Origin: Parvibaculum sp.
GTDB taxonomy: Bacteria > Pseudomonadota > Alphaproteobacteria > Parvibaculales > Parvibaculaceae
Assembly: GCF_030694575.1 (NCBI RefSeq)
Contig: NZ_JAUYUS010000096.1
Location: 1-45,248 of the forward strand
DNA length: 45,248 nt
Direction of reading: 5' to 3'
Part shown: one piece after another, positions 1 to 45,248 of the stretch
Layout of the letters: each line of letters opens with the position of its first letter
Position numbering within the stretch: the first letter of the stretch is position 1
The notes under the pieces: model-generated
Seen by the model: only the letters and a program-made list of their open reading frames with translations
Told to the model about the DNA's origin: nothing
Databases searched by the model: none
Made by a program: the position numbers and the translations under genes

Positions 1-309
1 ATGAAGCCGGCCCTGAAGGGTACGAACCCGGTGCCATCAAGGGTCATCTGACGCCAGATGACCCCGCCCCACGAGCTCACAATCATCACCCGACGGATGA
101 TCCGCCGCTCTCGCATCGACTAAATCAACAATATCGGCGCATAGGCGACAGCCATTCTCGATCGCCGTATCTTTAAAGACGAAGGCTTGGTGACCGTCTT
201 CACTGAAGCGGTTTCCGAAGGCACCTTCCGAATACGCCCATCAACACCGGCTCATGAAAACAATGCCTCTTAAAGAATCCGATGGCGTCTCGAAAACAGT
301 CCCCATTTA
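1..309. other. Left-edge stretch with no recognisable gene
   Basis: I see no open frame here with a credible start and family resemblance. A minus-strand frame without a start codon spans much of it and ends near position 50, but it matches nothing I know. The in-frame stop at 271-273 closes off the downstream regulator gene. The stretch may hold debris at the edge of a mobile region, or the control region of the AraC-type gene. Confidence 0.4.
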
Positions 310-1089
310 TTGGTCGTCGACCAAGACGGCAGCGGGAGATACCTGTTGACGCGGACAGAACGCTGGACAGGATCACTTACCATTGGGGACGGATGGGCAA
401 GCCTTGAGGGCGTCACCGGCGGAAATGCGCCGCATGCACACCTCGCGCATCAGATGACGGCGGCAATCGACCGTTCCCTCGAAGTCGAATGCGCTGGCAA
501 GGTACACCTGGTTCCGTCCGGCCAGTATGCCATCATCCCTTCCGGCCTCGCGCACTCGATCGGCCCCTCCGGAACACGTATCCGCAGTTTCTATTTCGAC
601 CTGGCAAGATTTGAAGTTGCAACGAAGGTAAGCACACGAAGCTTTGAAATTGCTGATCCGCACCTATCGGCCGCGCTAGACGTGTATGATGACACCGGTG
701 TCTTTCCTGGCGAAATTCTCAGCCAATCCATACCTGATCGTCGACGGAATTTGCCGGGCCACGCTCTAGTGGAACTACTTGAGTCTGCCGCACCCGCGGT
801 CACGCCACGGTGGGTAGCACAGTCCCTCGGCGTGTCTTCAAGCCGCCTGCGTCAAATATCACACTCTACCTTTGGGGTTCCGATCTCATACGTATTGCAA
901 TGGCGTCAATTGCAGTGCGCAGCCCGCGCACTATCAGAATCGGCAAGTCTGGCTGATGCTGCAGACGCCGGTGGATTTTCCGACCAGGCGCATTTCACCC
1001 GCCGTATGCGCCGCTGGTTCGGCGTTGCTCCGGGCGCTGGCCTGTCAGGCCTCGATATCCGGGTCTCTTCATCTGCATCCGGCTGCTGA
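310..1089 (+). CDS. AraC-family transcriptional regulator
   Basis: A 259-residue predicted DNA-binding regulator. The N-terminal half has cupin-like character (HAHLAHQM near residue 43, then alternating beta-type sequence), as in AraC-type sensing domains. The C-terminal third, about residues 165-250, carries the double helix-turn-helix of the family, including the typical second-helix text GGFSDQAHFTRRMRRWFGVAPG. The start is uncertain. An in-frame stop lies at 271-273 and no ATG follows before the cupin-like part, so TTG at 310 is the best visible start, without a good ribosome binding site. The gene may therefore have lost its natural 5' end. It lies 85 bases upstream of a fatty-acid hydroxylase-family gene on the same strand, a likely target. 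The effector is unknown. Confidence 0.8.
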   Translation: MVVDQDGSGRYLLTRTERWTGSLTIGDGWASLEGVTGGNAPHAHLAHQMTAAIDRSLEVECAGKVHLVPSGQYAIIPSGLAHSIGPSGTRIRSFYFDLARFEVATKVSTRSFEIADPHLSAALDVYDDTGVFPGEILSQSIPDRRRNLPGHALVELLESAAPAVTPRWVAQSLGVSSSRLRQISHSTFGVPISYVLQWRQLQCAARALSESASLADAADAGGFSDQAHFTRRMRRWFGVAPGAGLSGLDIRVSSSASGC

Positions 1090-1174
1090 ATCGTTCAAGA
1101 CGGCGTCGATGCGCGGGGTTACCGATCCATTCGCGAGGCTGTCTGCCCTCACGCGCCGGATGATTGGAGGCCCG

Positions 1175-2023
1175 ATGAACGCGCTTAAATGGATTACCCG
1201 CTGGACCTACGCACCTCTGATCCTGGTGGGCTTCAACGCCGCCGCGATGATGATTGTCATATCGGATGTCCCGAAGTGGACGCTCGGTTGGTTGTTGGCC
1301 GCAGCGATCGGCGTTTCGTTTCTGATTGAAGGTTTCATTCCATATCAGAAAGACTGGAACCGTCCGCAGGGTGACAGGTCTAGAGATCTCATGCACTTCC
1401 TGGTCAATGAAGCGTCCATCGCTGGATCCGTAATGCTGATACCGGTTGCTGCTGTCTTGATGCCATTTCCCCGGCTATGGCCCGATGCCTTGCCGCTGTG
1501 GGCGCAACTCATCCTAGCCATCCTTGTGGCCGATGCCGGCATCACGCTTGCCCACTGGGCGAGCCACCGGAACAATATCCTCTGGCGCTTTCACGCCGTC
1601 CACCACAGCGTCCGTCGGATGTACGGATTCAACGGTTTGATGAAACATCCGCTCCATCAGGCGATCGAACTCACGGCCGGGACCGCCCCACTTGTCCTCG
1701 CGGGTATGCCGCTGGAGGTGGCCCTTCTGCTCGCTTTCGCGGTGGCAGTGCAGCTGCTCCTTCAACATTCGAACGCCGATATGCGGATTGGGCCCCTGCG
1801 CTATGTCCTCGCTCTTGCGCCCGTGCACCGCTTTCATCATCTGAAGTCAGCCGAAGAGGGCGACGTGAATTTCGGTCTTTTCACAACGCTCTGGGATCGG
1901 TTACTTGGAACGGCCGCGTTTGACCCGGATAAAAGGTTCACTTCCGCCGATCTCGGCATTGGCGATATGCCAGACTATCCGCGCACGTATCTGCGCCAGC
2001 TGATCCAACCGTTTCGCCAATAG
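1175..2023 (+). CDS. Sterol desaturase / fatty acid hydroxylase superfamily membrane protein
   Basis: A 282-residue integral membrane di-iron enzyme by family. The visible histidine clusters are HWASH, HAVHH and HRFHH, the HxxxH / HxxHH pattern that binds the two irons in this superfamily. Four or more hydrophobic helices surround them (about residues 12-32, 37-55, 75-95, 105-125 and 165-185). The frame is open further upstream through the end of the AraC gene. I chose ATG at 1175 because GGAGG sits four bases before it and the protein then begins just before the first helix. Members hydroxylate or desaturate lipids, sterols or carotenoids; the substrate cannot be read from the sequence. It is probably paired with the AraC-type regulator just upstream and points toward the copper block, which is transcribed against it. 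Confidence 0.82.
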   Translation: MNALKWITRWTYAPLILVGFNAAAMMIVISDVPKWTLGWLLAAAIGVSFLIEGFIPYQKDWNRPQGDRSRDLMHFLVNEASIAGSVMLIPVAAVLMPFPRLWPDALPLWAQLILAILVADAGITLAHWASHRNNILWRFHAVHHSVRRMYGFNGLMKHPLHQAIELTAGTAPLVLAGMPLEVALLLAFAVAVQLLLQHSNADMRIGPLRYVLALAPVHRFHHLKSAEEGDVNFGLFTTLWDRLLGTAAFDPDKRFTSADLGIGDMPDYPRTYLRQLIQPFRQ

Positions 2024-2208
2024 ACCCACGCCATGCTCGTCGCGCCGCTACAGTTTGCAACTCGCCAATATCGAACGGCGCCAAACTTTCCAAGTACCCG
2101 TGGCTCTTTTTTCTGCCGTCGTTCAAATTAGACGGCTGACAGTACGCTGTTCCTCACAAGCTTGTGTTTTGGATTATATGAAAAGCGTAAGCCAGCCGTA
2201 GCAAGCTC
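2024..2208. other. Intergenic region between convergent genes, with a 12-bp palindrome
   Basis: This spacer lies between the convergent hydroxylase gene and cusA. It contains a perfect 12-base palindrome, CACAAGCTTGTG, at 2155-2166 followed by TTTT. It has no loop bases, so it would be a poor intrinsic terminator unless the stem opens at its centre. No gene is seen. Confidence 0.35.
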
Positions 2209-5200
2209 TTACATGATCGCTTGGGCACTCATTTGCGATCCGGCCCTTGACAATCTCATGCCGTGGACGATCGCGTAGATCGCCGGGATCACGACGAGGG
2301 TGAGGATGGTGGAGGACACCATGCCGCCGATCATCGGCACGGCGATGCGCTGCATCACCTCGGCGCCGGTGCCGGTGGCCCAGAGGATCGGCAAGAGGCC
2401 CGCCATGATGGTGATGACGGTCATCATTTTCGGCCGCACGCGCCCGACGGCGCCCTCCATGATGGCGCCGTTGAGGTCGGCGCGGGTGAAGGCACGGCCC
2501 TCGGCCGTGGCGAGCGCCTTCGCGTCGCGAAGCGCGTGGTCGAGATAGAGCAGCATCACGACGCCGGTTTCGGCCGCGACGCCCGCCAGTGCGATGAAGC
2601 CGACGGTGGCCGCGACGCTCATGTTGAAATCGAGCGCCGCCATCAGCCAGAGCCCGCCGACCAGCGCGAAAGGCAGCGACAGCATCACGATGAAGGTTTC
2701 GGTGAGGCCCTTGAAGTTGAGATAGAGCAGCAGGAAAATCACCAGGAGCGTCACCGGGATGACGACAGCCATTCGCTGCTGCGCGCGCGCCAGATATTCG
2801 AACTGGCCGCTCCAGGCGACCGTGTAGCCGGGCGGCAGCGCGACTTCACCGGCGACCACGCGCCGCGCCTCGCCGACATAGCCGCCGAGATCGCGGTCGC
2901 GGATATCGACAAAGACATAGACGACCGGCTGGCCGCTTTCGGTGCGCACCATGGTGGGGCCGCGTGCCCGCGTGATGTCGGCGATCTCGCCGAGCGGAAC
3001 GGCGGCGCCGGCCGGCGTCGTAACGAAAACTTCGCGCGCGATCGCCTCCGGATCGGCGCGGGAGGCCTGCGGATAGCGCATCACCACGTCATAGCGCTCG
3101 CGCCCCTCGACCGTGGCGGTGAGGGCTTTGGCGCCGAGCGCCATCGCAATCGTCTCCTGCACCGTCTCCATCGAGAGGCCGTGCCGGGCGATGCGGTCGC
3201 GGTCGGGCTTGATGTCGAGAAAATAGCCGCCATTGACGCGTTCGGCATAGGCCGACGAGGTGCCGGGAACGGCGCGCAAGGCGGTTTCGACCTCGCGGGC
3301 GATCCGTTCGAGCTCGACCAGATCGGGGCCGAATATCTTGACGCCGACCGGTGTGCGGATGCCGGTCGAGAGCATGTCGATGCGAGCCTTGATGGGCATC
3401 GTCCAGGCATTGGAGACGCCGGGGAACTGCAGCGCGGCGTCCATTTCGGCAATCAGCTTGTCGAGGTTCATGCCCCGCCGCCAGTCGCTTTCGGGTTTCA
3501 GGTTGATGACGGTCTCGAACATTTCCATCGGCGCGGGATCGGTCGCGCTGTCGGCGCGGCCGGCCTTGCCCCAGACAGAGGCGACCTCGGGAAAGCCGAC
3601 GATGATCCGGTTCTGCGTCTGCAGAAGTTCGGCCGCCTTCGTCACCGAAAGGCCCGGCAGCGTGGTCGGCATATAGAAGAGCGTCCCCTCGTTGAGGTTC
3701 GGCATGAATTCCGAGCCGATGCGGCTGAGGGGCGCCACCGTGACGGCGAGCACGATGACGGCTGCGAGGATGGTGGCGCCCCGGGCGCGCAGCACCAGCG
3801 CAATGACGGGCCGGTAGAGCCAGATCAGCGCCCTGTTGAGCGGATTTTTCGCCTCCGGCACGATCCGGCCGCGAATGAAGATCGTCATCAGCACCGGCAC
3901 CAGCGTGATCGAAAGAAGGGCGGCGGCGGCCATCGCAAAGGTCTTGGTGGCGGCAAGCGGCTTGAAGAGGCGGCCTTCCTGCGCTTCCAGCGTGAAAATC
4001 GGCAGGAAGGAGACGGTGATGATCAGCAGGCTGAAAAAGAGCGCCGGGCCCACTTCCTGCGCCGCTTCGATGACGACGGCGCTGCGCGAGGCGCCGGGCG
4101 GCGCATGCTCGAGCCGCTTGTGGGCGTTTTCGATCATCACGATCGCCGCATCGACCATGGCGCCGATCGCGATCGCGATGCCGCCAAGGCTCATGATGTT
4201 GGAAGGGATGCCGAGTGCATGGGTGGCGGCCAACGCCATCAGAATACCGACCGGCAGCGTGACGACGGCGACAAGCGCGCTGCGCGCATGCCAAAGAAAG
4301 AGGAAACAGACCAGCGCCACAACGATGCTTTCCTCGACGAGCGTGCGCACCAGCGTGTCGATGGCGCGGCGGATGAGCTCGGAGCGGTCATAGACCTCGA
4401 CGATTTCGGTGTTGCCCGGCAGGCTCGGTGCGACCGCCGCAAGCTCGCGCTTGACGTTTTCGATGACGTCGAGCGCATTGGCGCCATGGCGCTGCAGGGC
4501 GATGCCGGAGACCGCCTCGCCCTCGCCGCCCAGTTCGGCGACGCCGCGCCGTTCGTCGGGCGCGAGCTCGACACGCGCCACATCGCGCAGCAGCAGCGGC
4601 GTGCCGCCCTCGGCGCGAAGCACGATCCTTTCGATGTCCTCGATGCCGGCGAGATAACCGCGGCCGCGGATCATGAATTCGGTTTCGGCAAGTTCGATGG
4701 TGCGACCGCCGACATCCATGTTGCTGGCGCGCACCGCACCGGCGATATCGGCAAGCGAGAGCCCCGTGCTTTTCAGCAGGAGCGGATCGACGATGATCGC
4801 ATATTGCCGGACGAAGCCGCCCACCGTCGCGACTTCAGCGACGCCCTCGGCTCGCGAAACGGCGAAGCGGACCTGCCAGTCCTGCAGCGAGCGCAGTTCG
4901 GCGAGGTTCAGCTCCGAGGATTTCAGCGCATATTGATAGACCCAGCCGACACCGGTCGCGTCCGGCCCGAGCGAGGGCGTCACGCCGTCGGGCAGGCGGT
5001 CGGCACCCGCGCTCAGATATTCGAGGACGCGGCTTCGCGCCCAGTAGAGGTCGGTACCGTCCTCGAAGACGACATAGACGAAGGAAACGCCGAAGAAGGA
5101 AAAGCCGCGCACGACGCGGGAGCGCGGCACGTTGAGCATCGCTGTCGTGAGCGGAAAGGTCACCTGATCCTCGACGACCTGCGGCGCCTGTCCCGGAAAG

Positions 5201-5355
5201 TCGGTGACGATGATGACCTGCGTGTCCGACAGGTCCGGTATCGCGTCGAGCGGAATGCGCGCGACCGAATAGATGCCGGCGACGATCGCAAAGAGCGCGC
5301 CGATCAGTACCAGAACGCTGTTGCGCGCCGACCAGCCGATGATGCCCGCGATCAT
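2209..5355 (-). CDS. cusA: CusA-type heavy-metal efflux RND transporter
   Basis: The 1048-residue inner-membrane proton antiporter of a tripartite Cu(I)/Ag(I) efflux pump. Its length and layout (N-terminal helix, large periplasmic loops, two sets of membrane helices) match the HME-RND family. The helix-4 signature reads GAMVDAAIVMIENAHKR, the HME4 (CusA-like) form with the proton-relay Asp and Glu. Met661 in RIDMLSTG matches a copper-binding Met of E. coli CusA. The positions I align with the other two Met of that triad are Leu569 and Ala744, so the substrate site may differ. The start codon overlaps the cusB stop (ATGA), indicating translational coupling. No CusC or CusF gene lies beside it. 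Copper or silver export is an inference from the signature and neighbourhood. Confidence 0.92.
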   Translation of the reverse strand: MIAGIIGWSARNSVLVLIGALFAIVAGIYSVARIPLDAIPDLSDTQVIIVTDFPGQAPQVVEDQVTFPLTTAMLNVPRSRVVRGFSFFGVSFVYVVFEDGTDLYWARSRVLEYLSAGADRLPDGVTPSLGPDATGVGWVYQYALKSSELNLAELRSLQDWQVRFAVSRAEGVAEVATVGGFVRQYAIIVDPLLLKSTGLSLADIAGAVRASNMDVGGRTIELAETEFMIRGRGYLAGIEDIERIVLRAEGGTPLLLRDVARVELAPDERRGVAELGGEGEAVSGIALQRHGANALDVIENVKRELAAVAPSLPGNTEIVEVYDRSELIRRAIDTLVRTLVEESIVVALVCFLFLWHARSALVAVVTLPVGILMALAATHALGIPSNIMSLGGIAIAIGAMVDAAIVMIENAHKRLEHAPPGASRSAVVIEAAQEVGPALFFSLLIITVSFLPIFTLEAQEGRLFKPLAATKTFAMAAAALLSITLVPVLMTIFIRGRIVPEAKNPLNRALIWLYRPVIALVLRARGATILAAVIVLAVTVAPLSRIGSEFMPNLNEGTLFYMPTTLPGLSVTKAAELLQTQNRIIVGFPEVASVWGKAGRADSATDPAPMEMFETVINLKPESDWRRGMNLDKLIAEMDAALQFPGVSNAWTMPIKARIDMLSTGIRTPVGVKIFGPDLVELERIAREVETALRAVPGTSSAYAERVNGGYFLDIKPDRDRIARHGLSMETVQETIAMALGAKALTATVEGRERYDVVMRYPQASRADPEAIAREVFVTTPAGAAVPLGEIADITRARGPTMVRTESGQPVVYVFVDIRDRDLGGYVGEARRVVAGEVALPPGYTVAWSGQFEYLARAQQRMAVVIPVTLLVIFLLLYLNFKGLTETFIVMLSLPFALVGGLWLMAALDFNMSVAATVGFIALAGVAAETGVVMLLYLDHALRDAKALATAEGRAFTRADLNGAIMEGAVGRVRPKMMTVITIMAGLLPILWATGTGAEVMQRIAVPMIGGMVSSTILTLVVIPAIYAIVHGMRLSRAGSQMSAQAIM

Positions 5356-6908
5356 GGCGCCACCGGTTCGGCGGTGAAGGCCGAAAGCGCCGTCTGGAGA
5401 TTGCTCTCGGCGTCGATCAGGAAGATGCCGGAGGTGACAATCTCCTCGCCGGCGGTCAGGCCCTCCCTGATCTCGACATCGGCGCCGGCGCGGGCGCCGA
5501 GGCGAACGTCGCGCGGTTCGAAAAGCCCCTCGCCGCGCGCAACGAAGACGATCTGGCGCGCGCCGTCGTCGATGACCGAAGCGGCCGGCACAGCGAGCGC
5601 CGGTCTGTCGCCGACCGGCGCGGCGATATCGACGCGCACAAAATGACCGAGCTTGAGGCGCCCGTCTTCGTTCGGCACGACGAGCCGGACCCGGCCCGAG
5701 CGGGTCGTCCTGTCGAGATCGGGATAGACGAAATCGACAATGGCTTCGCGCGTTTCGCCGGGCATGGCCGGCATCGACAATTGCGCGGTCTGGCCGGGCC
5801 TGACGAGCGCGAGATCCTGTTCAGCGATTTCGGCCATCACCCAGAGCGCCGAGAGATCGGCGATCTTGAAGAGCGTGTCGCCGGCCGCAAAGCGCATGCC
5901 GTCGAGCGAGGGCTTTTCGATGACGGTGCCGCCAAGCGGCGCCTCGAAAGTCACCACGCGTGCCGGCGCGCGCGTGCGCGCCATTTCGGCGATGGTGGCG
6001 TTCGAAATGCCGAAGAGGCGGAGGTTCTGCGCGGCGCGTTCGACATCGCGGCCGCCGCGCGCGAGTGCCGAGAGATAGTCAGCCTGTTTGCGCAACAGCG
6101 TGTCGCTCTCGATCCAGGCCGTCATCAGCGGCGCGCCGGCCGCCACCATGCCGCCGGTCGTACGGACATCGAGACGTTCGACAAAGCCGTCGAAGCGCGC
6201 CGTCACCAGCGCGACGCGGGCCTCGTCCGCCGTCACGGTGCCGGCACCGCGGACCGAGCGGACGAGATCGCGGCGTTCGACCGCCACGGTCCGAACACCG
6301 GCGCGCTGCGTCTTTTCCGGGCTGATACGGACGGTCCCCCCGGGGCCTGCCAGCTCGTCCTCATAGACGGGGATGTAGTCCATCCCCATCGAGTCCTTTT
6401 TCGGCACCGGCGATATATCGGGCAGACCCATCGGGTTGCGGTAGTAGCGTATCTTGCGCTCCCCTGCCGCTGGCGCGGCAGGGGTTGCATCGGCTTTTTT
6501 CTCGACGGCTGTGTAGATGACGACGCCCTTGACGGGCTCCGGCACGCCGTCGATTTCCGCTTCGATCGTGAGCGCCCATCGACCCGCCATCACGATCTTC
6601 GTTTCGAAAGCGATGACATCCGGCGCGTCGGCCGGGACCGGCGTCAGCGGTGTGTCCATCATCGCCATGCCGTCGGGGCCCATGTCGAGCCGCGTCGAGA
6701 CGATGTCGATATTCCCCGCCGGCACAGGCGTGCCGCTCGGGTCAAGCAGCCGGACCTCGATCCGGACGCTCTCGCCGACCGGTATTTCATCCGATACGGC
6801 GTCGAATTTGTAGGTCTGAGGTTGGGCGCCGGCGATGCTCCATATGCCGGCTATCGCCATGACGGCGACAAGCACAGCAATCGCGGACACTCTGGGCAAG
6901 CGAACCAT
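5352..6908 (-). CDS. cusB: CusB-type periplasmic adaptor with extra N-terminal domains
   Basis: A 518-residue membrane-fusion protein linking the CusA pump to an outer-membrane channel. After an uncleaved or cleaved signal segment (residues 1-28) comes a beta-rich domain resembling YtkA/FixH-like domains (about 32-135). A heavy-metal-binding motif follows at about 153-184 (YRNPMG, then KKDSMGMDYIPVY), and then the usual barrel-sandwich, beta-barrel and membrane-proximal parts. The frame is open 60 codons further upstream. ATG at 6908 was chosen because AGGAG precedes it and a clean signal peptide follows. The HMBD domain is common in CusB relatives that lack a separate CusF and may perform metal hand-off. 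Its stop overlaps the cusA start. Confidence 0.9.
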   Translation of the reverse strand: MVRLPRVSAIAVLVAVMAIAGIWSIAGAQPQTYKFDAVSDEIPVGESVRIEVRLLDPSGTPVPAGNIDIVSTRLDMGPDGMAMMDTPLTPVPADAPDVIAFETKIVMAGRWALTIEAEIDGVPEPVKGVVIYTAVEKKADATPAAPAAGERKIRYYRNPMGLPDISPVPKKDSMGMDYIPVYEDELAGPGGTVRISPEKTQRAGVRTVAVERRDLVRSVRGAGTVTADEARVALVTARFDGFVERLDVRTTGGMVAAGAPLMTAWIESDTLLRKQADYLSALARGGRDVERAAQNLRLFGISNATIAEMARTRAPARVVTFEAPLGGTVIEKPSLDGMRFAAGDTLFKIADLSALWVMAEIAEQDLALVRPGQTAQLSMPAMPGETREAIVDFVYPDLDRTTRSGRVRLVVPNEDGRLKLGHFVRVDIAAPVGDRPALAVPAASVIDDGARQIVFVARGEGLFEPRDVRLGARAGADVEIREGLTAGEEIVTSGIFLIDAESNLQTALSAFTAEPVAP

Positions 6909-6969
6909 AGGACTCTCCTGAAACTGATGTGACGGTTGGCGCGCAACGGGAATGCCGCGCGCCGGTGCG

Positions 6970-7374
6970 TCACACCGCTCTGGGAGGCCGTCGCAAGGGA
7001 GAGGGAGAAAGGTCGGCCCGGCCAATGTCCGGCGCGCGAACCGCTTTGATGGCGCGTTCGGCCAGGGCAAATCCGGGCGCAACAGCAAGCTGAAGCGGCA
7101 GCTTGCCGCAGGCGGTCATGCAGAGGGCCGAGCTGTCGCAGGTTGCCGTGTCAGCGTGGTCGCAATCGTCGCAGCAGGGCCCCGCCATCTCGCCCGCGCC
7201 ATGTGCCATATGCGTCGTGGCGCCCTCATCGGCCATCGCGTAAGCCGAGGCCATCATATCGAGACCGGTCACCGGCGCCGCAACCGTTGTCAGAAGAAAC
7301 GCAACCGCCAGCGCCGCCGCAAGCCAGTGACGACGGCGTTTTATGCTTCGGCACCTGATGGACGTCCTCTTCAT
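6970..7374 (-). CDS. Small exported Cys/His-rich protein
   Basis: A 134-residue protein that I cannot assign to a named family. A basic N-terminus and hydrophobic stretch (residues 15-33) form a signal peptide. The mature part has a compact metal-ligand cluster at about residues 55-90: HMAHGAGEM, then CCDDCDHAD, then single Cys at TCDSS, LCM and ACGK. Seven cysteines lie within about 25 residues. It is the first gene of the cusB-cusA group, 61 bases ahead of cusB. Its position and composition resemble the small exported proteins (DUF2946-like, CzcI-like) that lead metal-efflux operons. Periplasmic metal buffering is an inference. The start ATG at 7374 follows no strong ribosome binding site. 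Confidence 0.65.
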   Translation of the reverse strand: MKRTSIRCRSIKRRRHWLAAALAVAFLLTTVAAPVTGLDMMASAYAMADEGATTHMAHGAGEMAGPCCDDCDHADTATCDSSALCMTACGKLPLQLAVAPGFALAERAIKAVRAPDIGRADLSPSPLRRPPRAV

Positions 7375-7653
7375 GACAGCAGGCTAACACAGACATCTAT
7401 ACGGAGAGCTACACAAAAAAGTCATCGAAAACGCCCCTCCCAACCTCCGTCGGACGACGGGGGAAGTTACACGGGCGTTCCACCACATCGGCGTGTCGAA
7501 GCCGACGATTCAAAGTCTTCTTTTGGTTCGGAAGCAGATTCCAAGACATCGAATATAGCCAACCTACGATCTCATCACCGTTCAGTTTGATGGCATTTTC
7601 AAAGCAACTGGTGTGCCGGGCGAAAACAAGTCAACTACATCGACGAAGAAGCA
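7375..7653. other. Intergenic gap inside the copper block
   Basis: A 279-base gap of lower GC than its surroundings lies between the membrane-protein gene and the Cys-rich gene. No gene is recognised. It should hold the promoter of the Cys-rich gene plus cusBA, since it is the only sizeable break in the minus-strand series. I could not find a CueR-type dyad like the one at 22302-22323 here. Confidence 0.4.
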
Positions 7654-8109
7654 TCAGCGTTTCTTCATCCGCCTCCCCAGCCACCAGAAAATCAATCCCG
7701 GCAAAACAATCCACTGGGCGACCGGCGAAAGGCCGGCGTCGAGGATGGGGATGACCGGCATCAGGTCGCGATAGGCCCAGGAGGCGCGGATGACGATGTT
7801 GAGCCATTCGCTGAAGAGGGTATAGGCGAGGCCGATCGCGATGGTGGCGGCGGCGACGCGGCCGTAAGCCTGCGCCGGCCAGTGGCCGTTGCCGAAAAGG
7901 AGGAGCGCCGCCATCAGGGCGGCCAGCGCGATCAGGATGTCGCCGCCGGTGCAATGGAGCGCGGCGAAGACAATCTCGCCTCGCGTTCCGGTCTCCCAGA
8001 GTGTGTAGAGCGGCATATGCGCGAATTCCCAGGCAAGATTGCCGAGCGCCATCAGGGCGATGTAGCGCCGCAGGAAAGGGAGCCAGTCGTTGCGGCCGTT
8101 GTTCAACAT
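7654..8109 (-). CDS. Conserved-looking four-helix membrane protein
   Basis: A 151-residue integral membrane protein of unknown function. Hydrophobic segments lie at about residues 15-33, 50-68, 82-100 and 122-142, and the protein ends in the basic tail GRRMKKR. ATG at 8109 was chosen because GAGGGA lies about eight bases upstream; an ATG two codons earlier (8115) is the alternative. The start is within a few bases of the stop of the nuclease gene at 8120, so the two are probably co-transcribed. It has Trp/Tyr-rich loops (LAWEFAHMPLYTLWE) and a Cys-Thr-Gly-Gly stretch, but no motif I can tie to a function. Confidence 0.7.
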   Translation of the reverse strand: MLNNGRNDWLPFLRRYIALMALGNLAWEFAHMPLYTLWETGTRGEIVFAALHCTGGDILIALAALMAALLLFGNGHWPAQAYGRVAAATIAIGLAYTLFSEWLNIVIRASWAYRDLMPVIPILDAGLSPVAQWIVLPGLIFWWLGRRMKKR

Positions 8110-8119
8110 CGGCATTCCC

Positions 8120-9478
8120 TCACAGCGTGAAGACCTGGTCCTGGCGCGGAACGGCGACGTTCCAGCCGAGCTCGCGGTCGATGCGGACGCGCAGGGCTTC
8201 CGAGGCATCGGGTTCGCCATGAACGACAAAAGCCTGTTGCGGCGGGCGGCGGAGGGCCGAGAGCCAGCGCATGATCTCGTCGCCATCGGCATGGGCCGAG
8301 AGCATCGGCAGATCGGCGATCTCGGCGCGGACCGGCACCCACTGGCCATGAATCTTCGTTTCGCGCGCACCCTGCAGCATGGCGCGGCCGCGCGTGCCGG
8401 CGGCCTGAAAACCGGAAAAGAGGATCGTGTGCTTGCGGTCCGTCGCGAAGGACTTCATGTGATGCAGGACGCGGCCGCCGGTCGCCATGCCGCTCGCCGA
8501 AATGACGATCTTCGGGTAGGCGTTGGCGGTGACCTCCTTCGAGTCGTCGACCTCGCGCACATAGGTCGCGATATCGCAGACCTGCTTGCAAACAGGCGGC
8601 GTCAGGCGGTGATCGTCGCGATGGGCGCAGAGGAGTTCGCTCGCATTGATCGCCATCGGGCTGTCGAGATAGACCGGCACGTCGCGGAGGCGCCCGGCCT
8701 GTTTCAGCGCCCAGATGTAATAAAGAAGCGACTGGGCGCGGCCGACCGCAAAGGCCGGGATCACCACCGTGCCGCCGCGCGCCACCGTGTTCTCGATGAC
8801 GGCGCCGAGCTGTTCGACCGGATCGGATTCGTTATGGCTGCGATTTCCATAGGTCGATTCAACGACGACATAATCGGCCTCCGGCACCGGCTCGGGATCG
8901 ACCATCACCGGGTCGCCATAGCGGCCGAGATCGCCGGAGAAGAGGATCTTCTTCCCACCCCAGCCGATTTCGACCGTGGCGGCGCCGAGAATGTGGCCGG
9001 CATGGCGGAAGGTCAGCGTGGCGCCGCCGGGCAGCGAAACGGATTTGTGATACGGAACGGCGGTGAAGGCCTCGATTGCGCGCTCGGCATCGCGGATGCC
9101 GTAGAGCGGCAGCGCCGGCTTGTGCTTCGAATAAGCCTTGCGGTTGGCGTATTCGGCGTCCTTCTCCTGAATATGGCCGCTGTCCTTCAGAATGAGGGAT
9201 GCCACTTCGCGCGTCGCGTCGGTCGCAAAGATGCGGCCGCGAAAGCCGTCGCGCACGATCTTCGGCAGATAGCCCGAATGATCGAGATGGGCGTGGGTGA
9301 GCACGATGGCGTCGATCGAGCCGGGATCGACCGGGAACGGCGCCCAGTTGAGCTCGCGCAGGTTCTTCAGCCCCTGGAAGAGGCCGCAATCGACGAGGAT
9401 GCGGTGGCCGTCCAGCGTCAGCAGATGCTTGGAACCGGTGACGGTGCCCGCGCCGCCCAGCGAAGTCAGAGTGAACAT
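8120..9478 (-). CDS. Metallo-beta-lactamase-fold, beta-CASP RNA nuclease family protein
   Basis: A 452-residue cytoplasmic hydrolase of the beta-CASP branch of the MBL superfamily (the CPSF73/Ysh1-like bacterial group). The zinc motif THAHLDH is at residues 61-67. Further metal ligands are visible in HAGHILGA, SGDLGRYGD and, near the C-terminus, HADGDE and VVHGEP. The beta-CASP segment includes PAFAVGRAQ and SASGMATGGRVLHH, both typical of the family. There is no signal peptide. Known relatives are endo- or exoribonucleases; the biological substrate here is unknown. It lies between the HlyD-type adaptor (95 bases upstream) and a small membrane protein, all minus strand. An RNA-processing enzyme inside a metal operon is unusual in textbook terms, though I cannot say how often it occurs. 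Confidence 0.85.
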   Translation of the reverse strand: MFTLTSLGGAGTVTGSKHLLTLDGHRILVDCGLFQGLKNLRELNWAPFPVDPGSIDAIVLTHAHLDHSGYLPKIVRDGFRGRIFATDATREVASLILKDSGHIQEKDAEYANRKAYSKHKPALPLYGIRDAERAIEAFTAVPYHKSVSLPGGATLTFRHAGHILGAATVEIGWGGKKILFSGDLGRYGDPVMVDPEPVPEADYVVVESTYGNRSHNESDPVEQLGAVIENTVARGGTVVIPAFAVGRAQSLLYYIWALKQAGRLRDVPVYLDSPMAINASELLCAHRDDHRLTPPVCKQVCDIATYVREVDDSKEVTANAYPKIVISASGMATGGRVLHHMKSFATDRKHTILFSGFQAAGTRGRAMLQGARETKIHGQWVPVRAEIADLPMLSAHADGDEIMRWLSALRRPPQQAFVVHGEPDASEALRVRIDRELGWNVAVPRQDQVFTL

Positions 9479-9572
9479 GTGACGCCTTCTCTTGTTGGCG
9501 GCAGGCCCGAATGCCGGCCGCGTTTCCCTGTCCGGCTTGCGCCGGCATTCTCGCGTTCCCTACGCACCGTCT

Positions 9573-10784
9573 TCAACGGATGACGCGCTCGGCAACCGCC
9601 GTGCCCTCTTCCACCCGGTCGCTCGGATGCAGCACAACCCGGTCGCCGGCTTCGAGGCCGCTCCGCACCTCGGCGACGCGATTGTTCCGCCGGCCGATGT
9701 CGACGGGCGTCAGGCGCGCACGGCCGTCGCGGACCGCGTAGACCGCCCAGTTGTCGCCCTTGCGAAAGAGCGCCGCGACCGGAACGGTGACGGCCTCTTC
9801 GGCGCTCCATGCCGTCACGTGAACGACGACGTGGAAGTCGTGCCCGAGCCGCGACCAGGCTTCCGGCGGATCGACAAAGTCGATGACCGTGCGGACCCGC
9901 TGTTCCTCGATGCCCAGCGTCGAAATCTTGGTGAAGCCCGCAGGGTCGATGCGCGCCACCCTGCCCCGAACCGGCGTGCCGCCCCAGCCGTCGATGCGCA
10001 CCGCGGCGCCCGGTTCGATCTGCACGGCATCGGTGGAGAGAAGGTCCGCCACCACTTCAAGATCGGCCGGGTCGCCGATCTCGATCAGGGGCGTGCCGGC
10101 CTGGACGACCGCCTCGCTTTCCTGAACGATCCGCAAGACGCGGCCACTAACCGGCGCGCGCAATTCGATGCGCCAATCGGAGTCATCCGACGCCGCGACC
10201 GCCAACGGGTCGCCCAAGCGCACCATCACGCTTGTCCGCTCGCTGCGTCTCACATCGAGTTGCGCCTTTGCGCTGGAGAGCGCGGCATTGCCGGTCTCGG
10301 CATCGAAGCGGGCCTTGTCCAGAGTCTTGGCCGAGATCACGCCCCTGCGCGCCAGTTCCTCGGCGCGGCGAAGCTCGTTTTGAGCGAAATCATGTGCAGC
10401 CTCGATACGGTGGATTTCGTGTTCGGCGAGCTCGATGGCGGCCTCCGCGGCGACAAGCGCGGCCTGAAGCTCGTCACGCGTGCGCGCATCGAGGAAGGCC
10501 GGCGCCATGGGCTGCATCGCCGCCACGATCGTTTCATCGGCCGCGACTTCGTCCCCGACATAACGCGGCGTCCGCAAGACCTTGCCGGCGATGGGTGCCG
10601 AAACGGTGTAGACGTGGCGCACGCGGGTGCGGCCGGTGTCCTCGACCGTGACCTCCATGGGCCCCCGGACAATTTCCGCCATGTCGACTGCGACCGGTTG
10701 CGGCCAGGCGAACCAGATGAGGAATGCGAAGGCCACCGCGACCGCAAGACCCGCCATTATTCTCTTCAGCCCAATCGTCTGCAT
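9573..10784 (-). CDS. HlyD-family periplasmic adaptor of an ABC exporter
   Basis: A 403-residue membrane-fusion protein anchored by one N-terminal helix (residues 8-27). The first lipoyl half (SAPIAGKVL near residue 63) is followed by a long helical hairpin (about 95-180). The second lipoyl half (RAPVSGRVL near 205) and a beta-barrel with membrane-proximal part follow. This is the classical HlyD/MacA/DevB order. It starts three bases after the permease stop, so it is translationally linked to the FtsX-type permease and ATPase. The expected complex would export a substrate from the inner membrane or periplasm through a TolC-like channel. No channel gene accompanies it. Substrate unknown. Confidence 0.85.
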   Translation of the reverse strand: MQTIGLKRIMAGLAVAVAFAFLIWFAWPQPVAVDMAEIVRGPMEVTVEDTGRTRVRHVYTVSAPIAGKVLRTPRYVGDEVAADETIVAAMQPMAPAFLDARTRDELQAALVAAEAAIELAEHEIHRIEAAHDFAQNELRRAEELARRGVISAKTLDKARFDAETGNAALSSAKAQLDVRRSERTSVMVRLGDPLAVAASDDSDWRIELRAPVSGRVLRIVQESEAVVQAGTPLIEIGDPADLEVVADLLSTDAVQIEPGAAVRIDGWGGTPVRGRVARIDPAGFTKISTLGIEEQRVRTVIDFVDPPEAWSRLGHDFHVVVHVTAWSAEEAVTVPVAALFRKGDNWAVYAVRDGRARLTPVDIGRRNNRVAEVRSGLEAGDRVVLHPSDRVEEGTAVAERVIR

Positions 10785-10787
10785 GAT

Positions 10788-13151
10788 TCAATCCCGCGTT
10801 TTGAGAACGGCCACAAGGTCCAGCCTGTCGATCCGGCGGCGCATGGCCAGCGCCGAGAGCGTGGCCGCGGCGAGCACGACCAGACTGGCAAAAACATAAG
10901 TCGTATTTTCGATGTTCAGCGGCGTGCGCATCAGCTCGCCAGCCATGTTGGCATTGAGGAGCCGGGCGAGGCCGTAGCCGATCGCCCATCCCGGCGGCTG
11001 GGCGATGAGAACGATCAGCGCCAGTTCAAGCAGCAGAAAGCGCAAGGCCTCGGCGCGCGAAAAGCCCAGGACGCGAAGACTGGCGAGTTCGCGGGCCCGC
11101 TCCGAAAGCGATATCCGGGCGCTGTTGTAGACGACGCCGAAGGCGATGACGGCCGCGAGCCCGGTGTAGATCGCCGCCATGGTCGTCACGATGGTGACCA
11201 TGGCCTGGCGGAAATTCGCCAGCGACACGCGCTGCAGGGCGACGCCGCTGACGGCCGGCATGATCTTCAGCGCATCGTAGAGCGTGCCGAGCATGGTTGC
11301 GTCGAGGCTCAGATGGACACCGTTCACCGTCGGCGCCTCGCGCATCAGGCGCGACAGCGCATCGGCGTCCATCATGCCGCTGATGCCGAAATAATCCTCG
11401 ACCCGCGCCGCGACCGGCAGCGAGACGGTTCGGCGCTGCCCTTCCAGAATGTCGATCTCGACAAAATCGCCGACACCGACACCGAGGACGGTGGCCAGCC
11501 AGTCCGAAATCGCCAACCCCGTTTCGGGCAGAACGACCGGGCGCAGATCGACGTCGATGATGCGGCTCAGATCGGCGCTGCGCGTGCGGCCGCCGATCAT
11601 CACGCGGCGTTCGATGCTGCCGTTGCGGATGCGCACGGGGACGCCGCGATAGGGCTCGGCATCGAGAACGCCCGGCAGGCGTGCCATCTGGAGGACGGCG
11701 TTGCGGGGCCGTTTCTCGACGAAGCTGACCGTTGCGTCCTGCCGGTCGGCCATGAAATAGGTGACGTCGATCAACTCATCCATGGCGTCGTTGATGAAGA
11801 GCGAGACGATGAGGATGCCGGTGCTGAACGCCATGCCGAGCACCGTCAGCGCGGCGCGCACCGGATGCCGGGTCACGTTGCGCAGCATCATCACGGAGGG
11901 TTGCGAGAGGACACCGCGAAAGGGAACGCCTTGCGGCAGCAGACGCCGGAAGCGCGGCGGCGACGGCGGCTGCATCGCGACCGCGGGCGCCAACCCGACA
12001 ATGTCGCGGAGCGAGCGGGCGGCGCCGATGGTCGCAGCGGCGATGCTCAGCGCCGCGCCCCCCACATAGATGTCCGGGCTCTTGATGAAGACCAGAAAGG
12101 GGAAGCGGTAATATTCGGCAAGGAGGCTCGTGATGTGGCCGCCGAGCCAGGTGCCGGCGACGCTGCCGATGGCGATGCCCGTCACGGCGATGGCAAGAAC
12201 CAGCTTCAGATAATGGATGGCGACGGCCGCGTTTCCATAGCCGACCGCCTTCAGGAGGCCGATCTGCTCGCGTTCGAGCGCGACCAGCCGGCCGAGCGTG
12301 AGATTGACCAGGAAGGCGGTGAGGAGAAGGAAGATCGGCGGCAGCGTGCGGCTCATATTGCCGAGCATGTCGAGCGAGTGATCGAGAAAGGCGTGCGAGG
12401 TCTGGTTCTTGCGGCCATAGGCCGCCGCGCCGCCATAACGGTCGAGCAAGGCATCGAGCTGCTGGATGACTTCGCGCTCGGAAGCGTCTTGCGAGAGCTT
12501 GAGGCTGACGGCGGAAAAGGCGCCTTCGAGATCGTAAATGCCGGCAAGCGCCTTTTTCGACATCCAGACAATGCCGAAACGGCGGTCGTCGGGCATGCGG
12601 TCGCCCGGCCCGATCGCGTAGACGAATTCCGGCGAGAGCGCGATGCCGACCACGGTCACCTCGCGCTTGCGGCCGTTCAGGATCGCCGAGAAGCGCGCGC
12701 CGGGCGTGAAGGCATGGGCCTTGGCGAAGGACTCGTTGACGACGACCTCGTCGGCCCGGGCCGGGTCCGGCATCCGACCGAGGCGCAGATAGAGGCGGTT
12801 GAGGACCGGCTCGCCGCTTTCGGGCAGGGAGATGAACTGGCCGGTGGCCGGCTCGCGCACGCCCGCAATGTCGAGCAGGGCGAGACTGGCGATCCGCGTC
12901 TCGACCGCGACGACGCCGGGGATCTCCGCGATGCGCGCGGCGAGCGTATCCGGCGCGCGGCGGACCGTGGCGAAGACATCGGCAAAGCGATAGCGCTCGT
13001 AATAGGCAAGCCGCGTTTCGTCGAGCGAACGGTAGGAGCCGACGGCAAGGATGATCGTGGCGACGCCGCCGGCGACGACCAGCGCAATCGCCAGCACCTG
13101 CGCCCGGAGGCGGATCAGGTCACGAAACAGCTTGATGTCGAGAATGCGCAT
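10788..13151 (-). CDS. FtsX/MacB-type ABC transporter permease (long, two-module form)
   Basis: A 787-residue inner-membrane permease. Its layout is an N-terminal helix (about residues 15-40), a large periplasmic domain, three helices (about 270-370), a short cytoplasmic link, a second periplasmic domain, and three C-terminal helices (about 660-770). That is the duplicated FtsX arrangement seen in DevC/YknZ-like and lipoprotein-release-like exporters. Near the second core it reads ASLRVLGFSRAEALRFLLLE, the coupling-helix text typical of FtsX domains. Stops and starts are tightly packed: three bases to the ATPase upstream and three to the HlyD adaptor downstream. Type VII exporters of this kind usually move peptides, lipids or lipoproteins by mechanotransmission rather than transporting metals. 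Confidence 0.88.
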   Translation of the reverse strand: MRILDIKLFRDLIRLRAQVLAIALVVAGGVATIILAVGSYRSLDETRLAYYERYRFADVFATVRRAPDTLAARIAEIPGVVAVETRIASLALLDIAGVREPATGQFISLPESGEPVLNRLYLRLGRMPDPARADEVVVNESFAKAHAFTPGARFSAILNGRKREVTVVGIALSPEFVYAIGPGDRMPDDRRFGIVWMSKKALAGIYDLEGAFSAVSLKLSQDASEREVIQQLDALLDRYGGAAAYGRKNQTSHAFLDHSLDMLGNMSRTLPPIFLLLTAFLVNLTLGRLVALEREQIGLLKAVGYGNAAVAIHYLKLVLAIAVTGIAIGSVAGTWLGGHITSLLAEYYRFPFLVFIKSPDIYVGGAALSIAAATIGAARSLRDIVGLAPAVAMQPPSPPRFRRLLPQGVPFRGVLSQPSVMMLRNVTRHPVRAALTVLGMAFSTGILIVSLFINDAMDELIDVTYFMADRQDATVSFVEKRPRNAVLQMARLPGVLDAEPYRGVPVRIRNGSIERRVMIGGRTRSADLSRIIDVDLRPVVLPETGLAISDWLATVLGVGVGDFVEIDILEGQRRTVSLPVAARVEDYFGISGMMDADALSRLMREAPTVNGVHLSLDATMLGTLYDALKIMPAVSGVALQRVSLANFRQAMVTIVTTMAAIYTGLAAVIAFGVVYNSARISLSERARELASLRVLGFSRAEALRFLLLELALIVLIAQPPGWAIGYGLARLLNANMAGELMRTPLNIENTTYVFASLVVLAAATLSALAMRRRIDRLDLVAVLKTRD

Positions 13152-13154
13152 GGC

Positions 13155-13865
13155 TCACCAGGTGATCTCGCCGGCCGACTGCCGCCGTTCGTTCGCGACG
13201 GTTCCCGAGACCCGGCCATCGGCAAAGGAGATCACCCGATGGGCGAGCTTCTGAATGGCCGCATTGTGCGTGATGATGAGGGTCGTGGTCCCGAGCTGCT
13301 CGTTGACGCCGAGCAGCGCTTCGATGACGCGCATGCCGGTCACGGAATCCAGCGCACCGGTCGGCTCGTCGCAGAGCAGCACCTCCGGCCGCTTCGCGAT
13401 CGCGCGCGCCACGGCGACGCGCTGCTGCTCGCCGCCGGAAAGCTGCGCCGGGAAATGGTCCATGCGCTGCTCGAGCCCGACCAGCGCCAGCGCGTCTTCC
13501 GGCGACATCGGGTCCTCGGTGATTTCCGTCACCAGCGCGACGTTCTCGCGCGCCGTCAGACTCGGGATCAGATTGTAGAACTGGAAGACGAAGCCGATAT
13601 GCCGCCGGCGATAGGCGGTGAGGCCGCGGTCGTCGAGCGCGGTGATGTCGGTGTCCTTGAAAAACAGCCGGCCGCTTGTCGCGTGATCGAGGCCGCCAGC
13701 GATGTTCAGCAAGGTCGACTTGCCGCTTCCCGACGGGCCCAGCAGCACGACCACCTCGCCGGTCCAGATGTCGAGGTCGACACCGCGCAGCGCGTGAACC
13801 TCCACCTCGCCCTGCACGTAGGTTTTCGTCAGCCCCTCGGCGGCGAAAAGTTTCTGCGGCGTCAC
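13155..13865 (-). CDS. ABC transporter ATP-binding protein (LolD/MacB-like)
   Basis: A 236-residue ATPase with all core motifs: Walker [10 protein letters not shown] at residues 43-51, the Q-loop in [12 protein letters not shown], signature [14 protein letters not shown], Walker [13 protein letters not shown] and the switch His in IITHNA. It drives the adjacent FtsX-type permease. The reading frame extends upstream. GTG at 13865 was chosen because GGGAGGG precedes it at good spacing and the family's N-terminus begins there. It is first in the ATPase-permease-adaptor set and follows a four-helix membrane protein gene by 35 bases. Nothing in it identifies the substrate. Confidence 0.9.
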
Positions 13866-13900
13866 GGCTCTTTCCCTCCCGTCCAGCGATCCATGCCGGA

Positions 13901-14326
13901 TTACCCTTTCCACCACCGCCACAGGAGCGCCGTTGCGGCAACCACCGCCAACAGAAAGAGCGGCACGACAAACCAGAGAAAATCCGAGCCGATGACGATG
14001 TTGCTGATCGCGAAGCGGCCGGTTGCCAATAACAGACCCAGCGCCGTGCCGGCGAGAAGCCAGGCCCTCGCGCCGCCGGCCAGATAAATGCCGATGCCGG
14101 AAAGGACAATGCCAAAACCGGCCGTGAAACCGCCCCAGGTTGCGAAAACAATGCCCAGCCATTCGACGAATGCCGGCGGAAGGAGCGCAAGGTCAATGCC
14201 GGTGTGGCGCATATCCTCCGGCAGCAGCGGTGGCCGGAGAAACATGAAATAGATGCCCGTTCCCACAATCAGGATGCCGAGCACCAGCACAAGGCAACCG
14301 GCGATGCGATCGTTGCGTGCGGTCAT
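13901..14326 (-). CDS. Small four-helix membrane protein
   Basis: A 141-residue protein with four hydrophobic helices (about residues 9-28, 55-75, 80-103 and 112-135) and the short ending RWWKG. I do not recognise a family. GGAGA directly precedes the ATG. It sits between the Met-rich exported protein and the ABC exporter ATPase, with short spacers on both sides, so it is probably part of the same transcript and perhaps of the exporter machinery. It contains no obvious metal-binding motif. Confidence 0.7.
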
Positions 14327-14365
14327 TTTTTCTCCAGCCCCGATGCGCCGGTTCGGCGCCCGGCG

Positions 14366-14944
14366 TTATTCGATCTGTCGGACCAGACCCGGATGGCGGT
14401 TGAAGGCGAGCTTCTGGACCAGCGAACCGTCGACGGTGACGATTTCGGCCGTGACGCTGCCATCGGCCGCTTTCGCGATCTTGCCGATCTTCAGGCGCGG
14501 ATTGGCGTGCCATTCGAGCCGTTTTTCGAGAAAGGCGCGGACGCTTTCGGGTGTCATCTCTTCCGTCGCGCCGTGCGGCATGCCGTAGAGGAGACCCGGA
14601 CCGCCCATCATGCCCTGCATGTCGGCGCCGGCACGCATGCCCATCATCATCTGCATCGAGGGGCACATCATCATGGCGTTTTCCATGTTCATGCCGCCCT
14701 CGCCTTTGGGCCCGCCCATCATGCCCTGCATCATCTTCATCATCTCGGGCGTCATCATGCCTTTCATGTCCGCCATGCCATCCGGGCCGGCGGCCGTTCC
14801 GGCTTCGGGCGCGGCGGGCGCGGCTTCGGCCGGATGATGGGCGTCATGCTCTTCGGGATCGGCGGTCTGGGCGGCGGCGGCGGCGCCGGCCCCGAAAATC
14901 AGCAGCGCGGCGAGCGCGGCCGCGCGCAACGAATATGTTCGCAT
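14366..14944 (-). CDS. Met-rich exported protein, probable periplasmic copper binder
   Basis: A 192-residue protein with a signal peptide (residues 1-25, cleavage probably after AAAAA). A His/Glu-rich linker (EEHDAHHP) follows, and then a strongly Met-rich stretch at about residues 55-125, with text such as DMKGMMTPEMMKMMQGMMGG and, later, NAMMMCPSMQMMMGM. The unit MQGMMGGP occurs twice, a small internal duplication. The C-terminal third, about 130-190, looks like a folded domain. Methionine clusters of this kind bind Cu(I) or Ag(I) in CopA, CopB and PcoE-like proteins. ATG at 14944 was chosen for its GAGGAG site and signal peptide; an in-frame ATG lies five codons earlier. Confidence 0.75.
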   Translation of the reverse strand: MRTYSLRAAALAALLIFGAGAAAAAQTADPEEHDAHHPAEAAPAAPEAGTAAGPDGMADMKGMMTPEMMKMMQGMMGGPKGEGGMNMENAMMMCPSMQMMMGMRAGADMQGMMGGPGLLYGMPHGATEEMTPESVRAFLEKRLEWHANPRLKIGKIAKAADGSVTAEIVTVDGSLVQKLAFNRHPGLVRQIE

Positions 14945-15009
14945 GGGAGGTCTCCTCATGGGTCTCGTGCTCCTCGTTTGGTGTTGCCGGGCGTCCGGCG
15001 CGGCGCGGC

Positions 15010-15666
15010 TCACGACGCGCCTTCGCCGGACAGACCGGAGAGGCGGGGGATGAAGGCCGGCACGCGCGCGGCGTAGCGGCGGTAGGTCTCGCCGAATTCA
15101 GCTTCCATCTCGCGTTCCTCGTGGCTCGCGAGACGCCAGTACATGACGAGCAGGACCGGCAGCATCAGGCCGGTGAGCAAGGTCGGCCATTGCAGGAAGA
15201 AGCCGATCATGATGAGGGCGAAGCCGGCATATTGCGGGTGACGCAGGCGGGCGTAAGGCCCCGCCACAGCGAGTTTTCCTTCGCCTTGCGCCTCGTGGAG
15301 CCGGCGCCAGGCGGCCGCGATCAGCACGAAGCCGCCGCCGATCAGCACGAAGCTCAGCAGATGGAACGGGCTCCAATGCGGGTTCATGGACCAGCCGAAA
15401 AGCGCCGGCCAGAGATGTCCCGCATCGTGGGAGAAGGGATCGAGGGCGGGGAATTGATTACCAGCCCAGCCCGCCAGCAGATAAAGCGTCAGCGGAAAGC
15501 CGTACATTTCCGCAAACAGCGCGACGACAAAGGCCGAGAAAGCGCCCAGCGAGCGCCAGTCGCGCGGTGTTTTCGGTTTGAAAAAGCTGAAGGCGAAGAG
15601 GATGAAGACCGCCGCATTGACGGCGGCCAGAAACCAGAGGCCATAGGCCGGCGCGTCACCGTTCAT
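15010..15666 (-). CDS. Isoprenylcysteine carboxyl methyltransferase-like membrane protein
   Basis: A 218-residue integral membrane protein with about six hydrophobic helices. The C-terminal half holds the methyltransferase signature of the ICMT/PEMT/NnrU-type superfamily: GPYARLRHPQYAGF followed by a helix, then HEEREMEAEFGETYRRYAARVPAFIP. The His and Arg of RHPQY and the Glu pair are family landmarks for AdoMet binding. The frame runs further upstream, but ATG at 15666 overlaps the end of the DUF2933 gene by 11 bases and gives the natural start. Family members methylate small thiols, lipids or proteins. Its role in a copper operon is not known to me. Confidence 0.82.
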   Translation of the reverse strand: MNGDAPAYGLWFLAAVNAAVFILFAFSFFKPKTPRDWRSLGAFSAFVVALFAEMYGFPLTLYLLAGWAGNQFPALDPFSHDAGHLWPALFGWSMNPHWSPFHLLSFVLIGGGFVLIAAAWRRLHEAQGEGKLAVAGPYARLRHPQYAGFALIMIGFFLQWPTLLTGLMLPVLLVMYWRLASHEEREMEAEFGETYRRYAARVPAFIPRLSGLSGEGAS

Positions 15667-15910
15667 CGCCCGGTCCTCCGTCGCGGTCGCGGCGGCCATG
15701 ACCGCCATGGGAGCCGTGGCCGCCGTGACCGCGATGCATGAAGAAATGCATGCCGCCGCACAGCAGCAGGAACAGGAGCGGCCATGCGCCCAGAAGATGC
15801 GCGCCGTGTTCAAGCACCAGAAAGAGCCCCGCGACCACGAGGAAGACGCCGAGCGTCAATCCCGCGGGCGAGCGCCAGAAGACATTCCTGTCATCGCGTC
15901 GGATGGTCAT
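15656..15910 (-). CDS. DUF2933 small membrane protein with His/Gly-rich tail
   Basis: An 84-residue protein with two hydrophobic helices (about residues 16-34 and 40-57). Its tail is low-complexity and rich in His and Gly (HRGHGGHGSHGGHGRRDRD), likely to bind metal or interact electrostatically. The text VFWRSPAGLTLGVFL is the DUF2933 hallmark. AAGGAA precedes the ATG. It follows the copper ATPase gene by 28 bases and overlaps the methyltransferase-like gene by 11. DUF2933 proteins are often found beside copper ATPases; no function is established that I know of. Confidence 0.8.
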   Translation of the reverse strand: MTIRRDDRNVFWRSPAGLTLGVFLVVAGLFLVLEHGAHLLGAWPLLFLLLCGGMHFFMHRGHGGHGSHGGHGRRDRDGGPGDER

Positions 15911-15938
15911 GAGATGAGTTCCTTTTCATACAGCGCGA

Positions 15939-18254
15939 TCATTTGTCGAGCCCGAGCTTCGCGCGTTTCAGCAACAGCGAATTGCCGATAACTGAAAGCG
16001 AACTGGCCGTCATCGCGACGACGCCGATCATCGGATGCAGCAGACCGAGGGCGGCAATCGGGATCGCCGCGACATTGTAGAACCAGGCCCAGAAGAGGTT
16101 TTCGACGATCTTGCGGAAGGTCGCCTTCGACAAGCGGATCGCTTCGACGACCTTCGTCAACTCGCCACCGACCAGCGTTACATCGGCGGCCTCGATGGCG
16201 ACATCGGCGCCGGCGCCGATGGCGATGCCGACATTGGCCTGTTTCAGCGCCGGCGCGTCGTTGATGCCGTCGCCGACCATCGCGACCTTGTCGCCATATT
16301 TTTCCTGAAGCGCCCGAATGGCGTCGACCTTGCCCTCGGGCAGGACGGCCGCCATCACCTCCTCGATGCCAACCTGGCGGGCGACGTAACGCGCAGTGCG
16401 CTCATTGTCGCCGGTGATCATCACCACATGGATGCCCATTTGCAGCAGGGTGGAAATGGCGGCGGCCGAGTCCTCCTTGACGGTGTCGGCCACCGCGACG
16501 ATTCCAGCCGCGCGATCGCCGATGGCCACCAGCACGGCGCTCTTGCCGGTGGTTTCAAGTTCGGCCAGCTGCGTTTCGAGCGCCGCAATGTCGATTCCGG
16601 CTTCGCCGAGATAGCGGCGGTTGCCGACGCGCACGTGCCTGCCGCCGACGCGGCCCTCGACGCCGCGTGCGACATGCGCCGTGAAGCCCTCGACCTTCGG
16701 AACATCGATGCCCCGGTCGCGCGCACCGGTAACCATGGCCTGACCCAGCGGATGTTCGGAGCCCGCCTCCACAGAGGCCGCGGCGGAAAGCACCTCATCT
16801 TCGACGAAACCGTCGGCCGCCACGACATCGGTCAGCGCGGGCTGGCCGCGGGTGATGGTGCCGGTCTTGTCGAGCACAACCGCCCTGATGTCCTTCAGGG
16901 TCTGGATCGCCTCGCCGGAACGGATCAGCACGCCGCGCTCGGCGCCGAGCCCCGAACCCACCATGATCGCCGTCGGCGTCGCCAGGCCCAGCGCACAGGG
17001 GCAGGCGATGACGAGGACCGCGACGGCGGAGAGAATGCCGACCATCAGCGGCGACAATTCGGGATTGACCCAGGGCAGGAAGGCAGCACCCCAGAAGAGG
17101 ATCGGCCGCAGGCTCTCGCTGAAGAAGAGCCACATCGCGAGGCTGCCGAGGCTGATCAGGATGACCGCCGGGACGAAGCGCGCCGTCAGCCGGTCGGCGA
17201 ATTCCTGGATCGGCACTTTCGAGCCCTGCGCCTCTTCGACCAGACGGATGACCTGCGACAGGAAGGTGTCGGCGCCGATCTTCGTGGCGCGGATCTTCAG
17301 CATGCCTTCCTTGTTGATGGTGGCGCCGATGACGGGATCGCCCGGCCCCTTCTCGACCGGCACGGACTCCCCCGTCGCAATCGACTCGTCGAGATGGCTT
17401 GCGCCTTCGACAATCTCGCCGTCGGTCGGGACCTTGGCGCCCGGCCGCACCACCATGATGTCGCCCGTCTGCAACTCGGCAACGGGCACCTCGATCTCGG
17501 CTTCATCGCGCAGTACCGTGGCGGTCTTGGCGCCCATGGTGATCAACCGCTTGATCGCCTGACTGGCGCGGCCCTTGGCGCGCGTCTCCAGATAGCGGCC
17601 CAGCATGTGAAAGGTCATGATGGTGGCCGCCATCTCGATGAAGGAAGTCATCGGATAGAAAAAACCGACAAGGCCGATCAGATAGGGCGGCAGGCTGCCC
17701 ATCGAGATCAGCACGTCCATGTTGGCGGTGCGGTTGGTCAGCGAAAGCCAGGCCGAGCGATGGGTGGCGAAGCCGCCATAGAGAAACACCACCGGGAAGG
17801 CGAGAACGGCCACGATCGCCAGGTAGAACGGGATCGGCTGCCAGAACATGTGCGGCGCCATGATCAGCATGATTACCGATGTCGGGACGGCGGCGATCCA
17901 GAGCCGTTTCGAAGCCTGGGCAAGGTAGCGGTCCTCGACAGCGCCTTCGTCGGCTGCCGAGGCGGGTTTCGCCTCGTCAAGCGCCGCAACTTCGTAGCCG
18001 GCACGTTCGACGGCGGCGCGAAGGCTTGACGTGTCGGTTCGCGCCGGGTCGAAGCGGACCGTCACGCGGTGATTGGCGATGTTGGTGCCGACATCCGCAA
18101 CGCCGTCGAGCCGCTTCAGCGAAGTGGAGACAAGCCCGGCACAATGATCGCTGCCCATGCCGGGGACGACGAGGCGGGCCGTGCGATTTGCCGCCGTTTG
18201 TTCCCTGTCGCCCGAAGAAGCGGCGGCTGTGCTGTCAGGCTTCGACATTTTCAC
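15939..18254 (-). CDS. copA: Cu(+)-exporting P1B-type ATPase
   Basis: A 771-residue pump that exports cytoplasmic Cu(I). The N-terminal HMA domain (about residues 26-92) has GMGSDHC, so only one metal-binding Cys (Cys38) where most have CxxC. Eight membrane helices follow. The transport motif CPC is at 418-420, phosphorylation site DKTGT at 462-466, SEHP at 499-502, and the hinge GDGIND near residue 670. The last helices carry WFYN and MTASS, the YN and MxxSS residues that mark P1B-1 copper ATPases. The start is GTG at 18254, overlapping the previous stop as GTGA, with GGGGA upstream; an ATG two codons on (18248) is possible. Confidence 0.95.
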   Translation of the reverse strand: MKMSKPDSTAAASSGDREQTAANRTARLVVPGMGSDHCAGLVSTSLKRLDGVADVGTNIANHRVTVRFDPARTDTSSLRAAVERAGYEVAALDEAKPASAADEGAVEDRYLAQASKRLWIAAVPTSVIMLIMAPHMFWQPIPFYLAIVAVLAFPVVFLYGGFATHRSAWLSLTNRTANMDVLISMGSLPPYLIGLVGFFYPMTSFIEMAATIMTFHMLGRYLETRAKGRASQAIKRLITMGAKTATVLRDEAEIEVPVAELQTGDIMVVRPGAKVPTDGEIVEGASHLDESIATGESVPVEKGPGDPVIGATINKEGMLKIRATKIGADTFLSQVIRLVEEAQGSKVPIQEFADRLTARFVPAVILISLGSLAMWLFFSESLRPILFWGAAFLPWVNPELSPLMVGILSAVAVLVIACPCALGLATPTAIMVGSGLGAERGVLIRSGEAIQTLKDIRAVVLDKTGTITRGQPALTDVVAADGFVEDEVLSAAASVEAGSEHPLGQAMVTGARDRGIDVPKVEGFTAHVARGVEGRVGGRHVRVGNRRYLGEAGIDIAALETQLAELETTGKSAVLVAIGDRAAGIVAVADTVKEDSAAAISTLLQMGIHVVMITGDNERTARYVARQVGIEEVMAAVLPEGKVDAIRALQEKYGDKVAMVGDGINDAPALKQANVGIAIGAGADVAIEAADVTLVGGELTKVVEAIRLSKATFRKIVENLFWAWFYNVAAIPIAALGLLHPMIGVVAMTASSLSVIGNSLLLKRAKLGLDK

Positions 18255-18532
18255 GCATTCCCCGACTTGCGGCCGAAGCCGATGAAGAAATTATGGATCG
18301 GCGCGAAGACGACCGCGATGTACCAGCCGAAGACGAAGGCCCATACAAGGCCGATGAAGAAGCTCGGCCATGTGATCCAGGTGAAACCGGGCAACAGGTC
18401 GGACAGAAGCCGGTGCATGCCGGGATCCGACACCAGAAGACCGAAGAGCACGCACAGAATGTAGGTAACGACGAGGAACGTCCCGAGGGTCATCCCCAAT
18501 GGAACGATGGCAATACGTCCTGTCTTGTCCAT
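18251..18532 (-). CDS. DUF5676 family small membrane protein
   Basis: A 93-residue protein with two long hydrophobic helices (about residues 12-34 and 54-80) and a short basic end GFGRKSGNA. The text IGLVWAFVFGWYIAVVFAPIHNFF matches my recollection of the DUF5676 family. ATG at 18532 is preferred over an in-frame GTG two codons upstream because AGGAGAG then has proper spacing. Its stop overlaps the ATPase start. Such proteins recur next to copper and mercury genes; function unknown. Confidence 0.75.
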   Translation of the reverse strand: MDKTGRIAIVPLGMTLGTFLVVTYILCVLFGLLVSDPGMHRLLSDLLPGFTWITWPSFFIGLVWAFVFGWYIAVVFAPIHNFFIGFGRKSGNA

Positions 18533-18606
18533 AGCCACTCTCCTTTTTGTCTCGACACCGTCGATATGGCGTCGGTCCCGAATGGATCTCGTTCAAGCCT
18601 GAAATC

Positions 18607-19176
18607 TCAGCTCACGACGATCCGGCCTTTCATGCCGACCTCGGAATGACCGATCAGGTTGCAGGAAAATTCGAAGGTTCCCGCCTTGGTGAAAGCCCAG
18701 ACGAGCTCCTTCGTTTCGCCAGCATCGAGCGTGACAGTGTTGCCGGCCGCGGCGTGCATCGCCGCATGTTCCGGCGAGACCGGGTCCATTCCCATCTCGG
18801 TCATGTGCCTCATCATCTCGCGCGCCATTTCCTGATAGGCCGTGTCGCCGAGCGTGAACTCATGCGGCTGTTCGCCATTGTTGACGATCACGAAACGCAC
18901 CGTCTCGCCGACATTGAACCTCAGCTCGGTTGTGCCGAACCTGATATCGGCAGCTTCGATCTCGACGGTCCTTGTGACTTGCGCGGGCTCACCCCGGTGG
19001 CCGAAGGCCGAGGTGTCGGCCATCTGCCGGTCCATCTCGCTCATCATGTCCGTCATGTCATGGGCCATGCCCGGCATCGATCCGTGGTCGTGACCCTTTT
19101 CCGAAGCGACCGCCGGGCCCGTCAACAGACCGAGGGCCGCCGCCATCAAAAACGATTTCCGGATTGTGCGTTTCAT
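18607..19176 (-). CDS. Cupredoxin-domain exported protein (plastocyanin-like)
   Basis: A 189-residue periplasmic blue-copper-type protein. The signal peptide covers residues 1-25. A His/Met-rich segment follows (HDHGSMPGMAHDMTDMMSEM). The cupredoxin fold occupies about 70-189. Type-1 copper ligands are visible: the first His in GEQPHEF, then Cys, His and Met in FSCNLIGHSEVGM. It resembles CopI-like and other copper-resistance cupredoxins. ATG at 19176 has AAGGAG at good spacing. An in-frame ATG 12 codons upstream (19212) lies in a duplicated copy of the same start region and is probably not the main start. It may shuttle copper between the neighbouring multicopper oxidase and efflux proteins. 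Confidence 0.88.
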   Translation of the reverse strand: MKRTIRKSFLMAAALGLLTGPAVASEKGHDHGSMPGMAHDMTDMMSEMDRQMADTSAFGHRGEPAQVTRTVEIEAADIRFGTTELRFNVGETVRFVIVNNGEQPHEFTLGDTAYQEMAREMMRHMTEMGMDPVSPEHAAMHAAAGNTVTLDAGETKELVWAFTKAGTFEFSCNLIGHSEVGMKGRIVVS

Positions 19177-19235
19177 TGTTACAGCTCCTTGAGGGTTGAT
19201 TGCGTGTTTCATTTTTACAGCTTCTTGAAGGTTGA
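19166..19235 (-). repeat. Tandem 36-nt duplication of a translation-initiation region
   Basis: The copies at 19166-19199 and 19202-19235 align at an offset of exactly 36 bases, with five mismatches in 34 compared positions. Each copy contains an AACC(T/C)TCAAG(A/G)AGCTGTAA leader followed by ATGAAAC on the minus strand. The downstream copy has AAGGAG, the upstream one AAGAAG. Because 36 is a multiple of three, both ATGs are in the same cupredoxin frame. Confidence 0.85.
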
Positions 19236-19279
19236 ACGATGCGTCGCCGCACCGATCCCGTTTCGCCGTCCTCGCGCCT

Positions 19280-20002
19280 TCAGAACCAGGCTCTCACACC
19301 GATGCGCAAGGTCGTGTCCTCGACATCGTCACCGGCGGCGCGGGTGATCGATGCCGTTTTGCCAAGATCGCGCTCCCAGACGAGATCGACATAGGGCGCG
19401 AATTTCCGAACAATTTCGTAGCGAAGCTGAAGACCCACCTCGATGCTGCTGAAGCCGGCGCCGACGCCCCGTTCGGGGACATCCTGCGCGAAGAGGTTCA
19501 GCTCGACATGCGGTTCGGCGATCAGTTTCTGCGTGATCGGAAGATCGAAGCTCTGTTCGAATCGCGCCGACAGATCGCCTTCCGTCGAAAGGAAAGCGGT
19601 CGCTTCCGTTTCGAAGAAGTAAGGCGCGAGGCCGACGACGCCGGCAGCGAGATATGTTTCACCGCGCGGCTCGAAATCCTGCCGGATGCCGACCAGCAGG
19701 TCCCAGAAGGGATGGACATTCCGGCCGTAGAAGAGCTGGGCTTCCGCTTTCTCGACATCGCCGTCGGCGATCTCGCCTTCGGCCCTGATCCAGAGACGCT
19801 CGACATCGCCGCCGATCCAGCCATCGAGATTGCCGTTCCAGAGGCCGCCATGCCTGTCGGCATAATCGACCTCCAGCTTGATCATGTTGAAAAGATCGGG
19901 GCCGTGATCGTCGTGTAGCACTGCCGGCTCTTCGGCGCGGGCGAAAGCGGGGATGGCGATGGCGAGGGTGAGCGCGAGCGTGGGGACAAGAATGTTCTTC
20001 AT
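19280..20002 (-). CDS. copB: CopB-type outer-membrane copper resistance protein
   Basis: A 240-residue protein with a signal peptide (residues 1-23) and a predicted outer-membrane beta-barrel. Alternating amphipathic strands run to a final aromatic residue (GVRAWF). The text DHGPDLFNMIKLEVDY near the mature start and GETYLAAGVVGLAPYFFETEA in the middle are typical of CopB/PcoB. The long Met/His-rich N-terminal region found in some CopB proteins is absent. The ATG at 20002 overlaps the multicopper oxidase stop (TGATG), so translation is coupled; a GTG one codon earlier is also possible. CopA and CopB act together in periplasmic copper sequestration or oxidation. Confidence 0.9.
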   Translation of the reverse strand: MKNILVPTLALTLAIAIPAFARAEEPAVLHDDHGPDLFNMIKLEVDYADRHGGLWNGNLDGWIGGDVERLWIRAEGEIADGDVEKAEAQLFYGRNVHPFWDLLVGIRQDFEPRGETYLAAGVVGLAPYFFETEATAFLSTEGDLSARFEQSFDLPITQKLIAEPHVELNLFAQDVPERGVGAGFSSIEVGLQLRYEIVRKFAPYVDLVWERDLGKTASITRAAGDDVEDTTLRIGVRAWF

Positions 20003-21801
20003 CACATGCTCCCATGGCCAGCATGCGACCCGTGCGCCGTGCCGTCTTTCGTGACGCCGATCGGCACGACCGCGCCATCCGGCGTGATTGCGTTATCGGC
20101 TGTCTCCGGCGGCTCGACGATGAAGGTCGTCATCATGCCCGAGACCATGTGGTAGAGCAGATGGCAGTGCAGCGGCCAGCCGCCGACCTCGCGCGCCGTC
20201 AACACAACCGAGACCGACTGACCCGGTGGCACGATGACGGTGTCCTTCAAGGGCCGGCGATCCTTGCTGCCGGTTTCGAGCTCGAAGAACATGCCGTGCA
20301 GATGCATCGGATGCGCCATCATCGTTTCATTGACGAAGGTGAGACGAACGCGCTCGCCATAGCGCACCCGGACCGGCCGCGCCTCGGCGAGGCGTGCATC
20401 GTCGAGCGTCCAGACATAACGCTCCATGTTGCCCGTGAGGCGCATTTCGATGGTGCGGGTCGGCTCGCTGTTGTCGACGTTGGGGCGAAGCGCGCGCAAG
20501 TCGCTGTAAGCCAGCACTTTCGCGTCCGGCGGAAAGCCCGAAGCCCAGCCGACCGGCCCGGTTTCGGGCGCGTCCGTTTCCGCGACGTTGCTTGCGGAGG
20601 CATGCCCCATGGCGCTGTGATCCATGGTGCTGTGGTCCATGGCGCCGGCGTTCGTGGTGCCGGAGTCGGTCGAACCGGAATCCATTGCTCCCATGTCGTG
20701 CCCCTCATGCGCCATACCCATATCGGCCATACTGAGGAGCGCGCGGGGACGCCGCTCGGGGATCGGCCCCGCCTCACCTTCCGACGTCGCGAGCGTCGCG
20801 CGCGCGTAACCCGCGCGGTCGATCGACTCCGCGAATAGCGTGTAAGGCATATCCTCCTTCGGCTCGACGATGACGTCGTAACGCTCGGCGACGCCGATCC
20901 TGAGTTCGTCGACCGGCACCGGGTTCACATCATTGCCGTCCGCCGCGACGACGGTCATTTTAAGGCCGGGAATCCGCACATCGAAGAACGTCATCGCTGC
21001 GCCGTTGATCAGGCGCAAGCGAATGCGCTCGCCCTTGCGAAAGAGAAAGGTCTCGTTCCGTTCGGGCGCCTTGCCGTTGACGAGGAAAGAGTAACCCGTG
21101 ACATCGGCGAGGTCGGTCGGATCCATCCGCATGGCGCCCCAGTCGAGACGGTCCTGGACGGTGGCGCCGACGCCCTCTCTGCCGACATCGGCGAAGAAGT
21201 CGAGGAGCGTGCGCTTGCTGTAGTTGTAGTAGCCCGGATCGGCCTTGAGATTGCGCAGGACCCGATCGGAATCCTCGGGCGTGGCGTCGCCGAGAAGGAC
21301 GACGTAATCGCGGTCGGTGCTGAAGGGCGTGGGCTTTGCCGGTTCAATGACAATCGCGCCGAGCACCGTCTGGTCCTGCGTGCCCGAATGGCTGTGATAC
21401 CAATAGGTGCCGCTCTGACGGATGGGAAAAGTGTAGGTATAGGATGCCCCAGGCGCGATCCCCATGAAGCCGTTGAAGCCCGGTGCGCCGTCCATGATGC
21501 CGGGCAGAAGAATGCCGTGCCAGTGTACCGAGGTTGCTTCATCGGTCTTGTTGGTGACGGTAATCGTCGCATCCTCGCCTTCGCGCAGGCGCAAGGTCGG
21601 GCCCGGAACGCCGCCGTTGATCGTCATCTTCTCGACCATCCGGCCGCCGATCTCGACATGCGCGGTCTCGACCGTGAGGTCATATTCACCGGCGACAGCC
21701 GGGCCGGCGCCGGGCAGCGCCCAGAGCAGGGCGGCGCCCAGGATGGAAATAGTCCGTCCACGCAGGAGACGCGCAGGGTCGGTAAAAATTTTCGGAAACA
21801 T
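20002..21801 (-). CDS. pcoA: CopA/PcoA-type multicopper oxidase
   Basis: A 599-residue periplasmic Cu(I) oxidase. Copper ligands are clear in all four motifs: HWHG at about residues 93-96, HSHSG near 136, HPMHLHG near 497 and HCHLLYHM near 545. Between domains 2 and 3 lies a Met/His-rich insert of about 60 residues (HEGHDMGAMDSG, DHSTMDHSAMGH), and the protein ends in HGSHAGHGSM. Both should bind excess copper. ATG at 21801 was chosen for GGAG at nine bases; earlier in-frame ATGs exist. The signal region reads LLRGRTISILGAALLW: an RGR, not the twin-arginine RR normally used to export folded CopA. Confidence 0.93.
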   Translation of the reverse strand: MFPKIFTDPARLLRGRTISILGAALLWALPGAGPAVAGEYDLTVETAHVEIGGRMVEKMTINGGVPGPTLRLREGEDATITVTNKTDEATSVHWHGILLPGIMDGAPGFNGFMGIAPGASYTYTFPIRQSGTYWYHSHSGTQDQTVLGAIVIEPAKPTPFSTDRDYVVLLGDATPEDSDRVLRNLKADPGYYNYSKRTLLDFFADVGREGVGATVQDRLDWGAMRMDPTDLADVTGYSFLVNGKAPERNETFLFRKGERIRLRLINGAAMTFFDVRIPGLKMTVVAADGNDVNPVPVDELRIGVAERYDVIVEPKEDMPYTLFAESIDRAGYARATLATSEGEAGPIPERRPRALLSMADMGMAHEGHDMGAMDSGSTDSGTTNAGAMDHSTMDHSAMGHASASNVAETDAPETGPVGWASGFPPDAKVLAYSDLRALRPNVDNSEPTRTIEMRLTGNMERYVWTLDDARLAEARPVRVRYGERVRLTFVNETMMAHPMHLHGMFFELETGSKDRRPLKDTVIVPPGQSVSVVLTAREVGGWPLHCHLLYHMVSGMMTTFIVEPPETADNAITPDGAVVPIGVTKDGTAHGSHAGHGSM

Positions 21802-21865
21802 CGCGAAGCACTCCATCCAATGGCAAAGAGGACGCACAGGCGTCCCGTTCCAGAGAATGGCGGCT

Positions 21866-22288
21866 CTAGATCAGCAGTCGTCCGGTGCGGGCGAAGGCTT
21901 CGGCATAGCTGTGAAGGGAATGCGTTCGTCGGTCCGGCGGCCCGCGCGCGGTATAGACGCCCGAAGGTGCCGCGAAAGCCAGCGTTGCCACCGACGGCAA
22001 TACGACGCTTTTCGACACCGGATCGGGCGCCGCCGCCAAAGCAGACAGCAGCGCCGGCGACGAGAACGCGATGGCGCAGGCGGTTTCGTCGTCAAGACAG
22101 CCTTCGGCGGAGATGCCATCCGGCTGCCCATGCGCCTTGTGTGCAACGGCTTCATCGTGGCTGTGAGAGGCGGACGCCGCCGGCGCCGGGGCGGCGTTGG
22201 CCGGGGACGCGGACCAGCAGTGACCGAGCGCGATGAAGACCACGCTCAGAATGTACAAAGCCGATATATGGGCCCGGAACCGTTTCAT
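21866..22288 (-). CDS. Small exported His-rich protein, first gene of the copper operon
   Basis: A 140-residue protein with a signal peptide (residues 1-32, ending SPANA or ANAAPA). A His-rich patch follows (SASHSHDEAVAHKAHG) and then two Cys (GCLDDETAC). The C-terminal text YAEAFARTGRLLI recalls the ends of small exported proteins that lead copper and czc operons, but I cannot name the family with certainty. It is the first gene behind the CueR-type promoter dyad. Its ATG is about where transcription should begin and no ribosome binding site is visible, so a leaderless transcript is likely. The multicopper oxidase gene follows after 64 bases. Confidence 0.7.
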   Translation of the reverse strand: MKRFRAHISALYILSVVFIALGHCWSASPANAAPAPAASASHSHDEAVAHKAHGQPDGISAEGCLDDETACAIAFSSPALLSALAAAPDPVSKSVVLPSVATLAFAAPSGVYTARGPPDRRTHSLHSYAEAFARTGRLLI

Positions 22289-22295
22289 CTTTTTA

Positions 22296-22325
22296 TAGTT
22301 AGACCTTCCGCCATGGGAAGGTCAA
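22296..22325 (-). promoter_or_regulatory. CueR/MerR-type copper promoter with perfect dyad
   Basis: On the minus strand, TTGACC (22325-22320) serves as -35. The dyad GACCTTCC-N6-GGAAGGTC (22302-22323, perfect 8-base arms) fills the spacer and a TAACTA-like -10 ends at 22296. The spacer of 18 or more bases and the ACCTTCC/GGAAGGT half-sites match CueR-class operators. No MerR-family gene is in the window, so the activator must be encoded elsewhere. Confidence 0.82.
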
Positions 22326-22651
22326 GCAGCAAATCGCACAAGGGCGGTTTGCCGCAGCGTCACGGACAAGAGACAGGTCCTACTACCCAAGATCATGTCT
22401 GTTACTGCACGGGCGCGCACACAACACATTCCAAGTCTTTGAAACAAAAGGCGACTCGCTCAAATCCTTCATAGGTTAGTGCGCTCGACCTGATCTTGCG
22501 GCCTGCTTCATATCAGAAGCTGCAATCGAGGGTCCGGCAGCAATAATGTAGCGTTAGCGCCAAGAGCGGACGTTCAATTTCGGCCTACGAACGATCGCCG
22601 TATGAACTATTTCGGTGCGGGAGCGAAATAACCGTCGTTCCCGCACCAGAT
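22326..22651. other. Gene-free stretch with a 9-bp inverted repeat next to the integrase
   Basis: No gene is seen. A perfect inverted repeat GGTGCGGGA / TCCCGCACC at 22614-22622 and 22639-22647 (16-base loop) begins five bases past the integrase stop on the minus strand. No U-run follows in that direction, so it may be a factor-dependent terminator, a protein site or part of the former recombination site. Confidence 0.5.
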
Positions 22652-23284
22652 TTACAGTTCTATCGATTCCGCGATCTTAAGCGCATCATCAACCTCGATA
22701 CCCAAATATCGGACGGTGCTTTCCAACTTCGTGTGGCCCAGAAGCAGCTGAACTGCTCTCAAATTTCCTGTCTTGCGATAGATCTGTGCTGCCTTGGTCC
22801 TGCGCATCGAGTGCGTTCCGTACGCAGACGGGTCGAGGCCGACCGAAGCGATCCAAGTACCAACGATACGCGCATATTGGCGAGTTGAGAGGTGAAGCGC
22901 GCTGCGACTTCGAGATGGAAACAGAAATTCATTGGAAGACATAGGCAGATTCTGAAGCCAGGCCTCAAGTGAAGCGCGGGTAACATCTGTTATTTCAAAC
23001 TAAACTGGTCGCCCGGTCTTTCGCTGGACCACTGTGGCACGTTGGCGCGCTTGTCCCCCAACGAAAATATCTTTCACCCTCAAAGTGACAAGGTCACACG
23101 CCCTAAGCTTGCTGTCGATTGCGAGATTGAAGAGGGCGAGCCCGCGTCGATCGTCAGCCATTTCGAGGCGAACCCTGATCGACCACACGTGCTTTGGGGC
23201 GAGCGGGCGCTTCTGTCCGACCAATCGACCTTTGTTCCATGGATGCGGTCTATTGGACGATGTATCGGCAGGTGAGGTGGACAT
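22652..23284 (-). pseudogene. Short tyrosine integrase interrupted by one in-frame amber codon
   Basis: The frame encodes a 210-codon site-specific recombinase of the short type that lacks the usual N-terminal arm and core-binding domains. A TAG at codon 95 (23000-23002) interrupts it between GRPV and FEITDVTRASLEAWL. Reading through, the frame is intact and all catalytic residues are present: Arg61, Lys89, His158 and Arg161 (HSMR), His184 (LLGH) and Tyr193 (VRYLG). A single C-to-T change (CAG to TAG) explains the break. The downstream part has its own ATG (22942) but would lack Arg61 and Lys89. It lies exactly between the divergent copper and Czc blocks and is probably a relic of their assembly. 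Confidence 0.85.
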
Positions 23285-23491
23285 AAGTCTTGCCTCCTGC
23301 CGCCCCGCCCAATCCGACTTCGGCCCTGCGCCGAGGCCCTGTTATACTGCCTTAACTGAAGAGACACTCTTGGCCCAGACCGTCGGGCCGGAATGAGCGA
23401 AACGCTCGACATCCCGGAACTCGCCTTTGAGACTTTCGATGGCCGACTACGTAACCTTGCCATCTTTGCTCTTCATCCATAGGATCACCGG

Positions 23492-23887
23492 ATGACGCGC
23501 CGCCATTCCCCGCTGAAAGCCGCCTTGACGATGCTGTGCATCGTCTTGATGGCCACTTTTTCAGCGGCGTCCACCGTGCAGGCCTTGCACGAACTGGAGC
23601 ATCAGCGGGACGCAGCGGGCGAGCACGATCATCATCCGGTCGATCAGCATACTGCTTCCTTTGCCGGAATTGACGCGGGCGGCGACAAGGCGGACCGCGA
23701 TGGCACAGCAGGCCCCGGACATAATCACCATGGGGACGGACAACCAAATTTGCCCCTCTGGATCGACGCGGGCATTTGCATTGATCGGAACGAGGACGGG
23801 TTAGCGATAAGACCGGATCACGCCTTTTCCGATATGCCGAACCACGGTCCCGAACGCCCTCCGAAACATCTCCCGATCAGCGTTTGA
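23492..23887 (+). CDS. CzcI-like small exported His-rich protein
   Basis: A 131-residue protein with a signal peptide (about residues 1-31). The mature part is rich in His and Asp (ALHELEHQRD, GEHDHHPVDQHTA, GHNHHGDG) and the end reads NHGPERPPKHLPISV. The first-gene position ahead of czcCBA, the size and the proline-rich end resemble CzcI-type proteins. The likeness is to general features, not a clear motif match. AGGA lies shortly before the ATG. It probably acts in the periplasm, binding or sensing Co/Zn/Cd/Ni. A 53-base spacer with a hairpin separates it from czcC. Confidence 0.65.
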   Translation: MTRRHSPLKAALTMLCIVLMATFSAASTVQALHELEHQRDAAGEHDHHPVDQHTASFAGIDAGGDKADRDGTAGPGHNHHGDGQPNLPLWIDAGICIDRNEDGLAIRPDHAFSDMPNHGPERPPKHLPISV

Positions 23888-23890
23888 ACA

Positions 23891-23910
23891 CCCGCGTCTC
23901 CGGACGCGGG
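23891..23910 (+). other. Intercistronic hairpin between the CzcI-like gene and czcC
   Basis: A perfect eight-base stem CCCGCGTC / GACGCGGG with a TCCG loop starts four bases after the CzcI-like stop. It lacks a U-run, so it is more likely a 3' stabiliser of the first cistron or an expression-ratio element than a full terminator. Confidence 0.6.
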
Positions 23911-23940
23911 CCGATTCATGTCTGTCTGTGAGATCATATC

Positions 23941-25226
23941 ATGCCACTCCTCCGCGATGCGCGCCGTCTGGCGCTCTCCCGGCTTGTGTTACCGTTCGGT
24001 ATTGCCTTTCTCGCCCTGTTCCCGGCGACCGACGTCAACGCACAGCCTCAAACGCTGACCTTGTCCGATGTTCTCGCACGGACGATCGACTTCGACCCGA
24101 CGGCGAGAGCCGGTGCCGCACGTATACGGGCTGCCGAGGCACATCTCGACCAGGCGGGCACGCGACCCAATCCGGTTCTCGGTGTCGAAATGGAGGATTT
24201 TGGGGGATCGGGCAATTATTCGCGTTTCGATGAGACGTCGACCACGCTCTATTACGAGGAGCTGTGGGAACGTGGCGGCAAAAGAAAGGCCCGAACGGCT
24301 ATCGCCGGGGCGGAACTGGCGCTGGCGGAAAGGCGAAGGATCGCCAATCTTCTCGATCTGGCAGCCGACGTGCAGGCCGCCTGGGTCGAAGCCCTTGCAG
24401 CGCAGGCAGCGGCGGCGCTTGCGGACGACCGTCTCGCGGCGGTCAAACAGTTGGAAGGCGAGTTTCGGCGCCGCGCCGAGCGGGCGCTCGATCCGCAGTT
24501 CGTGCATGAGCGCGTCCTTGCAACGCTCTCTCAGGCGCAGATCGACAGCGAACAGGCAGCCCGGAGCGCGCGGGCGGCCCGCGCGACGCTCGCCTCCTAT
24601 TGGGGCGGGGACGGGGATTTCCGCCTCGATGAGACCGAGTTCACCCGGCTCGCGGCGCGCGAGGCGCGCGACGATGATTCTGCGGATCTTGCGCTTCTGG
24701 CGGCGGCGCGTGAGACGGCGGCCGCGCGTGTCCGTTTTGAGAGGGCCAATAGCGTCCAGGATGTTTCCCTGCGCGCGGGACTTCGTCACTTCTCGGCCGA
24801 TGACGATGTTGCGGTTGTCTTCGGGGTTTCGATCCCTCTCGGTGTTTACGACACCAACCGGGGCAATATCGAGCGGGCCCAGGCCGAACAACTGGCGGCG
24901 GAGATCGATATCGCTGCGGCACGGAACAGGCGGCAGCGGGAGATCGATCGCCTGACCGTCGCGCGATCCGCCGGTGCCGATGAAATCGGACGGCTCGATG
25001 CCGAGGTCCTTCCCCGGCTCGAACGGGCGGTTGCGCTGGTCCGCGAAGGATTCAACCGGGGCGGCACCGCTTTCACGCTTCTCGAGGTAACGGAAGCCCA
25101 CCGCGCCCTGACCGAAGCCCGGTCCCGCCGGATCGAACTGCTCCGCCGTTTTCATCTCGATGGCGCGCGCCTCGATCGCCTGAGCGACAGCCATGTTTCC
25201 CTCCTTTCCAATACAGAGCACAAGCA

Positions 25227-25230
<4 letters not shown>
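23941..25230 (+). CDS. czcC: CzcC-type outer-membrane channel (TolC superfamily)
   Basis: A 429-residue outer-membrane efflux protein with a signal peptide (about residues 1-34, ending VNA). It has the long alternating coiled-coil segments of the OEP family, seen as Ala/Arg/Glu-rich helices at about 55-200 and 255-410. The text DQAGTRPNPVLGVEMEDFGGSG matches CzcC/CusC-type channels. Its stop overlaps the czcB start (ATGA at 25227-25230). With CzcB and CzcA it should form the Co/Zn/Cd efflux complex. It is the only TolC-like channel in the window and may also have to serve the CusBA pump and ABC exporter nearby. Confidence 0.9.
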
Positions 25231-29652
<4,422 letters not shown>

Positions 29653-29747
29653 TCGGGCCCGCATGAAACCCGATGGGGACGTCCGTCCGATGAAAGAAGG
29701 AAGAACATCCTTGCCGGAACATATGAAATTTCCATTCGGATAGCGCC

Positions 29748-31070
29748 ATGCTTGGAATACTTGGACAAAGAACCTACAGGCATCTGTTCGCCGCGCAGGC
29801 GCTCTCCCTGATCGGCACCGGCCTTGCAACCGTGGCGCTTGGCCTTCTTGCCTATGAGCTTGCCGGTGCCGAGGCAGGCGCCGTGCTCGGGACTGCGCTC
29901 GCCATCAAGATGGCCGCCTATGTCGGGATTGCCCCAATCGCGACAGCCTTCGCGGCGCATGTGCCGCGACGCGCTCTGCTTGTATGCCTGGATCTGGTGC
30001 GCGCCGTGATTGTCCTGGGGCTCCCTTTCGTCACGGAGATCTGGCAGGTCTATGTGCTGATTTTCCTTCTGCAATCGGCATCGGCGGCTTTCACACCGAC
30101 CTTTCAGGCGACCATCCCCGATGTGCTTCCGGACGAACGGGACTACACGCGAGCGCTTTCCCTGTCTCGCCTCGCCTATGATCTGGAGAGTCTTCTCAGC
30201 CCCATGGCCGCGGCGGCGCTTCTGACCGTCATCAGCTTTCATGGACTGTTTGCCGGAACGTCGTTGGGCTTTGTCGCTTCGGCGGTGCTGGTGGTGACCG
30301 TGGTCCTGCCGGGTCCGCAGCGGCCCGAATATCGCGGAATATATGAGAGGACCATGCTCGGTCTTCGCATCTATCTCGCCACGCCGCGTCTGCGCGGACT
30401 GCTCGCGTTGAACCTTGCAGTCGCCGCAGGCGGCGCCATGGTCATCGTCAATACCGTCGTGCTGGTTCAATCGGAATTCGGCCTTGCGCAACAATGGACA
30501 GCGCTCGCCCTTGCGGCATTCGGTGGCGGTTCGATGGTTGCTGCCCTGGTCCTGCCGCGCCTTCTGGACAAGGTCGCGGATCGGACCGTCATGCTCGCAG
30601 GCGCCGGTCTGCTCATTTTCGGCCTTCTGGGCGCGGTCTTCGTGCCGGGCTATGGCTGGCTGTTGCCGCTATGGGCCGGGCTCGGTCTCGGCTACGGCAT
30701 TGCGCAGACCCCCGCCGGACGCTTGCTCCGGCGATCCGCCGCGCCGGAAGACCGGCCGGCCCTGTTCGCCGCGCAGTTCGCCCTCTCGCATGCCTGCTGG
30801 CTCATCACCTATCCGCTCGCGGGCTGGCTCGGCGCGGCAGCCGGGTTGCCCGCCACATCCGCCGTGCTCGCCCTGATCGCTGCGGGAGCGGCTGTTGCCG
30901 CGGCAGGCCTGTGGCCCCGGCACGACCCCGACACGATCGAGCATGAACATCGATCGCTCGATGACGGCGATCCGCATATCGCCGATGCTGCCCGCACCAG
31001 GCATGGCTTCCATCATGCGCATCCCTTTGTGATAGACAGCAACCATCGCAACTGGCCCCGGCCGGACTGA
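29748..31070 (+). CDS. MFS exporter with His-rich C-terminal tail (NreB-like)
   Basis: A 440-residue major facilitator with about 12 membrane helices across residues 1-395. The N-terminal text RTYRHLFAAQALSLIGTGLA is typical of MFS efflux proteins. The last 45 residues are cytosolic and His-rich: HDPDTIEHEHRSLDDGDPH, then ARTRHGFHHAHPF. This layout matches NreB, a nickel exporter with a His-rich tail. Iron, nickel or cobalt export is therefore the likely role, given the Czc genes before it and NicO after it. The substrate is inferred, not shown. Confidence 0.8.
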   Translation: MLGILGQRTYRHLFAAQALSLIGTGLATVALGLLAYELAGAEAGAVLGTALAIKMAAYVGIAPIATAFAAHVPRRALLVCLDLVRAVIVLGLPFVTEIWQVYVLIFLLQSASAAFTPTFQATIPDVLPDERDYTRALSLSRLAYDLESLLSPMAAAALLTVISFHGLFAGTSLGFVASAVLVVTVVLPGPQRPEYRGIYERTMLGLRIYLATPRLRGLLALNLAVAAGGAMVIVNTVVLVQSEFGLAQQWTALALAAFGGGSMVAALVLPRLLDKVADRTVMLAGAGLLIFGLLGAVFVPGYGWLLPLWAGLGLGYGIAQTPAGRLLRRSAAPEDRPALFAAQFALSHACWLITYPLAGWLGAAAGLPATSAVLALIAAGAAVAAAGLWPRHDPDTIEHEHRSLDDGDPHIADAARTRHGFHHAHPFVIDSNHRNWPRPD

Positions 31071-31101
31071 ATTTGGCGGCGCGGAAGGAAGGCATTGTCG
31101 A

Positions 31102-31539
31102 ATGCTCGATCTGGCCGCTTATGCGGGATTGTTCCTGAGCGCGTTCGTTGCGGCGACGCTCCTGCCGATGCAGTCGGAAGCCGTTCTTGTCGGCCTTCTG
31201 ATGACGGAGACGTATCCGGTCTGGGCACTGGTCGCGGTCGCCAGCGCCGGAAACATTCTCGGCTCGGCGGTCAATTGGGGGCTTGGAAGAGCTTTCATGC
31301 ATCTCGACGCCCGGCCGTGGTTTCCGGTCAGCGCGGCGAAGATCGAACAGGCAAGCGGCTGGTATCGCCGCTACGGGAGATGGTCGCTGCTCCTGAGCTG
31401 GATGCCGATCGTCGGCGATCCGCTGACGCTCGTCGCCGGCATCCTCCGGGAACCTTTTCCGACCTTCCTTGCGCTGGTCGCCATTGCCAAGACCTTGCGT
31501 TACATCGTCCTTGCCGCGACAGCCATCAATCTGGGGTGA
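31102..31539 (+). CDS. DedA/YqaA-family membrane protein
   Basis: A 145-residue inner-membrane protein with the YqaA arrangement: a first helix, a re-entrant-like segment (LLPMQSEAVLVGLL), LGSAVNWGLGR in the middle, and RYGRWSLLLSWMPIVGDPLTLVAG near residue 100. The GDPLT box is characteristic of this branch. DedA relatives include lipid scramblases and proteins needed for envelope homeostasis under proton stress. It lies 31 bases after the MFS gene and just before the NicO gene, so it is probably in the same transcript. Its role in metal efflux is unknown. Confidence 0.85.
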   Translation: MLDLAAYAGLFLSAFVAATLLPMQSEAVLVGLLMTETYPVWALVAVASAGNILGSAVNWGLGRAFMHLDARPWFPVSAAKIEQASGWYRRYGRWSLLLSWMPIVGDPLTLVAGILREPFPTFLALVAIAKTLRYIVLAATAINLG

Positions 31540-31545
31540 CCGGAC

Positions 31546-32259
31546 TTGTTTCAGGAGATCGCTACCCTTCAGCAGGAGATATATCGCGTGCTCGCCGGCG
31601 AAATCCGGATCTTTGCAGGCGAGGGTGGCTGGCTTGCCTTTGCAGGCTTCGTCCCGCTCGGCATCGCCTTCGGCGCCGTTCATGCGCTGATGCCGGGACA
31701 CAGCAAATCCGTTCTTGCGCTCTATCTTGCCGGATCGCCCGTCGACCTTGTGCGCGGCATCGCGACGGCGCTGGTTCTTTCCCTCACGCATGTCGCCATG
31801 TCCGTTCTGATCGTGCTCTTCGCCCTGCCGGTGGTTTCCGCCGTTCTCGGCAGTGCCGGCCGCGCGCCCTTGCTCGAGGATATCAGCCGCGGCTTTCTCG
31901 GGCTGATCGGGGTCTGGATGCTGTGGCGCGCCTTCCGGCCGCCGCGCCTGCGTCATCCCTCGTCCGAAGGCATGAGCGTCGGCGTGATCGCCGGCCTCGT
32001 TCCCTGTCCGCTGACGCTCTTCGTCATGACCTATGCCGTTTCGCGCGGCGCGCCCGAAGCGGGCCTCGCCTTCGCCGCCGTCATGATGATCGGCGTGGCG
32101 CTGACGCTTTGCGCCGTTGCCTGCGCAAGTATCTTTGCGCGGCAGGGCATAATGAAACTTGTCGCCGCGCGGCCTGTGCTGGTCGAGCGTGTGACGCGAG
32201 GGCTCGAGGGCGGCGTCGGCGGAGCGCTCGTCCTCATCGCCTTTTTTAAGCTCCTGTGA
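31546..32259 (+). CDS. NicO/RcnA-type nickel/cobalt exporter
   Basis: A 237-residue membrane protein with about six helices. The family's His motif is seen as VHALMPGHSKS (about residues 45-55), and the second conserved block is GLVPCPLTLFVMTYAVSRG (about 150-168). The long His-rich loop of E. coli RcnA is missing. The start is TTG at 31546, six bases after the YqaA-family stop, with GGGGTGA upstream. It would export Ni(II) or Co(II) from the cytoplasm into the periplasm, feeding the CzcCBA complex. It closes the plus-strand metal block. Confidence 0.82.
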   Translation: MFQEIATLQQEIYRVLAGEIRIFAGEGGWLAFAGFVPLGIAFGAVHALMPGHSKSVLALYLAGSPVDLVRGIATALVLSLTHVAMSVLIVLFALPVVSAVLGSAGRAPLLEDISRGFLGLIGVWMLWRAFRPPRLRHPSSEGMSVGVIAGLVPCPLTLFVMTYAVSRGAPEAGLAFAAVMMIGVALTLCAVACASIFARQGIMKLVAARPVLVERVTRGLEGGVGGALVLIAFFKLL

Positions 32260-32577
32260 GCTTGCCCTGTGGAGATGGAGCAACGGGGTATCCCGCGGGC
32301 CGCGAGGGTCTCTCCCAAGGCCGTGACGACAGGTTCCGTTGTTGCCGGAAGACACGCAGAGAGACCGACGTCTTCGAGAAGCTCGTGCGTCTTATCGTTT
32401 CGGCCAACCATCCAAGTCCTGATGTGAAGCTTGGAATTGATGACCGCTTTGCGCAAAGCGGACATACTGTCTGCACCCATCGTTTCACTACCGCTCCTGC
32501 CCCAACAGCGTCATTCATGATCGTTCTCGCACGACTTCTTGTTGACTTGCATCCGCACAGGGCCTAGGGAGACATCC
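32260..32577. other. Gene-free stretch before the trp leader
   Basis: I see no credible gene. A short inverted repeat AAGCTC/GAGCTT overlaps the NicO gene end near 32250 but has no following U-run. A -35-like TTGACT lies at 32542-32547. No convincing -10 that would leave the leader ribosome binding site on the transcript is visible, so the trpL-trpS promoter is unplaced. Confidence 0.4.
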
Positions 32578-32625
32578 ATGAAACGCACGATGATCATTGC
32601 CAAGCTTTGGTGGCTGGCCTGCTGA
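32578..32625 (+). CDS. trpL: Trp-rich leader peptide controlling trpS
   Basis: A 15-codon open frame encoding MKRTMIIAKLWWLAC with two adjacent Trp codons (TGG TGG at 32608-32613). It has a proper ribosome binding site (AGGGAG seven bases upstream). It ends just before a set of mutually exclusive hairpins and a terminator, 110 bases ahead of a tryptophanyl-tRNA synthetase gene. This is the arrangement of ribosome-mediated attenuation: slow decoding at the Trp codons should decide which hairpin forms. The peptide itself probably has no other role. Confidence 0.88.
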   Translation: MKRTMIIAKLWWLAC

Positions 32626-32677
32626 CAGGGCGGCCGGACGTTTCTTTGCATTCCCGGGGCCGCCGTATTGGGCGGCC
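32614..32677 (+). promoter_or_regulatory. Transcription attenuator: pause, antiterminator and terminator segments
   Basis: Segment 1 is CTGGCC (32614-32619), segment 2 GGCGGCC plus GG (32629-32637), segment 3 GGCCGCC (32658-32664) and segment 4 GGCGGCC (32671-32677). Pairing 1:2 (six pairs, one G-U), 2:3 (seven pairs) and 3:4 (seven pairs) is possible by direct inspection. Segment 1 begins right after the two Trp codons. A ribosome stalled there would cover it, free segment 2 to pair with 3, and prevent the 3:4 terminator. Confidence 0.85.
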
Positions 32678-32686
32678 TTTTATTTT
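32658..32686 (+). terminator. Intrinsic terminator of the trp attenuator
   Basis: GGCCGCC (32658-32664), a six-base loop and GGCGGCC (32671-32677), followed by TTTTATTTT (32678-32686): a seven-pair GC stem with a U-rich tract. It lies between the leader stop and the trpS start, so it can cut off trpS transcription when Trp-tRNA is plentiful. Confidence 0.87.
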
Positions 32687-32735
32687 GATGATCCTTCCAT
32701 GCGGCGTCCCCCTCATCTCAAGAGGATGATACCCC

Positions 32736-33737
32736 ATGACCAAACCCGTAATACTGACTGGCGACCGCACCACCGGCCCGCTACACATCGGCCACTTTGC
32801 AGGGTCGTTGCGCAACCGCCTGCGGTTTCAGGACAGCCACGAACAATTCCTGCTTCTGGCCGATACGCAGGCCCTCACCGACAACGCCCATGACCCGGAC
32901 AAAGTGCGGCGCAGCGTGATCGAAGTCGCGCTGGATTATCTCGCGATAGGGATAGATCCCGCGAAAACAACGATCTGCCTGCAATCGGGCCTTCCGGCCC
33001 TGGCCGAGCTTTCGATGCTCTACCTGAACTTCGTGACCGTCTCCCGGCTGGAACGGAATCCAACGATCAAGGATGAAATCCGGGCCCGCGGGTTCGGACG
33101 CGACATTCCGGCGGGTTTCCTGTGCTACCCGGCGGCGCAAGCCGGCGACATTACCGCCTTCAAGGCGACAGTGGTGCCGGTCGGTGAGGATCAGACCGCG
33201 CTAATCGAGCAGACCAACGAAATCGTGCGCCGCATCAATGCCACCGCCGGAAAGACGATCTTGCCGGAAGCGCAAGCTGTCATTCCGCAATTCGGTCGTC
33301 TGCCGGGAGTGGACGGGAAAGCGAAAATGTCGAAATCCAGCGGCAACGCGATCGCGCTGTCAGCCTCACCCGAGGCGATCTCGGCAGCGGTGAAAGCGAT
33401 GTTTACCGACCTCACCCATCTGCGGATCGAAGACCCCGGACAAGTGGAGGGGAATGTTGTCTTTGCCTGCCTTGATGCTTTCGACGAAGACCCTGCCACT
33501 CTGGAAGAGATGAAGGCGCAGTATCAGCGTGGCGGATTGGGAGATGGCAGGATCAAGCGTCGTCTCGACGACATTTTGCAGGCACTCATTGGACCGATCC
33601 GAACACGGCGCGCCGAACTGGCCGAAGACCATGCCTACGTGCTCGACGTGATCCGCAGCGGGACTGAAAAGGCGCGCAGTCGAACCGAGGTTACGAAGCG
33701 GGAGGTTGTGGAAGGTCTTGGGCTGTTCGTGTTGTAG
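32736..33737 (+). CDS. trpS: Tryptophanyl-tRNA synthetase, divergent (auxiliary-type)
   Basis: A 333-residue class I synthetase that charges tRNA-Trp. The HIGH motif is at residues 17-20 (GPLHIGHFAGSL) and KMSKS at 197-201. GEDQ near 150 and the ATP- and Trp-pocket surroundings are present, and the length is normal. The opening text LTGDRTTGPLHIGHFAGSL differs from the FSGMQPTGxLHLGNYLGA form usual in alphaproteobacterial housekeeping TrpRS. It resembles the second TrpRS type found in some bacteria, where it can resist the inhibitor indolmycin. With the Trp-codon leader and terminator upstream, its expression should rise when charged tRNA-Trp is short. Whether a housekeeping trpS exists elsewhere cannot be seen here. 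Confidence 0.93.
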   Translation: MTKPVILTGDRTTGPLHIGHFAGSLRNRLRFQDSHEQFLLLADTQALTDNAHDPDKVRRSVIEVALDYLAIGIDPAKTTICLQSGLPALAELSMLYLNFVTVSRLERNPTIKDEIRARGFGRDIPAGFLCYPAAQAGDITAFKATVVPVGEDQTALIEQTNEIVRRINATAGKTILPEAQAVIPQFGRLPGVDGKAKMSKSSGNAIALSASPEAISAAVKAMFTDLTHLRIEDPGQVEGNVVFACLDAFDEDPATLEEMKAQYQRGGLGDGRIKRRLDDILQALIGPIRTRRAELAEDHAYVLDVIRSGTEKARSRTEVTKREVVEGLGLFVL

Positions 33738-34325
33738 TCAGGCATCGCCTCCGGGCCGTCTATTTTCCGGACAGCCCGACAGATGTCATCCAAGGGCAGA
33801 AATCGGCGCAGTTCAGACACTCAGCCAGCAGCAACGATTGAGAGGTGTAACTCCTGCCGGCCCGAGCACTCTTGACCGGCTTCTCCTAGTGGAGCAGTGG
33901 CAGCATGGGAAATGCATCTTCTTGAGGCTGGCCGCTTTCGACTAATGCTTCGCCGTCTGGTGGCTACCACGCTTTGGTTTAGACAGGACTCCGAAAATGA
34001 CCTCTGAGTTCACCCAATCGGCCGTTTGACAACATTGACGCTGGACAAGTCGCCAACCTCACGCCCGGCCCTACCGAACAAGCTTGTTTCCTGATCAAAG
34101 AAGCGAAACTTTTTCCGAGACCACACGCCACTCACAGCATCGTAGTCGCATCTTATGCCCCCAAATGGTCGATGCGGGTCGCACTTTTTGGTATCCAAAG
34201 TGCATGCAGTCGCATCTTTTAGCCGACTCGGGAGAGCTAGTTGCAGCTTTTGGGTGATTTTCCTCAGACAGTGCGACAGTCGCACTTTATGCGATCCGTC
34301 ACACCCGGGAGGGAGCCCGGACGAT
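33738..34325. other. Gene-free stretch between trpS and tRNA-Gln
   Basis: A 588-base non-coding stretch of lower GC than its neighbours. Frames of up to about 80 codons exist on both strands, but none has a ribosome binding site, a family resemblance or consistent codon bias. Its right part holds the repeated TCGCA(C/T) elements annotated separately, next to the tRNA-Gln 3' end. I read it as decayed or non-coding island-end DNA. Confidence 0.5.
34144..34289 (+). repeat. Cluster of four direct repeats plus one inverted copy beside tRNA-Gln
   Basis: Copies of RGTCGCAYYTTW occur at 34144-34155, 34177-34188, 34208-34219 and 34278-34289, in the same orientation at irregular spacing. An inverted partner AGTGCGA at 34270-34276 forms a perfect 7-base dyad with TCGCACT at 34280-34286. 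The cluster ends 37 bases from the tRNA-Gln 3' end. Iterated short direct repeats beside a tRNA 3' end are what arm-type integrase sites of an attachment region look like. That function is an inference. Confidence 0.65.
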
Positions 34326-34400
34326 TGGCTGGGGCGGGAGGGTTCGAACCTCCGAATGGCGGAATCAAAATCCGCTGCCTTACCACTTGGCTACGCCCCA
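34326..34400 (-). tRNA. tRNA-Gln (anticodon TTG)
   Basis: The minus strand folds into a full cloverleaf: acceptor TGGGGCG/CGCCCCA, D stem GCC/GGC, anticodon stem GCGGA/TCCGC around loop TTTTGAT (anticodon TTG), and T stem GGAGG/CCTCC around TTCGAAC. The 3' CCA is encoded at 34328-34326. Its 3' end faces the accessory region, the usual orientation for island insertion. Confidence 0.96.
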
Positions 34401-34578
34401 GCAGGGCTCGGGGCCTTCGGGCGGCCTGCCTCGCGAAATGCGGCGGAACATACCGGCATCGCCGATGGGGCGCAACCGGCCCTCCCTTCCCGAAGAAGCG
34501 CGGAAAGCGCGAAATCCGCCTGCGTTCGCCCTTGCCCGCCCCCGATTTGGGAGCTATAACGCCGCCTCGAATTGGATA

Positions 34579-34655
34579 CGGAGTGTGGCGCAGTCTGGTA
34601 GCGCACCTCGTTCGGGACGAGGGGGTCGGAGGTTCGAATCCTCTCACTCCGACCA
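34579..34655 (+). tRNA. tRNA-Pro (anticodon CGG)
   Basis: Acceptor CGGAGTG/CACTCCG, D-arm GCGC/GCGC, anticodon stem CCTCG/CGAGG around loop TTCGGGA (anticodon CGG), T-arm GGAGG/CCTCT-type with TTCGAAT, and encoded CCA at 34653-34655. It lies 178 bases from the divergent tRNA-Gln; nothing else is seen between them. Confidence 0.96.
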
Positions 34656-34744
34656 TTCGACTTTCCCCAAAAATCAGGGCCTGCCCGCCGGCGCGTTTTG
34701 CCGCCCGGTTTGACACGCTCCCTGCCCGTCCTATGATGCGCCCG

Positions 34745-34957
34745 CTCGATGGTTCCGCGCACCGTCCGTCATGGCGGTTCGTGGAGGCAAGAGGGAACAG
34801 GGTGAGGCGTCTTCCGCCGATGCCCTGGCTGCCCCCGCAACTGTAAGCGGCGAGGCTGCGTTCCAAACGTGTCACTGGTTGCCCCCGTCCTTTCGAGGGC
34901 AGGCAACCGGGAAGACGGAACGAGGCCGACGACCCGTGAGCCAGGAGACCTGCCACC
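34745..34957 (+). promoter_or_regulatory. Cobalamin riboswitch aptamer
   Basis: Conserved adenosylcobalamin-aptamer blocks occur in order: a GGTGAGGCG-type early segment, GCCCCCGCAACTGTAAGCGG at 34831-34850, TCACTGG near 34868, CCGGGAAGACGG near 34910, and the B12 box GAGCCAGGAGACCTGCC at about 34938-34954. The outer boundaries are approximate. It precedes the vitamin B12 receptor gene btuB and should switch it off when cobalamin is bound. Confidence 0.95.
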
Positions 34958-35039
34958 GAGTTCGTCATCTGCCGTGGCCGGGGGTCTGCCAGGGGGACGG
35001 TGCGCCCGTGTGCCTGTCGCATCCGGGTTTTCCGTTTTT

Positions 35040-35096
35040 CTGTCTCTCTCCCTGCACCGGCGCCATGCGGCCGGGGCGGCCGCGCCAGAGAGACAG
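35040..35096 (+). promoter_or_regulatory. Hairpin overlapping the btuB ribosome binding site
   Basis: CTGTCTCTCT (35040-35049) and AGAGAGACAG (35087-35096) form a perfect ten-pair stem enclosing a GC-rich loop that can pair further. The 3' arm reaches into AGGA (35095-35098), the likely ribosome binding site nine bases before the btuB ATG. It is probably the riboswitch expression platform, acting on translation. Confidence 0.7.
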
Positions 35097-35107
35097 GACT
35101 TAACTCC

Positions 35108-37081
35108 ATGAAGAAGACAGGCTGGGGGGCCTATGCTGCCCTTACCCTTTGGGCGTTCGCGGCGATACCCGCGCATGCCGGCGAAACGATCGACGTGCCG
35201 GAGCTGCTGATTTCGGCCGGCGTCGAACCCGTCCCGACGAAGGAAGTCGCGAGTTCCTATACGATCATCACCTCGGAAGAGATCGAGCGGCATCAGTACC
35301 GCACTCTGCCGGAAGCCCTGACGTCGGTGCCCGGCATTCATGTCGTGCAATCCGGCGGAGCGGGCGCGGTAACATCCGTATTCAGCCGCGGGACGAACTC
35401 CAACCAAACGCTGGTGCTGCTCAACGGCCATCCAATCGGCGATCCGTCCGCGCCCACAGGAGGCTTCAACTTCGCAGACGTGACACTGGACAATGTCGAG
35501 CGCATCGAGGTCGTTCGCGGCCCGCAAAGCGCGTTTTATGGCAGCCAGGCGATCGGAGGCGTCATCAATATCATCACAAAGACGGGCGCCGGCGGTGCAA
35601 GGACCACCGCACGTATTGAAGCGGGCACGCTGGGCACACTCAATACGAATGCCACCACGGGCGGCAGCTTCGGCGCTTCGGATTACTTCTTCTCCCTGTC
35701 GCGACAGGCAACCAATGGCAGCGACATCACGCCGTCGCATCTGCGAGCGCAACAAGGAGAACCCAAGGAGGAGGACAGCTACAGAAACGTGACAGTCGCC
35801 GGCAGCATGACCTCGAAACTGTCGGAATATGTCTCGTCCCAGATCAATGTCCAGTATATGGACGCACACATGGACTTCGATGAAGGCGGCAGCATCAATC
35901 TGGCGACACCGCCGTTCTTCGCCAGTGTCTATGAAGGTTACAACAATGAAGGGCGCAGCAAGGAGTTGTTTGCTTCCGGCAGCCTGACCGGCAACTTTGC
36001 CGATGGCCGCTGGCGTCCGAAACTCTCCGCAAGCTACACGCGCTATGACCGTAACATCGCCGACGATCCGGACGCGATCCAGCCGACCTACATCGAGGAC
36101 ATCGACAGCGAGAGCGAACGCCTGACGGTTGCCCTCGAAAATGCGTACGATCTCAGCACCTCGCAACGGTTGGCCTTCGGTGCGAGCTTTGCCTACGAGT
36201 CCTTCAAGGTGACAGGGTTTCAGGATTTTTCCGGCTTCGTCATCACCACGGATTCAGATGCCGATACGAACTCCGCCGCCATCTATGCCGCCGACCACCT
36301 TACCTTCGGCGAGCGTTGGTTCGCCACCGTCGCCGGCCGCTACGATATGCCGAAGGAATTCGACGACACGTTCACCTATACCCTCTCGGCAGGCTACTAC
36401 CATCCGGAAACCGATACCCGGTTGACGGCGAGCCATGGAACGGGCTTCAAGACGCCCTCGCTCTACGACCGCTTCGGGTTTTCATCCAACAACTTCGGCG
36501 GGACCTTCACGGGCAACCCCAACCTGACACCTGAAAAGAGCAAGAGCTGGGAGCTTGGCATCGATCAGGGTTTGATGGATGGCAAAGTGACCGGCGGCAT
36601 CACCGGGTTTCACAATACGATTGAGAACGCTGTCTTGCAGACGCTGACGACCGCCGTCAACCAGCCCGAATTCCGCACACATGGCGTCGAGACTTACATC
36701 GAGATCAACCCGTTCGAAAATCTCACCGCGCGGATCGACTACACATGGACGATCATCGATTCCGATTTTACAGGCGGGGTACTGACACGACGTCCCCGGC
36801 ATGCCATCGGCTTCACGACGGCGTGGCAGATCGACGATCGCACGACGCTCTCGGGAGCCGTCAACTATATCGATCTCTATCGCGACATCGACCGGGAGAC
36901 CGGCGCGTACATAAACCCCGGCAGCTACACCGTGGTCAGGATTGCCGGAGCGCACAAGTTGACGGAATGGCTTGAGCTGACGGCACGCGTCAACAACCTG
37001 CTCGACCGCCAATACGAGCCCGCGAACGGCTTCCAGGCCGCCGGCATCGAAGCACTCGCCGGTATCGCCGTCACCTTCTGA
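35108..37081 (+). CDS. btuB: TonB-dependent vitamin B12 receptor BtuB
   Basis: A 657-residue outer-membrane receptor importing cobalamin. The signal peptide is residues 1-24 (ending AHA). A TonB-box-like segment (PELLISAG) comes next, then the plug domain with RTLPEALTSVPGIHV and NVERIEVVRGPQSAFYGSQAIGGVINIITK, and a 22-strand barrel ending in Phe (GIAVTF). The frame extends upstream, but ATG at 35108 gives the signal peptide and has AGGA at nine bases. The cobalamin riboswitch immediately upstream makes the substrate assignment strong. A hairpin terminator follows. Confidence 0.95.
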   Translation: MKKTGWGAYAALTLWAFAAIPAHAGETIDVPELLISAGVEPVPTKEVASSYTIITSEEIERHQYRTLPEALTSVPGIHVVQSGGAGAVTSVFSRGTNSNQTLVLLNGHPIGDPSAPTGGFNFADVTLDNVERIEVVRGPQSAFYGSQAIGGVINIITKTGAGGARTTARIEAGTLGTLNTNATTGGSFGASDYFFSLSRQATNGSDITPSHLRAQQGEPKEEDSYRNVTVAGSMTSKLSEYVSSQINVQYMDAHMDFDEGGSINLATPPFFASVYEGYNNEGRSKELFASGSLTGNFADGRWRPKLSASYTRYDRNIADDPDAIQPTYIEDIDSESERLTVALENAYDLSTSQRLAFGASFAYESFKVTGFQDFSGFVITTDSDADTNSAAIYAADHLTFGERWFATVAGRYDMPKEFDDTFTYTLSAGYYHPETDTRLTASHGTGFKTPSLYDRFGFSSNNFGGTFTGNPNLTPEKSKSWELGIDQGLMDGKVTGGITGFHNTIENAVLQTLTTAVNQPEFRTHGVETYIEINPFENLTARIDYTWTIIDSDFTGGVLTRRPRHAIGFTTAWQIDDRTTLSGAVNYIDLYRDIDRETGAYINPGSYTVVRIAGAHKLTEWLELTARVNNLLDRQYEPANGFQAAGIEALAGIAVTF

Positions 37082-37098
37082 CGCCGTCCAAACAAGAC

Positions 37099-37128
37099 AA
37101 AGGCGCGGGAGCGATCTCCCGCGCCTTT
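37099..37128. terminator. Bidirectional intrinsic terminator
   Basis: AAAGGCGCGGGAG (37099-37111), a four-base loop and CTCCCGCGCCTTT (37116-37128) form a 13-pair stem with A and T runs on its flanks. It sits between convergent btuB and the enoyl-CoA hydratase gene and can serve both. Confidence 0.92.
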
Positions 37129-37142
37129 CCTTTTGTCCCGCC

Positions 37143-37991
37143 TCACCTGCCGGTGAAATTCGCCGCGCGCTTCTCCACGAAATGCGCCACGCCTTCCTTG
37201 AAGTCGGCGCTGCCGAAGCTCTTCTGCATTTCGCTGTCGCCCACTTCCAGCGCGTCGTTGAAATTCTGGAACAGCGCCTTCCATATCTGCGCCTTCATCA
37301 CCGCCATGGAACGCGGCGATACGGTTTCGGACAGCAACTTCGCGTAGTCCATGACGTTCGCCATGAAGTTTTCCTGCGGGAACACCTTGTTCACGAGGCC
37401 CATGCGCGCCGCCTCCTCCGCCATCACCTTGCGGCCGGACATCAGCAGGTCGAGCGAATGCGCGGGACCGACGAGCTGCGGCAGCAGCCATGAGATACCG
37501 TGCTCGGCGATCAGCCCGCGATTCGCGAAGGCCGTCGTGAATTTCGCCTCCGAGCCCGCGAAGCGCATGTCGGCGTAGAGCGCGAAGACGAGGCCGAGGC
37601 CCGCCGCCGGTCCGTTGATCGCGGCGATGATTGGCTTCCTCACCTGCATCAGATAGCCGAAGCGGCCGCCATAGTGCGGCGAAACATCGGGGCCCAGCCC
37701 GCTTGCGAAATCGTATGTCTCCTCGCGCGCGGCCGTCGCAAGTTCGCGGTCTTCCCATTTACCCGGCTTGATCGACTGCAGCAGGTTCATGTCGGCGCCC
37801 GCGCAGAAGCCGCGTCCCGCGCCGGTAATGACGATGACGCGCACATTATCGTCGGCGACAGCGGCGGCCATCGCCTGCTTCACGCTCTTCTCCATCGCCG
37901 CCGTCCAGGCATTGAGCTTGTCCGGCCGGTTGAGCGTCAGAATCGCGACGCGGTCCTTCACTCCGTATGTCAGGTCTTCATAATCGCTCAT
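37143..37991 (-). CDS. Enoyl-CoA hydratase/isomerase family protein
   Basis: A 282-residue crotonase-fold enzyme, probably in fatty-acid or aromatic-acid beta-oxidation. Landmarks are LTLNRPDKLNAW (about residues 17-28), the oxyanion-hole loop ITGAGRGFCAGADMNLL (55-71) and KPIIAAINGPAAGLG (about 114-128). The region where hydratases carry their two catalytic Glu reads ANRGLIAEHGISWLLPQLVG, without the standard pattern. It may thus be an isomerase or act on an unusual substrate. It is divergent from a second crotonase gene at 38105, with a 113-base spacer between them that must hold both promoters. Confidence 0.88.
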   Translation of the reverse strand: MSDYEDLTYGVKDRVAILTLNRPDKLNAWTAAMEKSVKQAMAAAVADDNVRVIVITGAGRGFCAGADMNLLQSIKPGKWEDRELATAAREETYDFASGLGPDVSPHYGGRFGYLMQVRKPIIAAINGPAAGLGLVFALYADMRFAGSEAKFTTAFANRGLIAEHGISWLLPQLVGPAHSLDLLMSGRKVMAEEAARMGLVNKVFPQENFMANVMDYAKLLSETVSPRSMAVMKAQIWKALFQNFNDALEVGDSEMQKSFGSADFKEGVAHFVEKRAANFTGR

Positions 37992-38104
37992 TTGCTCCTC
38001 CCTCGTTTCCCGGTGTCTTTCTTGTCGGTGCCGTTTGCGTCAGTATAAGCAGAAGCCCGCACCGTTTGAGAAGTGCCGGAGCGAAACGTCCGGGGAGGAC
38101 CGAC

Positions 38105-38914
38105 ATGGCCGCCGATTTCCGCGAAATACTTTTCGAGACGCCCGAGCCGCATATCGCGAAAGTGACGCTCAATCGCCCGGCACAGATGAATGCCTATTCG
38201 ACGCTGCTCTGCGAGGAGCTTGTGCGGGCGCTCGACATCTATCTGCGCGACGACGATCTCAGATGCCTCATTCTCACCGGCGCGGGCCGCGGTTTCTGCG
38301 CGGGCGGAGACATCAGCGGCGCGGATGCGGAGCACGAAGCGCTGATGAAGTCGCAGCTCTCGCATGCCCGCGAGATGCGCGACGGCATGCACCGCGTCAT
38401 CCTCGCGCTGTCGCGTCTCGACAAGCCGACCATCGCCATGGTGAACGGTCCCGCCGTCGCGGGCGGGCTCACGCTCGCGCTTGCCTGCGACATGCGGATC
38501 GCAGCCGACACGGCGAAGCTCGGCGACACATCGGGCCGCTTCGGCCTGCTGCCCGACGAAGGCGGTGCCTGGCTCTTCCCGCGTTTCATGGGTCTCGACC
38601 TCGCTCTGAAGATGACGATGCTGGCCGAGGTCTACAGCGCCGACGAAGCGGAATATCTCGGGCTCGTCACCGAGGTCGTGCCCGCCTCGGAGCTCGAACC
38701 CCGTGTGATGGAGCTTGCACGCGGCCTTGCCGCCCGGGCGCCGCTCGCGGTCCGTCTCGCCAAGTCGATGATGATGCGGGGCCAGACGCTCTCGCTGGAG
38801 CAGTCGCTGGGCGACGCCGCCCTTTCCGTGATGATCGCCAATCCGAGCGCGGATGTGCGCGAAGGGGTGAAGGCCTTCTTCGACAAGCGGGAACCCAGAT
38901 TCAAGGGCAAATAG
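38105..38914 (+). CDS. Enoyl-CoA hydratase/isomerase family protein
   Basis: A 269-residue crotonase-fold enzyme. It shows KVTLNRPAQMNAYS near the N-terminus, the oxyanion-hole loop LTGAGRGFCAGGDISGAD and KPTIAMVNGPAVAGGLTLALACD. The catalytic-loop region reads SGRFGLLPDEGGAWLFPRFMG, again not the textbook hydratase form, so the exact reaction is open. ATG at 38105 has GGAGGA six bases upstream. It is divergent from the related gene at 37991. The two are only moderately alike and are not a recent duplication. Confidence 0.88.
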   Translation: MAADFREILFETPEPHIAKVTLNRPAQMNAYSTLLCEELVRALDIYLRDDDLRCLILTGAGRGFCAGGDISGADAEHEALMKSQLSHAREMRDGMHRVILALSRLDKPTIAMVNGPAVAGGLTLALACDMRIAADTAKLGDTSGRFGLLPDEGGAWLFPRFMGLDLALKMTMLAEVYSADEAEYLGLVTEVVPASELEPRVMELARGLAARAPLAVRLAKSMMMRGQTLSLEQSLGDAALSVMIANPSADVREGVKAFFDKREPRFKGK

Positions 38915-38984
38915 GTTGCGCTGCGACAAGATGTGCACGGAACGGTCATGGCGCCCGGCCCTTCATCCGGCTAGGATTGTCGTT

Positions 38985-39383
38985 ATGGGGTTGATTTCGA
39001 CATACAGGCCAAGGGGCCAGTTCGCGCGTTTCGGCGCCGCGCCCATGCTCGCCTTTCTGGCGATCTTCCTCCATGTCGCCGCGCCGCTGGCCCTCCAGCT
39101 CGCGGGTCCGGCCACGCAGAGCCTCTTCAAAACGGTCATCTGCTCGGGCGGCGAGGCGAAGACCGTCTATCTCGACGCCGAGGGCAACCCCGTCGAGCCG
39201 GCCACGCCCGGCAAGGCGAGCCATGACTGCAAATCCTGCGTCCACCATTGTGCGGCCACACTCGCGTCGCATCTAATCCTCGCCGGTCCCGGCTGGGCCC
39301 TGCCCGCGCCGCTCGCGCTGATTTACACGGTTGCCGAACCGGCCTTTGCCTCCACGGCTCATCCCCGCGCTCCTCCTGCCTGA
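38985..39383 (+). CDS. DUF2946-like exported protein with Cys/His cluster
   Basis: A 132-residue protein with an N-terminal hydrophobic segment (about residues 15-38, PMLAFLAIFLHVAAPLALQ). A metal-ligand-like cluster, HDCKSCVHHC, lies near residue 85, with another Cys at TVICSGG. This is the usual look of DUF2946 proteins, which accompany copper genes. ATG at 38985 was chosen for its AGGA site; the frame is open further upstream to the crotonase stop. It precedes a TonB-dependent receptor and a YcnI-type protein in the same direction. Copper handling is inferred from that company. Confidence 0.7.
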   Translation: MGLISTYRPRGQFARFGAAPMLAFLAIFLHVAAPLALQLAGPATQSLFKTVICSGGEAKTVYLDAEGNPVEPATPGKASHDCKSCVHHCAATLASHLILAGPGWALPAPLALIYTVAEPAFASTAHPRAPPA

Positions 39384-39468
39384 CGGCTCGCTACCTCTTC
39401 GCATAGTCCGATAACGACGCCCGCAGCGCTTTGCCGCCAGCGGGCGCGAGCCATGCAGTCAGGGCAAC

Positions 39469-41607
39469 ATGAAAATTACCTTTTCGTTCCTTCGCGGGGC
39501 GGCGCTCGCGGCGCCATTCCTCGCCGCTCCCGCTTTCGCACAGACGGCCGGGGGCGATGCCGTCGTCCTCCCCACCCTCACCATCACCGCCGATCAGCCG
39601 GACGAGGACAATCCGCTCGCCGGCCTCGATCCCGCTTCCCACAAGCCCGGCACGCTCACCGTGCCCGGCGTCATCGAGGCGCAGCGGGAAATGTCGCGTA
39701 TCCCGGGCGCCGTCAGCCTGGTGCCCACGTCGCGCTACGAAGACAGCTACGCCCACAATCTTGAAGACGTGATGGACTTCACGCCCGGCGTCTATGCGCG
39801 CAAGCGGTTCGGCGCGGAGGTCCGTCTCTCCATTCGCGGTTCCGGCCTCAGCCGCGGTTTTCACATGCGCGGGCTTGAACTCCTGCAAGACGGCGTGCCC
39901 TTCAACCTCGCCGACGGCGCCGCCGATTTTCAGGAAATCGACCCTCTGATCGCGCAGCACATCGAAGTCTACAAGGGCGGCAACGGATTGCGCTTCGGCT
40001 CGTCGACGCTCGGCGGCGCCATCAATTTCGTCACGCCGACCGGTCATACGGCGCAAGCCGCGAACCTCGTCCGCCTCGAAGGCGGCAGCTACGGCACGGC
40101 GCGCGTTCACGCCCAGGCCGCGCGTATCTATGGCGCGACCGACATCTTCGCCGCCATGAGCGGCAACCTTGTCGATGGTTACCGCGATCAGGAGAAGGAA
40201 GAGAGCGTCCGTTTCTCCGCCAATCTCGGTCACCGTTTCAACGAGCGGGCCGAAACGCGCTTCTATCTGCTGTCCAACACGGTCGATCAGGAACTGCCGG
40301 GTACGATCAGGCTCGACCAGGTCGAGAACAATCCCGAGATGGCCAATCCCGGCAATGTGACGCTCAACCAGCAGCGGAACGTCCGTTCCATCCGTTTCGC
40401 CAACAAGACGGCGATCAAACTGGACGATGGCGGGCTTTTCGAATTCGGCGGCTATGCGGGTTACAAGCGGCTTTACCATCCGATTTATCAGGTGATCGAT
40501 CAAAGCGGGCCGCTCGCCGGTCTCTTTGCCCGCCACAGCACGGAAAGCCTCCTCGCCGGTCATCGCAATGTGTTCACGCTCGGCAGCGACGTCTCCTGGG
40601 GCGAGGTCGATGCGAAGCAATACACGAACCTTTCCGGCTCGCGCGGCGCTCTTCAGGCGAGCGGTACGCAGAGCTCCACCAACCTGAAGCTCTATGCCGA
40701 AAACCAATTCTACGTCGTGGAGACCGTCGCGCTCGTCGGCGGCATGCAGGCAATCCATTCCTACAGGAAGTTCACGAACGACCTCTTGCCCGCGCGCAGC
40801 GACTCCGTGGACTTCACCTCCGTGAGCCCCAAGGCGGGCATTCTCTGGGACGTCATGGAGGCGGTGCAGGTCTATACCAATGTAACGAGAAGCTACGAGC
40901 CGCCCACTTTCACCGAGCTCACCCAGGGCACGTCGCAATTCGTGCCGCTGGATCCGCAGCGCGCATGGACGGCGGAAATCGGCACGCGCGGCACATGGGA
41001 AACCGTCGCGTGGGACGTCGCGCTCTACCGCGCCGAGGTCAAGGGCGAGATGCTCGCCTTCACCGTTTCGCCCAGCATTCCGGCCGCCACCTTCAACGCA
41101 GACGAGACGATCCACCAGGGCGTCGAGGCTTCCCTCACGCTCGACGTCGGCGCCTACGGTCTCGACAGGTTGTTGCCGGCGGAAAGCCGGCTGCTGCTCG
41201 AACAGGCCTATATGTATAACGACTTCGCCTTCGATGGCGATCCGGTCTATGGCGACAACAAGCTTGCGGGTATGCCGCCCCATGTCTATGTCGCCGCGCT
41301 TCGCTACAAGGCGCCCGCGCCCGACGGTCTCGGCTGGGATGCCGCGCCGAAGGTGGAATGGGTACCGGATGGCGGCTATGTCGATTATGCCAACCGGCTG
41401 AAGGCGCCGGGCTACGCGACGCTCGGCTTCGAAGGCGGTATCGACATCACGCATGGCGTGCGTCTCTTCCTCGACGCGCGCAACCTCACCGACAAGCGTT
41501 ACGTTTCCACCTACAGCACCATCACGGATGCCGCGGTCGTGGCGACGAACGTCTTCTATCCCGGCGAGGGCCGCAGCGTCTTCGCGGGCCTCAAGGTCGC
41601 CTTCTAA
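39469..41607 (+). CDS. TonB-dependent receptor, probably for a metal or metal complex
   Basis: A 712-residue outer-membrane receptor with a signal peptide (residues 1-24, ending AFA). A TonB-box-like stretch (LPTLTITA) follows, then a plug domain (HNLEDVMDFTPGVYARKRFG, RLSIRGSGLSRGFHMRGLEL, GNGLRFGSSTLGGAINFV) and a barrel ending in Phe (FAGLKVAF). The plug resembles FecA/siderophore-type receptors. The flanking DUF2946 and YcnI genes point instead to copper or a chelated copper compound. The start has only a weak AGGG site. The YcnI gene follows after 11 bases with its own strong site. Confidence 0.88.
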   Translation: MKITFSFLRGAALAAPFLAAPAFAQTAGGDAVVLPTLTITADQPDEDNPLAGLDPASHKPGTLTVPGVIEAQREMSRIPGAVSLVPTSRYEDSYAHNLEDVMDFTPGVYARKRFGAEVRLSIRGSGLSRGFHMRGLELLQDGVPFNLADGAADFQEIDPLIAQHIEVYKGGNGLRFGSSTLGGAINFVTPTGHTAQAANLVRLEGGSYGTARVHAQAARIYGATDIFAAMSGNLVDGYRDQEKEESVRFSANLGHRFNERAETRFYLLSNTVDQELPGTIRLDQVENNPEMANPGNVTLNQQRNVRSIRFANKTAIKLDDGGLFEFGGYAGYKRLYHPIYQVIDQSGPLAGLFARHSTESLLAGHRNVFTLGSDVSWGEVDAKQYTNLSGSRGALQASGTQSSTNLKLYAENQFYVVETVALVGGMQAIHSYRKFTNDLLPARSDSVDFTSVSPKAGILWDVMEAVQVYTNVTRSYEPPTFTELTQGTSQFVPLDPQRAWTAEIGTRGTWETVAWDVALYRAEVKGEMLAFTVSPSIPAATFNADETIHQGVEASLTLDVGAYGLDRLLPAESRLLLEQAYMYNDFAFDGDPVYGDNKLAGMPPHVYVAALRYKAPAPDGLGWDAAPKVEWVPDGGYVDYANRLKAPGYATLGFEGGIDITHGVRLFLDARNLTDKRYVSTYSTITDAAVVATNVFYPGEGRSVFAGLKVAF

Positions 41608-41618
41608 GGAGAATACCG

Positions 41619-42155
41619 ATGAAGAATCTTTCCATCGCTCTCTGCGCCGCCGCGATTTTCGCGGCGGCCGCGCCCGCCTCCGCCCATGTCACGCTCGGCC
41701 AGGAGAGCGCCCCGGCGGGCAGTTACTACAAGGCCGTCTTCCGCGTGCCGCACGGCTGCGCGGGTTCGGCGACGACCTCCGTCTCGATCCGCGTTCCCGA
41801 AGGCGTGATCTCCGTGAAGCCGCAGCCGAAGCCCGGCTGGACCGTCGCGACCGAAAAGGCCGCCTACACGCAGACCTACGAAGTGCATGGCAAGCCGGTG
41901 TCCGAAGGCGTGGTGAAAGTGACGTGGCAGGGCGGCCCCTTGCCCGACGACCAGTTCGACGAATTCGCCTTCCTCGCGAAGCTGCCCTCCGACCCGGAAG
42001 CCATGATGCTCTTCTTCCCGGTCGAGCAGACCTGCGAGAAGGGCTCGATCGCCTGGGATGAGTTCGCCGCGCCGGGCGTCGATCCGCATTCGCTGGAGAA
42101 ACCTGCCCCAGCCCTCATGCTGATCCATGGCGAGGGCCACGAGCATCATCATTGA
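41619..42155 (+). CDS. YcnI-like (DUF1775) copper-binding exported protein
   Basis: A 178-residue periplasmic protein. The signal peptide ends ASA after residue 22, exposing His23 (HVTL) as the new N-terminus. In YcnI an N-terminal His together with a Glu and a Trp forms a mono-histidine brace for Cu(II). The family text is clear: RVPHGCAGSATTSVSIRVPEG, KPKPGWTV-like KPQPKPGWTV, and DEFAFLAKLP. The C-terminus adds HGEGHEHHH, a further likely metal site. AAGGAG precedes the ATG. It is co-directional and nearly contiguous with the TonB-dependent receptor, suggesting shared copper traffic. Confidence 0.9.
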   Translation: MKNLSIALCAAAIFAAAAPASAHVTLGQESAPAGSYYKAVFRVPHGCAGSATTSVSIRVPEGVISVKPQPKPGWTVATEKAAYTQTYEVHGKPVSEGVVKVTWQGGPLPDDQFDEFAFLAKLPSDPEAMMLFFPVEQTCEKGSIAWDEFAAPGVDPHSLEKPAPALMLIHGEGHEHHH

Positions 42156-42210
42156 TGCCTCGTGCGCCCGATCTGCTAGTCTCCCTGTCAGCAACGACAG
42201 GAGGACCGTC

Positions 42211-43446
42211 ATGGGAACGACGCTGCCGAAACAGGGCACGGACTGGAACAAGCTGAAGGCGGAAATGGAAGCCCGCGGCTCCCACGACGTCAAATGGCGC
42301 GAAGGCAAGACCGCCGTTTACGTCTTCAATGCCGGTCCCGAGGTCGCACAGGTCCAGAAAGAGGCCTATGCGATGTTCATGTCGGAAAACGGCCTCGGTC
42401 CCATGGCCTTTCCGAGCCTGAAGCAGATGGAAGACGAAGTCGTCGCCATGGGACTCGGCCTGCTGCACGGGCCGGAAGGGGCCGCGGGCAACATCACGTC
42501 GGGCGGCACGGATTCAATCACCATGGCGATCAAGACCGCCCGCGACTTCGCGCGGAAGGAGAAGGGTGTCACGGGTCCGTGCAACATCGTCGCGCCGTGG
42601 TCGGCGCATCCCGCCTTCGACAAGGCGGCGAAGATGATGGAAATCGAGATGCGGCGCGTGCCCTGCGCCGATCTTCTCGCCGATGTCGATGCGATGGAGA
42701 AAGCGGTCGATGCCAACACCATCATGCTGGTCGGCTCCGCGCCGTGCTTTCCCTATGGCCTGATCGATCCCATCGAGGCGCTGGGCCAGCTCGCGGAGAA
42801 GAAGAACGTCTGGCTTCATGTGGATGCCTGTGTCGGCGGCTACATCGCGCCTTTCGTGCGCATGAATGGCGGCGACATTCCGCCTTTCGATTTCGAGGTG
42901 CCCGCCGTTTCCTCCATGTCGGCGGACCTGCACAAATACGGCTATTGCGCCAAGGGTGCTTCCACCGTTCTCTTCCGCTCGGAAGAGTTGCGGGCGCACA
43001 TGATCTTCGACTGCGCGGACTGGCCGGGCGGGCGCATGGTCACGCCGACGCTCGCGGGCACGCGGCCGGGCGGCGCCATCGCGGCCGCATGGGCTGTCAT
43101 GAATTTCCTCGGCGAGGAAGGCTACCGCGCGAAGCACCGTCAGGTGACGGATGCGCGCGAGACGATCGAGGCGGGTGCGGTGAAGCTCGGCTTCCGGGTG
43201 CTCGGCCGTCCGCAGCTCGGCATCGTCGCTTTCACGCATGACGAGGAAGACCCCTTCGCCGTATGGGGCAAGCTTTTCGAGCGCGGCTGGTTCACCAGCC
43301 TGACGACGGAGCCGAAGGGCCTCCATCTCATGCTCTCCCCCTTCCACGCGCAGGTGACGGACACCTATCTCACCGACCTCGAATGGGCGCTCGGCGAGGT
43401 CAAGGCAGGCAATGAAGGCAAGAAGCGGGAAGCGCGGTACAGCTGA
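42211..43446 (+). CDS. PLP-dependent group II decarboxylase / sphingosine-1-phosphate lyase-like enzyme
   Basis: A 411-residue cytoplasmic fold-type I PLP enzyme. Landmarks are the phosphate-binding GNITSGGTDSITMAIKTAR near residue 95, the PLP-ring Asp in LHVDACVGGY and the Schiff-base Lys in SMSADLHKYGYCAKG. This arrangement is shared by sphingosine-1-phosphate lyases and aromatic or glutamate decarboxylases; the HKYGYCAKG text is closest to the lyase-like group. The substrate is not predictable here. ATG at 42211 has AGGAGG upstream. The frame extends 28 codons further back but without a ribosome site. Confidence 0.88.
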   Translation: MGTTLPKQGTDWNKLKAEMEARGSHDVKWREGKTAVYVFNAGPEVAQVQKEAYAMFMSENGLGPMAFPSLKQMEDEVVAMGLGLLHGPEGAAGNITSGGTDSITMAIKTARDFARKEKGVTGPCNIVAPWSAHPAFDKAAKMMEIEMRRVPCADLLADVDAMEKAVDANTIMLVGSAPCFPYGLIDPIEALGQLAEKKNVWLHVDACVGGYIAPFVRMNGGDIPPFDFEVPAVSSMSADLHKYGYCAKGASTVLFRSEELRAHMIFDCADWPGGRMVTPTLAGTRPGGAIAAAWAVMNFLGEEGYRAKHRQVTDARETIEAGAVKLGFRVLGRPQLGIVAFTHDEEDPFAVWGKLFERGWFTSLTTEPKGLHLMLSPFHAQVTDTYLTDLEWALGEVKAGNEGKKREARYS

Positions 43447-43448
43447 GC

Positions 43449-43473
43449 TTGACATGGCACCATATTGGTGCCA
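43449..43473 (+). promoter_or_regulatory. Toxin-antitoxin promoter with operator palindrome
   Basis: TTGACA at 43449-43454 is directly followed by the perfect dyad TGGCACCA-TAT-TGGTGCCA (43455-43473), which occupies the spacer toward the -10. Binding there would block RNA polymerase. It lies 22 bases before the MqsR-type toxin start and is probably the autoregulatory site of the antitoxin. A clear -10 is not visible. Confidence 0.75.
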
Positions 43474-43494
43474 GTCTTGGGCTGACCGACCGGC

Positions 43495-43809
43495 ATGGAA
43501 AAGCGAAAGCCGCACCACGACCTCGAAGCGTTCAAGGCTGCGGCAGCTTTGCCCGGCGGGTTGGCGATTACAACAACGGCGTTGAAAAGCGCAGCGGTTC
43601 TCGGCTTCGGAAGTGCGGAAGTTGTCGGCGCCTTGCAGATGCTGGAGCGGCATCATTTCTATAAGTCGATGACCGCTTATGCGAATAGCCACCAGTGGCA
43701 GGACGTCTATCATCTGCCCTGTGACGGTCTGGTACTTTACGTGAAGTTCACCGCCAATGCGGTTACCGACTTCACACTGCTTTCCTTCAAGGAGAAGGAC
43801 GATGGCTGA
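43495..43809 (+). CDS. mqsR: MqsR-type mRNA interferase toxin
   Basis: A 104-residue RelE-fold endoribonuclease toxin. The family core HFYKSMTAYANSHQWQDVYH and VLYVKFT, LLSFKEK is unmistakable. Residues matching the proposed catalytic set of E. coli MqsR are Lys57, Gln69, Tyr82 and Lys99. E. coli MqsR cleaves mRNA at GCU in the absence of translation of the target. The ATG has almost no ribosome binding site, whereas the antitoxin gene has a strong one, which fits the need for excess antitoxin. The last eight bases overlap the antitoxin start, and the toxin comes first as in E. coli mqsRA. Confidence 0.92.
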   Translation: MEKRKPHHDLEAFKAAAALPGGLAITTTALKSAAVLGFGSAEVVGALQMLERHHFYKSMTAYANSHQWQDVYHLPCDGLVLYVKFTANAVTDFTLLSFKEKDDG

Positions 43810-44203
43810 AACGCGCGTTCATCCGGAAACGGGCGCTACTCTCCGGCGCGATATTCGTCCGTTCACGGTCGAATATCGCGGTCTTCAGCGCGTCGTTTCT
43901 CTCCCCGGCTGGTATCCGGCCGGCGATGGCGATGCGCTTCATATCGGAACGGATATGACCGCCGTGGATGCTGCGCTGGCGGAAATGAAGTCCGAATTCC
44001 GCAAGGAGCGAGCCGCGTATGTCGCAGCCGTTCGCAAAAAGCTCGGTCTCTCGCAACGTCAGGCTGGCGAGGTTATCGGCGGCGGCCCGCGTGCCTTTCA
44101 AAAATATGAATCCGGCGAAGTGGAACCCAGCGAAGCCATGTTGAATCTCTTGCGGCTGCTCGAGAACGATCCCTCGCGGTTGCATGAACTTCAGGTTGCC
44201 TGA
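43802..44203 (+). CDS. mqsA: MqsA-like HTH antitoxin lacking the N-terminal zinc cysteines
   Basis: A 133-residue antitoxin. The C-terminal half (about residues 65-133) is an HTH_3-type DNA-binding domain closely following MqsA: VRKKLGLSQRQAGEVIGGGPRAFQKYESGEVEPSEAMLNLLRLL. The N-terminal toxin-binding half keeps the overall pattern (FTVEYRGLQRVVSLPGWY). It contains no cysteine where E. coli MqsA has two CxxC pairs binding zinc: TRVHPETG replaces the first and YPAGDGDALHIG the second. AAGGAG lies at good spacing, inside the toxin's end. It should neutralise MqsR and bind the palindrome at 43455-43473. A terminator follows. Confidence 0.9.
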   Translation: MAETRVHPETGATLRRDIRPFTVEYRGLQRVVSLPGWYPAGDGDALHIGTDMTAVDAALAEMKSEFRKERAAYVAAVRKKLGLSQRQAGEVIGGGPRAFQKYESGEVEPSEAMLNLLRLLENDPSRLHELQVA

Positions 44204-44222
44204 CCTCTCCCGCACGCAGGAA

Positions 44223-44253
44223 AAGAGCCCGCCTGGGGGACCGGCGGGCTCTT
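44223..44253. terminator. Intrinsic terminator after the toxin-antitoxin operon
   Basis: AAGAGCCCGCC (44223-44233) and GGCGGGCTCTT (44243-44253) form an 11-pair stem with a nine-base loop, followed by a pyrimidine-rich stretch. It lies between the antitoxin stop and the convergent lipoprotein gene, so it can serve both strands. Confidence 0.88.
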
Positions 44254-44281
44254 CCTTACTCATACGCAACTACATCGAGGA

Positions 44282-44479
44282 TCAGTTACCCGTGGCGTCG
44301 TCGACCTTCTCGCCGGCGTCTTCCATCGGGCCGGAATTGTCGAAGGCATTGCCAATGTCCTCGGCGGCCTTGTCGAGCGCCTCGCCGGCTTCCTCTGCAG
44401 GGCCCTGGTCGTCGCAGGCGGCCAGACCGCCCGCCAGCGGCAGAAGAAGGGCGAACCCGATGAGTATCTTGCGCAACAT
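44282..44479 (-). CDS. Small lipoprotein
   Basis: A 65-residue protein with a type II signal peptide and lipobox LAAC (Cys about residue 22, followed by Asp-Asp). The mature part is short, acidic and Ala-rich: GEALDKAAEDIGNAFDN, then EDAGEKVDDATGN, with heptad-like spacing that may form a helix. GGAGA precedes the ATG. It resembles entericidin-like or other tiny envelope lipoproteins only in general form. It stands alone, convergent with the toxin-antitoxin operon. An Asp after Cys can signal inner-membrane retention in enterobacteria; whether that holds here is uncertain. Confidence 0.75.
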   Translation of the reverse strand: MLRKILIGFALLLPLAGGLAACDDQGPAEEAGEALDKAAEDIGNAFDNSGPMEDAGEKVDDATGN

Positions 44480-44729
44480 GTAAGGTCTCCATTTGTGGTG
44501 ACAGCAAACCGGCACCGGTGCGGCCCCGGGCAGAACGGGAATTCGGGACAAGAACGTCCCGGGTTCCATCGGGTTCCATGAGCGGCGGCAGGAAAAATAT
44601 CGCCGGTGGCGGTGACGCGACGGAAAGCCGGCCGCTTCAGCCCAACAAGGGCACCGATAGGCGGTTTTCCCGGCCTTCGCGGCTGCTAGTATTCCCCCAA
44701 CAACAAACGTCTTCTGGGAGGAAGCAGCA

Positions 44730-45248
44730 ATGGGCGCAGCGGCGGTCAGGTCCGGCACGCGGGTGGCGGAAATATCGGCTCTGACGGAGCGGGCGGCGCG
44801 GGCCGCGAGCGGCTTCGCGAGCCTCGGCATCGGCGCCGGCGACGTCGTCGCCGTCTATCTCCGGAACGATTTCCCGTTCTTCGAGGCGTCCGCGGCGGCG
44901 GGTCTCGTCGGCGCTTATTCGACGCCGGTCAACTGGCATAATTCGCCGGACGAGGCGCGCTACATCTTCGAAAATTCGGGCGCGAAGGCGATCGTCATCC
45001 ATGCCGATCTCTGGCGCGGCATCGAAAAGGCGATCCCGAAAGACGTTCCCGTCTTCGTGGTCGAGACGCCGCCCGAAATCGTCACGGCCTACGGTCTGTC
45101 GGCCGAGGCGGCGAAGCTCCCGGCCGGTACGCAGGACTGGGGCCAATGGCTCGCGCAGTTTCCGCCGATCCAGGCCGGCCCGGCCGAGCCTCCCGGTTCG
45201 ATGATCTACACCTCCGGCACCACCGGCCATCCGAAGGGCGTGCGCCGC
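44730..45248 (+). CDS. Acyl-CoA synthetase / AMP-dependent ligase (5' part only)
   Basis: The first 173 codons of an adenylate-forming enzyme; the window ends inside it. The family's N-terminal domain is visible (ERAARAASGFASLGIGAGD, VAVYLRNDFPFFEASAAAG, IYSTPVNW-like AYSTPVNWHNSPDEARYI). The AMP-binding P-loop MIYTSGTTGHPKGVRR lies right at the edge. GGGAGGAAG precedes the ATG at 44730. Family members activate fatty or aromatic acids with ATP and CoA. The chain-length or substrate class cannot be judged from this part. It fits with the two crotonase genes upstream as fatty-acid metabolism. Confidence 0.92.
   Translation, partial: MGAAAVRSGTRVAEISALTERAARAASGFASLGIGAGDVVAVYLRNDFPFFEASAAAGLVGAYSTPVNWHNSPDEARYIFENSGAKAIVIHADLWRGIEKAIPKDVPVFVVETPPEIVTAYGLSAEAAKLPAGTQDWGQWLAQFPPIQAGPAEPPGSMIYTSGTTGHPKGVRR

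Follow-up and report, generated by a model that had tools for sequence, protein, structure and literature searches.

A second tryptophanyl-tRNA synthetase gene behind a probable Trp-leader attenuator in Parvibaculum sp. and other Proteobacteria

A gene for tryptophanyl-tRNA synthetase (TrpRS) that stands behind a short open reading frame with two adjacent Trp codons and a series of competing RNA stems raises the question of whether the synthetase is governed by attenuation, and, if so, what such an enzyme is kept for. We considered this question for a locus in Parvibaculum sp. (assembly GCF_030694575.1), the window being the whole analysed stretch of 45,248 nucleotides of contig NZ_JAUYUS010000096.1. 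An earlier note, made from the letters of the window, had proposed an alphaproteobacterial counterpart of an attenuated Streptomyces enzyme, that is, an inducible back-up TrpRS carried at the end of a metal island and undescribed as a regulatory system. This interpretation is partly supported, and we put at roughly three in four the probability that the locus is a horizontally moved, inducible, attenuated back-up TrpRS.

The sequence features described at the outset, namely the 15-codon leader with TGG TGG, the three pairings, the U-tract and the 110-base gap before trpS, were confirmed letter for letter (Table 1). Read directly, the leader ORF begins with the ATG at 32578 and ends with the stop codon at 32623-32625, the trpS ATG at 32736 comes 110 nt after that stop, and the trpS stop codon is at 33735-33737.

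Table 1. Features of the leader and trpS locus, in positions of the window
Feature	Position	Strand	Basis
Whole unit (promoter, leader ORF, attenuator, trpS)	32541..33768	+	Borders from locus comparison
-35 box TTGACT	32542..32547	+	Read directly; relatives
-10 box TAGGGA (weak TATAAT match), 17 nt after -35, 7 nt before ATG	32565..32570	+	Conserved position
Leader peptide ORF MKRTMIIAKLWWLAC, 15 codons, probably read from leaderless mRNA	32578..32625	+	ORF seen directly; relatives similar
Two Trp codons TGG TGG (putative sensor)	32608..32613	+	Read directly
Element 1, pairs with 32632-32637 (6 pairs, one G-U)	32614..32619	+	Read directly
Element 2, GGCGGCC; putative antiterminator with element 3 (32658-32664), 7/7	32629..32635	+	Read directly; A4 comparison
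Element 3, GGCCGCC	32658..32664	+	Read directly; A4 comparison
Element 4, GGCGGCC; terminator stem with element 3, 7/7	32671..32677	+	A4 pairing and covariation
U-tract TTTTATTTT	32678..32686	+	Read directly; terminator scan
Element 4', GCGGCG; second complement of element 3, 5' of trpS ribosome site	32701..32706	+	Read directly; relatives
trpS ribosome-binding site AGGA, 9 nt 5' of ATG	32723..32726	+	
Auxiliary tryptophanyl-tRNA synthetase, TrpRS-II kind, 333 aa	32736..33737	+	Pfam, TIGRFAM, PDB matches

The product of the window trpS is a full TrpRS (PF00579; TIGR00233 at 214.5 bits, cut-off 176.75), and we assign it to the TrpRS-II kind by its best PDB matches, 2a4m and 1yi8, which are chains of Deinococcus TrpRS II. 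The housekeeping trpS that a back-up role presupposes was found when the genome was searched for it: a second TrpRS, scoring 319.7 bits and about 30% identical to the window copy, is encoded on another contig. In the family, a close relative of the window TrpRS occurs in 4 of 40 genomes, always alongside a housekeeping copy. A search of the class at E 1e-60 or better gave matches in 33 of 385 genomes: the window's own, five with 66-75% identity and a further group in the 46-57% range. This last group comes from genomes of 0.6 to 2.2 Mb, and at least seven of its members (G055, G062, G093, G106, G110, G141 and G167) had no housekeeping-type TrpRS at 1e-80 among the 142 genomes searched; three of the five at 66-75% (G078, G145 and G160) do have one at that threshold. 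At window positions 33144-33146 the enzyme has Gly137, adjoining the invariant Asp138, where 92 of 93 aligned TrpRS-II rows have Ala.

Comparison of loci did not bear out the placement at the end of a metal island, and delimited instead a self-contained unit with unrelated flanks. Between window positions 26001-42000 and locus L227 the only common stretch is 32541-33768, at 96.1% over 1228 nt, and two further loci, L228 and L229, which have flanks in common with each other, share window positions 32534-33738 at 81.5-81.6%. The unit, 1.23 kb from the -35 box to 31 nt beyond trpS, is thereby found in three unrelated surroundings (the window, L227 and the pair L228/L229), a distribution that suggests movement as a unit. 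Of 5426 genomes in the E. coli collection, 2 carry a close relative of the plasmid copy known from E. coli, in both cases on a plasmid. Phage records gave 37 matches, and the two with 60-80% identity come from 254-kb records of Acinetobacter. Just past the unit in the window lie genes for tRNA-Gln (34326-34400, minus strand) and tRNA-Pro (34579-34655, plus strand); upstream of it, at 23941-29652 and 31546-32259, are the OEP, HlyD-type and AcrB-type genes of an RND efflux set and a gene for a NicO-like protein.

The named-genome scan used the best 80 of at least 585 confirmed loci, so that the leader counts hold for close relatives only, and copies were counted in 79 of the 80 host genomes (L080 was left out). 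A leader was counted under a strict rule if it began with ATG, ran for 9-25 codons, had WW close to its stop and lay 60-270 nt upstream of the match. Among these best 80 loci such a leader was found in 36 of 47 genomes with at least two TrpRS versus 1 of 32 with a single TrpRS (Fisher p 1.3e-11), and in 36 of 44 versus 1 of 20 when the non-proteobacterial titles were set aside; of 1519 random places taken from these loci, 4 had one. This strict count replaces a looser one (41 of 80), which takes in weak matches such as L105 and L154. When an equal rule for all of the best 80 loci called for one Trp near the stop, the counts were 40/47 versus 7/32 (random places 152/1528), and with a phased TTG box added they were 32/47 versus 2/32 (random 20/1528). 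Corrected for kinship, the WW rule gave on average 3.5 of 8 pairs for and 0 against (median p 0.25), the even one-W rule 3.5 for and 0.2 against, and the one-W rule with phased box 4.4 for and 0 against. The tendency of the leader to follow a second copy is clear in direction, and its independence from kinship is not proven.

Among these best 80 loci, 11 of the 47 two-copy genomes have no leader that passes the strict WW rule. A one-W ORF is present in four of them (L101, L106, L111 and L141), and in L143 there is a WWW ORF outside the strict rule. L155 is part of a biosynthetic cluster, the gene in L093 comes after another gene, and L110 and L117 are without any leader. The remaining exceptions, L133 and L134, are from Clostridium and have leaders that we take, from a sequence motif, to be T-box-like; such leaders would sense uncharged tRNA-Trp ahead of the same kind of enzyme, and they would differ from the window leader in direct tRNA binding and in having no leader peptide. 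Counting against the second-copy rule, the single-copy metagenome-assembled genome L099 has a WW leader. A possible further case is L061, a locus in a 0.9-Mb genome, which has a WW leader ORF at 1359-1410 before its TrpRS-II gene, with TTGACA and a -10-like box. Within Undibacterium, U. terreum, with two TrpRS, has a one-W leader and phased box, and two of three single-copy rows have no leader, L118 also having a one-W ORF.

The arrangement extends beyond the Alphaproteobacteria. In a tree the window copy clusters, with good support, together with eight other rows that have leaders, and a WW ORF lies upstream in 9 of 33 family and class loci, among them four of the five class loci that show 66-75% identity. 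Housekeeping trpS has a WW ORF before it at 1 of 27 loci in the family and at 3 of 27 in the class, and in none of these ORFs is the WW close to the stop. The leader was present in 11 of 14 plasmid loci fetched from 151 matching records, the plasmid leaders spanning alpha-, beta- and gammaproteobacteria, and one Salmonella enterica trpS2 carries a WW leader. An alphaproteobacterial counterpart is thus too narrow a description.

The proposed link to indolmycin was strengthened by two observations, the gene cluster of a relative and a changed indolmycin-contact position. The genome of P. luteoviolacea strain HI1 encodes three TrpRS, two of the TrpRS-II kind (L156 1971-10459 and L157 100-10771 are the loci of these two copies). 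One has a WW leader and adjoins violacein genes (VioA, VioB and VioD over cut-off); the other has no leader, and the genes around it encode two aminotransferases, methyltransferases, a glyoxalase and a PaaK-like ligase; a LuxR-type gene adjoins this set. The published P. luteoviolacea indolmycin cluster, as given in a portion of PMC5069768, includes aminotransferases, an aldoketomutase, a methyltransferase, a tryptophan-tRNA ligase and luxR, and the HI1 set resembles this cluster, known there from other strains of the species. By this analogy, the TrpRS-II gene that has no leader looks like a member of an indolmycin cluster. Two other settings were noted: a TrpRS-II gene after a coproporphyrinogen-oxidase-like gene and an FAD-oxidoreductase gene in R. 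leguminosarum (L065 4965-5999, from annotation), and one after a gene end that appears similar by eye in Salinarimonas (L093 4267-5259). The setting in L065 and L093 might be a cluster for a TrpRS inhibitor with its self-resistance gene.

At the position of the indolmycin-contact His, the window enzyme has Gln45 where the housekeeping TrpRS has His. We take the aligned His to be Bs H43, from a sequence motif and the residue offset in the PDB match. Bs H43 is the indolmycin-contact His, and Asn there gives resistance, according to an excerpt of PMC4899734. Gln is present at this position in 93 of 93 TrpRS-II rows and marks the kind of enzyme and not a back-up role, because sole-copy TrpRS-II have it too. 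From these observations we infer that the window enzyme may resist such inhibitors.

Given these properties, the unit might work as follows. RNA polymerase would start at or beside the leader ATG, and the 5' end would be read as a leaderless mRNA. With ample Trp-tRNA, the ribosome would reach the leader stop and cover element 2, the 3:4 terminator would form and trpS would stay untranscribed. Shortage of Trp, or an indolmycin-like compound inhibiting the housekeeping TrpRS, would make charging fail; the ribosome would then stall on the two Trp codons, elements 2 and 3 would pair and trpS would be made, so that the auxiliary enzyme could charge tRNA-Trp in place of the blocked housekeeping TrpRS.

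The alternative that survives best accepts an attenuated auxiliary TrpRS and gives it another purpose, as a spare or higher-affinity enzyme for growth under Trp starvation or stress, induced together with the trp genes and unrelated to drug resistance. A leader of this kind would sense Trp-tRNA regardless of the cause of its loss, S. Typhimurium trpS2 was 2-fold up with trp biosynthesis genes in biofilm (in an excerpt of PMC2805695), and the authors of a transposon study propose that trpS2 may substitute for trpS (in the text available from PMC3487940). Plasmid occurrence, the unrelated sites and the copy in an indolmycin-like cluster nevertheless look more like resistance, and starvation alone scarcely explains a distant second enzyme; we regard a starvation or stress role in place of resistance as unlikely, though well within reason.

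A ribosome site for the leader had been claimed, and this is doubtful: the GGGAG before the ATG overlaps the -10 position, and relatives have a phased promoter instead. The sequence TTGAC is invariant among six aligned close relatives; a consensus promoter scan misses the -10 box of the window. Because the earlier choice of ATG had relied on the -10 score, the count was repeated on 38 leaders with a single possible ATG, a set that excludes the window with its two ATGs. Of these, 30 have TTG at -38 to -33 of the leader ATG, 29 have TA at -15 to -11, and 24 have both boxes phased; in three control windows the count was 0. A ribosome-site core, by comparison, precedes 5 of the 38 leader ATGs versus 54 of 59 trpS starts, from which the leader ORF is probably without a ribosome site. 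Since the boxes are phased to the ATG and the ribosome site is missing, the mRNA probably begins at the ATG, that is, it is probably leaderless. According to part of PMC7298713, the 5' end of S. meliloti trpL mRNA is the ATG of its leader ORF, and the window leader resembles this trpL/rnTrpL system in its Trp codons, its competing stems and, probably, this 5' end.

For the RNA, a terminator scan picked up the hairpin at 32656-32679, one of 3 terminator-like sites found in the window against 1.5 expected. Folded alone, the window leader gives -45.1 kcal/mol (z -2.1, modest, with 4 of 200 shuffles equally low), and the case for an attenuator depends on comparison because the lone leader is only modestly stabler than shuffled sequence. 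We therefore compared relatives, keeping 59 leaders of 60 tried (L143 was left out), in groups drawn by eye after the sequences had been seen: A4, 32 leaders of U-tract type; A5, 12 without a clear U-tract; and A6, 5 from gammaproteobacteria. Ten of the 59 fall outside these (L004, L005, L061, L073, L081, L102, L116, L120, L124 and L139), and L078 was left out between alignments A4 and A7.

In A4, 99.1% of the cells of the 3:4 terminator are paired and 22 carry a double change; none of 500 shuffles reached its covariation score. The 2:3 antiterminator is paired in 85.3% of A4 cells, versus 21-72% when slid; its covariation in A4 was not beyond chance, 198 of 500 shuffles reaching the score, and we describe this predicted pairing as conserved and not proven. 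The 1:2 helix appears in the consensus folds too, in a different register in A4. Invariance of the WW codons in A4 is no independent evidence, because WW was the criterion by which leaders were picked. A shuffle test of the pairing chain, sequence by sequence, gave p <=0.05 in 24 of 59 and is weak for GC-rich sequence. The expectation that stems and Trp codons would be conserved across relatives was thus upheld for the codons, which recur, and for the terminator, which covaries, and not for the antiterminator, whose covariation does not exceed that of shuffles.

The leaders without a U-tract suggest that attenuation of transcription may not be the only layer. The last arm in A5 adjoins the trpS ribosome site, and its 3:4' helix is 98.9% paired, with a covariation score that 4 of 500 shuffles equalled or exceeded; in the five sequences of A6, 8 of 13 pairs of the 3:4' helix show double change. 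The leader could then act partly on translation, the terminator being one of two layers, and element 4' near the ribosome site, with a helix next to or across that site in some relatives, controlling initiation. Against this, the window has a terminator with a U-tract, and in equilibrium folds of 'starved' and 'replete' states the accessibility of the ribosome site shifted by more than 0.2 in 3 of 59 leaders, one of them in the expected direction (1 up and 2 down), which leaves the sign of such a layer ambiguous and means that equilibrium folding does not discriminate the states. For these reasons we think a translational layer decidedly improbable.

That the leader is a decayed or chance one, a WW ORF with functionless hairpins, would agree with the ease with which GC-rich sequence forms hairpins and with a z of only -2.1, and it is very hard to reconcile with strict leaders at 36 of 47 loci versus 4 of 1519 random places and with the covarying terminator. 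A partnership of the enzyme with nitric oxide synthase for Trp nitration, as in Deinococcus, whose TrpRS II has such a role cited in a portion of PMC9437257 and is the same kind of enzyme and the best solved match, we find scarcely credible, as the synthase partner was not found in the window's own genome as assembled (no PF02898 domain, the same search being positive in 2 of 14 control genomes).

A search with Rfam 15 gave weak matches in the window stretch, well under the gathering score, with no family assigned, and no match to the leaders of 8 relatives; absence from Rfam does not exclude an attenuator. We built a covariance model, R1, from 31 leaders. In the family R1 reached at least 60 bits in 4 of 40 genomes, exactly those with a second TrpRS and the rest at most 35, two of the four being in the model and the other two near-copies. 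In the class three TrpRS-II leaders ranked first, followed by WWW leaders of trpE-like genes; because 155 of 289 class genomes match at E 0.01, only scores of about 60 or more are trusted. R1 scores the type without a U-tract low (G078 and G160 at 29.5 bits). Among 18 lower-scoring matches inspected, three were WWW leaders before trpE (the gene read by eye), at 35.6-45.7 bits, and four (L194, L199, L222 and L226) lay at contig ends and gave no usable reading. Matches to R1 were also met in the window's genus, at L225 and L223, and at L225 a WW ORF MNAIAFAMRNWWTT and a terminator precede a gene that resembles, by eye, a SAM methyltransferase. In L195 and L197 an ORF that resembles a leader contains WYRWY and is accompanied by a terminator-like hairpin.

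How far is such a system new? In Streptomyces, Vecchione and Sello are said to have described, in 2010, an auxiliary TrpRS that is antibiotic-resistant and controlled by attenuation. The window shares with the Streptomyces system a second TrpRS gene, a Trp-codon leader, a terminator and likely induction on charging failure; it differs in phylum, in its spread over three proteobacterial classes, in its probably leaderless mRNA and in its self-contained 1.23-kb unit, the Streptomyces system being compared by description only. An attenuator has been predicted before trpS2 of S. avermitilis, as an excerpt of PMC1262725 has it. Unlike the attenuators of trp operons, the window leader precedes a tRNA synthetase gene. 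An origin from the genome's own trpE leader was rejected, as there is no WW leader before either trpE-like gene, both of which score under the family cut-off. A leader CDS lies before trpS in Caulobacter crescentus, on the evidence of a part of PMC4117421, and the likeness to the window is that of a small translated ORF before an alphaproteobacterial trpS, at that level alone. In the open-access literature searched, a coverage that excludes Panina 2001 and Vitreschak 2004 on proteobacterial attenuators, we met no account of the element in Proteobacteria. The claim of an undescribed system is accordingly to be qualified: its kind is known in Streptomyces and a leader CDS has been seen in Caulobacter, and no proteobacterial description was found.

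Beyond the attenuated back-up TrpRS of the window, we propose tentatively, with the odds somewhat against it, an unnamed proteobacterial cis-element: a leaderless Trp leader, its last arm placed in a terminator or in a helix next to the trpS ribosome site, that moves together with a back-up TrpRS, the two forming a minimal inducible resistance cassette, and that fades once the housekeeping TrpRS is lost. If this is true, natural TrpRS inhibitors would be common enough to maintain an on-demand spare enzyme in circulation, and a variety of Proteobacteria, including Klebsiella, Salmonella and plasmid-bearing E. coli records, would hold an inducible second TrpRS that might blunt TrpRS inhibitors. 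The attenuator would then report Trp charging in a simple way. Through the association of the leader with a second copy, one can test when an auxiliary synthetase needs control of its own, and the leader mRNAs, if leaderless as they probably are, would form a natural set of leaderless small ORFs beyond the trp operon.
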